From: Macrosoma leucophasiata
Lineage: Eukaryota > Arthropoda > Insecta > Lepidoptera > Hedylidae
Reading direction: 5' to 3'
Assembly (NCBI GenBank): GCA_036365455.1
Contig: JAWQUS010000010.1
Location: 17,718,501-17,782,500 of the forward strand
Length of the DNA stretch: 64,000 nt
Shown piece by piece: positions 1 to 64,000 of this stretch (its first letter is position 1; each line of letters begins with the position of its first letter). Made by a program: the position numbers and the translations under genes. The notes beneath the pieces were generated by a model. The model saw nothing but the letters and a program-made list of their open reading frames with translations. It made no database searches and was not told the origin of the DNA.

Positions 1-2095
1 TGCAATGTCTAGTCTATCCAAATTCATCGGGCATACTATCAAGCTCTGAGATTGATTCTAGAAACTTTCGCTTTTGATAATAAAAAAATAAATAATTACC
101 TACTCTTAGGCACAAGAATCAAACCAAAGAGCTTAGTATATGAAAATACATTTTTGCAATGTATTTTTCGCTCCTATCGTTGGTAGGTTTATAAACTCAA
201 CTAAACTAACATTTAACATAAATGTGTAATTAATTAGTGATTATAGTATACTTAATTAACTATAAATAAAATTAATGATCTTTTTGTAAGAACATTAATT
301 ATATTCTGACAAGTAGATATTATGTCATGTTATAATATATCAAACCTATAATCTGTTCATTATGTTTGCATTAATCGACTGCACACAAATCATTTGTATC
401 AACGACTACAATCAAAGAAAATATGTCCACATAACTCTTTCAAAATAAAGAAGAAAACTTTCGTCACTGAAACCTTAAAAACTGAATAAATAGACATACC
501 TAATCGCAATAAATGCGAAAAAAAACGTCCTGTACACAAAAACTGCAAAAAAGCAACAAGCGGAACAACGGGTAAAAGCTAGTTTACAATACTATAGAAA
601 TCGGAGTACCTTTTGTACAGTGATGAAGACGATAAGGCATACCGGCGTCAAGTCATCACCTCTCGAGGTCTTTAGCTCGGTCACTTCAGCCTTTTGTCTA
701 TGGAGAGGGAAACAGGATTGTTCGGGGATCACCCGCTTAGCGATTTTTGTACCTGAGTGAAGAGCGGATTAAGTGACTATTGCCCGCTTCTGAGGGCCTA
801 ATGACGTAACTTCTTCGGAAGTGGCAGCGAAGGATGGTCATGTGCTGAAATCATGTTAGGATTTCGCGTATATAACAACAACAACGCGTTGATATTTATG
901 ATTCCAGAAATTGATATTTTTTTATTTTCCTATGAAATTAGATTAATAATGTAAAACATGAATAGGAATTAGGGTAATAAATTTTATTGATTTTCATGAC
1001 ATTATATAGATTTTGTCAAATAGAATAATAATTACTAACTTCATATCATTTTCCCGAGATAATAATTAGTAAGTAAATGAAATAAATCCAATGGTCCAAT
1101 CAATGTCTTTATGCCCATTATGCCCCACTTACAAAATTAGGCTGCAGCGACATTTAGTTATCATGTATGAAGCTTCCACATGGGTCAATGGTTTTGATAT
1201 TAAATAGCATCATCATATTATAGTAGATATATTAATTAAAGCTTTATCAAAATAATTATAACAGAGAAGCGACCGAAACGTCGGGTTGATTTTATTAATC
1301 ATTTCATTTTAATATACGCGAGGTAAAACCTTACAAATAGGTAGTTTTATTACAATGATTGAAACTGACGTTAATTGGAAGAGTTTTTGCCCAGCCGTGA
1401 GAAACTTAACTCGATCTCATTTTTAATGGCTCAACATAGAATAGGGATGATGACTATTTTTTTAAAATTGTAATTACAAAAAGTATAGGAAAAATAAATA
1501 AATATTGTCTTTGAAACGTCTACTCAATAGCTAATAATTTTAAAGATATACCGATTCAAAACGTTGCGAGTTGTGAAACGACTCAAAACGGCTCATACAA
1601 AATGATACTCTATTCTGACGTCATGTTAGAGTTAAAACTTGTGAATTGGATGGTGAAATCAAAACATTTTAAAATATGTTCGTCAATACTGCGTTTTTGT
1701 AAAAACATTCTTAAATTATTAAAATTTTTTGGATATCGTTTATAGAATGTAAAAGTGAAATTATTTTTAATTTTAACTTAACTTTTATGTTCACGAATTT
1801 TCGACACTTTAAAGTTCTTCTATCACATACGGTTCAACTCGAATTTTCATAATTTTTGTATCATTATATCTCATTTGGAAGTCGCTTTTATGTGATATGA
1901 TACAAAGTAGTTGATTCATACATAGATTTAATTTTTTTGTATAAAAATACTGTTTATTTATTTTACGTTACGCGTACCTACATATTTGGTACGCGGTGAT
2001 ATTTAAATGGTAAACACGCGTACCTACCATTTATATATCACCGATTTACAATGTACAAAATTACGATTCAGTCGGCCCAGTATATTTGAAGCAAA
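1..2095. other. AT-rich intergenic DNA, no gene seen
   Basis: No open frame here has protein-like composition. A GC-richer island at about 600-870 stands out from the AT-rich surroundings but matches nothing I recognise. Near 1996-2043 two short arms (ggtgatatttaaatgg and its approximate reverse complement) form an imperfect inverted repeat. Confidence 0.5.
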
Positions 2096-2202
2096 TTGGA
2101 TGTGAGGGAACATCCTGGGGTATGGGTAAGTGTTCCGGTTTTTTTCCTTTTGAGTTACGGAACCCTAAAAGATACAAATAATATTACCTTCCGTAAACCA
2201 AT

Positions 2203-2487
2203 CCCCTTATTCATAAACGCTGCTAATCTCTCCTTTGTCTCTTTCTATCTTACACAATTGTCAATGCAACTGCTAAAGACAAAAATATAGCTTAAACGTA
2301 TCTAATGTATGTTTATGAATTAGGTGGTTAGAGTATAATTAGCCATAAACATATTTTAGCTAAAGTGTTGCTAATCTCTCCTTTGTCCCTTTCTTACTTT
2401 ACATAATTGTCAATGAAACCGACAAAGACAATCCACATTATAGCAAAAACGTATCTAATGTGTGTTTATGAACTCTTTTAGCAAAGG
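2203..2487. mobile_element. Two adjacent small MITE copies
   Basis: The first copy (about 2203-2320) starts ccccttattcataaac and ends gtttatgaatta, a short terminal inverted repeat. The second (about 2343-2487) has ccataaacatattttagc at one end and tgtgtttatgaact at the other. Both share the internal text gctaatctctcctttgtc. A third relative lies at about 5541-5680 in intron 1 of the cuticular protein gene. Superfamily not determined. Confidence 0.55.
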
Positions 2488-2750
2488 TTAAACATTCTGC
2501 AGAGCGTCAAAGCTAATTAAACGTTGTACACTACTCAAGGATGCAGCTGTATAATCGCCGATTTACACTAACAGGTGTCACAATTTTCTTAAAAATAAAT
2601 TTATGTTAAAAAAGCGAACGCGTAATTAACGTTCCATACCAATGTCTCGAAGTTTCTCGCTACTGACGTATAAGGAAGCGAACAGTTAAATGTTTATTGT
2701 TGTTACGAAATACTCACGCTAATGTTATCGACAGCAAAATATTCACATTA

Positions 2751-3092
2751 TCTATACAAATAAATAAAATTGGAGTGTCGGTTTGTAATATAAAAATAAC
2801 CACTTTTTACTAAATGCATATGTACACACGGTACATATGCCAAAACAACATTTATTACAATTTTTGTCTGTCTGTTTGGCGGGGCTAATCTTAGGAACGG
2901 CTGGACCGATTTTGACGGGACTTTTTTCTCGCAGATTCACTGGCAGATAGCTTATGTAATAATATAGAGAGATAGATTATATAATAAGGAGTAACTTAGG
3001 CTACTTTTATACTAGCTTCGCCTACGACTTCGTCCGGGTAGATACTGAACAATAATAAATTCTCAGGCGGGCGAAGTTACGGGCACAGCTGG
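2751..3092 (+). mobile_element. Non-autonomous Helitron-like element
   Basis: Starts with TC (tctatacaaataaataaaa) after an A and ends with gggcacagCTGG before a T. This fits the Helitron pattern of 5' TC, 3' CTRR and insertion between A and T. Its interior (ggaacggctggaccgatttt, aaggagtaactta) is shared with the element in intron 2 of the cuticular protein gene at 6174-7537. It encodes no helicase, so it would be mobilised in trans. Confidence 0.6.
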
Positions 3093-3408
3093 TATTAAAA
3101 TAAATGTACGAGTACCTTTAAGTTACTAGCGGCACGCCCCGGCATCGCGCGGCCTCGTGCTACCTACAACATTACCACTACTAATACGACACTAACCTAT
3201 ATTACTACTGTATCGGTTTCATATACAGGGTGTAATCGTTAGGAGTGCACAGGCGATTATTCCGTAACTATAGGTAACAGATATTAAAAAACTTTAAAAT
3301 GATTTTGGAAGAACTTTACCTAATGAGTAAAATGACAATAAAACTTTAAAAAAATAGAGTTACTCGTAGAAATATACAAAAAGTTACACTCCTGAGGTGA
3401 GTGACCTT

Positions 3409-3566
3409 TGTGCCAGAAATTAGTCTGTACTGTAGTCTGTACGGCCCTGTGGCCGTATAATCACGTGACAGGAACACTATCATTTAGCGGCAAGTAGATC
3501 AGGTAATGCGGTTGTGCCCGCAGAAGAAAACTGGTGGAGCTACAGTGACGGAGCTCTACCACCAGT
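3409..3566 (-). repeat. Family A repeat, partial
   Basis: Family A is a roughly 285-bp dispersed repeat seen about twenty times here. In sense orientation it begins actggtggtagagctcc, carries taatttccggcacagaggc and ccttggtctttgtgtgggtg, and ends ttgccacttccattacat followed by A residues. Constant 3' ends, A-rich tails and frequent 5' truncation suggest a SINE-like retroposon. This copy lacks the 3' half. Its 5' end continues into an extra inverted arm (gaagaaaactggtgg at 3524-3538 and its reverse complement at about 3558-3572). Confidence 0.55.
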
Positions 3567-3738
3567 TTTCTTCTCTTAACATTTCTAACAAACTATAAAA
3601 TCGAGTTAAAACTACCATTTCCTCCACAAAATCTACGTAACAAAAGCCATTATGAGGACTATTGGCTTTCATCGTTCCCAAGACTTACCATAACAGTTAT
3701 TGAGAAGCAATTGAATCAGTTGCTTCGATTGTAATGTG

Positions 3739-3751
3739 TGTGTGTGTGTAT
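3739..3751. repeat. (GT)n microsatellite
   Basis: Short dinucleotide run gtgtgtgtgtgtg. Confidence 0.7.
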
Positions 3752-4177
3752 AATAATTCGGCGGTGTGTCCCGATAGTACAGATTTAGATAGGCACGGGC
3801 TGAGATAACCTCTTACATAGCTCACAGCACATAGCGCCTGCCCACCCCCAGTACCGTCAGCATCGCCAATAATTCATTCGATCGAATTTGAAAATTTTAA
3901 TACGTGTTTTGCGCTGTTCTGTGTCAGAGGAATACTTATTGTAATTACTTTTTTTTACATCCAATTCAACTAGCATTTCAATTTGACCATCCTAGGGTTC
4001 CTAACTTAATATCATAATAGTGAGAGAGTGTGGATCGCCAGATCATTACGTCGTAATTGTAGAAAATACCGTAGGTATGCATGTGTCATATCTACGATTT
4101 GTAAGGTATGCTTTTTAGCTCCACTTGACGAACCTATCGGCATTAATTTCCAAAGAGTGCCAAGAGTGTCAGTTGGA

Positions 4178-4224
4178 AGACGCGATTCCTATAAAACCAG
4201 TATCGTTTTATAGGAATCGCGTCT
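4178..4224. repeat. Perfect 20-bp hairpin
   Basis: Arms 4178-4197 and 4205-4224 are exact reverse complements with a 7-base loop (cagtatc). No transposon end is recognisable beside it. A broken hAT-type terminus (gggttgggaacccctgg) lies about 85 bp downstream. Confidence 0.8.
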
Positions 4225-4994
4225 TGTAACTCGGTTGACATCAATTTGAAAGCCAATTGGCTACGCCCACCCTAGGAGGCATTCTCGAGTTCCCAACCAG
4301 AGGGTTGGGAACCCCTGGTTTATAGGCTTGAATATTCTTACACAAATGTTAACCTACTATGTCACATTCACATTCTGTCGACTATCGTTCCAAGGTCCAT
4401 ATCGCAGCATGTATGACAACGTTTTATGTATTTATTGTAAAAATTAAAACGGGCGTGATTAATAACCCAGAGAGCCTCAACATATTAGTCTCTATTCTAT
4501 GCCCCAAGAAAAGATTGTGAAACTCTGTCATAATATTGATAAACCGATAATAACTCGAGGTATTAGGTAGTGCAGATGCATGGTCCCACCTCAGGCCTAA
4601 GATATTTAAGGTCTGTAGTGGAAATTATGGTGCCATAATTATGTAATGTAATACCATGTACCTGGAACACGATACCTAATGTGGAACACTACAATATGCG
4701 GTGGCTTCGAAGTCGTCTCTTGAGTTTTACCGCCAGTGTCTTTACATTGAGTGTACAAATGTGCTTTTATTTTCTAATTTTTGGGTGTTACTTTTCAAGT
4801 ATAACCAAAAAAAACTGTTAGATAGAGATTTCTGCAGAATAACTATGTTCTATTGGAATTTAAATTATATACTTAACAAAACAGGTTTACATGATTCGGC
4901 AATAAAAGAAATTAGTGAGAATTTGAATCTAATTAATTAGGCTGCACCTCATCAATGGGTATAATGCGTTCACTTTCAAATGACAACATTCACG

Positions 4995-5039
4995 TATTTA
5001 AATCGATGTACTTGGCTAACAATAATCATTCCCATCAGT
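4995..5039 (+). promoter_or_regulatory. Possible core promoter of the cuticular protein gene
   Basis: A TCAGT arthropod initiator-like motif sits at 5035-5039, about 45 bp before the start codon at 5083. A TATA-like tatttaa lies at 4995-5001, about 40 bp upstream of the initiator, rather further than the usual 30 bp. The assignment rests only on motif and position. Confidence 0.35.
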
Positions 5040-5082
5040 ATTGTCTAGGTGTAAAGACCCAAGAAAATTCATCATCATCGCA

Positions 5083-7790
5083 ATGAAATTCGTAAGTAAC
5101 TTTTTAAATATATTACTTTTCAACAGTCTTGATGTTTTAGTTGAAGCAGGTAATAATTCTGTGGCCAACCATTTGATAGGCTATATGCCATTTGATAGGC
5201 TATATGCCATACCCATACTTTATCCATACTTTTCCTAAAACATTGGCAGTTAGAACATTACGGCAAGCAGTAATGTATTGCATAGGGGCTTCCAAATTGA
5301 TGCCAAATGGGCTACATATAATATCCTATAGTATAATGATATTGGAATTTTCCTTTCTGCGATGCGATTTAGCCTCGATTCCAAGTGGTACACTCACAGT
5401 TTGGCTCCGTTGTATGTCAATTGGCTCTTCACCTGTGACATGGGGCTAAAAAACATAACTAGCATATCGTTGATATATGTATGTATGTACGTTATTTACA
5501 ACCATTATGACGTAATCAGCTATTGCACTGAAGATTTACCCCCTTATTCATAAACGTACATTAGATACGTATTAGCTATAGAATGCTTTGTCTTTGTCAG
5601 TTGCATTGTCAAATGTGCAGGATAGAAAAAGAAGTTTAGCAACACTTTAGCTAAAATACGTAAGTACGGTAAGTTATTATCGTTGTACTGATACAGCAAA
5701 TGTTTTGGTAACAGTTCCTAGTGGCAGCGTGCTTGGTGGCGAGTGCGTGGTGCGCGCCTGCTGACCCGTCGCTGAGGGGGTTACCGGCACTGAGGCATGA
5801 GGAAGTTCACGACGAATACGGACAGTACGCTCTGAGATACATCACAGCTGAAAGTGAGTGGTAATTTTGTGTTATTTTCGATTTGTACGAGTGCTGCATT
5901 TACTTCATTGTTATAAACAAAAACTAAAAATTGACTGGTACATAATGCCTTGTGATTTTAAGTCCTTATGTAGTACCTACCGTTTCTCTGCTTAACTCTT
6001 TGAATCCTTCAGGAAAGTGCTGAAAAAATACCTAAGCGGTGTAAAATTTTGGTACGACACCGTCTTAATCATTTTGGCCTGTGATTTTTGTGAAGAAATG
6101 TTTACCAATCATCTACATATTATATGAACACAACAGTATAGGTACAGTATGTTAATCAACATCAATAGGTACATCTATACAAATAAATAAAATTGGAGTG
6201 TCTGCTTGTAATATAAAAATAACCGCTTTTTACTAAATGCATATGTGTGTATACAGGGTACTTATACCAAAACAATATTTTTTTAAATTGTCTGTTTGTC
6301 TAAAATTCAAAATGTCAATTCAAGTCTGTCTGTCCGTCTGTTTGTTCCCGCTAATCTCGGGAACAGCTGGACCGATTTTGACGGGACTTTCACAGGCAGA
6401 TAGTTTATGTAATAAGGAGTAACTTAAGCTACTTTTATACTGCGCGTCGACACACGACGAAGTCGCGGGCACAGCAGTGCCGGATTAGCCATATAGCAGG
6501 AGGCAGCAAATACTACGGGCCCCGCGCCTGTGCCTGAAAAAAACCACAAATATGTAAAATATGTAGTACACCTTAGCTATTCTCAAAGTGAACGTTGGCC
6601 ACACTGTAATTATATAGGTATATTATTATGTTGCAAGTTGGCAATACCCAATACTTACAGGGGGAATCTCCTAATATATTGTTTTCGATTCCTTTTCGTA
6701 AATGTTCTATTTCACTTATATCGGTTAAGGTGGCTTCCTATCCGACAGCGACGATATGTCAGGTTACTTTGCATGTTATTTTCCTTAATTAACGATCCTA
6801 ACTCTCCCGATTACCTTAAATTAAACTTTCATATTCTGGGCGATTCTCACAACATCAATCTTCGTTCTTCTGAAAATCTCCTACTTGAAATGCCTTCCCA
6901 TCGAACTGGTTTTATGTCCAAATCTTTCACTGTTTCTGCAATAAAGCTCTGGAACGCTCTCCCCGCTGATATAAGAAAGTCCTCCAGTAAGTTTAGCTTT
7001 AAGCGGAAGCTCCGAGAACATTTCTTGAACATTTAATTTTCTTGAGTTTGCCTTGAGACATTCTTTCATTTGTTTTTTTTCTTTCATTTTTTTTTATTCA
7101 TCATTCTATATAATTTATGTATTATTTAAGGTTTATGATTATATATTTCGTATATTTATTTAAGTATGTATTTGTATGTATGTATATATTTATTTTTGCT
7201 ATTCTCGTATGTAAGTTTATTTATAACTTGTATAATAAAATACTTGTATGAATTTATTTGAAATTTTGATGTTAGTATTTTTTTTATTTTTATTTCTCTT
7301 TGTTTTTCTTCTTGGCCTCTCACTGCACCTCAGTAAAATTCTCACCACTACCCAAAGGTTGACTGGTCGAGAATGCTTTTTAGCATTAAGTCCGCCACAT
7401 GTACCAATTTGTGCAAGAAAGTTTAAATAAATAAATAAATAAAATATCCCAAAGTTAGGCAATGTAACTCTAGGGCCCCATGGTGACATTTGCTACGGGC
7501 CCCGCGCCGGCTTTATCAGGCACTGGGGCACAGCTAGTAATTATATAAAAAACGGAACCCTAGCCAACTAATTAAACAACGAATTGTATTCAACAGACAC
7601 AGTAGTATCGGAGCGCGGTCGCATGGTGCCGGGTACCAACGGCGGATACGTCCTGGAGATCGAGGGTCAGTACCAGTTTGTGGGTGACGACGGCCAGATC
7701 TACGTGACCAAGTACCGCGGTGGTCCTGACGGCTTCCACGTAGATGGCAGCCATCTGCCCCAACCAGTGCCAATGCCTGTTATACCTTGA
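5083..7790 (+). CDS. Cuticular protein with Rebers-Riddiford chitin-binding domain (CPR family), three exons
   Basis: A secreted structural protein expected to bind chitin in the cuticle. Three exons join in frame: 5083-5091 (ATGAAATTC, donor gtaagt), 5715-5853 (acceptor aacag, donor gtgagt, phase 1) and 7597-7790 (acceptor caacag, stop TGA at 7788). The product is 113 residues, a normal size for the family. Residues 1-17 (MKFFLVAACLVASAWCA) form a signal peptide. The chitin_bind_4 region covers about residues 38-104. It has YGQYALRY, then GGYVLEIEGQYQF, DDGQIYVTKY, GPDGF and HLP, matching the consensus spacing of G-x-Y, DG, V-x-Y, G-F and P. The usual Y-x-AD-x-x-G is YRGGPDG here, so the alanine is replaced. 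The proline-rich end (LPQPVPMPVIP) resembles RR-1 proteins. A three-codon first exon ending inside the signal peptide is typical of insect cuticle genes. Intron 2 carries three nested transposons. Subclass RR-1 versus RR-2 is uncertain. Confidence 0.87.
5169..5211 (+). repeat. Short tandem duplication in intron 1
   Basis: catttgataggctatatgc occurs twice in succession. Confidence 0.8.
5541..5680. mobile_element. MITE fragment in intron 1
   Basis: Starts ccccttattcataaacgt, the same terminus as the elements at 2203-2487, and shares attagatacgtattag and gcaacactttagctaaa with them. The distal inverted end is incomplete. Confidence 0.5.
5715..5853 (+). CDS. Cuticular protein exon 2
   Basis: Encodes residues 4-49 and the first base of codon 50: the rest of the signal peptide and the mature N-terminus with DEYGQYALRYITAE. 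The donor is GAA A|gtgagt. Joined to exon 1 it reads MKF-FLVAACLV, with no stop in this frame. Confidence 0.8.
6475..7525. mobile_element. hAT-type MITE with 8-bp target duplication, split by a LINE
   Basis: Ends are cagtgccggattagcc and ggctttatcaggcactg, flanked by the exact 8-bp duplication gggcacag. A near-complete sister copy without the LINE lies at 40769-41086 in the opposite orientation. Alignment to it shows where the LINE entered. Confidence 0.75.
6714..7442 (+). mobile_element. 5'-truncated LINE fragment (C-terminal part of ORF2)
   Basis: An open frame from about 6714 to 7036 encodes a typical post-reverse-transcriptase tail: LYRLRWLPIRQRRYVRLLC, then KSFTVSAIKLWNALPADIR and FKRKLREHF. 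The pattern 'LRWLP-R' followed by 'LWN-LP-IR' is shared with the larger LINE at 56.6-57.5 kb and with CR1/Jockey-like elements. A 3' UTR follows, ending in a tandem aaat tail at about 7427-7442. There are no catalytic RT motifs here, so it cannot move. Confidence 0.7.
7597..7790 (+). CDS. Cuticular protein exon 3 (most of the R&R domain)
   Basis: Encodes NTVVSERGRM to VIP-stop, including most of the chitin-binding domain. Third codon positions are GC-rich, unlike the AT-rich surroundings, which supports real coding. Confidence 0.88.
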
Positions 7791-7795
7791 ATAAA
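7790..7795 (+). terminator. Polyadenylation signal AATAAA
   Basis: AATAAA overlaps the last base of the TGA stop of the cuticular protein gene. A very short 3' UTR is implied unless a later signal is used. Confidence 0.5.
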
Positions 7796-7861
7796 TATAG
7801 TTGTTTAATGTAATCTTTTTTTTAGATCCTTAATTATAAGTGACCCTCATAATCCTGACAA

Positions 7862-8045
7862 ATTGTCAGGTTTTATTTAGGAGTAGCGGCCTCGGCTTCG
7901 CCCGCGCTGCTCCGTTTCTATTAGTCATAGCGTGATGATATATAGCCGTCATCGATATATGGGCTATCTAACACTAAAAAACTTTTCAAATTGGACCAGT
8001 AGTTCGTGAGATTCAAACAAACTCTTCAGCTTTATAATTTTAGAA
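7862..8045. repeat. Degenerate retroelement tail
   Basis: Contains ggcttcgcccgcg and attggaccagtagttcgtga, phrases common in the 3' tails of degraded lepidopteran retroelements. Boundaries are unclear. Confidence 0.4.
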
Positions 8046-8310
8046 TAGATTGCTTAACGGTAGATATACGTAGGTACGATACGTTGTACCCATTGGTGAA
8101 AACCGGCCATGTGCGTGTTAGGCTAAGCAAGATTTCCGTTTCTCAGTTTAATTTATACATTCATCTACTCTAGTGCCGTGATTTTTTTCTTTTTATAAAT
8201 TGGTAGCAAAGCGTTTTATAGAAATTCGATTTGAAATTTTATTTTCTTATTTTTTATGTTATGCGTCTAACTTTGGAACTCAATAAAATTTCACTTCTTG
8301 TAAAACGTTT

Positions 8311-8515
8311 GTGTTGCGAACCGTACCAGTCGGATTTCAGAAAGGATCTAAGGAGGGTGGCGAAGCCTCGAGGATGCGCCAGGGGCGGGGAGCGCGGGCC
8401 GTGACGTCACGTCCTATCTCGGCGGCCATCTTGGATTATCTCGTCGCACCTGCGGGGTGCGAGGGACGCAATGTATCGACCGGGTCGCCCTCGACGGTGC
8501 ACATTTTTCACTGAA
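8311..8515. promoter_or_regulatory. CpG-rich block with CRE, GC box and YY1-like site
   Basis: An abrupt GC-rich island. It holds a GC box ggggcgggg (8382-8390), a palindromic CRE gtgacgtcac (8401-8410) and ggcggccatcttgg (8421-8434), whose reverse complement contains the YY1-like AAGATGGC core. These suit a housekeeping promoter, perhaps transcribed leftward, but no first exon could be identified. A GC-rich repeat is the alternative. Confidence 0.3.
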
Positions 8516-11500
8516 AATCCCATAATGATTAAGATTATTAACTTGAGGAACTACATAAATGGGACCATCAACTTCTTGTACGAAAAAAAACTGACAAATT
8601 AATTAAAAACTGACAAAGTAATTTCCTATTCACCAATTGATGGCGATAATAGAGTACGAGTAAATACGCTTACACTCACAGCCCCACTCTAGGTATAAAC
8701 CTGTGTCGTGGATGCCGTTGTACACATACAACACATACACAAACACCCAGACTACTACGTACTAAGTATGTACTTAATTACCAAAATATGTCATATAACA
8801 TTATTTTTTACATTAACTGAAATAAGTAGGTAGGTATGTACGTATAGTAGGTAGGTATTTAATAGTCATCAACGAAATTACTTTTGCTATCCTTCATAAC
8901 ACCCAATTGAATATTAGGTAAGATAACTGGTGGGTGGCTACATCAAAAGTGGCATACATTCATATGTTAGAAGACTAACATTGCACCTCGTGAGTGGTAC
9001 ATCTGCATTCCTTTGGTTTTGATGTAGACGTCTGCAGTCTGTAAGTATTATTCAGTTATCAACAATGTGAACTGCATGTTTGCCGATTATGCAAAAAGTC
9101 ATAGCAACTGGTCGATATTGAATAGTAAATAAAACGGCAATTTTAATTGAAAAAAACTACGAGTATAACTCGGTTACCTGTATCAAAAACTATACATGTA
9201 CTATTTGAATTACAGTAATTGATATCACATCTCCCGCAAATAAACTATAATTGTGTATTAAAATTCGTCGCACACACGCGCGCTTATCTGTCCGCGGCAG
9301 TTTGGACGTGAGATATAATCTGTGGTCCCCCAAGCAGCCTCCCCGCGCTAGGCTTTGTCCTCGACTTCAAACGATGAGCCCTCCGCACTGTTTACAAAGA
9401 CCTATCGCGAATTTTCATTTTTATTCACTCGACTTTATAAAGATTCAGAAATAGGTACCTAATGCGGGGGCGGTAATTATTTTTTTTGGTACCCCTTGAT
9501 TCCATTTGGGTTATTTTAGTGGTGCTTTGGATTTTTATGTTTGTGACTAATCTTTATAGTTAACTAACAAATGTAGTAGCAAAGAAAGTCACAGTCTGCT
9601 TATAAATCTGATGATATCTTACTGGTTCACAAATTCTAGATTTAGTGCGGAATCACACTGCGGACACTCCACCAAAATTCCATACAAACGCTTATTTTGG
9701 TCTCTATTACACAGACATCAATCAGTGACGTGTATTTACATGTGCACCTGTGTGCGTAGCACGTAGAAAATACCAACCGTCGCCCATAAGAGGGGAGGAG
9801 GTTGGGTGATGCAGGGTAATCGGGCGGGACGTTGAAGTGTCTATTCTATACGTAGTATTGTTACATATTCTCTGGCGGAATGTAGAAGTGGTGGTTTTTG
9901 TCGAGTTGCTTCCTATACCTGCAACTCAATTTTAGCATTACAACCATTAAATTATCACGTATACCTCTAGAACTGTCTTTCAATCACTGACGATAAAAGG
10001 GTGATGTATGCATACGGTACGTCTGAGTGGAATTCACAAGCAAAAACACTCAATGTGGCTTAAGTATAATAGTAGAAGACCAACTGTTTAAAAACTAAAT
10101 ACACCATTTATCATGCCTAACTACAGCCATTAATTAGCGATTATGATCGTGTTAAATTAAGTCTATCCAGAAATAAACACAATTATTATCATGCACGACA
10201 TTAAAATAGTAAACACGGTGTAGCTGTCACAAAAATGGGCAAACAACTTCACTTGCCATAAGGATACGAGTATTAAAAAAGAATACACAAGGAAATAATC
10301 AAGTGGTAATGAACGCGTTAATTCCAGATTACCGCGATGCAAACACTTGGGTGAAACAATGTCACTCGTGTCATTAAGAGCTCGTGCGCAGGCGCAGCTG
10401 CGTGTGGGCACACCTTATGGTTTGTCGTTGGCTGTTTTGTTCGGGATACGTCGAGTGGTGGAGTGGTGCGTTGGGGGTGAGAGGGTAAACTGAGGCACGT
10501 GCTGGCACCCGGTGGCCGGACCACCGCACACGTGGATCGATACTGTAATTGATTTTTAAATTAAAGGTAATGACAAATCTAACGAATAATTTCTGTAGCC
10601 AACAGGGTACAGAATGAGAGAGATCGCAAGATTAATTTTCAGTTAGTATGAAATCACTGATGTAGGTTTTTATCCAAAGGTTTCCTGGATATATTATAAT
10701 ATAAATAACATAGTAAGATTTATAAATACAGAATGGAAATTGATGAGAATTTGTGGGAAACCAGTTGTTTCTCATAATTTCGTCAGCGAGCTATTTAGTT
10801 TTGGCACAAAAAGTAATCACAATCGGAACAGTGCTTTTGGTCGTGATAACATGAGAGTCATACACGAGTAGGTAGACACAATTACTTTCACATTTATTTA
10901 TAACATTAGTACAGAAATATGGATTTTACATTAGACTTTTTAATATTTTAACTAAAGTTAATATTCTTATTAGATTTAATTGACAGTAAGAGAGTTATTA
11001 TATAATCTCATTAGAGTTTATAAGAGTGATCTAATCGGATTTAGGTACGCCAAGATAAAATTTACAACAACAACAAATAATCAATTTTAAATAATATTTT
11101 TTGAGCACAGAGTAGGGTTACGGTAGAGTTAAACTTAAAGCTCAAAATTAAAAAAAAGATAATATTTTGGAGACAAATTGCTTAAAAAGTTTCAAAACCA
11201 CCACCACCGCCCAAGAAGATTTGGGAACTTACCTACACACTTTTGTGCGTTAAAAATTCTCCACTTTATATAATTGATTAATCTTAAAAAAAATATTATC
11301 ATATCTACGATTTTTGGGATCCTTAAAATGTGTAACTCTTTTGGAAATACATAAAAAACCTCCGTTATGAATGAATAAAGAAAAGACCCGATTGGTATAG
11401 TGCCTGATTCTATGACGACAGTAACGACACCTGAATACGAGAGGTTGACAGTTCGATCCCTGGACCGGACAAATATCAGTAGAGCCTGACAGTGCATACA

Positions 11501-11690
11501 GTGGAACCTGGGGGTTCAGTTGATAAACCTCCAAATTTCATAAATGTATCGCCTATTCCTTGAATCGGAAATCGAGGCAGGGACCTTGAGACCACGTGTA
11601 CAGTAGTGTAGTAGTAATAAGCGAACGGAACAGTAGGTACTGTGCAATGATGAATCTGAGATTTTTGATACTATTTGATTTTATACTATT
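8516..11690. other. Intergenic DNA with a degraded family A copy and GC-richer blocks
   Basis: A heavily degraded family A copy lies at about 8970-9083 (gtggtacatctgcattcc, aacaatgtgaactgcatg). GC-richer non-repeat text occurs at 9265-9415 and 10380-10540. The latter has two CACGTG-type E-boxes (ggcacgtgctgg, cacacgtgg). A weak tRNA-like segment with gttcgatccctgg lies at about 11390-11475. No convincing exon was seen. Confidence 0.4.
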
Positions 11691-11694
11691 TTGA

Positions 11695-11835
11695 TTTTTT
11701 TATGTCTGAAGGTTGACAGACAAGCAAACGGGCCACCTGATGCAAAGTGGTTACCGTCGCCTATGAACATTTGCAACACCAGGGGAGTTGCAAACGCGCT
11801 GCCAGCCCTGAAGGGACCTTTTGACGCCATTTTTG
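11695..11835 (+). repeat. Dispersed repeat fragment (family D)
   Basis: Carries gacaagcaaacgggccacct, then gtggttaccgtcgcc, caacaccaggggagttgc and gcgctgcc, phrases that recur in many lepidopteran dispersed repeats. A much more degraded relative may lie near 56083. Confidence 0.45.
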
Positions 11836-11978
11836 TAGAAATCCATATTGTAGCACCTAGGGAACACCTCAAAGGAAAATTGATGCATAACTCTTACCAC
11901 TTCACTTTCTTACCATTTACCATTACCATTTAAATGTGTAAATTATGCATAATCATCGCCACTTCTGTAGATATATTC

Positions 11979-12286
11979 ATCATCTCTTCAGCCGAAAGAC
12001 GTCCACTGCTGGACAAAAGATGCTCACAGTGGTGTAGTATTGTGCATCATAAGGGGATGCCATAATCGTCACGTTTGGCATGCGGATTGTCGGAATTTTT
12101 ATCGCAGGACTCTGCTCGTCACCCCGCGTTATTGAATTAACTGCCGCTTATTTAGTTTACAAGTACTGGTGGTGGACTGCACTAGCAGAAGGATTCTTCT
12201 CCACTAGTGGGCGGTGGGGTCGTCACGTCCCGACGCCATTCAATATAATAATGAATACTTATTTTACAAATAAAAGTCCCTGACAG
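11979..12286 (+). repeat. Dispersed repeat family C
   Basis: Begins cttcagccgaaagacgtcca and includes gatgccataatcgtcacg and gggcggtggggtcgtcacg. Related copies are at about 15885-15990 (minus, partial), 19785-20010 and 21783-22010. The 'gacgtccactgctgga' phrase is typical of insect LINE/SINE tails. Confidence 0.5.
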
Positions 12287-12749
12287 AAAATGGAATGTAT
12301 TCGTATATATCCCTCGGTCGAGCTCAATAACATTTTAAAGTCAATTTAGGTTATCTTTACTGTTATGTTAAAGAGACTGGAGATGCTGCCGCTAGCATTC
12401 TTACGATAAATACAAATTGCACCTAGTATAAAGATTACGCTAAATGTCTATATGTGTTCATATTATTATGTTTATTAGAGATGATATCGGGATAGTGATA
12501 CTGATTTTATCTTGTCATGTAAGCAATAAAAGTAAGTGTATATCTTAGAGCTTTACTCAAGAACATAGATCGTATTATAGACGCGTTGCCACTCCTAAAC
12601 CCTAGGCTGTTATGCTTCTTAGTAGGAAAATACGGCGCCGTATTGTACATTAGCACTTCCTGCCTAAATTGAATATGATAGTTTAGAACACTAGTATTTA
12701 GTGACCTGTAATCAAGTTTAGAAACTTAGCTCTAAATTTAAATTTTCTT

Positions 12750-12896
12750 TTTTTTTTTATTATTCCTGACCCGAAGGTTGCCTGGAAGAAATCGCAGCTT
12801 TGCGATAAGGCCGCCTTTTGTACTAATTGCTAATTTGTATAATATCTGTTGTAAATTTTCTGGTGTACAATAAAGTGTATTCATTCATTCATTCCC
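12750..12896 (+). mobile_element. LINE 3' UTR fragment
   Basis: Reads cccgaaggttgcctggaaga, gcgataaggccgcctttt and gtgtacaataaagtgt, ending in tandem attc units. The minus-strand LINE at 56.4-57.5 kb has the same 3' UTR phrases, so this is the tail of a related element. Confidence 0.65.
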
Positions 12897-13009
12897 TCTA
12901 CATATTCTAGTAGTTACCTAGCTCTAACTTCACAATCTCAACACCTTAGTAAAATGCGTAGTTTAGTAATTTTGTGTGTGACACGGGCGTTAGGTGAATA
13001 ATTCTACTG

Positions 13010-13335
13010 TCGTTTCAAATAATTGTATTTACAATTTATCAGAATTCTTTATCTCGTAACGTTATTGTCATTAGATTGAATTGCATCGCTGTCTCGCTTT
13101 AACCAAAGAGCGCAGTATTTGTGAAAGTTAGACAAGAGAACAAAGCGATTCAACAACGACGTACCAAATTTAGACTCCAAGCGCCTTATTATTTCATCGT
13201 TTCCAGAAATATTCCTATAAGCGTAGCTTTACAAATTCTCGGCTTACAAATGGCTCGCACGGAACACCAATTTGATGTGCGCTACGTGCTATTATTTTGT
13301 TATTGATGGACCTTAGCAGCTCCTGTTCTACTGTC
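13010..13335 (+). repeat. First copy of a diverged local duplication
   Basis: Resembles 13668-13870 plus 14500-14602 in order and orientation. Shared phrases include ctttaaccaaag-gcgcag, agaaatattcctataagcgt, ggctcgcacg and ttttgttattgatgg, followed by tagcagctcctgtt. No coding potential is evident in either copy. Confidence 0.6.
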
Positions 13336-13352
13336 TATCACCTTGAGACGGA

Positions 13353-13475
13353 GAGATTCACAGACCGCACTACGTCATTACCAAAATACGCTTAGAACTG
13401 ACAAAACCCATACTATACTGACAGTTCTAAGCATACTTTGCTCAAAGTAAAGTCATAGTGCAGTCTGTGAATCTC
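13353..13475. repeat. Long imperfect hairpin (MITE-like)
   Basis: gagattcacagaccgcacta on the left pairs with tagtgcagtctgtgaatctc on the right, and cttagaactg pairs with cagttctaag closer to the centre. A folded 120-bp element between the two duplicated blocks. Confidence 0.65.
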
Positions 13476-13667
13476 ACCCTCAGTGATGATATGTTTACAC
13501 TCTTGAGTCCATCTCTTTCCATTTCTATCTAAATAGAACATGGCAGTGGTAAACATCACCATCCAAGGGCAAGTAAATTAATTCTGTTGTTCACGCGATA
13601 AAAACGACTCAATAATGCTGGAGATGTCACAACACTGTAGCAAAGATTAAATAAAGAATTCGACTAT

Positions 13668-14602
13668 ATTCAAAAGAATTGTTTTTACGATTTATCTGGG
13701 ACCTATATTTCGTAACGTAATCACGATTGAAACGATTTGCTGTCTTTCTTTAACCAAAGTGCGCAGCCTATGTAAGAGTAAGACAACGAAGTAATCACAA
13801 CGTGCCAAAAATTTGGCGCCCTATTATTATATCTTTTTCAGAAATATTCCTACAAGCGTAACTGCAAAAATTGTAACTAAAATGTGAATAATATTTTTAG
13901 TAAAAGTTTCGTCTGTAATGTAATCAATATACCTAGGTTAGCATCCCACTGCAAAATAATTTCGTTCATCCAGGTATACTACAAACCTAATTTTTATGCA
14001 TATTTATAATGTAGAGAATGTAATATATATCCACTAGGTTGCCAATCAAAATTTGACCGCAAGTATTTTCTTTTAAGAAAGATTGTTTTAAACTTGTTTT
14101 TTAAATACTTTGAAAAAGCACGGCTGCCGTTTCGCACTTGGCCTCCCCTATCTATTTTCATTCCGCCCTAATAACTTTTACGTCCATAACGTACGTGTAA
14201 TATTACATATCAAATTAAAGCTATTTTTTTCTCATTGTTATGATATATGGGTGCCAAATTAAATCGGCTGCAAATAAGAGTTGCTGGCTGATAAAAAAAT
14301 ATTAAAAAAAAAAGATCCGGACGAATTGATAACCTCCTCCTTTTTTCGAAGTCGGTTAAAAATATTTGCGGCCAAATTTTGATTGGCAACCTAGTGGATA
14401 TATATTCTCTAGATTATAAATATGCATAAAAATTATGTTTGCGGCATATCTGGATGAACGAAATGATTCTGCAGTGGGATCCTAACCTAATAGGACCGCT
14501 GGGTATCGGTGGCTCGCACGTACCGACCATTTGTTGTTCGCCACGTGGTACCATTTTGTTATTGATGGTCCTTAGTAGCTCCTGTTGTACTGCCGTACTC
14601 GG
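13668..14602 (+). repeat. Second copy of the local duplication, interrupted
   Basis: Matches 13010-13335 on both sides of the inserted long-inverted-repeat element at 13932-14494. Confidence 0.55.
13932..14494. mobile_element. Element with ~130-bp terminal inverted repeats
   Basis: Left end (cctaggttagcatcccactg, ttcgttcatccagg, ccactaggttgccaatcaaa) reappears inverted at 14363-14494. The centre contains gataacctcctcctttttt and cgaagtcggttaaaa, phrases frequent in lepidopteran repeats. No transposase is present. A second copy at 56235-57757 carries a LINE. Superfamily unassigned. Confidence 0.65.
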
Positions 14603-14609
14603 TGATTTA

Positions 14610-15660
14610 GATCGGTAAGGTTTTCAAGGAACTGGGTTCTGGAAAGATTCCTATGAGTTGATATTAATTCTATTCAAACTTTTTTCTCCAATATTGACTG
14701 AGACAATGATAGAATATTAAAATATTCAAAATGCTCTACATTGTCAACTTTCTCTGGGTCGTTTGCAAAATAATTTCCGTCTACAGTTGGCATATTTTCG
14801 TAATCATAACTTTTCTAGTAGCTAGTTGTAGGTACTCTGATAATGTCTGTTAATAATGTGATACTGGTTGCATGTATAAATATATTTTCACATCGAATCT
14901 TTTAGAGTAGGCGGATAATTTTCTTTGCAAATCTAGCTTCTTTTATATTAATTATAGGTAGAAATATTTTTTCTATCTCTAAGAATTTCTTTATACTTAA
15001 AAAACAAATCATAGGTTTCTACAATTTTCTAGGAAATTTCAAGGAAATAGGTAAGTATCTATATTCGAGGTGGAGTTTATTTGCATGGCCACCATAATAG
15101 GTAGGTATCTGCCTTCGGGTTGGATGGAGAAAAATTGATACCTGAAAACCTGCCTGCACTCACTGCATTAAGACCTGTAACGTTACTTCACACCTATTTC
15201 CCCGAAAGGTTGGGTTACCACTTCCATATTAAATTTCATTAGAATCGGTTCAGCGATTTGACCGTGAAAGCGTTACAGACACACAAATACTTTCTTATTT
15301 ATAATATTGGGTATGAAAATATGTATTATCCTGTTAAAGCATGATACGCAATATCTTAAAGCAACATTTATGGGAATTATTGAAATTCCTAATTCAATAA
15401 CAAAATATTTCCATTCACGTAACGACAGTTTTATACTTATAATTCCCTAACGATGTGTGCGTTTTTATTAAAGAAATACGATACCGACCATCATATTTGC
15501 ATATCAAAACCACATTGGACCATAATCTCACATTGAGAAAAAAAAACAAAAACGTTTTTTAACAACTGTAGCAACTTTGTTCGCATTCGACGTGAGAAGT
15601 TTTATATTGTGTCTATGGAACGAGATAACCTGTCAATATACATAATAAAAGTGATTTTGT
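14610..15660. other. AT-rich intergenic DNA with one retroelement tail
   Basis: The stretch at about 15160-15310 has cattagaatcggttcagcga, agacacacaaatac and atttataatattgggtatg. It looks like a degraded retroelement 3' end. The rest shows nothing recognisable. Confidence 0.4.
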
Positions 15661-15665
15661 CAATG

Positions 15666-15776
15666 GTTTGTAGGCGGATAAGGAGGTAGAGGCGTCATGT
15701 ATCAAAACAACGAATTTGATATCTCAATTTGTAGTATTGTGTGTCCGTCACACAGGTTGCGGCTTTGAATCCCTTT
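15666..15776 (-). repeat. 111-bp perfect inverted repeat, copy 1
   Basis: Apparently exact reverse complement of 17856-17966. On the minus strand it reads through GFKAATCVTDTQYYK in one frame, but nothing else supports a protein. Confidence 0.8.
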
Positions 15777-16031
15777 TTGTTATGACTTGGTTCAAAAGAA
15801 CCGACTGTTAACCAGTTTGAATCATGTTGTGGTGGAAAAAAAAAACGTGTTTGCATAGTTTGCAATAGCAATACTGTGATATATGGCTGGCGTCGGCATA
15901 TGACGCCCTCACCGCCCACTAGACGAAATTTTTTTTCTATTGGAAGAGAAATCTTCCATTAGTGCAATCAGTCGACCGAACAATGGTGGCCAAACCTAAA
16001 CTACCGCCACTGCGATCGAAAACTAACTATC

Positions 16032-16310
16032 ACTGGTGGTAGAGCTCTAGTGACGGAGCTAGCGGGCGTAGGCACCACCGCATTACCTAATATCCTTGCC
16101 GCTAAATGGTAGTGTTCAGCACTATCGTGTTCCGGTCAGGTGGTAATGTACGGCCCTGTAATTTCCGGCACAGAGGCATAACACCTTAGGCCTCAGGAGT
16201 GGTAACGCATCTGCATTTTGACCTTGGTCTTTGTGTGGGTGTCTATAGGCTGCAGTCATCACTTAACATGTGAACTGTATGCTATGCATGCTAGTTTACC
16301 ACTTCCATTA
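16032..16310 (+). repeat. Family A repeat, near full length
   Basis: Complete from actggtggtagagctct to ccacttccatta. The terminal gagctctagtgacggagct can form a small hairpin. Confidence 0.7.
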
Positions 16311-16630
16311 GGTACTAAAATTAGGGTTTAAAAAAATCCGCATGTCAAGCGTGGCGATTGGATTTGGTCTAGCAGTGGAAATCTTTCGGCTGATGTAATG
16401 ATATTTCAAACGTATGGTAAAAATTATTAAGTGCATAGGTCCTATCAGTTTAAGCGCAGTAGTGTGTCATGTGTCCAAAAATATTTTATACCTAAGTTTT
16501 TGATTAATTATTACATACTCGTAAACTTGTAAAGTTAATTTTAAATGTACTTAGGTACTATTTATTTTTCGCAATAACACATGCGAGTGAACTTTAGAAA
16601 TTAAAGAAAACACGGAAAGAAAAATTTTGA

Positions 16631-16706
16631 CTTCGGGCAGGAAAAGAACCTGCGACCTCAGGATAACCAGTCCAGCCGCTTTACCACTAAGCTACCGAAG
16701 TAGCCT
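16631..16706 (-). mobile_element. tRNA-derived SINE, minus strand
   Basis: On the minus strand the head reads cttcggtagcttagtggtaa (A-box region) and cgcaggttc (B-box region), followed by the tail tgcccgaagtcaaaattttt. Further tail to about 16575 ends with gcatgtgttattgcg, close to the 3' end of the 306-bp cassettes at 60.6-63.1 kb. It is therefore an older relative of that family. Confidence 0.6.
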
Positions 16707-16788
16707 GCCCGAAGTCAAATTAATATTTCCGTTTTTTATTTTTACTACCGTGAAGTTTTTCACACATACATGAATGTAACGAAAATTG

Positions 16789-16858
16789 CCTCCCCCCAAA
16801 AAAAAGGGGAGAGACTCGTGCCCAGCAGTGGGACGTATAATGGGTTGCCATTATAAGC
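16789..16858 (+). mobile_element. 5'-truncated 5S-like SINE tail
   Basis: gggagagactcgtgcccagc followed by agtgggacgtataatgggtt matches the last 60-70 bp of the 5S-like SINEs at 23327, 29436 and 43386. Confidence 0.65.
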
Positions 16859-16964
16859 CTAATATTTTACAAATCAATCGAAAAATGACTAAGGTACCTA
16901 TGTGAGGAAAAACGTTCAGATTCGCGGATAAGATATTTTTTTATGTAAGTATTCTTAATCATCC

Positions 16965-17075
16965 CATATTACAGCTCTCTATAAGAGCATCTGAGCTAAG
17001 CTGCGGACAGACAGACGGACAGAAATGGCGAAATTATAAGGGATCCTATGGGGAGCTAAGGAACCCTAAGAAATG
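16965..17075. repeat. Fragment of a 'ggaaccct' dispersed repeat
   Basis: Contains gacagacagacggacagaaa and aaggaaccctaag. Related pieces lie at 21487-21600 (gggttccgtagttaacaagg, cttgtccgtccgtctgtccg) and 23918-23982 (cggaaccctacactgcgcgt, acttgaccggtttttt). Confidence 0.45.
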
Positions 17076-17778
17076 TCTGTCCCTAAATTTTACAAACACT
17101 ATGTTGTCTTAGTTATGTAGATTTCCACTATGCAGATATTAAAAGTTTGTTGTTTGGCTTCAATATATATTTTTTTGTTGGCAACCGCCAGGAGGCATAA
17201 CTGCCAGCATCACGTTTGAATAATTGAAAATAGGTGGTACATAAATCAATTAATTAAAACAGCGTAGACATCATTTAATCTGAGAACACTTAATACGTAA
17301 GGTTAGTAGATTATTAAACGATACACATTGTTAGAAACACTCAAAGCGTTGTATAAACATTTATACATTTATTCAATATTTACAATTTTATTTCATTTTT
17401 ATTTACGAAATTTACAATTTCTGAGAGGATATCAGGATTAAGGAGGGATAGGAGATTTGGCATATTTGTGGGAAAAGGAACTAATTTCTGGAGGGAACTA
17501 AAGGCGTCAATACTATTAAGTACACGTAATCAAGTCACGAGTCAGATATGACAATTGATTTTCAATTGTGTCTAGCCGCCGGTGGCTTTATATTCCATGA
17601 AGGATTAATATAAAAGTAAAAATAAAATGAATGCACCTATAATGTATAACACAGTAATGAAAAAGACATTAAAGTTAATAATGTTAATAAAAATTAATGG
17701 AGCATATTAAATATAATAATTATGTGCGTAGATTATTCTTTCATTATGTTCATCTGTTCACTTTTCTCCATAATTTTG

Positions 17779-18051
17779 GTATGTTTAGCAGTCGAATTAT
17801 ATAATACACCTACTAGCAGCCCGCCCCGGCTTCGCACGGATTCGCACGAATCCGGAAAGGGATTCAAAGCCGCAACCTGTGTGACGGACACACAATACTA
17901 CAAATTGAGATATCAAATTCGTTGTTTTGATACATGACGCCTCTACCTCCTTATCCGCCTACAAACATGTTGTGTATGTTGTTGTTGTATGTTTAGCAGT
18001 CGAATTATATAATACACCTACTAGCAGCCCGCCCCGGCTTCGCACGGATTC
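17779..18051 (+). repeat. 65-bp direct repeats flanking a 143-bp segment
   Basis: 17779-17843 and 17987-18051 are the same 65 bp (gtatgtttagcagtcgaatt to cttcgcacggattc). The segment between them holds the second arm of the 111-bp inverted repeat. The repeated text includes agcagcccgccccggcttcg, the start of a common degraded retroelement that continues to about 18243 (cctctttataatattagtat). Confidence 0.7.
17856..17966 (+). repeat. 111-bp perfect inverted repeat, copy 2
   Basis: Reverse complement of 15666-15776, lying 2.1 kb away inside the 65-bp direct repeats. Confidence 0.8.
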
Positions 18052-18124
18052 AATGTTACCTACATGACTATTATCTTAGAATATAGAGTATAGTATTCCT
18101 GATAGTGTAGCTTTCTGAAATATT

Positions 18125-18174
18125 GAAATATTGAACCTATCATGAAAGAATTTTCAAGATAGGTTCAATATTTC
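18125..18174. repeat. Perfect 17-bp hairpin
   Basis: Arms gaaatattgaacctatc (18125-18141) and gataggttcaatatttc (18158-18174) with a 16-base loop. Confidence 0.8.
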
Positions 18175-18690
18175 CGAAGCCCCCCTACAAACAAACAAAC
18201 AATTAAAGTTACAAACTTTACCTCTTTATAATATTAGTATAGATTCTACCCATACATAAATAGAGTACCTATTATGTTGATGACAAGCAGTAAACTCATT
18301 CGAGTAAAAACCTATGAGCGTCACACTTTTGTAATTTTAAAAGCTACAATAATTTGTGCGAATAAAACATTATGTTGATACCTATTTTATTTCTTAGCTT
18401 CTTTTGGACGATTATTTATTTAATTTTTAAGATTTAATTTGTCATGTCAATCAATAGGTATATCAGACGTTATTGCTAAGTGATTAAATATTTTTTTTTA
18501 ATTTTGAATCCTTAGCAAGTTAGCTCGAGAAACAAAAACCATACCTTGTATTTTGATATGTCACACAATATATTACTCAGAAAAAAATTACTAACTATTT
18601 TCTTTCTACAAAATTAATAAGTATTTAAATTAGCAGCAGCTCATACCTAAAAGTAGCAGCACATTTGCTTCAATATTTTTTTGTAGATAT

Positions 18691-18948
18691 TCATCCTATC
18701 CTTTGCATACCACTTAACTGGAAACCGCTTGTCTTCATGTTACTTAATTCACATAAAAACGGGCAATCGAATTCCTCCTTACAATCAAAAGCTTCTTCAT
18801 AAAGAATGTTATCTTCGAGTTCCTGGAAACACATCCGAATAGGACCACTTCCATCGAAATCAGTGAGCTCGAATGATTGAAGGATATCACATGAACATCG
18901 GGTACACGCGTCGAAAAAATAAATCAAACATTCTCTTAACGACGCCCA
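18691..18948 (-). CDS. Possible cysteine-rich exon or gene fragment, function unknown
   Basis: On the minus strand an open frame of about 85 codons runs from roughly 18948 to 18691. Its text, unlike the AT-rich chance frames around it, is balanced and acidic with spaced cysteines: FFDACTRCSCDILQSF, then FDGSGPIRMCFQELED and FDCKEEFDCPFLCEL. There is no ATG in this frame near the 5' end. A TAA lies just upstream, and a splice acceptor is conceivable at ttaag near 18938. A GGTATG that could serve as a donor lies near 18705, shortly before the in-frame TGA. I do not recognise the family. It could be one exon of a larger minus-strand gene, a decayed gene copy, or chance. Confidence 0.3.
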   Translation of the reverse strand, partial: WASLRECLIYFFDACTRCSCDILQSFELTDFDGSGPIRMCFQELEDNILYEEAFDCKEEFDCPFLCELSNMKTSGFQLSGMQRIG

Positions 18949-19380
18949 CCATTAATAAAACTCTTTAAAATATATTTAATAATGTCCACAAAGGTAGAGG
19001 ACACAATGCTCTATCCATAAAGGGGAAGCATTTATTATGCCGACAATATATCGAATACAAAAAGATAGTGTGACAAAGAAGCGTACTTTTTAATAATATT
19101 GTCATTTCTCAGCAGCAGTGGACTCTTTCAAAAAGCCATAATGTAATAATTTATCTCTTTATAAGAGTTTTTTTCTTTGTGGGAGAGTAGAACCCAGGTG
19201 AGTACCTACGGGTTAGCCATAGAAGCCTTCACACTCCCATATATGAGAATAGATATGATTCAGTTACATTTGATACAACTGTTGTGAGAATTGTTGTTTT
19301 TTGTTGTTCAAAAACATATTCGTTGAAACGTTATTTTAGGACAGTACATTTTTTAAATTGTTTCTTTTTTTTATTTTATG

Positions 19381-19500
19381 AAAGTGGCAAACTAAGGCAT
19401 GCATTTTGCGTGGATGGTAAGTAACTCCTGCAGCCTACAGACAAACTACCTACACAAGGACAAGGAGTCACTCCTGAGGTCTTAGTTGTTTTTCCTCTGT
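19381..19500 (-). repeat. Family A repeat, degraded
   Basis: gaaagtggcaaactaaggca, cctgcagcctacagac and ctcctgaggtcttagttgtt match the family A 3' half. Confidence 0.5.
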
Positions 19501-19639
19501 GATAATAATTATTTATTTGTGTATTACGTATGTAGAGAAATAATTTAAATATTAATTTTGGTTTGGTTAATATATTTATTTTTGTATTTAATTGTACTAT
19601 TTCAACTGAATAACTCGATTTAATCGTTTATTTTTTGTA

Positions 19640-19733
19640 AGCACCGCCAACCAATTTTTTGTTCTACCAATGGTTGACTGGCAGAGAGCGCTTTAAACGT
19701 TTAGTCAATAAAGAACAAATAAATAAATAAAAT
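19640..19733 (+). mobile_element. LINE 3' tail fragment
   Basis: ggttgactggcagagagcgc, ttagtcaataaag and a tandem aaat tail resemble the end of the LINE at 6714-7442. Confidence 0.55.
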
Positions 19734-19784
19734 AGTTACTTCAGGACCACACGTTACTTTCAAACCCGAACAGGGTAGTGATGA

Positions 19785-20010
19785 ACACTATCGTCTGTTG
19801 ACAGATATCATTACAACTGAAATACGTCCACTGCTGAATAAAGCCTTCCTCAAACACGTTGCGCGTCATTAAGGGAGACTGTGCCATAATCGCCACGCTT
19901 GCTGGTGGATTGGCGATCCCAGTAGCGGTAGTATTATTGCGGGATGCTGCTGCCCATCCCGCGTTAACATTTTATCTACCGTCTTATTGAAATGGTTAAA
20001 CCGTCATTTC
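19785..20010 (+). repeat. Family C repeat
   Basis: Shares acgtccactgctga, gccataatcgccacgcttg and ggattggcgatccc with 21783-22010 and 11979-12286. Confidence 0.5.
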
Positions 20011-20631
20011 TCGGATGGAGAGGGCAATGGGATCGAAAAATTTATGCAAATAAGTAGCTCGCATAAAACTTTGCCCAAAAGTTTCTCTAAGCTTAATTCG
20101 TTATGTAAGAAAATACAACGCGACAAAAAAAAAGCAGATATTTACGAGTAAGACTAAATCAGCGTGAAACAATATTTGTGCAAAAAAAAAGGACAATAGT
20201 GCTACGGGCTACAGGTGTCGTCGAGACGAGATTGACATTGGAGCCACAATAAAATCTGTGAAATATATTTAAGGGGCAGTCATTAAATCATAGAGGCGTA
20301 TACGAAGGACTTATTGTGATAATGTTTGCACAGGTAGTCAGTTAGTCACCTTAATGTTTGCGTGGCGCTTCGATTATGGATTCTTTTTTATTTTTTTTAA
20401 CCACCTTTGTTGAGTAGGCTGACTGACTTTTTTTAGTTGCGGTCAAGTGAAAGTATACCCAATAGATTGTCCTTGTTTATTGGAAGGAGAAATGTGTTTC
20501 AAGATAACTTAACATAGTTTTAAAATTATGACAATTCATTTAAAGTAGGTAAGTACCTACGCTACGTTAGGTATTATTTTTCGCAATTATGCCTGTGAGT
20601 GCATAATAAAAGAATAAAAATTATTAATGTA

Positions 20632-20707
20632 CCGCTTCGATAGCTTAGTGGTAAAGCGGCTAGACTGGTTATCCTGAAGTCGCAGGTTCAATCCCTGCCC
20701 AAAGTCC
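20632..20707 (+). mobile_element. tRNA-derived SINE head
   Basis: gcttcgatagcttagtggta supplies an A-box-like region and gcaggttcaatccctgc a B-box-like arm. The 3' side continues tgcccaaagtccattttttt. It is the same family as 16631-16706 and is diverged from the 60.6-63.1 kb cassettes. The anticodon arm does not fold, so it is not a working tRNA gene. Confidence 0.6.
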
Positions 20708-20739
20708 ATTTTTTTCTTCCAATTTTTTATTTAATTTCT

Positions 20740-22020
20740 AGGTTATTTTTGTCAATAAAAAAACGTAAAAAAATGCAATTGAGGATTACTCACCTTAAGT
20801 GATCAGTCACGTAAGGGGAGTAATTCTCAGTTGAGTATGTCATTTCAAAAATCGTTTATTGACTTGAATAGAGGCAAGTTGTTTACATGTAGGTATGTAT
20901 GTTTGTATAAATGAAACTCTGCCTGAAAGGGTTTTCAGGGCGTCAAATTATATTACCCACCTAAGGTCCTTAGGTTAGGCCTCTATTCAGGGACCTGCTG
21001 CCATTAGACTGAAGTGACAGTAGTAAGGTAGGATTTATAATGGAAAATAAGTCATTTCTTTCTTGCAACCTTAATAAAAAACTGTCCCACTTAACACGAT
21101 TAACCAAATGATGATAAAAAAACGATACGACGAAGATATCGTATCAAACTTAAAAATGCTACATTCCTGATTCAAATCTGACCGGACGAAAGTCAATAAG
21201 CGATTTTTAAAATGAAATGAAAAAAGAATGACACTTGAAACAAATATTTTATGCCTTTAGCAATATGAAGGTAGATTGTTTGATACGTAAGCCTGCGAGT
21301 AAGTGTACTATCATCTCATCTTGAGGTCAATAACCTAATACGTGCGGTACGTGCTTAATTACAGGCAATATCGATGAAGTGCTATGTACTATCTTAGTGC
21401 GAAATGTTAATTCAGGACTATATTGGAACTGGCTTCATCAATCTCTATATCAATTCATCTTTCAAATCATTATTCTTTTTTAGGGTTCCGTAGTTAACAA
21501 GGAACCCTTATAGTTTCGCCTTGTCCGTCCGTCTGTCCGTTCGCGGTTTAGCGCAAAAACTATTGGTACTACAGACTTGAAATTTGGCACAAGTAGGTAT
21601 AAAACCTGAAATAAAAACATAAAAATAAAAATTATTTACTGTATCTCCTCTACATGTAACCTAACGGATAATTTTTGTATTTTTCGTTTTCTATATAGTG
21701 TGGGATATAGTTGGATAGGGATCTTTCAAAAATGTTAGATGTGCTAATATCATTTTTCGATTTACCAACGATTCGATTACCGACCAATGCCTCCCCATAA
21801 GGGGGATATGCCATAATCGCCACGCTTGGCATGTGGATTGGCGATCGCAGTGGTGGTAATCTTACGTTATTGTACTTCCTACCCTATTGGAATGGTTTGA
21901 CCGTCATTGTTCGATCGACTGACTGCACTAATGGAAGAATTATCATCCAGTAAAAGTAAATTCTTCCGCTACTGGGCGGGGGGTTGTCACGTCCCTTCGC
22001 CTATCATAATCCGATTTGAT
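20740..22020. other. Intergenic DNA with repeat fragments
   Basis: Holds the 'ggttccgtag' repeat at 21487-21600 and a family C copy at 21783-22010 (gccataatcgccacgcttgg, cttccgctactgggcgggg). The rest is AT-rich without a recognisable feature. Confidence 0.45.
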
Positions 22021-22056
22021 TGTTATTATGAAATTGTAAGTTTATGGAAAGCTTAA

Positions 22057-22339
22057 AATCCATAGCTTTAACTGCAGGCCACTACTGCTTCGCTGGTGTC
22101 CTGGGTTCGATTCCCGGGTCAAGTTGTGAAATCTTTTATCTCTGGTTCTATTGGGATTTTTCTTCTTCTGGATATATTCTTATACCAATTGGCTCGGCGT
22201 TTGGTAATGTGCCCGGAGATGTCAACAGGCTCGCTACCTGTTATATGGGCCAAAACCGTAACCGGCGAATCGAGGCTGATTGCATACATGTATTTACCTC
22301 TGCCTATCCCTTCGGGTATTACAGGCGTGAAGTTACGTA
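22057..22339 (+). mobile_element. tRNA-derived SINE (family B)
   Basis: Family B has a tRNA-like head with a B box ggttcgattcccgg, a body with ttggtaatgtgcccggagat and caacaggctcg, and a tail tattacaggcgtgaagttac. This copy is full length but diverged, and its A-box region is decayed. Other copies are at 30180, 42911 and 58347, with a head fragment at 26118. Confidence 0.65.
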
Positions 22340-22558
22340 ACGTAAATTTTTTATGTCGTAAGTAGGCATAGTTAATTTCGCACATTTTGTACCTACGCAA
22401 TGATGGCGGCAGCGGCAACCAAGCATACAGTTTACATGGTAGGAAGGACAAATCTACACAAAAACCAACGATCAAATAAACGACGAAGATATCGTATATA
22501 TGTTACTACTCCAGACGCTTAAGTTGTTTTGCCTCAGTAATAGTTGTTACGCGGCCAT

Positions 22559-22825
22559 TTTTTTATGTAATGGAAGTGGCAAACAAGCATGCAGTTCAAA
22601 TTGATGTTAAGTAATGACTGCAGCCTATAGACATCCACACGAAGACCAAGATCAAAATGCAGATGCGTTACCTTAGGTGTTATGCCTCTGTGCCGAAAAT
22701 TACAGGGCCGTACATTACCACCTGACCGGAACACGATAGTGTTGAACACTACCATTTAGAGGCAAGTAAATTAGGTAATGCGGTGGTGCCTACGCGAGCA
22801 CCGTCACTGGAGTTCTACCACCAGT
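22559..22825 (-). repeat. Family A repeat, near full length
   Basis: Runs from ttttatgtaatggaagtggc (3' end) to ttctaccaccagt (5' end). Confidence 0.7.
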
Positions 22826-23097
22826 AAAAATCATCAAGTACTTCCACATACCAAGTCCGCGGGAGGCAATGTGACAAGTGCAATATATAACGTCTAGTAG
22901 CACAGGTAGGGTGTGCTGTGGTCTCCAAGACACAGAGTTCCGGGAAGCATGAAGTCGTCACAAGGACTCCCCGTGGGGACGGTAGCGCGCGGGCGGTCCG
23001 TCCGTGTTTAATTAATTTTGATGCATTTACCTGGTTTTCGTAGTGTCAGGTTGGTTGGATTATTTTATTTGTATTCTATTTTAAGGGAAGCGAAAGT

Positions 23098-23311
23098 GAT
23101 GTTTCAAATGACTTGTTTCTTGGCCCTGTAATTTGCGGCACAGAGGCATAACACCTAGAGTCTCAGAAGTGGTAACGCATCTGCATTTTGACCTTGGTCT
23201 TTGTGTGGGTGTCCATAGGCTGCAGTCATCACTTAACATCAATGTGAACTGCACTTAACATCAATGTGAACTGCATGCATGTTTGCCACTTCCATCACAT
23301 AAAAAAATAAA
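23098..23311 (+). repeat. Family A repeat, 5'-truncated with target duplication
   Basis: Truncated at the 5' side (recognisable from ggccctgtaatttgcgg) and ending cacataaaaaaataaa. The 11-bp sequence gaagcgaaagt flanks it at 23087-23097 and 23312-23322. This supports A-tailed retroposition for family A. A 20-bp piece (cacttaacatcaatgtgaac) is repeated in tandem inside. Confidence 0.65.
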
Positions 23312-23326
23312 GAAGCGAAAGTTGAA

Positions 23327-23670
23327 GCGCGCATGGCCCGGCGGCTGGTGTTGATCATAAGCGGTCTACTCGGTTAAACAATACGGGCGCGGTCGGGTAG
23401 AGTGATGGATGACCGCTAGTGGCAAATTAAATGAGCGTTTCCGTGCTTCGGAGGGCACGTTCAGCCGTCGGTCCCGGTTGCTATCGATAGATAGCAGTCG
23501 TTAAACCTTGTCGGAGGCCTTATGGGCGAAAACATCCGACAGCGGGTTGGCCACTAACCCACCCACCTCCACCAATCCGCATTCAAGCAGCGTGGTGGAG
23601 TAAGCTCCAGGCATTCCCCAAAAAGGGGAGAGACTCGTGCCCAGCAGTGGTATAATGGGTTGCAATTATT
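23327..23670 (+). mobile_element. 5S rRNA-like SINE
   Basis: The head reads gcgcgcatggcccggcggct, then cggttaaacaatacgggcgc, ggtcgggtagagtgatggat and gaccgctag. This follows the 3' half of animal 5S rRNA, including the internal control region 'ggatgggtgaccgc'. The tail gcccagcagtggtataatgg ends in attattatt. Copies at 29436 and 43386 are better preserved. Confidence 0.6.
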
Positions 23671-23699
23671 ATTGTGACTTATTAAGCTTTAAAGTGCCA

Positions 23700-25740
23700 A
23701 TTTTCGTTAGAGTCAAGTGTGCCCCCGTACCACCTAAACGGTTGTTGTAAGAAATTCAAACGTTATGCCAATAGTAGCTATATATAATGAAATTAAAAGG
23801 AAAACTGTCACACTTAAGTTGGCTTTACAAGTTTGCGAGTAATAGTCGACCAAATGTATTTTACTCGAAAATTAATAACTCCTACTAATATTTATTCATT
23901 TTTCTCATTTTATCTTTTACTCTGTAACTACGGAACCCTACACTGCGCGTGGCCCGACACGTACTTGACCGGTTTTTTTTAGATTACCTACCGTTGGCTG
24001 AAAACCCTATAAATTAACTTACGGTTATCTTAGTTACTAGGTAGGTATTGTATTTAGTTTATTTAATTAACATAAATATTATTTGTTTTCCTGCAAAACT
24101 TGTCTAGTTTCAAGATACTTAAGATTCCGAAATCTAGTGCAATAAGGTTGTTGGAAAGTAAAGCAACAAGGATTATTAAATGCTAATGAATAAACACACC
24201 GAACGGAAACATCTGCGATAATGCGATCATTACTGTTCAACTATTCGAGATACGAACACTATTGCAGATGATAAAAGACCGCCACCTGTTTTGTGAAGAA
24301 GTTACCTATCAAACAACTATAGCATCCACAATATCAACTTGTGTGGCAAAATTATCTATACAAAATCAAAATCGGTAGCTCTTGATAAGTGAGTAACAAC
24401 CAAATTTAGATTAAAATTACGAAGATAAAACACCATGATATGTTTAAGATAAATATTAATATGATCGCGTCGGCAACATCTGTTATTCTTTTAAAATAAA
24501 ACAACAGTATAATTTTATAACTGGTTACAATACATTGTCGAATACCTAAATTCATAATGAGGATTTTATGAGCATCTAAACTGTGTTAGTTATATTAACA
24601 AAATTAATAATATTTTATAACGAGATTCACGTTAACATTGTGCCGAGCTTGAATAAAAAAACCATTTGATCATTTCTATTAATAGTTTTACATTTACGAC
24701 GCCTCATATGATTGCATTTTAGCTGTATTTGATGAACAACGCGCAATAGTCCTTGAATAATTGACACAAAACAGAAAACAATCTATTTCTGGGGTAGCTT
24801 TGCAGAGGTATTTGTGACTATTGAGCCTTAGACTGGGAGTTTTAAAATAGTTGAAATAAGTGCAAAATTATCAGTATCATTAAATCAAAGTATAGCAGCT
24901 AAAACATAGTTTGGAAGTGGCAGACTGAATACGTATTACGAGTACAAGGCGAAGCGACGGCAGTGCGTCGTTGGAATTTTCTTGAAAAGGACAGTGCAAG
25001 ACGTGAGTTGTGTTCCGACAACTAAAGGGTTGACTTTATTAACGCGACAATGGAGTAAAAAGAAAACGTTGCAGCATATCGCAGTGTGACACGAATTTAT
25101 GGGTATGGCTATATATACGACATAACTAAATAGGCTATCATTGTGGTAAATCCCCGCATCTTCGGAACACATATCTGCATTTTTAACTCTGATTTTCGTG
25201 TAGATTTGCCTATTGGCTGTAATATTCACCTATAATTCACGTGAACTGCATGCTTGTTGTCATTATTACTTATTATATAATTTATTTATTTTACACTAAA
25301 TGTATGTTAGATGCGCCTCTCCCCGTCTGGACTCTCTGTCTCCCCTAGTACGATCCGCGAGTTGTTATTCCAGTTATCGACAACCGATGACTCCAACCAC
25401 AGTTGCGGGTGGCGGTGCTTATTGTATAATGTCTTAGCTTCCTCAGTAACGCTCTAAGATTCGGACTTAAAGGGGCCTCCTTTAATCAGTTGCTGAAATA
25501 TTTAGGCCGAACTATTCTGCACTCGTCAATTTCCCTGTGAAGTAGAATACTCTAAACTAAAAGACCGTTAGGTGACGTTTAACATGAAATTAACAACGCG
25601 AATTTTCGTACTGTGTGTGTTAAAAGCGCGCGTTTGTCTCTAACTGCCAGTTTAATTATTTTTTTTTATCGACTGTAATGCTGGAGATCTTAATACTCTG
25701 GACCCCGGTAACTACACCCTTTTCAAATGTTTAATACTCC
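23700..25740. other. AT-rich intergenic DNA
   Basis: Apart from the 'cggaaccctacactgcgcgt' repeat end at 23918-23982 I see no feature. A somewhat GC-richer block at 25310-25480 has no clear coding frame. Confidence 0.45.
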
Positions 25741-25760
25741 TATTCAACTTATATATCCAA

Positions 25761-25848
25761 TTCTATAATTGGATATATAAGTATATCCAATTATAGAATA
25801 TATATATCGTACCTATTATGTAGGCGATCCGCCTACATAATAGGTACG
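25761..25848. repeat. Two adjacent perfect hairpins
   Basis: Hairpin 1: arms ttctataattggatata (25761-25777) and its reverse complement (25782-25798), 4-base loop. Hairpin 2: cgtacctattatgtaggcg (25808-25826) and its reverse complement (25830-25848), 3-base loop. They are 9 bp apart. Confidence 0.85.
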
Positions 25849-26117
25849 AGCAATTAAAAAAGCTTAACTTCAATCGCATAGGCGTGAGTGGTGTGACCAA
25901 AGCTTAAAGTTAGTGCATGGCAGGCGTCTCGCTGTATTGATTCAATGCTTTGCCTAATACATTTTTAAACACCTCTAGATATTTACGTTACATTTTATGT
26001 AGGTAAATAATTTTATATGAGTACAAGATTAATGAACCCTGTAAATGCATGTTCAAACACTCACGATAAGCCATTTACGTTCCATCTTACATTACCTACC
26101 TAACGACAGAGACATAG

Positions 26118-26217
26118 AGCGACACTGGGAAACTTTCAAAAAATCCCAATAGCACATCCGGGGATCGATCTCAGGACTGCAGTAGTGGCTTGCTACCACT
26201 AAACTATGGTGGCAGTA
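26118..26217 (-). mobile_element. SINE family B head fragment
   Basis: On the minus strand: ccaccatagtttagtggtag (A-box region), gatcgatccccgg (B-box region), then ctattgggattttttgaaa, which also occurs in the family B body. The 3' part is missing. Confidence 0.5.
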
Positions 26218-26872
26218 AATTAATATAGAACAAAATTAGGTATCTATAGGGTACATATAAACTAAGCTTCGGGCAGCAAAAGGTTAGCTCTGTCCGTCTT
26301 CAATTCTTCAAGTAGGTCAAACATAAATTGATCGGGTCATATGTGGTTAACTTACCTAGCGATGTTATAATCGTTTTCACCCCTGAACCTCAAACAAAGA
26401 CCTCTATTAATATTGTCCAATTTGAATCGGTGGGGCCACTAATTGATAAAGCTTAAGCGACCCTACTCACAGACCATGCTAAATTACTAATGATCCATCG
26501 CTAATTCACCCATGGGATCTGAATATGACTTCTATTGCATGTTTAGCAACCGGCAGTCCGTATTAAAATGATTTGTGTGAATACATTATATTTTCAGTTA
26601 CTGTCTTGGGGGTTATTTTACGTAAAGTTCCTCTCAGCAGGAGTTATAACAACGCTTTAACTACTTTTATTATTTTTATCTTAAAAATTGTTCAATTTCG
26701 TATGAGTTAGTTCGTGGTTACTACAGTATACTGCAAAACTGCAGCATGTCCTACGCGAAACGGATAGGAACCAATATTCCTTTATATATTAACATTTGGC
26801 AATTAATTACTTATAACGTTTGAATACAACGAAAATGGAATATGAAAAAATGGAAGTAACAATCCCATTTTC

Positions 26873-27157
26873 TCTTTTTTTTGTCATGGCATTGGCAAAC
26901 AAGCGTGCAGTTCACATTGATGTTAAGTGATAACTGCAGCCTATAGACACTTACACAAAGACCAAAGTCACAATGCAGATGCGTTGCCACTCCTGTGGCC
27001 TAAGGTGTTATGCTTCTGTGCCGGAAATTACAGGGTCGTACATTACCACCTGACCGGAACACGATAGTGCTTAACACTACCATTTAGTGGCAAGTATCTT
27101 AGCTAATGCGGTGGTGCCTACGCCCGCGAGCTCTGTCACTGAAGCTCTACCACCAGT
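26873..27157 (-). repeat. Family A repeat, full length
   Basis: Runs from tgtcatggcattggcaaac (3' end) to ctctaccaccagt (5' end). Sequence close to the family consensus. Confidence 0.7.
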
Positions 27158-27169
27158 AAACCTCTCTTT

Positions 27170-28570
27170 CTTATTGTCAGCTTTTTGTTTAACAGACTTA
27201 TCTAATAGATATGAATAAAATTGTTTTCTGTCATTAAATTTACCTACGCGTTTATTCTTATTAATTGTAAGCATATAGGTATACATCTTTTTTGAACGAC
27301 AATGTCGTTAATCTCCAAGTAATGTATTTTACTTCATAACATGTGAACTCTAAATGCGCGAATAATTGATCGGATTTTAATAGATATTAAAACTTTCCTT
27401 CATTAGCTTCACTGCAAAATAATTACTAGGAGCACGAGCATCGACCATTCCACTCGGCAATTCAGCCGATCATAAAATTGTGACATCACGCCTCAACGAT
27501 TACAAGGCACGTAATCTTTGTCAGCGTGTTAAACTTTGACCGAATTATCGTATCGGGGGATGCGTTCACATCGTTAAATTATCTCGTATTACAATAAATA
27601 TGTCGGTGTATGGTGCTTTACCGATATGTTTGGCGACAAGGCGGGCCGTGCCGAATGGTAATAGACCGTGCAATTGTAGGGTAGGCATCCAACGCTCCGC
27701 TTGTTGTGTGGCTCTCTCCATCATTTTTCGGCATAAACTTTGCTCATTGTCTGTTGACCGCTCTTTATTGATTTATTGGTTGACGTTGTTCATGTTAACG
27801 AATGTTATAAGTGGTATGAAATATGGTTTTGAAATAAAAAAAACTGTTTGTTAAATATTGCTTGGTATTTGTTTACGATCAGTATTGTAAATATTAGTAG
27901 TCAATGACAAACGGCGTATGCGTAGCATTTAATTAGGTATTTGACACCAAATATTTGTGATACTTACTAGGAGGTATTGTGATCATACATTAGGTATGAC
28001 TTTGTAATTTTAGGCGACGCAAAACGTCGGATGAGTGGCAACACGTTTGTGATAAGGCATTCTGTTTTTTTCACATGTCTAGACTATCTAAGTATAAATT
28101 GCAGTAGGCACCAACCTATTCACTTACCATCAATGGGACGAACTTTAAGTTTATTTTCTTATAAAAATGTGTTCATGTGGGGGCTGTTTAGCTCTTTACT
28201 AATTTGTAAGTTGAGCCGGTTAAAACAAGTTCTTATGTATTTAAAAAGTATAAACATATTTATTTTAAGAATGCCCATATATATTTGCCATATTTTACAC
28301 GTAGTAGCTACCATGCGTAATGTTTGGTACGATTAATGTTTTTTTTAATGAATACATAATTATATGTAAATTATAACAACCGGATGAACAGTTTGTAGGC
28401 AAAACCTGTTTCAAATATATTACCTTCGTAATTTAAAAATAAAATATATCTACCGATTGTATGATAAAAGCTGCTGTTACATGTTTAAACATCATCCAAT
28501 TATAATAAAATCAGCGTGTAATTGTCACGTTACATGGATTTTGATCATATTGCGCAAAAGTTGAGACCAC
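27170..28570. other. AT-rich intergenic DNA, no gene seen
   Basis: Open frames at 27600-27854 and 28031-28336 have compositions expected by chance in AT-rich DNA. No repeat is recognised. Confidence 0.4.
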
Positions 28571-28571
28571 A

Positions 28572-29073
28572 CGAAATAGTGGTTGCAGCCTATAGGCATC
28601 TACTTATACAATAACCAGAAATCATACAGACGCGGTGCCAACCCTGAGACCTTAGTTGTTAAATCCAGTGGCGTAGCTATAGGCATCGGGTGCCACCCGC
28701 TTGGGGGTGACACCCTCTCTTAAATATCCAAAATTTGAGCTGTTGTGTGAGGGACGTGAAAGAACAACAAAAACTCACTTTCATATTTATTATACCAGGG
28801 GCCGCCGGAGACAGAGACTTTGCTCAAATAGGGAGCACAACGGTGGAGAATGGAGAATTAAGATAAAAAAGAATATTTGTGAATATTTCCTTTTTTTGGC
28901 ACATGCGCCCCGGGTGCCACCCATTTTAGCTACGCCACTGGTAAAATCTCTATGAAAGTTATTACGGTGCCATATATAATATTATCATTTAACTCCCATT
29001 TAGCGGCAAGTACATTAGGTAATGCAATGGTGCATACGCCCGCGAGCTCCGTCACTGGAGCTCTACCACCAGT
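28572..29073 (-). repeat. Family A repeat split by a hAT MITE
   Basis: Left part 28572-28665 (gtggttgcagcctatagg to ttgttaaatc) and right part from 28941 to 29073 (ctctaccaccagt) align with one continuous family A copy once 28666-28940 is removed. Confidence 0.65.
28666..28940. mobile_element. hAT-type MITE
   Basis: Terminal inverted repeats cagtggcgtagcta and tagctacgccactg, followed inward by cgggtgccaccc on both sides. The 8-bp flanks gttaaatc and gtaaaatc differ at one position. No transposase is encoded. Confidence 0.75.
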
Positions 29074-29435
29074 AAAATGTAATTAAATAAATATAAAATC
29101 AGCGTGCAATGGTCATTTTACATAGGTAGATTTTGAATATATTGCGCAAAAGTCGAGAACACGCGAATAAGTGGTGAATGCACAAAAAGTAAATTTCTTT
29201 TCTTTGTTCCTTAGAGTGTTATACGGAACACAATCCTGTGTCTGTTCAAGACAAAGGCATCAAGCTAAGCGCCAGATAAAAGGCATTTGTTTGTTTTTTG
29301 TCAAGCAACTAGCAAAGGAAACTATCTTTGTTTACAAATGCCAGTGAAGCGAAAGCCTTTACGTAAATAAAAGTAGAAGTAGTTTTGTTTAGTTTACATT
29401 ACACTACTGTTGTATTGTATTTTGGTGTGTATTAT

Positions 29436-29803
29436 AATAATAATAATAATGGCAACCCATTATACGTCCCACTGCTGGGCACGAGTCTCTCCCCTTTTTG
29501 GGGGGAGGCCTGGAGCTTACTCCACCACGCTGCTCCAATGCGGATTGGTGGAGGTGGGTGGGTTAGTGGCCAACCTACTGTCGGATGTTTTCAAACCGCC
29601 CATAAGGCCTCCGACAAGGTTTAACGACTGCTATCCATCGATAGCAACCGGGATCGACGGCTTAACGTGCCCTCCGAAGCACGGAAACGCGCATTTAATT
29701 TGCCACTAGCGGTCACCCATCACACTACCCGACCGCGCCCGTAGTGCTTAACCGAGCAGATCGCTTACGATCTACACCAGCCGCTGGGCCATGCGCGCTT
29801 CCA
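29436..29803 (-). mobile_element. 5S rRNA-like SINE with 13-bp target duplication
   Basis: Minus-strand copy of the element described at 23327. The flanking duplication tggtgtgtattat (29423-29435 and 29804-29816) is exact. The 3' tail is (att)n on its own strand and the body is well preserved, so this is a fairly young insertion. Confidence 0.8.
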
Positions 29804-30179
29804 TGGTGTGTATTATTAGTAGCCAAATCGATATTTATTGGGCATGCATCGAATTCTTCACAAATTTTCTGTGAGGTTTTGGAATTCACGAAGAAAAATA
29901 TGAAATAAGTAAACTGAGATGACTTATAATAAACTTGGCTCAATAAAGGGGTTAAGTGTTTTATGAAATGTGATATTTATTAAAAAGTAGCTGTACCGCC
30001 GATCTTCTAAATAATATAATATTTTTTTTATATTTTCTCTTGACAATTACAAACACATGAAAGAAAGATTTATCCAATTTGGTGCAGTCATTTGAAAGTT
30101 ATGCTCGTTCAAACTTTTCGGAGATTCATTTTTATTTATACAGATTAGCACACGTTTTATTATAATTCTTACCTAAGTA

Positions 30180-30500
30180 GCCTCGGTAGCCTAGTGGTAG
30201 CAGGCCACTACTACTACGCTGAGGTCCTGGGTTCGATTCCCGGGTAGGGGGTTATCAGAGATAATGGTGAAAAAAAAGCCTTTATCTCTGGTTCTATTGG
30301 TATTTTTCCATTTTCTGGAAATTTCCCAGTACCTCAAAGTTTGGTAATGTGCCCGGAGATGTCAACAGGCTCGCCACCTGTTACATGGGCCAAAACGTAA
30401 CCGGCGAATCGTGGGTGTTTGCATGTATGCTTGAATGCATGCATTTACCTCTGCCTACCCCTTCGGGGATTACAGGCGTGAAGTTACGTACGAAGTTACG
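30180..30500 (+). mobile_element. tRNA-derived SINE family B, full length
   Basis: The head gcctcggtagcctagtggta (A box) and ctgggttcgattcccgggta (B box) have the spacing of Pol III tRNA promoters. The body includes tttggtaatgtgcccggaga and the end gattacaggcgtgaagttac. The 12-bp target duplication cttacctaagta is exact at 30168-30179 and 30501-30512. Confidence 0.85.
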
Positions 30501-30519
30501 CTTACCTAAGTAAATATTT

Positions 30520-32300
30520 GACACAAAAATGGTGAGGTGTTATATTCCTCAAATTCCCCTGAACGGACCAAGAGAAAAGGACCAAGAATCTGTTTGTTAT
30601 ATGCAATGGATCCAACGTTCTAGACGTCTGGAGTGTTAAGTCAAGAAAATATATTTATCCACGAAATGTTTCTAAAGTAGTTTAATAAATCTATGGTTTC
30701 TATCATAGATTTATTATACTACTTTCTTTATGCTTATTTTAAAAAATTTAAACTATACACGATTAACATCCCTGATAAAAACAACGGTGTTAGCTTTTTA
30801 TTCTGAAGTGGCAATGGAATCTATTTGTAGTGCCATTGAAAACACAAAGCATCGACAACAATGTATTGCTGACTGAACAAATAAATAAATAATCATCCTC
30901 GGCAAAATAAATAAATAATGCCTACTGTGGCCAGTTATTGGTCACTGTTGCTACAGTAGCGCTAACAAAAGAGACCAATAAATCCTAATACAGTACCATG
31001 TCACCGCATTTGTTACGCAATTAATGGAAAACTGGACATTGGATATTATAAATAACCGTGAGCATGTGGATATTGACAATGATATTCATTTTATAGGAGA
31101 CCAGTGAGAAATGTTGCTGTGAAGTCACTTGGTTAAATGCTGGTAGGTATAATATATGAAGTTTGGTTGTATGGTAAACTTAAAGAAACATAAAATTATT
31201 GTTTATTCTAGGATGTAGATAGTATGGGTAAAATTGCCAGTTTGGGCTATGATTAATGTAATTACCTACATTTGTTGATTTCACATTGTAATTCAATAAA
31301 GTATGAACTTTGGTCATCCTATTCCTTATGAATCCAACTTAAAAACTAATAAAAGTAGGAAGTATCTATTATTAATGAAAAAACTAACGTATTATTATTA
31401 TCAATGAAAAATATAAATAGGTATTTTACCTATTTTACTATTCCACGGGTTCAAAATTAGCTTAGATGAAAGTAAGAATGTGTTATAAAAACAATAAAAT
31501 GCAGAAATGTCCAAGTCACGAATATCACGTACGCTTTTAAGTAAGTATTAAAGGATCATTAGCTTGTCATTCGACAGTACCTGCCTATTCATTATCTTGT
31601 CAAAATATTTCGTTGAACCATATTTTTTTCTAGAATAGTTTCGTGAATTTGTTCGATTGTTGGCGTACAATAGTGACGTCTCTATATTCGCAACAAAGAG
31701 ATACATTTGTCATTGTCCATTAGGCGATATTGTTGGGAAACATGTAAAATATTTAAGGCATACTTGTTTTCACTATGATTCCAATTATATGACAGTTGTT
31801 AATAATCTGTGGGGAGATTTTCATAGTTTTTCAGTCCTTCTGGTAGCTTATCTTATTCTGATAGCTTGGTTAAGAAAGAAAGGACATTTTAAAAGATTAG
31901 ATATCTAACTATAGTAACTATAGAAGAGAAATAATTATGAAGTACTTAAGTATTGTTTTACATAATAATAATAACTGACACAGACAGGAGACGAATTTGG
32001 GATAGGGATTACATAGCTCGCATTCGTTAATGCACAATGCAGGTATCTGAATAGGTACCCTAGTTAACTACCGATCAACTTAAAATGTAGTGATAACACC
32101 TTCCTAGTTCATATCTGGATCATATAAGAGAAAATACCTAGCTCAGGTTGAAATAGTGCATACCTAAAAGATAAGAACATGCAAATATTTAGAAATTGAT
32201 AAGATAGTTTACATTCGTAGAGGAAAAAAATGAACACATTTTTTTCTTAAACCAATTTTAAGTAGGTGGGTATGTCATTTTCCTGATAAATTGTTGTCTA
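30520..32300. other. AT-rich intergenic DNA with a hairpin
   Basis: A hairpin at about 30673-30726 pairs aataaatctatg with catagatttatt and continues to aaagtagt/actacttt. No gene or other repeat is recognised. Confidence 0.45.
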
Positions 32301-32310
32301 CTCGTAGATA

Positions 32311-32472
32311 ACGGCCCTGTAATTTCTGGCACAGAGGCATAACACCTTAGGCCTCAAGAGTGGTAACGCATCTGCATTTTGACCTTGGTCTTCGTGTGGG
32401 TGTCTATAGGCTGCAATCATCACTTAACATCGATGTGAGCTGCATTGTTTGCCACTTCCATTACATAAAAAA
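32311..32472 (+). repeat. Family A repeat, 5'-truncated
   Basis: Starts acggccctgtaatttctggc and ends ccacttccattacataaaaa. Confidence 0.7.
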
Positions 32473-32479
32473 GTGCTTA

Positions 32480-33530
32480 TACCTACAATTTAAGCTGCTA
32501 AGTAACTGGAAATCTCAATTTTGTTACACAGTTTTTACTATCTCAAAGAACATATATAACACAATCTTGAAAAAATCCTGTCTGCTAACAAATAATATAC
32601 TTTCACTTCTCACGAATTCGTATCACCTATGTTATCTATAGGTGCGAATGTAGGTAACGTTAGGCAACACCGCCCAAGAGTACAACACTGAATACAGCAT
32701 GAAATAAAAATCGCATTGTAATCCGGTATTGGCTGTAGATAAGGAGGGTTTGTGACAAGGCAAGAATTATGTGCTCCAGAGGGCAATTTTTCTTTCCCGG
32801 GATTTATTCTCGTAATTTATAGAGGATCTGCCTGTATCTGGACTAACCCGGTTGGCTCTGGCGACGCTTGCAATTGCGGGAATTACACCTTATGTCCTAA
32901 TTAATAGGCGTACCTAACAATATTCTGGAATTGTGACTGAATTTTGCTGAACGCGGATTTTGCGTGTATGGATTTAATTAATAAGTATTAGGTACCTACC
33001 CTAATTTAATTCTGTATTTATTATTGGTATAAAAGTAACGAATGGGATTTTTCAGATAGGTGATCCCTTAGTATCATTTTTTTTTCATGTAATATGTACC
33101 TATATCAATTAGCGAATAAATACATAACTATTAAGTAGTCTTTGTACGTTTTATTAAACTTATTTAAATAAATTATGCATTATTCAATTACATTATACGC
33201 ATATGTCAATTACATTTTAATAAAATATTATATGTGTGGTTACTACTGTAAATATAGGCATATTTGAAATACTGAAAAATAACTTTTATGTTTAAAGTAC
33301 TTATTTGTAAACATAAGTTATACTAAGCTTACTTTCCAGTATATTGTAATAAAACGTGAACCAGCATAATCCACACAATCCTGACACAACACAAAACGTA
33401 TTCGAATTGGTTAAATATTGACACGAATGCGTAATCTATGCGTGTAATCATAGTACTGGCATACAAATGCGTCTCACGTAGAAATTTGACACGTAAAATT
33501 TTTGGCAAACGTGCCCCGCAATGAATTGTC
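32480..33530. other. AT-rich intergenic DNA, nothing recognised
   Basis: No repeat end, splice-bounded frame or RNA gene could be picked out. Confidence 0.4.
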
Positions 33531-34780
33531 GGTGCCAAAAATGTCTCCGGGAGAAGCGTCGAGAGTCGGCTTAATACCGGTCCCCACCCCTCGGCCGCAG
33601 TCGTAAATTTAGGGTTTCATAAAACCAGATCCGAGATAAGACACAGTGTGGAGAGAGCGTCCCGGATCAAGCGAACCTTCGAACCCGCACCACATAGACA
33701 ATAAAAATAACGCCAGCGCATCTGCGGATACCATTTTACATCGGTGTCTCGAAATTTGTCGTGTTTACATAAAATACGCCCCGACGATAGCGATCGAGGA
33801 TTCACCAGAATTCGTGACGAAAAAAGAAATATGTCATTTGCGAACGCTAGCCGCAATACGAAACCGCGCCGAAGCCTAGCAGAAAAAAGAAACAACTGTC
33901 AAGAGGCTCACAAAAGCGCATTATAATTTTAACAAGTTACCGAATTGTTCTGCTATTATGAGGCGTGTATTATGCTTTTCATCCATAGTGAGGGTATTTG
34001 GGCGCCTTTGTGGCTCGGTATTGACAAATAACTGAGATTTACGTTCAAACCAAAAATAATGCAGGATTAGTACGCTGAAGTAAAACTTTTTTTGGAGCTG
34101 CTTTGTAGCATGGCGCCACTAGTCTGATATTGCACTAATCCTCGCTAGGTCGGCCCGCATCCCGAGCGGTGTCGGTGGAAGTATTGAAAATAGCTCAAGT
34201 GGAAGTTTCAATACAGTTGCGAAGTAGGGAAAGCAGTTTGCGTAACTATCCACTAGACTAAGCATATTGATACCACGAGAACAAAGGCGGCTTCTTCTTG
34301 CGTAATTAAAACTTGAATAGTTGTTTGTCCGACGAGCGTTTGCACCCCGAAGATGTTATCTGATTAGACGTGTTCAAGTGGTCGATTCTGTTACCTCTGA
34401 CTTATAAAATTTACATCGAAACGTCGTATTGCTGGGAACGGGTTGTAGGCACAGCGACGTGTCGGGGACATATATTTAAAGCTTCAGTAGATAGGGGTGC
34501 AATAATTTTGACAATGACTAGCAGCCTTACCCGGGCGAGGCGTAGGCGCGGGGCGGACGCGGGGCGCGGGGGGCAATCTGCGCACTAAATCACGCTACGA
34601 ATAAAATTTATGGCGCCGAGATAAAAACTCGCAGCTTTTCTCTTTTACGTTCCTTCCCCCGTCCACCCCGCCCGCTCTCGGCTCCCGCGCGGAAAATCCA
34701 TAGGGATTTTTCCAAGTGTTCCGGCGACGGCGTGTGTGGGGTCGAAACGATTTTGTTTTATGCTTATTGCTCGCTGCGAT
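33530..34780. promoter_or_regulatory. CpG-rich non-repetitive blocks, possible regulatory DNA
   Basis: 33540-33900 and 34500-34780 are CpG-rich, free of repeats recognised here and without a credible long frame. The second block has gcggggcggacgcggggcgc and then aaatttatggcgccgagata. They could be promoter, enhancer or untranslated exon, but no start or splice site is decisive. Confidence 0.3.
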
Positions 34781-34979
34781 GTTTTGTTTGCTAAGTTGCA
34801 CAGATAAGGGATAGGTACGGAGATTGTCTTCGGCTGGACGTATACGATATTGGCCTGGAGTGACATCGTCATCGCTGTTTAGGGTGTTTGGTATCATGAC
34901 TTCGCTTATTAAGAGCTTTAAACATATTTGGTCTGTGAGAATCCCTTTCTTCTTATTAGATAGTAAATACATTTAAAAA

Positions 34980-37300
34980 ATAGATTGTAACTTAAATAAG
35001 TAACATACTATGTTTAAATTAAACAATTTTTGTAAAGATTTAGGTATTATTGTATATAGTATTAGGTAGTATATAAAATTTAAAATAATAATGGTTTAAT
35101 GTACGCTAAATGAATCCGTCAATTTCACTGATATTCGCAAAAAAATATTAGAATAATATTTTTCCATATCAAATAATAAGCCCAAGGTCTAGGATATCAT
35201 TTATATAGGTTGGACCTATGAGATTTTCAACCCTCTGCTTCTGAATTTGCACTTAAGTTCGCATAAACGTACTTACCTACTAGTATGATTGTGATATGAA
35301 ACTTTATGCTTGTTTCCCATCATACTGCGATCATTTGGTAGTCATCGTTCGTACGTCTTACGTGTTCGGAACGTTACCTTTACGTACGTACGTACCTACG
35401 CTACGTAGCAGTCTGTATTTACAGAAGGGGTGGGCAAAGTCCAACATCCAAGATCCCCAATTACGTTTTATGTCATGTGATTGACATCTCGGGGTGAATT
35501 AAACGCCGAGGACGACTAGAAAACTCTGAAAAAACAAAGCAAAATTATTAGTATTTTCCCCGCAACCCGATCTGGAGATATCGACAGTTACCCACTTGCG
35601 CTCACTTACCCACTGCGTTCAGTTACCCCAAGTGACTCTATTTGAAATCCTTACAATAAAGACAAATAAGTCACATACAAAATATAGTTTGTTTTTGTTC
35701 CCATTCCTCAATGTAATCTCCAATATAGCCCCTATATATAAAATCCACTTATTTTCTTTACACTTTTATGTCTGCGTTCTTGACACACATGTAAATGTGT
35801 GTACGTGTTGTGACAGACAGATAGTCATATAGACACACGAATGATCTATCTTTTTTATTTGAATTACGCAACCCTAAAAGTATTATTAAAAATATTTTTG
35901 TCTTATACGGGACCTTTCACATCGAGATCGACTCGTACGTACTTTGTTGATGATTTATACCTACTTACGGTATGCTATTCTTCCCCGTCGTGGTAGCCAT
36001 TGTTAGTTGTTGCAAGCTACCTACTTACCTAAATTAAAGAGGCTCTAAAAAGGCAATTAGGTGTAATATAAACAAATTGTTTGAAAGTGAATTGCGTTCA
36101 CACTTTAATATTATTAATACATAATTACAACACAAACAATAACCCATTAAAAGTTTCATGTATATTTTTCGCCAGAAAAAAAACTCATAAAGACTACATT
36201 TGTGTCAAGCTACGAATATAGAAGTGCTCATCAAGAAAGGAGATTGACCAATTTTGTATGAGAGTTCGCCCTTCTTGCGTCTCGACGGGATTACTCGCAC
36301 GCCCCCCTCCCGAAGCAAACATTCTGGTGTAACTATCTAGTGGTAAATTTACACGCGAGTTCCGCTACTAGAGCTCTATCGCTAGAAAAAAAATCATAAC
36401 TAAATACCAAACAAAAAAAATGAGTCTATGTTTAATGAATTTGGCTGGATTTGAAACCTTTAGTTACTACTGACTTACAGTCAACAGACAACAGACAAAT
36501 TAAGAATACCTGATTATATTCTGCTAGATTTTTTGTTAAAAAATGTTGTAATTGGTAACCAAACTTTTACACGTGCTCGGTAAACGGGTTTATGTAGGTA
36601 ATGCCGTGAGAAAGGGTCAGTATGTGCGAAGCACTAACGAGATACTAGCTAAATGCTTAATACGTACGCATGTAAAAATACATTTACTATCCGCTATTCA
36701 ATTTTTATATGTAAATTACCATTTTATGATAGCTCGTGAGAAATTACAAACAATTAAAACTATAATAGCTTTCGTGGACGTTATATTTTATAATCATAAC
36801 ATAAAATATATTCTTCCTGACGAGAGCTTATCAAAATTAATCAAGCGTATTTTAATTTTAACTCAGTACACGCAATATGTAAAGTTAGATGATTATAACT
36901 AAATGTTATCTGTCTGATATCTAGTAGATTTATAAACATGGGTTCGGTTGAAAATGTTTCAGAAACGGTGTTTTTGTTAATAATTCTGAACAAAATCGTG
37001 TCGTGCTTGTGTTAGTGACATGATGGCTTAATTGAATAAATTTATTGATCCCCGTTTAATTTAATTAAGACGGGAAAAGTAATTTAATTTGCTTCTTTTC
37101 ATCTTTAAATGCTATGCAGTTCAATTCGTTTTCTGTCAATGTTGATCCGAGCTAGGTTTTGTTTGAGGAAAAGTAGGTATATTGACATTCGCAAAAACAA
37201 CATTGACACTGGTTATCCCGAGCGAACTTTGTCTCTATATCAAATGTAATTTACTCAGACGTACCGAAAAATAACATAAAATTCGGTCAAGCTGATTCGG
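34980..37300. other. AT-rich intergenic DNA
   Basis: A short acgt run (35384-35397) is the only simple repeat. Frames such as 36552-36902 have chance-like composition. A small inverted motif lies at 36357-36380 (gcgagttccgctactagagc). Confidence 0.4.
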
Positions 37301-37354
37301 AAGACTTTGGTCACAAGTCAAAAACTTTTTACCGATGTGGAAATTGAACCGAAT

Positions 37355-37525
37355 AGTAGTAACACACGTCCGGATTTGGTACGGAGTGGACAGCGGATTC
37401 GGTACGCTCCCAACCAAATCTGGGCGTGTGTAGAGGAGTCCTGCGGACATAATAATTATTAATCAAGATGTGATGCGGTCTGCTTGCGCGGATTTGGTCG
37501 GCGGACCGAATCCGCACGACCAGCG
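37355..37525. repeat. Cluster of GCGGATTYGGT motifs
   Basis: cggatttggt and variants occur about five times in both orientations, ending in a hairpin gcggatttggtcggcg / gaccgaatccgc at 37489-37514. Possibly the subterminal repeats of an unidentified DNA transposon. Confidence 0.35.
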
Positions 37526-38142
37526 GTCGTTTGTTACTAAGATTTTTAGATTGATGTCAAACTATGACATAATGTTTATGCACCGTAGAACTTAATAAAG
37601 GCACTAATGGGTGACTATAACCAAGCTAATTTTATGTGTTTCGCTTCTCCGGACACGGTAGATATTGTAGGTCCATTCCAGTATGCACTTTTTTGCGGTT
37701 TATAACTTATTTAAATCAAGTTAAGAACTACATAACATTACGTAAATTTGCCCTATATATACCTACAGTACCTAGCTAGTTTACAAAATTGTAACTAACA
37801 TAGGTAAACAGCTGCAATGATTCTATTCAAATTTACTAATACGTGAATTTGTTCTACGAAGAGATTTACATTCATGTCACTTCGATTGTCTTACTTATCT
37901 ACCCTGAATCTGTGTTTATATTATTAGAACGGCGTGATCCACGTCAAAATAATGTCCTTATTAGACTACAAAGCGAGCTTTCAAAGAATCCACGACAAAA
38001 AAATGACAAAAATATCTACGCCGAACCGAGATTACACGAGGAGAGCAAGGCCATCTGTGGATATTGAGACCATCTCACACGAGATAGCTTATCGGTCGAT
38101 CTCGCCTCAGATTTTGTGAAGAAAAAGCGAAAGAAAAGGCCT

Positions 38143-38152
38143 CTATTTATAG
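38143..38152. promoter_or_regulatory. MEF2-type site CTATTTATAG
   Basis: A perfect match to the palindromic MEF2 consensus in a moderately GC-rich, repeat-free stretch (about 37990-38270). A CCAAT lies downstream (tgtccaatg). Motif only. Confidence 0.25.
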
Positions 38153-38640
38153 ACGGAGAGCCATAGAGTACGGAGCACGCCACAATCGCATTAGCTCGGC
38201 GGCTGTCCAATGCAACGATGATTCGAGTTTCCTTTGTTTATGGTGGCAGACATGTGTCAAAGTTCGATTGGAATTTAAATTCGGCTCCTTTGTTAGAAAG
38301 TTTTTTTTGTTGAGTTGTAAACACGGCACGGTGATGTTCCAATTTGGTTACTGTCGCTGATGGAAGGTTGGATCTATGACTTCTCTCGTAGCTCACTTGA
38401 TGTTTTTGACGTCGGTATGCCGTATGAATAATTACGAATCATGTTCCGAACGGGCCGCTATTACATGTTGTGTTAAACGGGACTATATTTACACGGTGAA
38501 ATTTTAATCATTTTAGACTTTAGACTCGAAAATCTAGAACTCGGTATCAATAACATAACATTGTACAAATCTTTTTGTTATTGTTATATTTTTATTTTTT
38601 CGCAATATCGTTAGTAAATTTAGAAATTGAAAAAAAAATG

Positions 38641-38730
38641 AAGCGTATGTGGGCTTTAGTAGTGGTAGCGTGCCGGCAAGGTTCAATTCCTGTCCAAAGT
38701 CAAATTTTTCTTTGCATTTTTTTCATAATT
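38641..38730 (+). mobile_element. Degenerate tRNA-SINE fragment
   Basis: gctttagtagtggtagcgtg, aaggttcaattcctgtcc and aaagtcaaatttttctttgc parallel the head-to-tail junction of the SINE relatives at 20632 and 54440. Confidence 0.45.
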
Positions 38731-38769
38731 TTTTTTTGTATTCTTTTTGAATGTCAACTTTTTTAACTT

Positions 38770-40050
38770 AATTAATATTCATTATGAAATAAAGGAAAGC
38801 CTTGTCTTACTTTTTTCATCATCGAATTGGATTGTATCAATCGTTTCCTTGATTGATACAGAGTTCAGGATTTCCAGGTCTATAACGTTTTTGATTCTCC
38901 GTGTAAAATTAAGTCTATAGGTGTCTATATAATTATTTGCTAAAGTCGGTACTCCAAAGCCAGCGTAGCATCTGCTAAATTACCAAACTCAAAGCAGTGG
39001 GGACAGGCACAAAGCGACTACCATTTTGTTCCGACACTTTTCAAAATTGGAACGTGACGGTTGCAAGCGCTGCCAGCCAGAGACAATGATATGAAAAGGA
39101 AAAATGTAAACGGACCTATTTTAAACAGAGGCATTGCGACGACTAATATTTTATATCGCATATTTTGCGCATGCGATTATTACTAGTTTTAATATTGGGT
39201 GGTTAGGTGTTAGGGTTGAGAATGGCCTGGCGCTGCAGATTTGTTTACGTCGTTGCAGAACTCCGGCCCGTTAATTTAAAAGTGCGTTCTCTTGAACCCT
39301 TTCAGAGGTATTGTATCTTTGTGCGCTTTGTACGAGAGATGGTTTATCTGAGTCGCGGGGTACATAAGTGCTGTTTTTTCATTCCGTAATGCTTTTACAT
39401 TTCAAAGGGGTTAAATGTTATTCAGACTGGCTGCCCGCTTAGAAAACGTGTGGGTATCATGGGGGCCGAGTAATACCTACTTATTCGGTTTTCAAATGGT
39501 AATCGCTATAATTATTCTTAGTTGTATGTTTATAAGCAACGATGTTGAGTTATGTTACACCTATGAGTGTATGCGTCATGGATTGGATTTAGATCAGTAC
39601 AGTTCAACACAATGCTTTATAAACTGGACATCTTTTACTTCCTCAATTGTATTTTAACTTCTCGTTTACCTTACATTTTTCTTATTTCTGTTATATTTAA
39701 ATAAGGATTCAAAACCACTTTAGTCCAGATTGGTGAACTTACTTTGCCGCTTACCACTTCAATTTTACTTACCCAAGTTAAAAACTAACCAGAATAATTT
39801 TTCACATGTAATAATGAAGATGGCTTCATTAATTGATCATTCAACCCTTATTTGTTGTTAAGATTTCACATATCTACCAGGGTAACGTAGTGGTAACAAA
39901 GTGGTAGCAAACTATTGAACTTGTATGGGAGAAAGACACTGCAGTATCGTACAAGTTAATTGGATATGAATAATAATATAAAGTTGCTGCACCTGTAATT
40001 AGGTTGGTGGATACCTACTTTGCTGCAATCATGTAGTAACGCATCGACAA
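38770..40050. other. Intergenic DNA, no gene recognised
   Basis: Frames at 39207-39389 and 39415-39657 lack family features. A weak tRNA-like piece (gtaacgtagtggtaacaaag) lies at 39882. Confidence 0.35.
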
Positions 40051-40058
40051 AAGTTTTT

Positions 40059-40563
40059 ACTGGTGGTAGAGTTCCAGTGTACGAGCTACAGGGCGTAGGC
40101 ACCACCGCATTACCTAATATACTTGCCGCTGTAGCGTTCACTACATTAAGGCGCCAACTAGTGGAATACAATGAAACCTTACAGTACTTGTCTAGTACGA
40201 CAGATGGCGTGCAGTCAAATTACATCGCACATACGAAGATTTCTCAAGAGTTGGCATATATACAACTTCCCAACGTCTACCGTTGGGCCGCGGCCCGCCA
40301 GGCGCTACCACCTCGCCTGATTGGAGGATCCTCCCTTTTCGTCGGAGGAACATTTCCACCCGTTCCTCCACACCGCTAAATGGTAGTGTTCAACACTATC
40401 ATGTTCCGGTCAGGTGGTAATGTACGGCCCTGTAATTTCCGGCACAGAGGCATAACACCCTAGGCTTCAGGAGTGGCAACGGATCTGCATTTTGACCTTG
40501 GGCTTTGTGTTAACATCAATGTAAACTACATGCTTGTTTGCCACTTCCATTACTTAAAAAAAA
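40059..40563 (+). repeat. Family A repeat interrupted by a 247-bp insert
   Basis: 5' part 40059-40130 and 3' part from 40378 onward form one family A copy. The insert 40131-40377 ends in ccgct, also present at the left junction (40126-40130), giving a 5-bp flanking duplication. Confidence 0.65.
40131..40377. mobile_element. Unclassified 247-bp insertion
   Basis: A GC-richer segment (ccgttgggccgcggcccgcc, ggaggatcctcccttttcgt) between 5-bp repeats. No inverted ends, A-tail or tRNA-like boxes are evident. Confidence 0.45.
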
Positions 40564-40768
40564 GTTAGCTGATAGTACGAGTAGGTACCTTATACTGCCG
40601 TCAAGAGTCTTTATAGGTTAGTAGCTAAATCGTAACGTTATCATCAGGATTTTATAAATAGTGTTTATGACCACTTTCCATCAGATGGCCTTTCTATCAT
40701 CTAACTGATTTAAAAAAATGCACATAGTTATATTTTTTCACAATTTTTCTACAACATTTACAAATAGG

Positions 40769-41086
40769 CAGTGCCGGATAAAGCCGGTGCGGGGCCCGTA
40801 GCAAATTTGACCACGGGGCCCTAGAGTTACATTGCCTACTGAAATTTAGGATGTAAATAAAACAACATTTACGAAAAGGAATCGAAAACAAATTTAGGGG
40901 ACTCCCCCTGTAAGTATTGTGGTATTGCCAACTTGCAACATAATAATATAGGTAATATAATTAGTGGTCAACGCACCCTTTGAGAATAGCTAAGGTGTAT
41001 TACATATTTGGGCACAGGCACGGGAACCCCAATGGCGCGGGGCCCGTAGCATTTGCTACTCCTGCTATATGGCTAATCCGGCACTG
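40769..41086. mobile_element. hAT-type MITE with perfect 8-bp target duplication
   Basis: Ends cagtgccggataaagccggt and ggctaatccggcactg. Flanks caaatagg at 40761-40768 and 41087-41094 are identical. Sister of the split copy in intron 2 of the cuticular protein gene. Confidence 0.85.
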
Positions 41087-41217
41087 CAAATAGGTATAGG
41101 ATTCAATGAAGAAAAAATAAAGTGATGCACCTAATTGTTTAGACAGATTATTACATGTAAGATCTCTGTCTACCAACAAAGTATATATACTACTTTGTAC
41201 TAGGTATTACTGGTATT

Positions 41218-41508
41218 ACTGGTGGTAGAGCTCCAGTGACGGAGCTCGGGGCGGGCGTAGGCACCACCGCATTACCTAATATACTTGCCGCTAAATGGTA
41301 GTGTTCAGCACTATCGTGTTCCGGTCAGGTGGTAATGTACGGCCCTGTAATTTCCGGCACAGTGGCATAACACCTTAGGCCACAGGAGTGGCAACGCATC
41401 TGCATTTTGACCTTGGTCTTTGTGTAGGTGTCTATAGGCTGCAGTCATCACTTAACATCAATGTGAACTGCATGCTTGTATGCCACTTCCATAACATTAA
41501 AAAAAAAA
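41218..41508 (+). repeat. Family A repeat, full length
   Basis: Near-consensus copy from actggtggtagagctcc to the A-rich tail. Confidence 0.75.
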
Positions 41509-41519
41509 GGTACATTAAC

Positions 41520-42150
41520 AAACACTAGTAATATGTTAGGAGTATGTGAGGTAGTTTGTGATTAGCCATTAATGCTTAACACTTGCTAGATAGTGTTCGC
41601 CCGATTTATGGGTGTCGGGTTTGCTGTGTAAATCACCGAGGGCGCGGCTAAGTTTGTCTTGCGATGTGCTGGAGTGCTAGACCTAGATTTTAATACATGT
41701 TAGGACATACACGATAGTATTTTACATATTATTCATGAATTCGCTGCCTAACTTCAAATTCGTTTTTAAAGGCTTTCAGTGGGGTTCAATACAAAAAGAG
41801 GGGTACAAAAAATTCGATGGTAAGGGGCAGTAACCAATTTTAACTTTTCATTTCAGATTCTAGGGAAGGAATAGGGAAGGCGGGTGGGGTGTTATGACAC
41901 TGAACACCAATTCAACTGAAATACAGGGTCATAATACCTCACTCTTACGCGTAGGTATTCTACCCTGAAAATGAACATGTGTTCATACTGCACCTATGCA
42001 TATACCCCCTGTTTACCTATATTCGTTGTGCCCCAGATGGCGAGCTTTAGGCCAGGCATCAGATATACCTACCTATCTGTGTAGATGTATATTTCGACGG
42101 TTCCTTTGACAATATGCATCTAGGATTTAAATAACAATCTTAAAATATTT
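41520..42150. other. Intergenic DNA, nothing recognised
   Basis: Mixed composition with no repeat end or plausible exon. Confidence 0.4.
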
Positions 42151-42153
42151 CAA

Positions 42154-42344
42154 TCTATAATATAAAAATAAGTCGGGTTTTCCTTCCTGACGCTATAACT
42201 CCAGAACGCACGAACCGATTTCTACGGTTTTGCTTTCGTTGGAAAGGTCTCGGGCTCCGTGAGGTTTATAGGCTTATAAAGAAAATTCAGGAAAAATATT
42301 TATAAAACGACACCCACGCAGGCGAAGCCGCGGGCAACAGCTAG
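42154..42344 (+). mobile_element. Helitron-like element
   Basis: TC start (tctataatataaaaataagt) after A. The 3' end gcgaagccgcgggcaacag-CTAG lies before T. The middle (ctccagaacgcacgaaccga) is a variant of the 'aactgctggaccgat' type. Confidence 0.6.
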
Positions 42345-42910
42345 TATTTTTATAAATAACATTTTATACTACTGACGAATAGGGAGTTGATCGCTGACGG
42401 TTCTGTACAATTTAGCATAAACAACTATTTTCATGATATTATTTTTTCATAGTTTTAGGCCCAGCAGTTTTCAACTTACAGATTTACTTGTGATTTAGGT
42501 AATAAGGATTCAGTTTTTCCAGGAAGCCTAAAAACATATCTATCTGCACGCCTGCATTTTCCGTAGGGGTAGGCTGAGATGATATATGTGCATATTGGCA
42601 GACTTTAAAGGGTGACATGACATGACTGAGCATGACAGTGGGAAATTACAAATATAAAATTAAAGCGAATAACAACTGATACGTTGATTAATATGTCAAA
42701 GTAAACAAAAATAAAATCAATAAATGTCCAAAAATACTTTATAATTAAAATAGATATTAACAGCATCTTCCATACCTACTCTCGCTTACAAACGGCAAGA
42801 TACGAGAAAAAAAGAAAAAAACCTGGAAACTATACACTACACAACCACACACTCATATTTAAAATAGCGAACGGGAGTGGTTATTTATTCGTTATTTATT
42901 TAAAAAATAT

Positions 42911-43197
42911 AATGGCCACTACTACTACCCTGAGGTCCTGGGTTCGATTCCCGGGTAGGGGGTTATCAGAGATAATGGTGAAAAAGCCTTTATCTCTGGT
43001 TCTATTGGGATTTTTCCATTTTCTGGAAATTTCCCAGTACCTCAAAGTTTGGTAATGTGCCCGGAGATGTCAACAGGCTCGCCACCTGTTACATGGACCA
43101 AAAACGTAACCGGCGAATCGTGGGTGTTTGCATGTATGCTTGAATGCACGCATTTACCTCTGCCTACCCCTTCGGGGATTACAGGCGTGAAGTTACG
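42911..43197 (+). mobile_element. SINE family B, slightly 5'-truncated
   Basis: Lacks the first bases and A box of the head but has ctgggttcgattcccgggta. The exact 14-bp flanks tatttaaaaaatat lie at 42897-42910 and 43198-43211. Confidence 0.85.
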
Positions 43198-43385
43198 TAT
43201 TTAAAAAATATTATAAAATAGAGACAGACACAACATAGAGTTACTATTAAGATACCTAGTTATGGAAAAAATGTTGCACCTATAACACTTTACACAACGA
43301 TGACGAATGACTTTTGATTATATCATCAATGTGTAAAATTATTGCAGCATACGGTTACCTATTCATTCTGGGTAAAAGAAAGGTA

Positions 43386-43750
43386 GCGCGCATGGCCCAG
43401 CGGCTGGTGTAGATCGTAAGCGATCTGCTCGGTTAAGCACTAAGGGCGCGGTCGGGTAGTGTGATGGGTGACCGCTAGTGGCAAATTAAATGCGCGTTTC
43501 CGTGCTTCGGAGGGCACGTTAAGCCGTCGGTCCCGGTTGCTATCGATGGATAGCAGTCGTTAAACCTTGTCGGAGGCCTTATGGGCGGTTTGAAAACATC
43601 CGACAGCGGGTTGGCCACTAACCCACCCACCTCCACCAATCCGCATTGGAGCAGCGTGGTGGAGTAAGCTCCAGGCCTCCCCCCAAAAAGGGGAGAGACT
43701 CGTGCCCAGCAGTGGGACGTATAATGGGTTGCCATTATTATTTATTATTA
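43386..43750 (+). mobile_element. 5S rRNA-like SINE
   Basis: Full-length copy. cggttaagcactaagggcgc, ggtcgggtagtgtgatgggt and gaccgc follow the 5S control region. Flanks aaaagaaaggt (43374) and aaaaggaaggt (43750) differ by one base. Confidence 0.75.
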
Positions 43751-44370
43751 AAAGGAAGGTTACGAAATGTATATCTACAGGATTATGTACCTATAAGATA
43801 ATATGATACCTGAAGCTTTAATAAGTTTCTAATAGGTATTTTATGACGTCGCTTATATGACCTTAAAAAATTGTAAAAAAAACCATATTCATTTTTTTGT
43901 AAATAAGTTATAGGTAATTGAATACAGGCAACTTGTTACCAATTGACATTTTAAGTGAGTAATTGCTTTCGAATAACAATTATTACTTAAACACGACGAT
44001 AAGCGATTAGGACCGTAAAATATTCTACAAATATTCTACAAATTTCTGTCAATAAATGTAGGTACAGCAATCTTCTGAGATATAACTTAACACTATAAAA
44101 TAAACAGTTTGAAAATAGTTTATTTTAATTTCGGGGAGCACTTCCGTGTTAATAGTAGGTAATTATAAATAGTACAGTAGAAAGGTACCTATAGCTGACT
44201 TTTTAAGCTAACCTAAAAGATCTAACATGGCTTAACGGATAGGTCTGCATTTTGAGCGATAGGTAAACGTCAAACGGTTTCACGTGTCTCCTAAAACAAA
44301 CGCCCAAGAATTTGTTTCTTTTTAATGTCAAGTGGCAAACGAGCACACAGTTTATACAGATCGTAAGTTT

Positions 44371-44464
44371 TTTTTTTGTCATGGAAGTGGCAAACAAGCA
44401 TGCAGTTCACATTGATGTTAAGTGATGACTGCAGCCTATAGACACCCACACAAAGACCAAGGTC
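44371..44464 (-). repeat. Family A repeat, 3' third only
   Basis: tgtcatggaagtggcaaaca to acaaagaccaaggtct, then unrelated sequence. Confidence 0.65.
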
Positions 44465-44729
44465 TAATAATATTCTTTACTAGGTACTTAGGTGTACCTT
44501 GATGTTAAGTAGAGCTTACAAGCATATTCATAACAAACTGTTGTGGAATCGTAATCAACGTTATCGAGAAATTATTGAACTAAACCAGTTTTATTACATT
44601 ACATTAGGATTGACGTGGCTCTTAATAATTATTTTAAAAACCCATGTAATTCACTCTACATATAGGTACAAATCTCCACTGTTATTTTAGTCGCGTGGTA
44701 CTCTATATTTACTGTAGCAGGGAATTATG

Positions 44730-45412
44730 GGCAATTAATCTCGATGTACTGCAATATGAAACCGAGCATCACCGGGCATCCATAACAAAATACAAAAATG
44801 CCTCCATTGTGAGCGTCTCCCGCCATCCATCAAGAACGGCGCGAGCGCGTCGACTGACGCACACCACCGTACTCGCCCGCCCAAAAAGAGAAAAAGAAAA
44901 TTTAAAAAGAGAACACTCCCATTGTAGGCTCCGGGTCCGCCTTCGTCGGCCGCCCGTCGGCCGTTCTGGCCAATGGGAGGGCTCGGATCGTCGAGCGGCG
45001 GCCGGCGGCGCCGAGCGCGCCCGAGGGCGGCCGACCGCGCGTTCACAACAAAAAGTGAGCCGACAGGTTTAGTGTCGGGTAGCGTCCCAACGACGCCGCT
45101 TCACGTGCCGCGGTCTGGCCTCACGTCGCCGCGCCGCGCTTGCGCACTACATCAACTATATTTTCATTCAAAACATCGTTATCCCGATCTGATTCGTTTC
45201 AAAACTCCTCGTACTATTATCGATTGATCGTACCACTTGTGAGCTGTGATACACGAGAATTTTATGCGATAATACAATGAAAATGAACCTGCGGACGGCA
45301 TGGAGCATATGATTACAGTGTGTTTTTACATCGGCCCAGCGTTAACAGTGATAATTAGTGATAGTGATCGACATTTATGTGATACGCTACTGATAAGGAC
45401 AATTAAGGTATT
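44730..45412 (+). promoter_or_regulatory. CpG island, candidate promoter and non-coding first exon
   Basis: The most CpG-dense part of the window (about 44820-45150). It has a CCAAT box (ggccaatggg, about 44968) and an NRF1-like cttgcgcact. Downstream, 45160-45412 is unique sequence with only a tiny upstream-type ORF (ATG AAA ATG AAC CTG ... TGA near 45278) and it ends ggacaattaag|gtattt, a possible splice donor. I infer a 5' UTR exon of a gene whose coding exons lie beyond the window or far downstream. Long frames crossing the island are by-products of its GC content. Confidence 0.4.
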
Positions 45413-45419
45413 TTTTTCA

Positions 45420-46655
45420 ATTTAACTTATCTGCACACGCTTAAAAATATTGGGTAGAGTCATATGAGGAAGACAAATAGATCATAAAGAAGGTGTGTTT
45501 CTAAAATCCCCAATTTAATAAATTCTAAAGATATTCTGTATTTTAAAGAGATACTAAATATACATACAGTACAGAACGATTTAAATTTATTAAAAAAATA
45601 AATTTTTAATACAGATATACCTACATAGTAGTCATAGTCACAATAATTGTACCTAAAGAGATTCTATCTTTATACAACAGTGTAATTATACACACACATT
45701 GACATATATTTAATTTTTTCATCCATTCCACCGTACAAAATGTATCCTGTTAATTAAACGATATAAAAGAATAGGTAAGATGTTATAGAAAGTGGCTCTA
45801 CATTTACAAAGCCGACGGTAAACATTTATTATTAAATGCGGTGTCTTATAAAACATCAACTAACTAGATACTGCATTTATTAAATTACAACAGTATTAAA
45901 ATTATATTTATAAACCACCTTCAAAGAACTCTACATTTTCGTAAAACAGTGTTATAAAATAACCAATGAAAAATTTTATTCACGAATTTATTTGCAAAAA
46001 TTTAGAATACAAAAATTTATGTGTTTAATGAATGTATTTTATCGGAATACCATTTTGATCCGATTCTGTTTATTTATAAAAATAGATTTTACCGTAAATT
46101 ACTGGCTACGACAATTACTTACCTATATTAGACACTTTTTGTTTCACTAATTTAATTGTTAACTAGTGAAAGTATGTACCTACCTACCTAAATAATTACA
46201 ATATACCTACCTATCTAAATTATGACAAAAAAAAAATCAACTCTGCCTTTTTCTATACAAAAGACATAGACGTGTGCGTCAGCAAAAAAATAATTATAGG
46301 TACACCTATGCTGTAACCTAAAAAGTTAGTATTTTTCTTTTAGTGGGCAATACAAACGGTTTACCTATAGCCTAATATTAAATAACCTTGGCAACCAAAT
46401 ATGATACCCCCATTTTGTAAAGTCCTATGTTCAAATTCAATTTTAATGGAATATAACTCTTATTAGATAATAGGTAGGTATTTATAGGTATCTCTTGCCT
46501 ACTTTACGATTATGGTTCCATAAATTTTTATTACAAACTTTGAAATAGGTATGACTATAATAGGTTGTATTATGCACCTATAAGGTATGGTATATTTATA
46601 ATACTTTGATTTGGAGACAAGGCTTTGGATGAAATTTCACGCCATTAACTGGATT
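45420..46655. other. AT-rich DNA, no feature recognised
   Basis: Would be the start of the intron if the first-exon reading of 44.7-45.4 kb is right. Confidence 0.4.
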
Positions 46656-46658
46656 AGA

Positions 46659-46829
46659 TATGTACGGCCCTGTATCTTTCGGCACAGAGGCATAACACCT
46701 TAGGCCTCAGGAAAGGTAACGCATCTGCATTTTTACCTTGGTCTTTGTATGGGTGTCTATAGGCTGCAGTCATCACTTGACATCAATGTGAACTGCATGA
46801 TTGTTTGCCACATCCATGACATTAAAAAA
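46659..46829 (+). repeat. Family A repeat, 5'-truncated
   Basis: tgtacggccctgtatctttc to gccacatccatgacattaaa. Confidence 0.65.
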
Positions 46830-46860
46830 ATAAGTAAACGTGTGTTACATTTTTTATTGT

Positions 46861-47013
46861 TATGAAGTGGCAAACAAGCGTATATATCACATTGAAGGTA
46901 AGTGAATACTAAAGCCTATAAACATCTTACTTAGAAATAAAATCAATGTTATGTAGTTAATGCATTGATTCTCGTTAGGCCTAAGTTGTTATGCTTCTGT
47001 GCCGGAAATTACG
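46861..47013 (-). repeat. Family A repeat, degraded
   Basis: gaagtggcaaacaagcgta at one end and gttatgcttctgtgccggaa at the other, in opposite orientation to the neighbour at 46659. Confidence 0.55.
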
Positions 47014-47193
47014 GGGACGTTTATACCTACTTATTAAAGATTTTTATCTTAGTCAACATGTGGCATATGCATTATGTAGTGGTTGGTAACTATCAATGCA
47101 GGATTATGGTAGATATTATAGCAAACATTGACTCTACCATTATCACTGTCCCTATAATCATGTGATCATGAACAGTGCATCTGGGTTTTTTAA

Positions 47194-47456
47194 TGTTATA
47201 AAAGCAGCAAACAAGCATGCAGTTCACATTGATGTTAAGTGATGACTGCAGCTTATAGTCACCCACACAATGACCAGAGGTGAAAATGCAGATGCGTTAC
47301 CACTCCTGAGGGTAAAGGTGTTATGCCTCTGTGCCGGAAATTACAGGGCCGTATATTACCACTTGAATGAAACACGATAGTGCTGAACACTAACATTTAG
47401 CGGCAAGTATATTAGGTAATGCGGTGCCTAGGTACGCCCGCGAACTTTTGATCTAC
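47194..47456 (-). repeat. Family A repeat
   Basis: gcagcaaacaagcatgcagt to gcggtgcctaggtacgcccg. The final hairpin end is missing. Confidence 0.65.
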
Positions 47457-48002
47457 TGCCTTGTGTTGTGAGGTCATTCATTTCTATTTTGTTTTTAAGT
47501 TAGGTCCTAAAATTTTCAAGTCTATCATACAATAATAATAGATAAGTAGTATTTGTTTGTTTGGGCATTTTCTTGCATTAGTGGTTCCCTTTTTTTGGAG
47601 GAATGTTTGACTTTTTTGCAATGGGTAGCTACCTAACAAGTTTTCAATTAAAACTTATTTTACTTATTGAAGTGACAACGTCTTAAATTAGGTTGCGGCT
47701 CGGAGTCACTCATGAAAAAGTGTAACGTCCGGTAACGTAACGATGAGTCACAGAACGAGAGAGAGGCCTGCCGGACCGGCGAATGCCTTTCTACCGAGAA
47801 AAAGACGTTGTCACGTAAAATCTTCGCCCGTAAAACCGACTTTACAGGCAACCAGTTTTTTTTTTAAGATACTTATTTGGGTACCTATGATACCTATATA
47901 TATTTTCGATAGTATATTTTCTAATTTCATGTTTTTTTAATTTCAAAATAACTTTTTGTTTGCAATTATATTCAAGCTGAATGAATTTTGTGAAACTAAG
48001 AC

Positions 48003-48141
48003 TGGGTTGCACCTCGATATTCTTTAAAATTAAAGATAATGTAACATTTCACATCCTTCTCTAACTTTAACAGATTTCTCTAAGTTAGAGAAGGATGTGA
48101 AATGTTACAATAACATTAACAAATGTCGTGGTACAACCCAG
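48003..48141. mobile_element. Palindromic MITE
   Basis: Terminal repeats ctgggttgcacc and ggtacaacccag. The inner arms (about 28 bp, tgtaacatttcacatccttc onward) are perfect inverted repeats around a short centre. No clear target duplication. Confidence 0.6.
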
Positions 48142-48261
48142 GCTAAAAATTTAAAATCTTATTTCTTGTTTAGGCCTTAGTTAGATTATTTTATCAATTT
48201 TAATTAGCGGCTCATCCATATGAAAATAATTGTACCTAATAACTAGATACACAGTTTTGTT

Positions 48262-48912
48262 TGTGTATCGAAGTTGGCAAACAAGTCTGCAATTCACATG
48301 GATGTTAAGTGATGACTGCAGCCTATAGATATCTACAGAAAAACCAGAGGTCAAAATGCAGATGTGTTGCCATCCCTGAGACCTTAATTGTTGTGTCTAT
48401 GTAATAATTATGATGGGGCCATATATTACCATGTAACTGGATCACCATAGTGCTGAACACTAGCATGCAGTTCACATTGATGTTAAGTGATGACTGCAGC
48501 CTATAGACACCTACACAAAGACCAAGGTCAAAATGCAGATGCGTTACCACTCCTGAGGTCTAATGTGTTATGCCTCTGTGCCGGAAATTACAGGGCCGTA
48601 CGTTACCACCTGACCAGAACGCGATAGTGCTGAACACTATCTTTAGCGGCAGATAAATTAGGTAATACGGTGGTGTCTACGTGCCCACGACTCCCTACAC
48701 TGGAATTCTCCCACCAGTAAAGGTTTTCGTGTTCAGCACTATAGTGATCCAGTCAGGCTGAGAACGGCTCTGTAATTTCCGACACTGATGTTCCTTAGGC
48801 CTCAGGACTCGCATCTACATTGAAATCTCTGATTTCATGAAGATGTTGATATTGATAAGCTACAGTATTACCTACTTGCCATCAATTTAACCTTCATGTT
48901 TGCCACTGCATG
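48262..48912. repeat. Cluster of three family A copies
   Basis: A degraded minus copy at 48262-48459, a better minus copy at 48462-48718 (ends ccaccagt) and a degraded plus copy at 48729-48912 (tcagcactatagtgatccag to gtttgccactgcatg). The last two are back to back, 5' end to 5' end. Confidence 0.6.
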
Positions 48913-48919
48913 ATAAAAA

Positions 48920-49885
48920 AGGGTATCTAACACGATTTTAATGAATGGTGCATATGTGGATGAATAATTCTTGTGAAATTAATTTTGGATTGATATTCCA
49001 TATCAAGAAATCGAATAACAGAACCTGTTTACTTTAAATCTCTTGTCGGTAGGTATATCAAATGTTTTGATAGACTTGAAACCTTTTACAAATTCGTTTT
49101 CAAGACTTGTTTTGAGTTATTTTATGATCCGTCGCAAATAGGCTATTTAAATTGGATTAGAATTTTAAATTGATAATCACACTAATCTTCGATAGGTAAT
49201 AGGTAGGATATTGAATACCTGCCTATGTATGCTGACTGGAGCACCGGTGTTAATAAGTAGGTACCTACATTAAGAAAAATATTTACTTTGTATACAATGA
49301 AAATGTTATTACAATCAAGAATATGAATAGGTTATCAGTCAATTATCATAGAGAGCATATACCTATAGGTTGCTAACTTGCTATTTTAACAAAAAATGTT
49401 GTGTGATTCATAATAGGTAGGTATGCAAGTAGGTAGAGGTTTTTCTAAACTGCCATACATAACCGTACCTACTCATTTGAACTTTGGAACATTTACTTAC
49501 TGACTTTTTATGTCTTAGTAGACTACTTATAATATTCTGTAATCTATTTTAGGATACCAATTTATAATGTTAACTGTCTACCTATATGGAATGACGGTTC
49601 TTTGTAGATGGTTGGGTAATTTCCAGATTCCGTATTAAAATAGGTACCTATTGTCAATTGCTGAGGCATATTTGCCTTTGAAGGCTGAGGCAATTTATTG
49701 TTAATGCAAAATAATATAAAACTGGCGGTTACCCGCGACTTCATTTGCGGCTGTTTTTGGCACAAAAAGTAAAAGAAAAATAAAAGTAGAAAAGGTATGT
49801 CGTTTGTCCGGATTTGAACTTAATCTACGATATATATCATCACTATCGACTCTGCGATTTAGGTAAAAAAGCGTGTCAGAGAGTT
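48920..49885. other. AT-rich intergenic DNA, nothing recognised
   Basis: Rich in taggtaggta-type text; no gene or defined repeat. Confidence 0.4.
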
Positions 49886-49890
49886 ACTTT

Positions 49891-50173
49891 ACTGGTGGTA
49901 GAGCTCCAGTGACAGAGCTCGCGGGCGTAGGCACCACCGCATTACCTAATATATTTGCCGCTAAATGGTAGTGTTCAGCACTATCGTGTTCCGGTCAGGT
50001 GGTAATGTACGGCCCTGTTATTTCCGGCAAAGAGACATAAAACCTTATGCCTCAGGAGTGGCAGCGCATCTGCATTTTGATCTCTGGTCATTGTGTGGGT
50101 GTCTATAGGTTGCAGTCATCACTTAACATCAATGTGTACTGAATGCTTGTTTGCCACTTTCATTACATAAAAA
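49891..50173 (+). repeat. Family A repeat, full length
   Basis: From actggtggtagagctccagt to ccactttcattacataaaaa. Confidence 0.75.
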
Positions 50174-50199
50174 TGAAATTTGTTGGCTATACCTACTGT

Positions 50200-52015
50200 A
50201 CTGTTATAGTAATAAATGATCGTATAGCAAGAAATCAACGTCAGTGTCAGATCACTGTTTTCGGACGTTACGATTGGCCGCCATGACAGTTGGCGTTCGA
50301 AATTTGAATGCGACCCAAGATGCGCAAACGCTGCCATCGATTACCCGTCGATAAGCTTGCGTATGTGTGTTGTGTATATGTACATGTTTCCGCCGGAGAT
50401 ATAGGTATATGTAGTCTTGTATCCTGTCTGTATGTCTGCTTTGATAATCAATACTGGATTAACGTTACAAAGCCATAAATTCCATATTATTAATGCTCGA
50501 CACCGGCTGTTGCTTTGTGAATTAAACAACAACATTGTAGGTATATTGACTTACATCAAATTTGGCCTCGTACCTATAATTTATACACATTTCAATTTAC
50601 CTAAATATGATTTAAAAAATGCATAATAAAATAAAGCAGCATAACTACTTACGGTAGTTTAGGTAGAAGAATTGTGAAAATGATTGAGTTTAAAATTTAA
50701 TTTAAGTTTAAATTTTAGAAGCCTTCTTTAAGCCCTTACGTGCAATTAAAGTCTGCAATAGTTACATGTGCCTAATACGTGCTAGTAGGTATTAAAGTAA
50801 ACAGGTTTTTAGCGTCTAAATTATAAGTAGATATAATTACCTACAAAAAGTTATTGATAAAATAGTAAATATATCAAAATGTCTAAACTTAGAAAGTCCT
50901 AAATCCATTATGCGTAATATTTTCATGATGGACAATGTATAATATACATATACAAAATGTACCTACCTTCTTAAAAGGATTAAAATAAAATGAATATAAA
51001 AAACATCCTAGGTTAACAAAAAACCACCTCTGATTTGTAGAAAATCAAGTGATCGTCATAAATAGAGGATAAAGTCATAGGAAAAACGAATATAAGTAAT
51101 ATATTTCGATACGCCTATTTATGTATGTATTGTAAATTAAAACGGCGATCAATATAATTAACCACGTCCACGTCTTATGGGACTTGTATGGGCACCATAA
51201 AACCATTCAATGTAAAATCAATAAAGCAAACCAATTTGAGATAAAGGGATCATTTGTTTATATTGTTACACAAATTGTTATTATCTTTCTAATGAATATT
51301 TAAACGGTCAGATAAACGCCAATCGACGCCGTAAACTTATCTTGGTGAAAAAAAATGGAGTCTCTTTAAATTATTCAAGTTGATGTTCGATTTAAAAGGC
51401 ATCGATCAAACTATATCACGGAGAAATAAAGTAAAACGAAGTATTGACCACTAAGTCAAGTTTTTAGATTGGGTGTGTTCAGTTTTTAATAAACATTGTA
51501 ATTGAAATTTTAATAAAAGGTTTAAGGTTAGATTAAAGATTTCCCTCGGTTGCTTAATAGTACCCAGTAGGCTACTACTACTTGTCCATAGGCTATGGGT
51601 TCTATTTCAGAGTAGGTAAGGTATTATTGATTTATTTCTAATTTTTATGGTATCCCCGGTCTTCAGATTGCCATACTATTTACATGTGACCAAAATAAAC
51701 TTAGGTTAGTTGATTTAGGTATTAAATTAGATATAGATTAGGTATCGCTTCAAGTCTGTGCTGCTTTTAGACATCTTAGAGATTATATATTAAACATACA
51801 AATTTAAAACACACCTACTATAGGAACAGATTTATGTTTGTACGTAAACAGCTTTACGAATTTTGTTATTCATTAACTTCATGTCTGGTATTCCAAACTG
51901 ACTCCTTCTCTTTTTCTTTTTTTTCACGAGTTCTATTTAGGTAGAATCTATATGTTGTGTCTCGGCTCCCGGTACGATATATTTTTCATCTCCCAAAAAC
52001 TTGCTGTGGATGTCC
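50200..52015. other. Intergenic DNA, mostly AT-rich
   Basis: A short GC-richer stretch at 50225-50350 (acgattggccgccatgacag) is unassigned. A decayed SINE-like piece lies at about 51545-51625 (cagtaggctactactacttg). Otherwise nothing. Confidence 0.4.
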
Positions 52016-52023
52016 GCGTATAG

Positions 52024-52507
52024 CAGGGGTTCTCAAACGTTTTTTATTTTCCAGTCTTTTGCTTGGCGCGTACCACTATTTTTTGGTAGTAATATTTATT
52101 ATTATACCTATGTTGATTGAATAAATAGAAGACGGTAGTTAGTAATATATAATTTCTTTTTAACTAGACACAAAGAAAAGTACTTATCTACATAGTTACA
52201 GTGTTTAAATCTAGTGTCTCCACCTGAACTGATAGTTATGAAAGCAATAACAATAGTCAGAAAATCGTTATGGCTGTCATATATGGCACCAAATGAAAAC
52301 ATAAATAGATAGAGCAAGTGTCTAAGCAATCAAGTTATTCGAAAACCGCTGACACTGGCTAAATACGTTTTCTTTGGTGTGATTGAAACTAAAACATGAC
52401 AAGTTCTTAGTTTGTTATATTTCTCTCGTAATTTTGTTATTCTTGAATCTTTCCGCGTGCATTCAGTGACCACCAGTGGGTCAGCGACCATAGGTTGGGA
52501 ACCACTA
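52024..52507. mobile_element. Non-autonomous hAT element
   Basis: Ends caggggttctcaaacgt and aggttgggaaccacta are imperfect inverted repeats of the type common in hAT elements. The exact 8-bp duplication gcgtatag lies at 52016-52023 and 52508-52515. The interior is AT-rich without transposase. Confidence 0.75.
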
Positions 52508-52519
52508 GCGTATAGTGAC

Positions 52520-54426
52520 GCCCCGCTGTTTCACGATATCACATTTATTAATTGACCATCGATTTGAAGCATGTAAGAACCTAGCTTCCGAATATTTTGA
52601 ATTAATTAGCTAAGTACAGTACACATAACATTTTTTTGACTAACACGTGTAAAAGTTCACTATCGTCATCTAATTAGCTAATTTAAATAAATAAAACACA
52701 CGCAAAAACCGTTTCTTTGTTAATTGTTAAATTTTTTGTCGGACATGACATGAGAAAAAAAATGAATATTAAAAGTTGCTGCAAAAAATACTAGTTTAAT
52801 AGTAGACTCATATGACATTAGCTTCTCATTGAAATTAATTGACCATTAAATAAAGGATAGTTCATGAATACCTTATCACGAAAAATGTACTTAAATTGAA
52901 TATATATGTAAATAAAAAATAATTATCTATTGTTTCTATAATTAAATAAAAGTTTCTCGAAAGTGAGTATGGCAGGACTCTTAACACACTAATTTTAAAT
53001 AATAAAATGTTGATAACAAAAATAAAATAAAAACAATTAAATATTATAATAACAGTTGTAACCTAAATATTTTACTATTAAAATGCCTTTCAAGATTCTT
53101 GTTAGATACCGTTAAAGTAAAGTGTTAAGTATTATAACATACTATTACGCGTTTATATAGTCGCATATCAAATATAGGTACCATGCCTCTAACCTAACTG
53201 TAATGTGTGGGTTTGACTTAACAAACAAAATAAAATTTATATCCATCTATCGTCACATCTCGATGAGCCCGAAAGATTATAGCCGACACATTTTTTTAGA
53301 CTTGGGCCTAAACGTTTCGTGACCCGGGGGTCTGAGAGAAATCAATTATCTTAATTGGAAGTTAGCCTAATCTTAATAAGCGCGCGCACTGATAACCGTC
53401 TTGTGTTAGCTAACTTGTTTATATTACACATCGATTATTATAGCCTGCGTACACAATATTCATCTAAGTGTTGGCGTTACGTTAATTATAATTTGATTAT
53501 TATTCTTATAAATCAACTAAACAAAGATAAAAATATTTGCCGTTGTTTTTTGGTTATCTTCATCTTCAGTTTGAATTTTCATAGCTTGTTTTTATTATAT
53601 ACTTAGTACAATTGTTTCCGACATGTGTTTTGTTACATAACAGATTTATTTGGCTATATATCACTTTTTTGGAAGTTATACGAGTACTTATAAGAATAGC
53701 GTATCGTTATCATCAACATAACTTCAAGATCCCGCCGATTTTAAATGTTCTCACTATTAAAATTAAATGTGATAACCATCACGCATGTTAATAATTTAGC
53801 TTTTATATTATTTTTATTTTTTTAAACATGTGCGCTGCCTAGAAAATGATATATTTAATTTTTTTTTATTTTTTAGAACATAATAATGTGGTACATTGTT
53901 CAATATTTTCACAGCGATATTAGCACGCCCAATAAAACTTTAAATGGTCATAACCGAATGAATGGTAAAACCAATTTAAATGTATAATCGTATCCATGAA
54001 AATAATAAATAACAACGTGGCAGTGGGTGTAATATCACAGGGCTTATCACTGATAGCGAGTTATAGGCAATCAGCAGTGATTTATAATGTGAAATGTGCT
54101 ACTGCGTACAGTGGTCATGATCGTACCGATTCAAATACAGATTATATATTATGTACGTTATTATCGGACGCGTGCGCATCGATCAACCGATGTATCTTGT
54201 CATTTGAACCTGTTATGAGTTGAACCAAGTTGAACGTGAGCCTGTGTGACTTTCTGAATTAAAGAATGCTCGATTGGTCATTTATATCATTATATTAAAT
54301 AACAATTTTAACCGATTGTGAAACGGTGCAGTTTTTCAGGGCAAGATCGAATCTTTTTTTTGGATTGTAAATATAAAGATCGAAATACATGATTATATTG
54401 ATCAGCATTGATACGTTATTTATAAT
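52520..54426. other. AT-rich intergenic DNA, nothing recognised
   Basis: Scattered open frames (for example 53355-53606, 53996-54223) show no family features. Confidence 0.4.
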
Positions 54427-54439
54427 CAAAGTACTTAGA

Positions 54440-54529
54440 CTTAGTCTCGCCTGAAGTCAAATTTTTCTTTCCATTTTTCTTAAAAAAAATATATTTTACA
54501 AGCATGTGTTAATGCGTAATAATATAAAA
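54440..54529 (+). mobile_element. 5'-truncated tRNA-SINE with 13-bp target duplication
   Basis: Consists of the tail of the 306-bp cassettes at 60.6-63.1 kb: ctcgcctgaagtcaaatttt to agcatgtgttaatgcgtaat. The exact duplication caaagtacttaga lies at 54427-54439 and 54530-54542. It defines the 3' end of the family (aataatataaaa). Confidence 0.8.
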
Positions 54530-54544
54530 CAAAGTACTTAGAAT

Positions 54545-56215
54545 TAAATTAGTCTTAGATAATTTGACATCTACAAAAACCGGTGTCGTTATGTATGTAA
54601 ATTATTACAAATAAAAAAAATATTTAAGGAAATGACTCAAGTTTCTACAGATCTATCCAGCTTTTAGTTGTTTACTGCTGAATATTATTTGTAGTGTTTC
54701 CTAAGTCTAAAATATATATCAGTCAGTGAAGCGGGTATAGAGATTCAGGGATATAACGTCATCTTAAGTAACCTTTTTACAGTTGACTGGATTTTATAGT
54801 GTATTTGAATTGATACAGTGGTTGTTAAATGCATTTTAGGAGGACTGGGATATCAATATACACAAATCCATTGAAACATTTAAGAAGAAAGTAAGAATTT
54901 CATCATTCATCGTTTTACTTAAAATTAATGAAGAAGATATTGCATAATCGACCGAGTTCTTAATGTTCTCATAGGTACCTATAGCAACTACTGCAGCATT
55001 AATAGAGAAGGCTAAAATTCATACCTTAATGGATAAAAGATATGAATGCCATTCGATTTATAACAAGCTTATTAAACAAGCATGTTTAATAAGTTACCAA
55101 TCAACATCAAAGTATACACATGTACAAATCTTACAGCACAGAATAGAGAATAATATTTCATATCTACAGTTTTAGTTAAATGTTTATTGATTTTTTTTAT
55201 TGTTATTATTTTGTTAATGCACGGGTAGCAATAAAAATATATTGTTTAGTTATTTTTGTGAATTCGTTACGATTAGATTGGTTTGATAGTTGATTATTTC
55301 AGTGGCAATGCAAACAAATGTGTTGATTCCTACGAAGGTAGGTATTCAATCTCTGAAGCGCTACCACCATTCTTTATTATTGTATTTTTTTCATATGTAT
55401 CAATATCTTAATATTTTTTAATTTGGAGATAAGGATTATTTTACCTTTATGGATTAATTATAAAAATGACATTTTGAAATTTCTTGTTTTCCACTTTGAT
55501 CTGCGTTTTGCTGGGAAACGTCAGGAATGCCTGTTAAAATGAATAGACCACGAATTACTTACGACGCTGCTATACTAGTTTCATTTAGTATATTGCACGG
55601 CTAGCTGGAGTTGTGTTAGCGACATGTTTGTGTTAGTTTTCTAAATATGGCGCCAGCTAAGTGACACTCAATTAACGTTAGCCATAAACCATTCGAAACT
55701 TAACTCTGTGCTGAAATTGGATGGTTTACTTGGTATTTATTAAACGATTATTTTTGGTTGTAAATTTATAGCGCACGGATATACCTACACCACCTACTTA
55801 TTTTATTTTCTACGAATTTTACTTTTTGAAACCGGTAAAATTTAAATTTTACTGTTTCTGTACTTGTAGTGTAGGGTAGTTGTTGTGGCTGCGATGTTGG
55901 AAGATAGTAGGTACTTGAGAGAATTTATTATAACATGTTTATTTAACGGATTAATTACAAAATGAGTGAATATATTTAATACGAAATTAATAAGCAAAGT
56001 GCATTAAATATAACTTTACTACTAGATTGAATAATCTCAATCTCTACATGTTATGTACTTGAGTTAACACGGGACTGACGGGAAAGCAAACGAATTAACC
56101 TGATATGTTCATAATGTAACCACAGTCTAAAGAATGTATCTATCAATTTGTGATATTACCTTAGTTCTCAAGAGCAAATTTAGAGTACGGATTTATATGC
56201 GTTTATAAGTACTAT
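54545..56215. other. AT-rich intergenic DNA, nothing recognised
   Basis: A faint family D remnant may lie near 56083 (gggaaagcaaacgaattaac). Confidence 0.4.
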
Positions 56216-56409
56216 TTTTAAAATTAAGGCGAACAGTACCTATGTTAGTACCCACTGCAGAATCATTTCGTTCATCCAGATATGCTGCAAAACAAATTTT
56301 TACGCATATTTATAATCTAGAGATACCTATATATCCATTAGGTTGCCTATAAAAAAATATATATAATATAATTTTTGTGAAATATTTTTTTTACTTGTTT
56401 TTTAATAAA

Positions 56410-57540
56410 TATTAATAATATATTCTTTATTGTACACCAACTTATGATAAGAGACAGAGAAATAAGAGACACAATATACAAGAGGCGGTCTTATCACTAA
56501 GCAGTGATCTCTTCCAGACAACCTTTGGGTTTAGGAAACAGTGCAGATACTAAACAATGGGGGTGTACCCTGCTATATGAAACTTATAAATATAATGTTA
56601 AGTTATAATAACAGTAGACAAGAAACTACTGATCAGGTATCAGCTGGATAAAGAAAAGGACTGGGAAACATTGTAATCATAGGTTCTTTTTTTAAACACC
56701 TCTACAGACTTAGCTTGTCGGATATCCACCGGAAGGGAATTCCAGAGTCGGATAGCCTCCACCGGGAATGAACTAGAATAAAAAGTGGAAGAGTGAGAAG
56801 GAGTCATTAAAGACAAGGAATATGTAGAACAAAGAAAATGGAAACGCTCTTTCAGGTAGGTAGGTAGGTGCGGATTGAACAATAAACAATACAGAAAAGA
56901 GAGAATGTGTGTATTCCTGCGAAGATGAATGGGTAACCACTTGAGCTGTTTGCGAAAATCAGAAACATGATCATATTTGCGTAGTCCAAATATGAATCGT
57001 ATACATAAATTTTGAAGCCGCTCAAGTTTATTTAATTGCTCCTGTGTTAGGTCTGGATAACATATGTCGGCATAATCTAGTATTGGAAAAAGAAGTGATC
57101 GAGCCAGCGTAATTTTAGTGGAAGTAGGCCAGAAATTATGGAGTCTTCTGAGGGAGCCAACAGCAGCAAACATTTTCCGGCTTACCTCAGCGATTTGTGG
57201 CTTCCAAGTTAAACTGTTGTCAATGATTAACCCTAAGTTTTTAACTTTGTCGCAATAAGTAATACACGTGTCATTGAGTACAACTGATGGAACGTCTGAC
57301 ACATCTAATTTAGAGACCTCACGAGAGCTGCCAATAATGATCGCTTGGCTTTTGGAAGCATTAACCTGCAACCCAAATGCATCACACCAGAGAGAAACAC
57401 GTTTAAGATCATCATTGACAGTCCGTATGGCCTCCGGCAGATAAACGAGATTAGCCTGACAATAGATTTGAAGATCATCTGCATAAAGGTGGTAGAGAGA
57501 AGATAGATTCTGAGTTATTAAATTAATGAATTCTTACTTA
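56410..57540 (-). mobile_element. 5'-truncated LINE with partial reverse transcriptase ORF
   Basis: On the minus strand an open frame from about 57535 to 56640 (some 295 codons) starts inside the reverse transcriptase palm. LYHLYADDLQIY carries the catalytic YADD box at about 57493. This is followed by LKRVSLWCDAFGLQVNASKS, the KNLGLIIDNSLTW segment and the C-terminal tail (LNKLERLQNLCIRFIFG, LKWLPIHLRR, AIRLWNSLPVDIR). The order matches CR1/Jockey-type non-LTR retrotransposons. The endonuclease and most of the RT are absent. The 3' UTR carries gataagaccgcctcttgtat and gtgtacaataaag and ends near 56410. There are no internal stops, so the insertion is fairly recent, but it cannot move itself. 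Confidence 0.8.
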
Positions 57541-57602
57541 ATTCCCTAACTCTGTAAGCTAAATGCATAACTTACTTATACTTTAAGATATAATTTAATG
57601 AT

Positions 57603-57640
57603 TCTCTGTAAGTGAATTAGATGTAATTCACTTACAGAGA
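57603..57640. repeat. Perfect 17-bp hairpin
   Basis: Arms tctctgtaagtgaatta and its exact reverse complement, loop gatg. Lies between the LINE 5' end and the right arm of the host element. Confidence 0.8.
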
Positions 57641-57784
57641 AATATTTCTTTAAACTGATATATTCTCTAGATTAATATTATGCGTAAAAATTATGTTTGC
57701 AGCATATCTAAATGAACAAAATGATTCTGCAGTGGTATCCTAAACTAATAGTACTGCTTTTAAAATTAAGGCGAACGTTACTTT

Positions 57785-58340
57785 TGAAATTCGCTGTCCC
57801 GGACGGCCTGAAGTGACATTTATCTGACAGTAGTTAAAAAATATAGAGACGGGAAATAGGTATTAGTGTTATGTAATATAATTAATTATAATTAAGCATT
57901 GCCTTCAAGAATCAGAACTGATAGGGCCTTGAAAGTTATGAATTAACTAAATCACTTATTCTTTGCGGCCACTTATCTAACCTTATCTCGCGGCTTACGA
58001 GGAAATCACACGAAATGGACGCAATTTGCGATAAATATGTGATTTCTTTTTATTATCAGCAAATCCTTCTTTTTCAGTCGATGGTCAGATAGCGACATCG
58101 CCGGTTGTGATCTTATAGACCAATATATAACCGTTATTCACAAGTTATCTTCATTGGTGCAGATTTCATCTTATCAGCACTGCTACTGGTGAGATTTCCT
58201 TAAAGATGTTGTGTTTTTGTGTTGTAAAACATTATTGTCTTTAACAAGTCTCGTGTTTCTTTTTTAATTTGATATCGAAGTTTTTATGCTCTTTTCTCTG
58301 TACACGTGGATTTTTATCAAGATATTAACAATCCGTTCTA
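57785..58340. other. Intergenic DNA, nothing recognised
   Basis: No repeat or exon signal. Confidence 0.35.
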
Positions 58341-58346
58341 TGTTCG

Positions 58347-58524
58347 TTGGGATTTTTCCATTTTCTGGAAATTTCCCAGTACCTCGAAGTTTGGTAATGT
58401 GCCCGGAGATGTCAACAGGCTCGCCACCTGTTACATGGGTCAAAACGCAATCGTGGGTGTTTGCATGTATGCTTATATGCATGCATTTACCTCTGCCTAC
58501 CCCTTCGGGATTACAGACGTGAAG
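58347..58524 (+). mobile_element. SINE family B, 5'-truncated
   Basis: Starts gttgggatttttccattttc and ends gattacagacgtgaagtcac, lacking the tRNA-like head. Confidence 0.75.
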
Positions 58525-58559
58525 TCACATTTTTTTACGTTACGTTCTATGTCATGATC

Positions 58560-60255
58560 TACTAATGAACTAGTTTAGATTCAAATCCAGCCTAAAAAGG
58601 GTAATTATCTACAGACTACTGAATTCTATAATTATCACGCAAACAAACATACTTTTTTATGTATGTAAAAGCTAAATTTATATTTTATAATATATAGGTA
58701 CCTAAGTTCGTAAAACTTTTTTATTTTTTTTATGCAAATATTCTGTTTTATTTTTTTTTCTATCATATAGATACGGCTATGATTTATGGTAAAATAAAAA
58801 ACAAAGTAGGTAGGTATATGGTAATTAGTAACTAATTAGATACATCCGCGATACTACTTATATTGGATCGTGGCGTTGCGTAGATGCGCAGACGCCTTTC
58901 GCGTGATATTTTTCAGTTATCGTAGATACTGATTTTCCATTGACGCAAGTAAGCGTCAAATACACACTTCAAAAATGATTTGTTAGTATCACTGTGTTTT
59001 CGAATGTCTTTGGCACATGTATGTCATGTTTTTATCATTAATGTTAAGCTTGCTTTTAGTGTAATATAAAGTTGTAAGTATTAGGAACGTTAGGTATTTC
59101 GGTAAGAATTTAATCATTGTTTTTATTTATTTTTTTTAGATTTCCTGTTGAGGAAGTCATTTTCTTCGATGCTATCAATTATAACAAATAATTTTGTTCC
59201 AGTGAAGACAAATGAATTTTTGCAACTAAATTATTTGCACCCCATTCCCTACAAAGGGAATAGGGTGCAGATAATTTTGTTCTGAATATGTATACAAGTA
59301 TATCAATTTAAATGAATATGATTGTATGACTGCAATAGGTGTCAACTTCTGTTAAAGGCACCATTGCTTATTTGCTAGAAACAGTATTATGTATTATTTG
59401 ATTGTAGACATACAAATAAAAAAATAGTAGTTGTTGTGTCGGGAGACATAGGTACAAATTGTAAAATATTTCTTTAGGTATAGGTAATTTATAGGTTGGT
59501 ACTTAGGTAGGTTGGTGTTTGGTGTATACATTTACCATATCCTTAATTTGTTATTCAGTTGTTATAGTTACCTGAAATGTAATAGTAACTTAACTAACTT
59601 AAGGTAACTATAATAAATCCATAATAAATCCTTAGAACGATGGGTTATTTTGATTTTTTATTCAGTTAAGTTTAAAATGAAGTACTGAAATATTTGAAAA
59701 AAAAATCTGTATCGGTAGGTACTTGTTAAATATCAAATTGAAAGGACTGAAGTGTAAATGAAATAATAGATTGGTTAAGAAGGAAACAGACATCTATTGT
59801 ATTATACCTAATTCGAACTCATCACGTATTTTAATTATTATGTCTAATTCAAATTCATCAGTAATCATAATAATATGATCAGTCCAGAGGGATTTAGTTT
59901 TAATTCATATTGCTACAGATTTGATGTAATTTATTAATATTTGATAACACACACATCCAATAATATAATAATTTAGACATTGGAGGCGATAACGTCTATT
60001 ATAACGATATTATCGCCTTCAGATTTCTGACGTATCTTATCTTAAGACAAATTAATGGCGGCAAATGTAAACGGTAATGGGACTTATTTTTGTCGGATAA
60101 ACTATATTATTATAGATATATTTTTTCCTTGTGTGCAGTTCATGTAATTTTCATTGTTAACAATGATTTGAATATGGGCAATGTTTAATTTATTACGTTT
60201 TTATCTTTGCACCTGTTTCCATTTAATATAGATATGATATTTATCGAATTATAGC
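58560..60255. other. AT-rich intergenic DNA with small hairpins
   Basis: Inverted pairs: gcaccccattccct with agggaatagggtgc (about 59236-59270), ttatagttacct with aggtaactataa (about 59564-59611), and aggcgataa with ttatcgcct (about 59984-60018). No gene. Confidence 0.45.
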
Positions 60256-60260
60256 AATAT

Positions 60261-60496
60261 AGTGGCGTGGCAAACAAGCACACGGTTCACGTTGATGGTA
60301 TGTGAGCCTTTTAACATCTACATCTTTATATACGGCCCAATAATTTCCGGCACAGAGGCATAACACCTTAGGCTTCAGGAGTGGTAACGCATCTGCATTT
60401 TGACCTTGGTCTTTGTGTGGGTGTCTATAGGCTGCAGTCTCCACTTAACATCAATGTAAACTGCTTGTTTGCCACTTCCATTACATTAAAAAAAAC
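60261..60496. repeat. Two family A pieces in inverted arrangement
   Basis: A minus fragment 60261-60315 (cgtggcaaacaagcacacgg) is followed by a 5'-truncated plus copy at 60334-60496 (acggcccaataatttccggc to cacttccattacattaaaaa). Confidence 0.6.
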
Positions 60497-60646
60497 ATAA
60501 AATGTAGAGATTTCAATGTAGATGCGCTATACTATGCGATACTCCTTCTAAATCAGTTAACCTATAAGTAAGTTAAGTTTGCATATGTCTCCAAAATACA
60601 TCTTCTTCATTATTTTTATTTTTAAAGAAATGAAAGAAAAATTTTT

Positions 60647-60722
60647 GACTTCAGGCGAGGCTCGAACTCGCGACCTACTGGGAATCTAGTCCAGCCGCTC
60701 TTCCAATTGAGCTACTGAAGCC
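60647..60722 (-). ncRNA. tRNA-like cassette 1 (minus)
   Basis: Same tRNA-like sequence as described at 62056, here on the minus strand. Its downstream tail is truncated at the left array edge, and two extra T residues follow the 3' end. Confidence 0.6.
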
Positions 60723-60954
60723 CTGCCCGATTTGTCGAATTTTTCCTTCACATCTATTGCATTGGTTTATGGTACCAGTAGCGCCATCTATTACCAACTA
60801 TGCTAGTTAGGCAACCGATATAATAGACTTTTCAGTTTATTGAATATCGTAAAGAAGTCGCTTTTACCCTTAATAATTGTTTTTATATTATTTCGCATTA
60901 ACACATGCTTGTGAAATATATTTTTTTATTTTTAAAGAAATGAAAGAAAAATTT

Positions 60955-61030
60955 GACTTCAGGCGAGGCTCGAACTCGCGACCTACTGGGAATCTAGTCC
61001 AGCCGCTCTTCCAATTGAGCTACTGAAGCC
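60955..61030 (-). ncRNA. tRNA-like cassette 2 (minus)
   Basis: Appears identical to the unit described at 62056, minus strand. Confidence 0.6.
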
Positions 61031-61275
61031 CTGCCCGATTTGTCGAATTTTTCCTTCACATCTATTGCATTGGTTTATGGTACCAGTAGCGCCATCTATT
61101 ACCAACTATGCTAGTTAGGCAACCGATATAATAGACTTTTCAGTTTATTGAATATCGTAAAGAAGTCGCTTTTACCCTTAATAATTTTTTTTTTTTTTTT
61201 TTTTTTTATATTATTTCGCATTAACACATGCTTGTGAAATATATTTTTATTTTTAAAGAAATGAAAGAAAAATTT

Positions 61276-61351
61276 GACTTCAGGCGAGGCTCGAACTCGC
61301 GACCTACTGGGAATCTAGTCCAGCCGCTCTTCCAATTGAGCTACTGAAGCC
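61276..61351 (-). ncRNA. tRNA-like cassette 3 (minus)
   Basis: Appears identical to the unit described at 62056. The neighbouring spacer carries the expanded T run at 61185-61207. Confidence 0.6.
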
Positions 61352-61581
61352 CTGCCCGATTTGTCGAATTTTTCCTTCACATCTATTGCATTGGTTTATG
61401 GTACCAGTAGCGCCATCTATTACCAACTATGCTAGTTAGGCAACCGATATAATAGACTTTTCAGTTTATTGAATATCGTAAAGAAGTCGCTTTTACCCTT
61501 AATAATTGTTTTTATATTATTTCGCATTAACACATGCTTGTGAAATATATTTTTATTTTTAAAGAAATGAAAGAAAAATTT

Positions 61582-61657
61582 GACTTCAGGCGAGGCTCGA
61601 ACTCGCGACCTACTGGGAATCTAGTCCAGCCGCTCTTCCAATTGAGCTACTGAAGCC
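61582..61657 (-). ncRNA. tRNA-like cassette 4 (minus)
   Basis: Appears identical to the unit described at 62056, minus strand. Confidence 0.6.
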
Positions 61658-61887
61658 CTGCCCGATTTGTCGAATTTTTCCTTCACATCTATTGCATTGG
61701 TTTATGGTACCAGTAGCGCCATCTATTACCAACTATGCTAGTTAGGCAACCGATATAATAGACTTTTCAGTTTATTGAATATCGTAAAGAAGTCGCTTTT
61801 ACCCTTAATAATTGTTTTTATATTATTTCGCATTAACACATGCTTGTGAAATATATTTTTATTTTTAAAGAAATGAAAGAAAAATTT

Positions 61888-61963
61888 GACTTCAGGCGAG
61901 GCTCGAACTCGCGACCTACTGGGAATCTAGTCCAGCCGCTCTTCCAATTGAGCTACTGAAGCC
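61888..61963 (-). ncRNA. tRNA-like cassette 5 (minus), next to the palindrome centre
   Basis: Appears identical to the unit described at 62056. Transcription from here would run leftward, away from the centre. Confidence 0.6.
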
Positions 61964-62055
61964 CTGCCCGATTTGTCGAATTTTTCCTTCACATCTGCAC
62001 TGGTACCATAAACCAATGCAATAGATGTGAAGGAAAAATTCGACAAATCGGGCAG

Positions 62056-62131
62056 GGCTTCAGTAGCTCAATTGGAAGAGCGGCTGGACTAGATTCCCAG
62101 TAGGTCGCGAGTTCGAGCCTCGCCTGAAGTC
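62056..62131 (+). ncRNA. tRNA-like cassette 6 (plus)
   Basis: Folds as a near-complete cloverleaf: acceptor gcttcag/ctgaagt, D stem gctc/gagc, T stem gcgag/ctcgc around ttcgagc, and a 5-base variable loop. The A box tagctcaattgg and B box gttcgagcc fit Pol III consensus. A T5 run begins 4 bases after the end (62135), a potential terminator. The anticodon stem gctgg/ccagt encloses nine bases (actagattc) rather than seven, so ordinary decoding is unlikely. I read it as the head of a tRNA-derived SINE rather than a tRNA gene; a variant tRNA gene cannot be excluded. Confidence 0.65.
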
Positions 62132-62361
62132 AAATTTTTCTTTCATTTCTTTAAAAATAAAAATATATTTCACAAGCATGTGTTAATGCGAAATAATATA
62201 AAAACAATTATTAAGGGTAAAAGCGACTTCTTTACGATATTCAATAAACTGAAAAGTCTATTATATCGGTTGCCTAACTAGCATAGTTGGTAATAGATGG
62301 CGCTACTGGTACCATAAACCAATGCAATAGATGTGAAGGAAAAATTCGACAAATCGGGCAG

Positions 62362-62437
62362 GGCTTCAGTAGCTCAATTGGAAGAGCGGCTGGACTAGAT
62401 TCCCAGTAGGTCGCGAGTTCGAGCCTCGCCTGAAGTC
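62362..62437 (+). ncRNA. tRNA-like cassette 7 (plus)
   Basis: Appears identical to the unit at 62056, 306 bp downstream. Confidence 0.6.
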
Positions 62438-62667
62438 AAATTTTTCTTTCATTTCTTTAAAAATAAAAATATATTTCACAAGCATGTGTTAATGCGAAAT
62501 AATATAAAAACAATTATTAAGGGTAAAAGCGACTTCTTTACGATATTCAATAAACTGAAAAGTCTATTATATCGGTTGCCTAACTAGCATAGTTGGTAAT
62601 AGATGGCGCTACTGGTACCATAAACCAATGCAATAGATGTGAAGGAAAAATTCGACAAATCGGGCAG

Positions 62668-62743
62668 GGCTTCAGTAGCTCAATTGGAAGAGCGGCTGGA
62701 CTAGATTCCCAGTAGGTCGCGAGTTCGAGCCTCGCCTGAAGTC
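62668..62743 (+). ncRNA. tRNA-like cassette 8 (plus)
   Basis: Appears identical to the unit at 62056, again at 306-bp spacing. Confidence 0.6.
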
Positions 62744-62973
62744 AAATTTTTCTTTCATTTCTTTAAAAATAAAAATATATTTCACAAGCATGTGTTAATG
62801 CGAAATAATATAAAAACAATTATTAAGGGTAAAAGCGACTTCTTTACGATATTCAATAAACTGAAAAGTCTATTATATCGGTTGCCTAACTAGCATAGTT
62901 GGTAATAGATGGCGCTACTGGTACCATAAACCAATGCAATAGATGTGAAGGAAAAATTCGACAAATCGGGCAG

Positions 62974-63049
62974 GGCTTCAGTAGCTCAATTGGAAGAGCG
63001 GCTGGACTAGATTCCCAGTAGGTCGCGAGTTCGAGCCTCGCCTGAAGTC
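62974..63049 (+). ncRNA. tRNA-like cassette 9 (plus), right edge
   Basis: Appears identical to the unit at 62056. Its tail (agcatgtgttaatgcgaaat to aaaaacaa) ends at the right flanking direct repeat. Confidence 0.6.
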
Positions 63050-63140
63050 AAATTTTTCTTTCATTTCTTTAAAAATAAAAATATATTTCACAAGCATGTG
63101 TTAATGCGAAATAATATAAAAACAATCTTCTTCATTATTT

Positions 63141-64000
63141 CATTAACTTACCTAAATAAAAACATCAAACCAACTCACAGTAAAAATAATCGAATCAACT
63201 GTATTCTTTATGTACGCTGTAAGTTAAGAAATACCTAATTATATATTCGCGGAGCGTCTTCGTGAACACCTTCAGTGTGCGAGTTATTTCGAAGAATGAA
63301 AAATAAAGCTGGCGTCGCCATTCCAGCCACACGTCAGTTACCGGGTTATTATTAAGAATTTGCATATATTTTAACGATTTAACCTATCTAAAAACGTTAA
63401 AAATATCATCGTCACGCCAATTAAATTATCCTCAAACAACTATAATCCGATGTGTTCTTGAAAAAGAAGTATAAAATATTAATGCAAACAAAAGTGTGCG
63501 GTCGTTTTAGACAAGCGTATTCGGGGGTACTAGATACAACATGCAGATATGTTTTGTGAGTTTAGTGGTAATAAAAATCACGGCTCGGTTGGCTAACAAC
63601 GCTTAACGCGCGGTTACACGTTATCGCGGCGTATCGAGTGTTTGCGGTGTATCAGTTAATCAAATTGGGAGCGTATCGATATCGGACGTCTTTCGATAGC
63701 GCACTTTTTATCTTAATTGATTGTCTGCTTTTTGACATAATACCGGCTTATGTCGCTCTGATTTTTTTCCTTTGATGTTGACGACGTGCCACTAGTATCT
63801 ACACCTTCCTGGGTCCGATCCTCGGTTCTCCTCGGTGAGAAGTATTATATTTGCCTATTAGAAAATGGAATACTGGTCGTAAATTTTCAAAGTTGAAGAT
63901 CAAGGGCCACTGGCACCACTTCAATAGGTAATGTCGGGGAATTGGCTACTTGACCACACTTATCTTAGGTACCTTATAAGATAGCAATAAAAACGATATT
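63141..64000. other. Unique DNA with moderate CpG, no gene recognised
   Basis: 63240-63340 and 63580-63720 are GC-richer than the flanks (gcggttacacgttatcgcgg, gagcgtatcgatatcggacg). They could be regulatory. No exon or repeat is identifiable. Confidence 0.35.

Follow-up and report, generated by a model that had tools for sequence, protein, structure and literature searches.

Twin-primed L1 copies arise when two target strands prime on one RNA, and they carry a head-to-head inversion between target-site duplications. According to PMC2912911 and PMC12016303, inverted copies make up 18-31% of L1 and 0.02% of germline Alu, and overlaps of 2-5 bp are reported at most inverted junctions of twin-primed L1 copies (PMC2912911). 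Metazoan non-LTR retrozymes, as described in PMC7229834 and PMC7761336, consist of ~300-bp AT-rich tandem units, occur as short to large multimers, have duplications of >4 bp and carry hammerhead ribozymes. The retrozyme authors proposed a circular template giving cDNAs longer than the unit (PMC7761336). The Lepidoptera tRNA-derived SINEs PxSE1 and Metulj (PMC8010984, PMC6685494) are described as short, with a tRNA-like, Pol III-type domain as the 5' head, very many copies and duplications. Inverted arms of tandem repeats are described for the foldback element Tetris (PMC4079207), and Helenus TRIMs (PMC10886601) are short non-autonomous elements with a tRNA-like sequence, LTRs and 4-5 bp duplications, tandem arrays being noted for LTR-11_DR.

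Here we describe a 306-bp tRNA-bearing element from a block in a 64-kb stretch of DNA (the window, C10:17718501-17782500) and from samples of its copies in the 616-Mb genome. The element behaves like a non-LTR insertion that is twin-primed on a retrozyme-like template. Head-to-head inversions lie between target-site duplications, as in twin-primed L1; unlike the L1 of those reports, 45/64 sampled insertions are inverted, both priming sites are fixed and arms extend over many laps. The AT-rich 306-bp units form arrays and fall within the retrozyme size range (~150-450 bp). In contrast to the retrozymes described, they bear a tRNA-like domain, and with hits accepted to E 10, neither strand of ~three units matched any Rfam ribozyme model, nor was any other circularisation signal found there; the element was therefore not filed as a retrozyme. 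Head-to-head palindromes are absent from the retrozyme descriptions cited, with 'palindrom' occurring 0 times in the main text of PMC7761336. Short length, very high copy number, a tRNA-like domain with putative Pol III boxes and target-site duplications of variable length (9-20 bp) are shared with SINEs, but the tRNA-like part is internal (unit 155-231) rather than a 5' head, and the element was thus not filed as a canonical SINE; 'tandem' and 'palindrom' occur 0 times in the main texts of PMC8010984 and PMC6685494. Tetris, as described, differs from the present element, whose two termini are unlike, whose duplication length varies and which has single-orientation copies. No LTR structure was present in the 64 decomposed insertions. 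Because of the unlike termini and the 9-20 bp duplications, the element was filed neither as a foldback element nor as a TRIM. No comparable system was found among the papers listed by searches of an open-licence library.

Architecture of the block at 60600-63140

A head-to-head palindrome of 306-bp tRNA-bearing units, enclosed by a 16-bp direct repeat, lies at window 60600-63140. Unit coordinates start at TTATTAAGGG (position 1); the tRNA-like part occupies 155-231, a T5 run 235-239, and the A-rich sites A and B end near 261 and 306, respectively. The features of the block, preceded by a copy elsewhere in the window, are as follows.

54443..54529, plus strand: independent single-orientation copy, unit 215-302, ending at site B, with its own duplication (C)AAAGTACTTAGA
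60600..60615, plus strand: left target-site duplication (TSD), ATCTTCTTCATTATTT, perfect 16 bp
60611..61996, minus strand: A arm, 4.5 minus units, outer edge at site A (unit ~259-264), inner end at unit 122
60646..60722, minus strand: tRNA-like copy 1 (ARAGORN)
60954..61030, minus strand: tRNA-like copy 2 (ARAGORN)
61185..61207, minus strand: 23-A tract in one unit, in place of the usual AAAAACAA; sole exception to A-tract uniformity in the block
61275..61351, minus strand: tRNA-like copy 3 (ARAGORN)
61581..61657, minus strand: tRNA-like copy 4 (ARAGORN)
61887..61963, minus strand: tRNA-like copy 5 (ARAGORN)
61997..62022, no strand: 26-nt stretch between the perfect arms, with the head-to-head join at its left end
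61999..63126, plus strand: B arm, 3.7 plus units, inner end at unit 95-98, outer edge at site B, 3' end ...AATATAAAAACAA
62056..62132, plus strand: tRNA-like copy 6 (ARAGORN)
62362..62438, plus strand: tRNA-like copy 7 (ARAGORN, Rfam)
62668..62744, plus strand: tRNA-like copy 8 (ARAGORN, Rfam)
62974..63050, plus strand: tRNA-like copy 9 (ARAGORN, Rfam)
63125..63140, plus strand: right target-site duplication, ATCTTCTTCATTATTT, perfect 16 bp

A preliminary description of this DNA had proposed a near-perfect palindrome around a 26-base centre, and the inverted arms (61200-61996 and 62023-62819) are indeed 100% complementary over 797 nt with 26 nt between them. Its count of nine tRNA-like copies, five minus and four plus, was reproduced by ARAGORN; its count of five and four whole units was not, as the aligned bases amount to 1386 (4.5 units) in the minus arm and 1130 (3.7 units) in the plus arm. 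The repeat period is exactly 306 bp in the plus arm and 306-321 bp in the minus arm. Only A/T runs vary in length between the units of the block, which are otherwise identical; a single column differs, and it falls within the 23-T run at 61185-61207. The proposals of a retroposed tRNA-bearing unit and of recent formation were supported. The Rfam tRNA model scored 49.4 bits on each of the three copies tested on a short stretch (62362-62438, 62668-62744 and 62974-63050); run with fast filters over the whole window, the same model listed 0/9 of the copies at 60646-63050. By eye, the tRNA-like domain also appears to contain putative Pol III boxes. It lies inside the unit, and copies extend through it from site A or site B.

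The flanking direct repeat is a true target-site duplication, as had been suggested. Its 15-bp core occurs only twice in the window, at the two block edges, and repeats of at least 11 bp were found in 0/400 pairs of left and right flanks taken from different loci. The left edge of the block is the A-rich site A, 45 nt deeper in the unit than the right edge, and has 5 bp in common with the duplication. The right edge had been taken for the true 3' end of the element. This was supported by the 87-bp copy at 54443-54529, which has its own 12-13 bp duplication and the same 3' end. The palindrome is real and recent, and it was made by what looks like the usual way in which an abundant element inserts.

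Old, diverged relatives of the unit are also present in the window, at 16563-16742 (minus), 20574-20740 (plus) and 38591-38751 (plus); in all three, the tRNA-like part has upstream of it an inverted piece that resembles the tail (TTATTTTTCGCAAT or similar). They look like aged twin-primed insertions of sister subfamilies; a reading of the inverted tails of these copies (16.6, 20.6 and 38.6 kb) as terminal inverted repeats or foldback arms was dropped given the genome-wide pattern. Beside the block, at 60328-60505, lies a ~170-bp repeat, of which the 64-kb window contains at least 13 further copies. A 297-codon stop-to-stop frame at 56640-57533 (minus) resembles, by eye, a reverse transcriptase fragment (YADD).

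Orientation, edges and target sites across the genome

The abundance of the element was assessed with three sequence words. The 44-base head word (up to 3 mismatches) had 11,174 matches in the genome, the 28-base tail word (up to 2 mismatches) had 24,070, and a 62-base word identical to the young subfamily of the block had 1,018; backward or control words gave 0 in each case. By arithmetic, 11,174 units of 306 bp correspond to ~3.4 Mb, or ~0.55% of the genome. Scans of viral contigs with three patterns gave 0 matches each. Three samples were then decomposed or fetched. Sample 1 comprised 61 consecutive head-word clusters on contig C1 (exact matches among those listed) and the block of the window; cyclic two-strand Viterbi alignment to the unit yielded 64 insertions of at least 100 bp, one of them a diverged 131-bp piece in L032. 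This sample covers copies with an intact head word and, in its listed matches, the start of the genome only, so that copies lacking the word are missed. Sample 2 comprised nine young-subfamily clusters among the matches listed, outside sample 1, fetched whole or by their edges, and sample 3 comprised ten tail-word places on C1, taken in listing order, with no exact head-word match nearby.

The preliminary description had regarded the inverted nine-unit block as exceptional. In sample 1, however, 45/64 insertions are minus-plus, with 3' ends outward, 17 are single-orientation, 2 are composite and 0 are plus-minus (tail-to-tail), and multi-unit palindromes recur. Site A is paired with site B in 40/45 of the inverted insertions (24 with A on the left, 16 with B on the left), and the other 5 combine A or B with another place (L037, L044, L048, L071 and L086). 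Where an inverted insertion has a duplication of at least 9 bp, the edges are A/B in 37/38. Sample 2 had A/B edges with 12-16 bp duplications in 6/9 clusters, B/75 edges with an 11-bp duplication in one (L107), and a single orientation with no duplication found in two (L106 and L104/L105). Sample 3 contained three A/B insertions (57, 97 and 255 bp) with duplications of 10-12 bp, an inverted B/100 insertion (L112) whose 14-bp repeat lies 12 nt off the edge, two inverted insertions with the far edge beyond the fetched stretch, three single-orientation copies and one composite.

In the three samples together, 46 of the 49 inverted insertions that have a duplication of at least 9 bp, and whose two edges were both seen, had one edge at A and the other at B. 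The exceptions with a duplication are L044 (B/77), L107 (B/75) and L112 (B/100); L037, L048, L071 and L086 are inverted, with one odd edge and no duplication. No A/A or B/B pair was found across the three samples. After correction for overlap with the duplication, site A fell at unit 256-262 in 30/37 insertions and site B at 298-309 in 37/37. Insertions that follow this two-edge rule span 57 bp to 10.8 kb (35 units). The largest, C2:16910160-16920948, has 15 minus and 20 plus words, its left edge at B and its right edge at A, and a perfect 16-bp duplication, ATATCGTCCATTAATT. Unit 75-77, within CTAACTAGC, recurs as an alternative end, at the outer edges of L044 and L107 and at the 5' ends of L032, L069 and L087. 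Directly after this end site lies TAGCATAGTTGG, which we take to be A-box-like.

Duplications were 9-20 bp long, mostly 12-15 bp (37 sites). They reached at least 9 bp in 38/45 true flank pairs and at least 11 bp in 35/45, and the mismatched-flank control reached at least 9 bp in 7/400. With B oriented right, the 37 target sites read AAn|A...TT|nTT, a symmetric motif: position -2 is A at 26 sites, the last two duplicated bases are T at 25 and 22, and TT follows the nick at 20 each. Both nicks thus carry the same motif on opposite strands, and both 3' ends tend to terminate in TT, which can pair with the A-rich sites. The target and the unit overlap by at least 2 bp at 18/37 A edges and 25/37 B edges (raw counts). 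Together, these observations make it very probable that the insertions were twin-primed from two fixed sites.

Palindromes with tandem repeats in their arms are also a property of foldback elements (PMC4079207), and a foldback or TIR-type DNA transposon would account for that part of the architecture. Such an origin is highly improbable given the unlike termini (A against B), the variable inner ends, the 9-20 bp range of duplication length and the single-orientation copies with duplications (L066, L070, L087 and L090). Palindromic tandem arrays are also hard to assemble, yet an assembly artefact is scarcely credible for dozens of separate arrays that are bounded exactly by duplications and have unequal arms and differing lengths, and insertions of 57 and 97 bp share the same design.

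Uniform arms and a candidate circular template

The A-tract interval (unit 296-306) is 12-17 characters long and differs between loci. Within 14/17 multi-unit loci its length is uniform, both arms included (7/7 junctions in L060 and 6/6 in L041), whereas in 20,000 trials with the 67 junctions shuffled among loci, 3.0 loci were uniform on average and 9 at most. The 3/17 non-uniform loci are L055, the composite L056 and the block of the window, which has one 23-A tract among seven. The large C2 array keeps a step of 305 bp in 32/33 within-arm steps. Mean unit divergence is 0.81% within loci and 2.5% between them, a weak comparison, hence, since subfamilies inflate the latter. The idea that units were joined when the enzyme jumped from one RNA template to another was rejected, as junction tails are uniform in 14/17 loci. 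Each of these insertions appears to have been copied from one template.

Variants within loci were found in single units in 72 cases and in two or more units in 15, of which 8 are in L058 and four, at unit 244, were judged by eye to be gap-placement artefacts. Since most variants are in single units, most arrays look as if they were made at once. L058 (C1:6440800-6443000) differs from the other arrays in that variants of its plus array are common to subsets of units, a pattern that suggests later exchange or conversion in that locus. On one alternative reading, an insertion of about one unit was twin-primed and then grew at its site through unequal exchange, slippage or gene conversion; this would also yield uniform units, and the L058 variants speak for it. 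We regard this as improbable, because arm lengths are continuous (40 to 2102 nt), variants are confined to single units in most arrays, A-tract length is the same in both arms (L060, 7/7 junctions) and the near-identical young arrays are the longest among those seen. The earlier proposal that a single SINE inserted and was then amplified and inverted fits poorly for two reasons: the same confinement of variants, and a single two-edge rule that holds over the whole size range of 57 bp to 10.8 kb.

We lean towards reading the block as a single target-primed reverse transcription event of a tRNA-bearing non-autonomous retroposon, twin-primed on circular RNA. Similar TT|nTT-like sites on the two target strands, as a rule 12-15 bp apart, would be nicked, and the two TT-ended 3' strands would prime on one RNA, one at site A and the other at site B, 45 nt away. 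If the RNA acted as a closed 306-nt circle, each enzyme could run many laps and would tend to stop on meeting the start of its own or its partner's cDNA. Joining of the two cDNAs head to head would then leave a palindromic tandem array between target-site duplications. The enzymes would presumably be supplied by a LINE. The RNA would also have to be circularised, a step for which no mechanism was found. Circular folding of the unit gave -75.9 kcal/mol compared to a mean of -56.0 for 60 mononucleotide shuffles, which are a weak control.

The circular template is the best reading of the insertion structure, from which it is inferred, and it is somewhat more probable than not. It is favored because a linear multimer, with many A and B sites, should give A/A and B/B pairs, and none occurred; because arms reach ~20 laps and long arms tend to stop at cDNA-start positions; and because no common RNA 5' end stands out. 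Arm lengths ranged from 19 nt (L113) to ~20 laps of the unit. Among arms of about one lap or more, 28/57 have their inner end no more than 36 nt beyond site A or B, compared to 13.4 expected (P = 2.3e-5). The signal comes mostly from B arms (15/26, P = 0.0002); in A arms it is weak (13/31, P = 0.018), and over all 40 A arms it does not reach significance. These zones were defined only after the data had been looked at once, and their T-rich sequence might favor joins.

Inner ends were also searched for a common RNA 5' end, and the best 14-nt window held 13/98 of them, compared to a simulated mean maximum of 10.4 and a highest value of 16. In seven of the 57 long arms the inner end falls within 150-163, the interval that holds the 5' end of the tRNA-like part, where 2.6 were expected (P = 0.015, post hoc); inner ends in this interval come from L031, L060, L093, L101, L102 and L103. 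A stop at this position is only suggestive, and one idea is that an RNase P cut could open the circle there. Terminal redundancy, with a defined 5' end of the RNA near unit 245, was also considered and rejected, as A-arm inner ends had no significant pile-up there. The single-orientation copies L039, L047, L090 and L109 stop at 245-252 after one lap.

Twin priming could instead have used a long linear RNA of many units, arising either when transcription reads through an older uniform array or when a small DNA circle is transcribed in rolling-circle fashion. This is the only form in which the earlier suggestion of a pre-formed array retroposed whole could stand. Inversion and duplications would be explained, multi-unit source arrays do exist, and the inner ends recurring at position 155 (7/57 in 150-163) could mark the RNA 5' end. 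The A/B rule would be explained as well if a protein complex docked on unit 262-306 and held sites A and B on either side; without docking, A/A and B/B pairs are predicted, and 0 were seen. The multimer also demands uniformity in every source array and RNAs of up to 35 units, and it does not explain why B arms of many laps stop near site A. We consider this alternative, the chief rival, unlikely. For the family, our working account is, on balance, two-ended rolling-circle target-primed reverse transcription, in which a monomeric tRNA-like circle with two fixed priming sites would be copied for up to ~20 laps per side.

Implications for the family

If this account is true, the copying of a tiny circular RNA round and round from both strands would be a new copying mode for a genomic parasite. 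Two-ended insertion would be the normal mode of this family, building palindromic, satellite-like arrays in one step, and twin priming would be the rule of a family rather than an accident. It would also explain how dispersed satellite-like arrays and long palindromes can originate in one step, and would provide small-RNA pathways with many potential long hairpins. The circularisation of a small RNA without a known ribozyme would become a testable question. The genome seems to hold very many footprints of the process, in which the priming sites, the strands and the number of laps can all be read.
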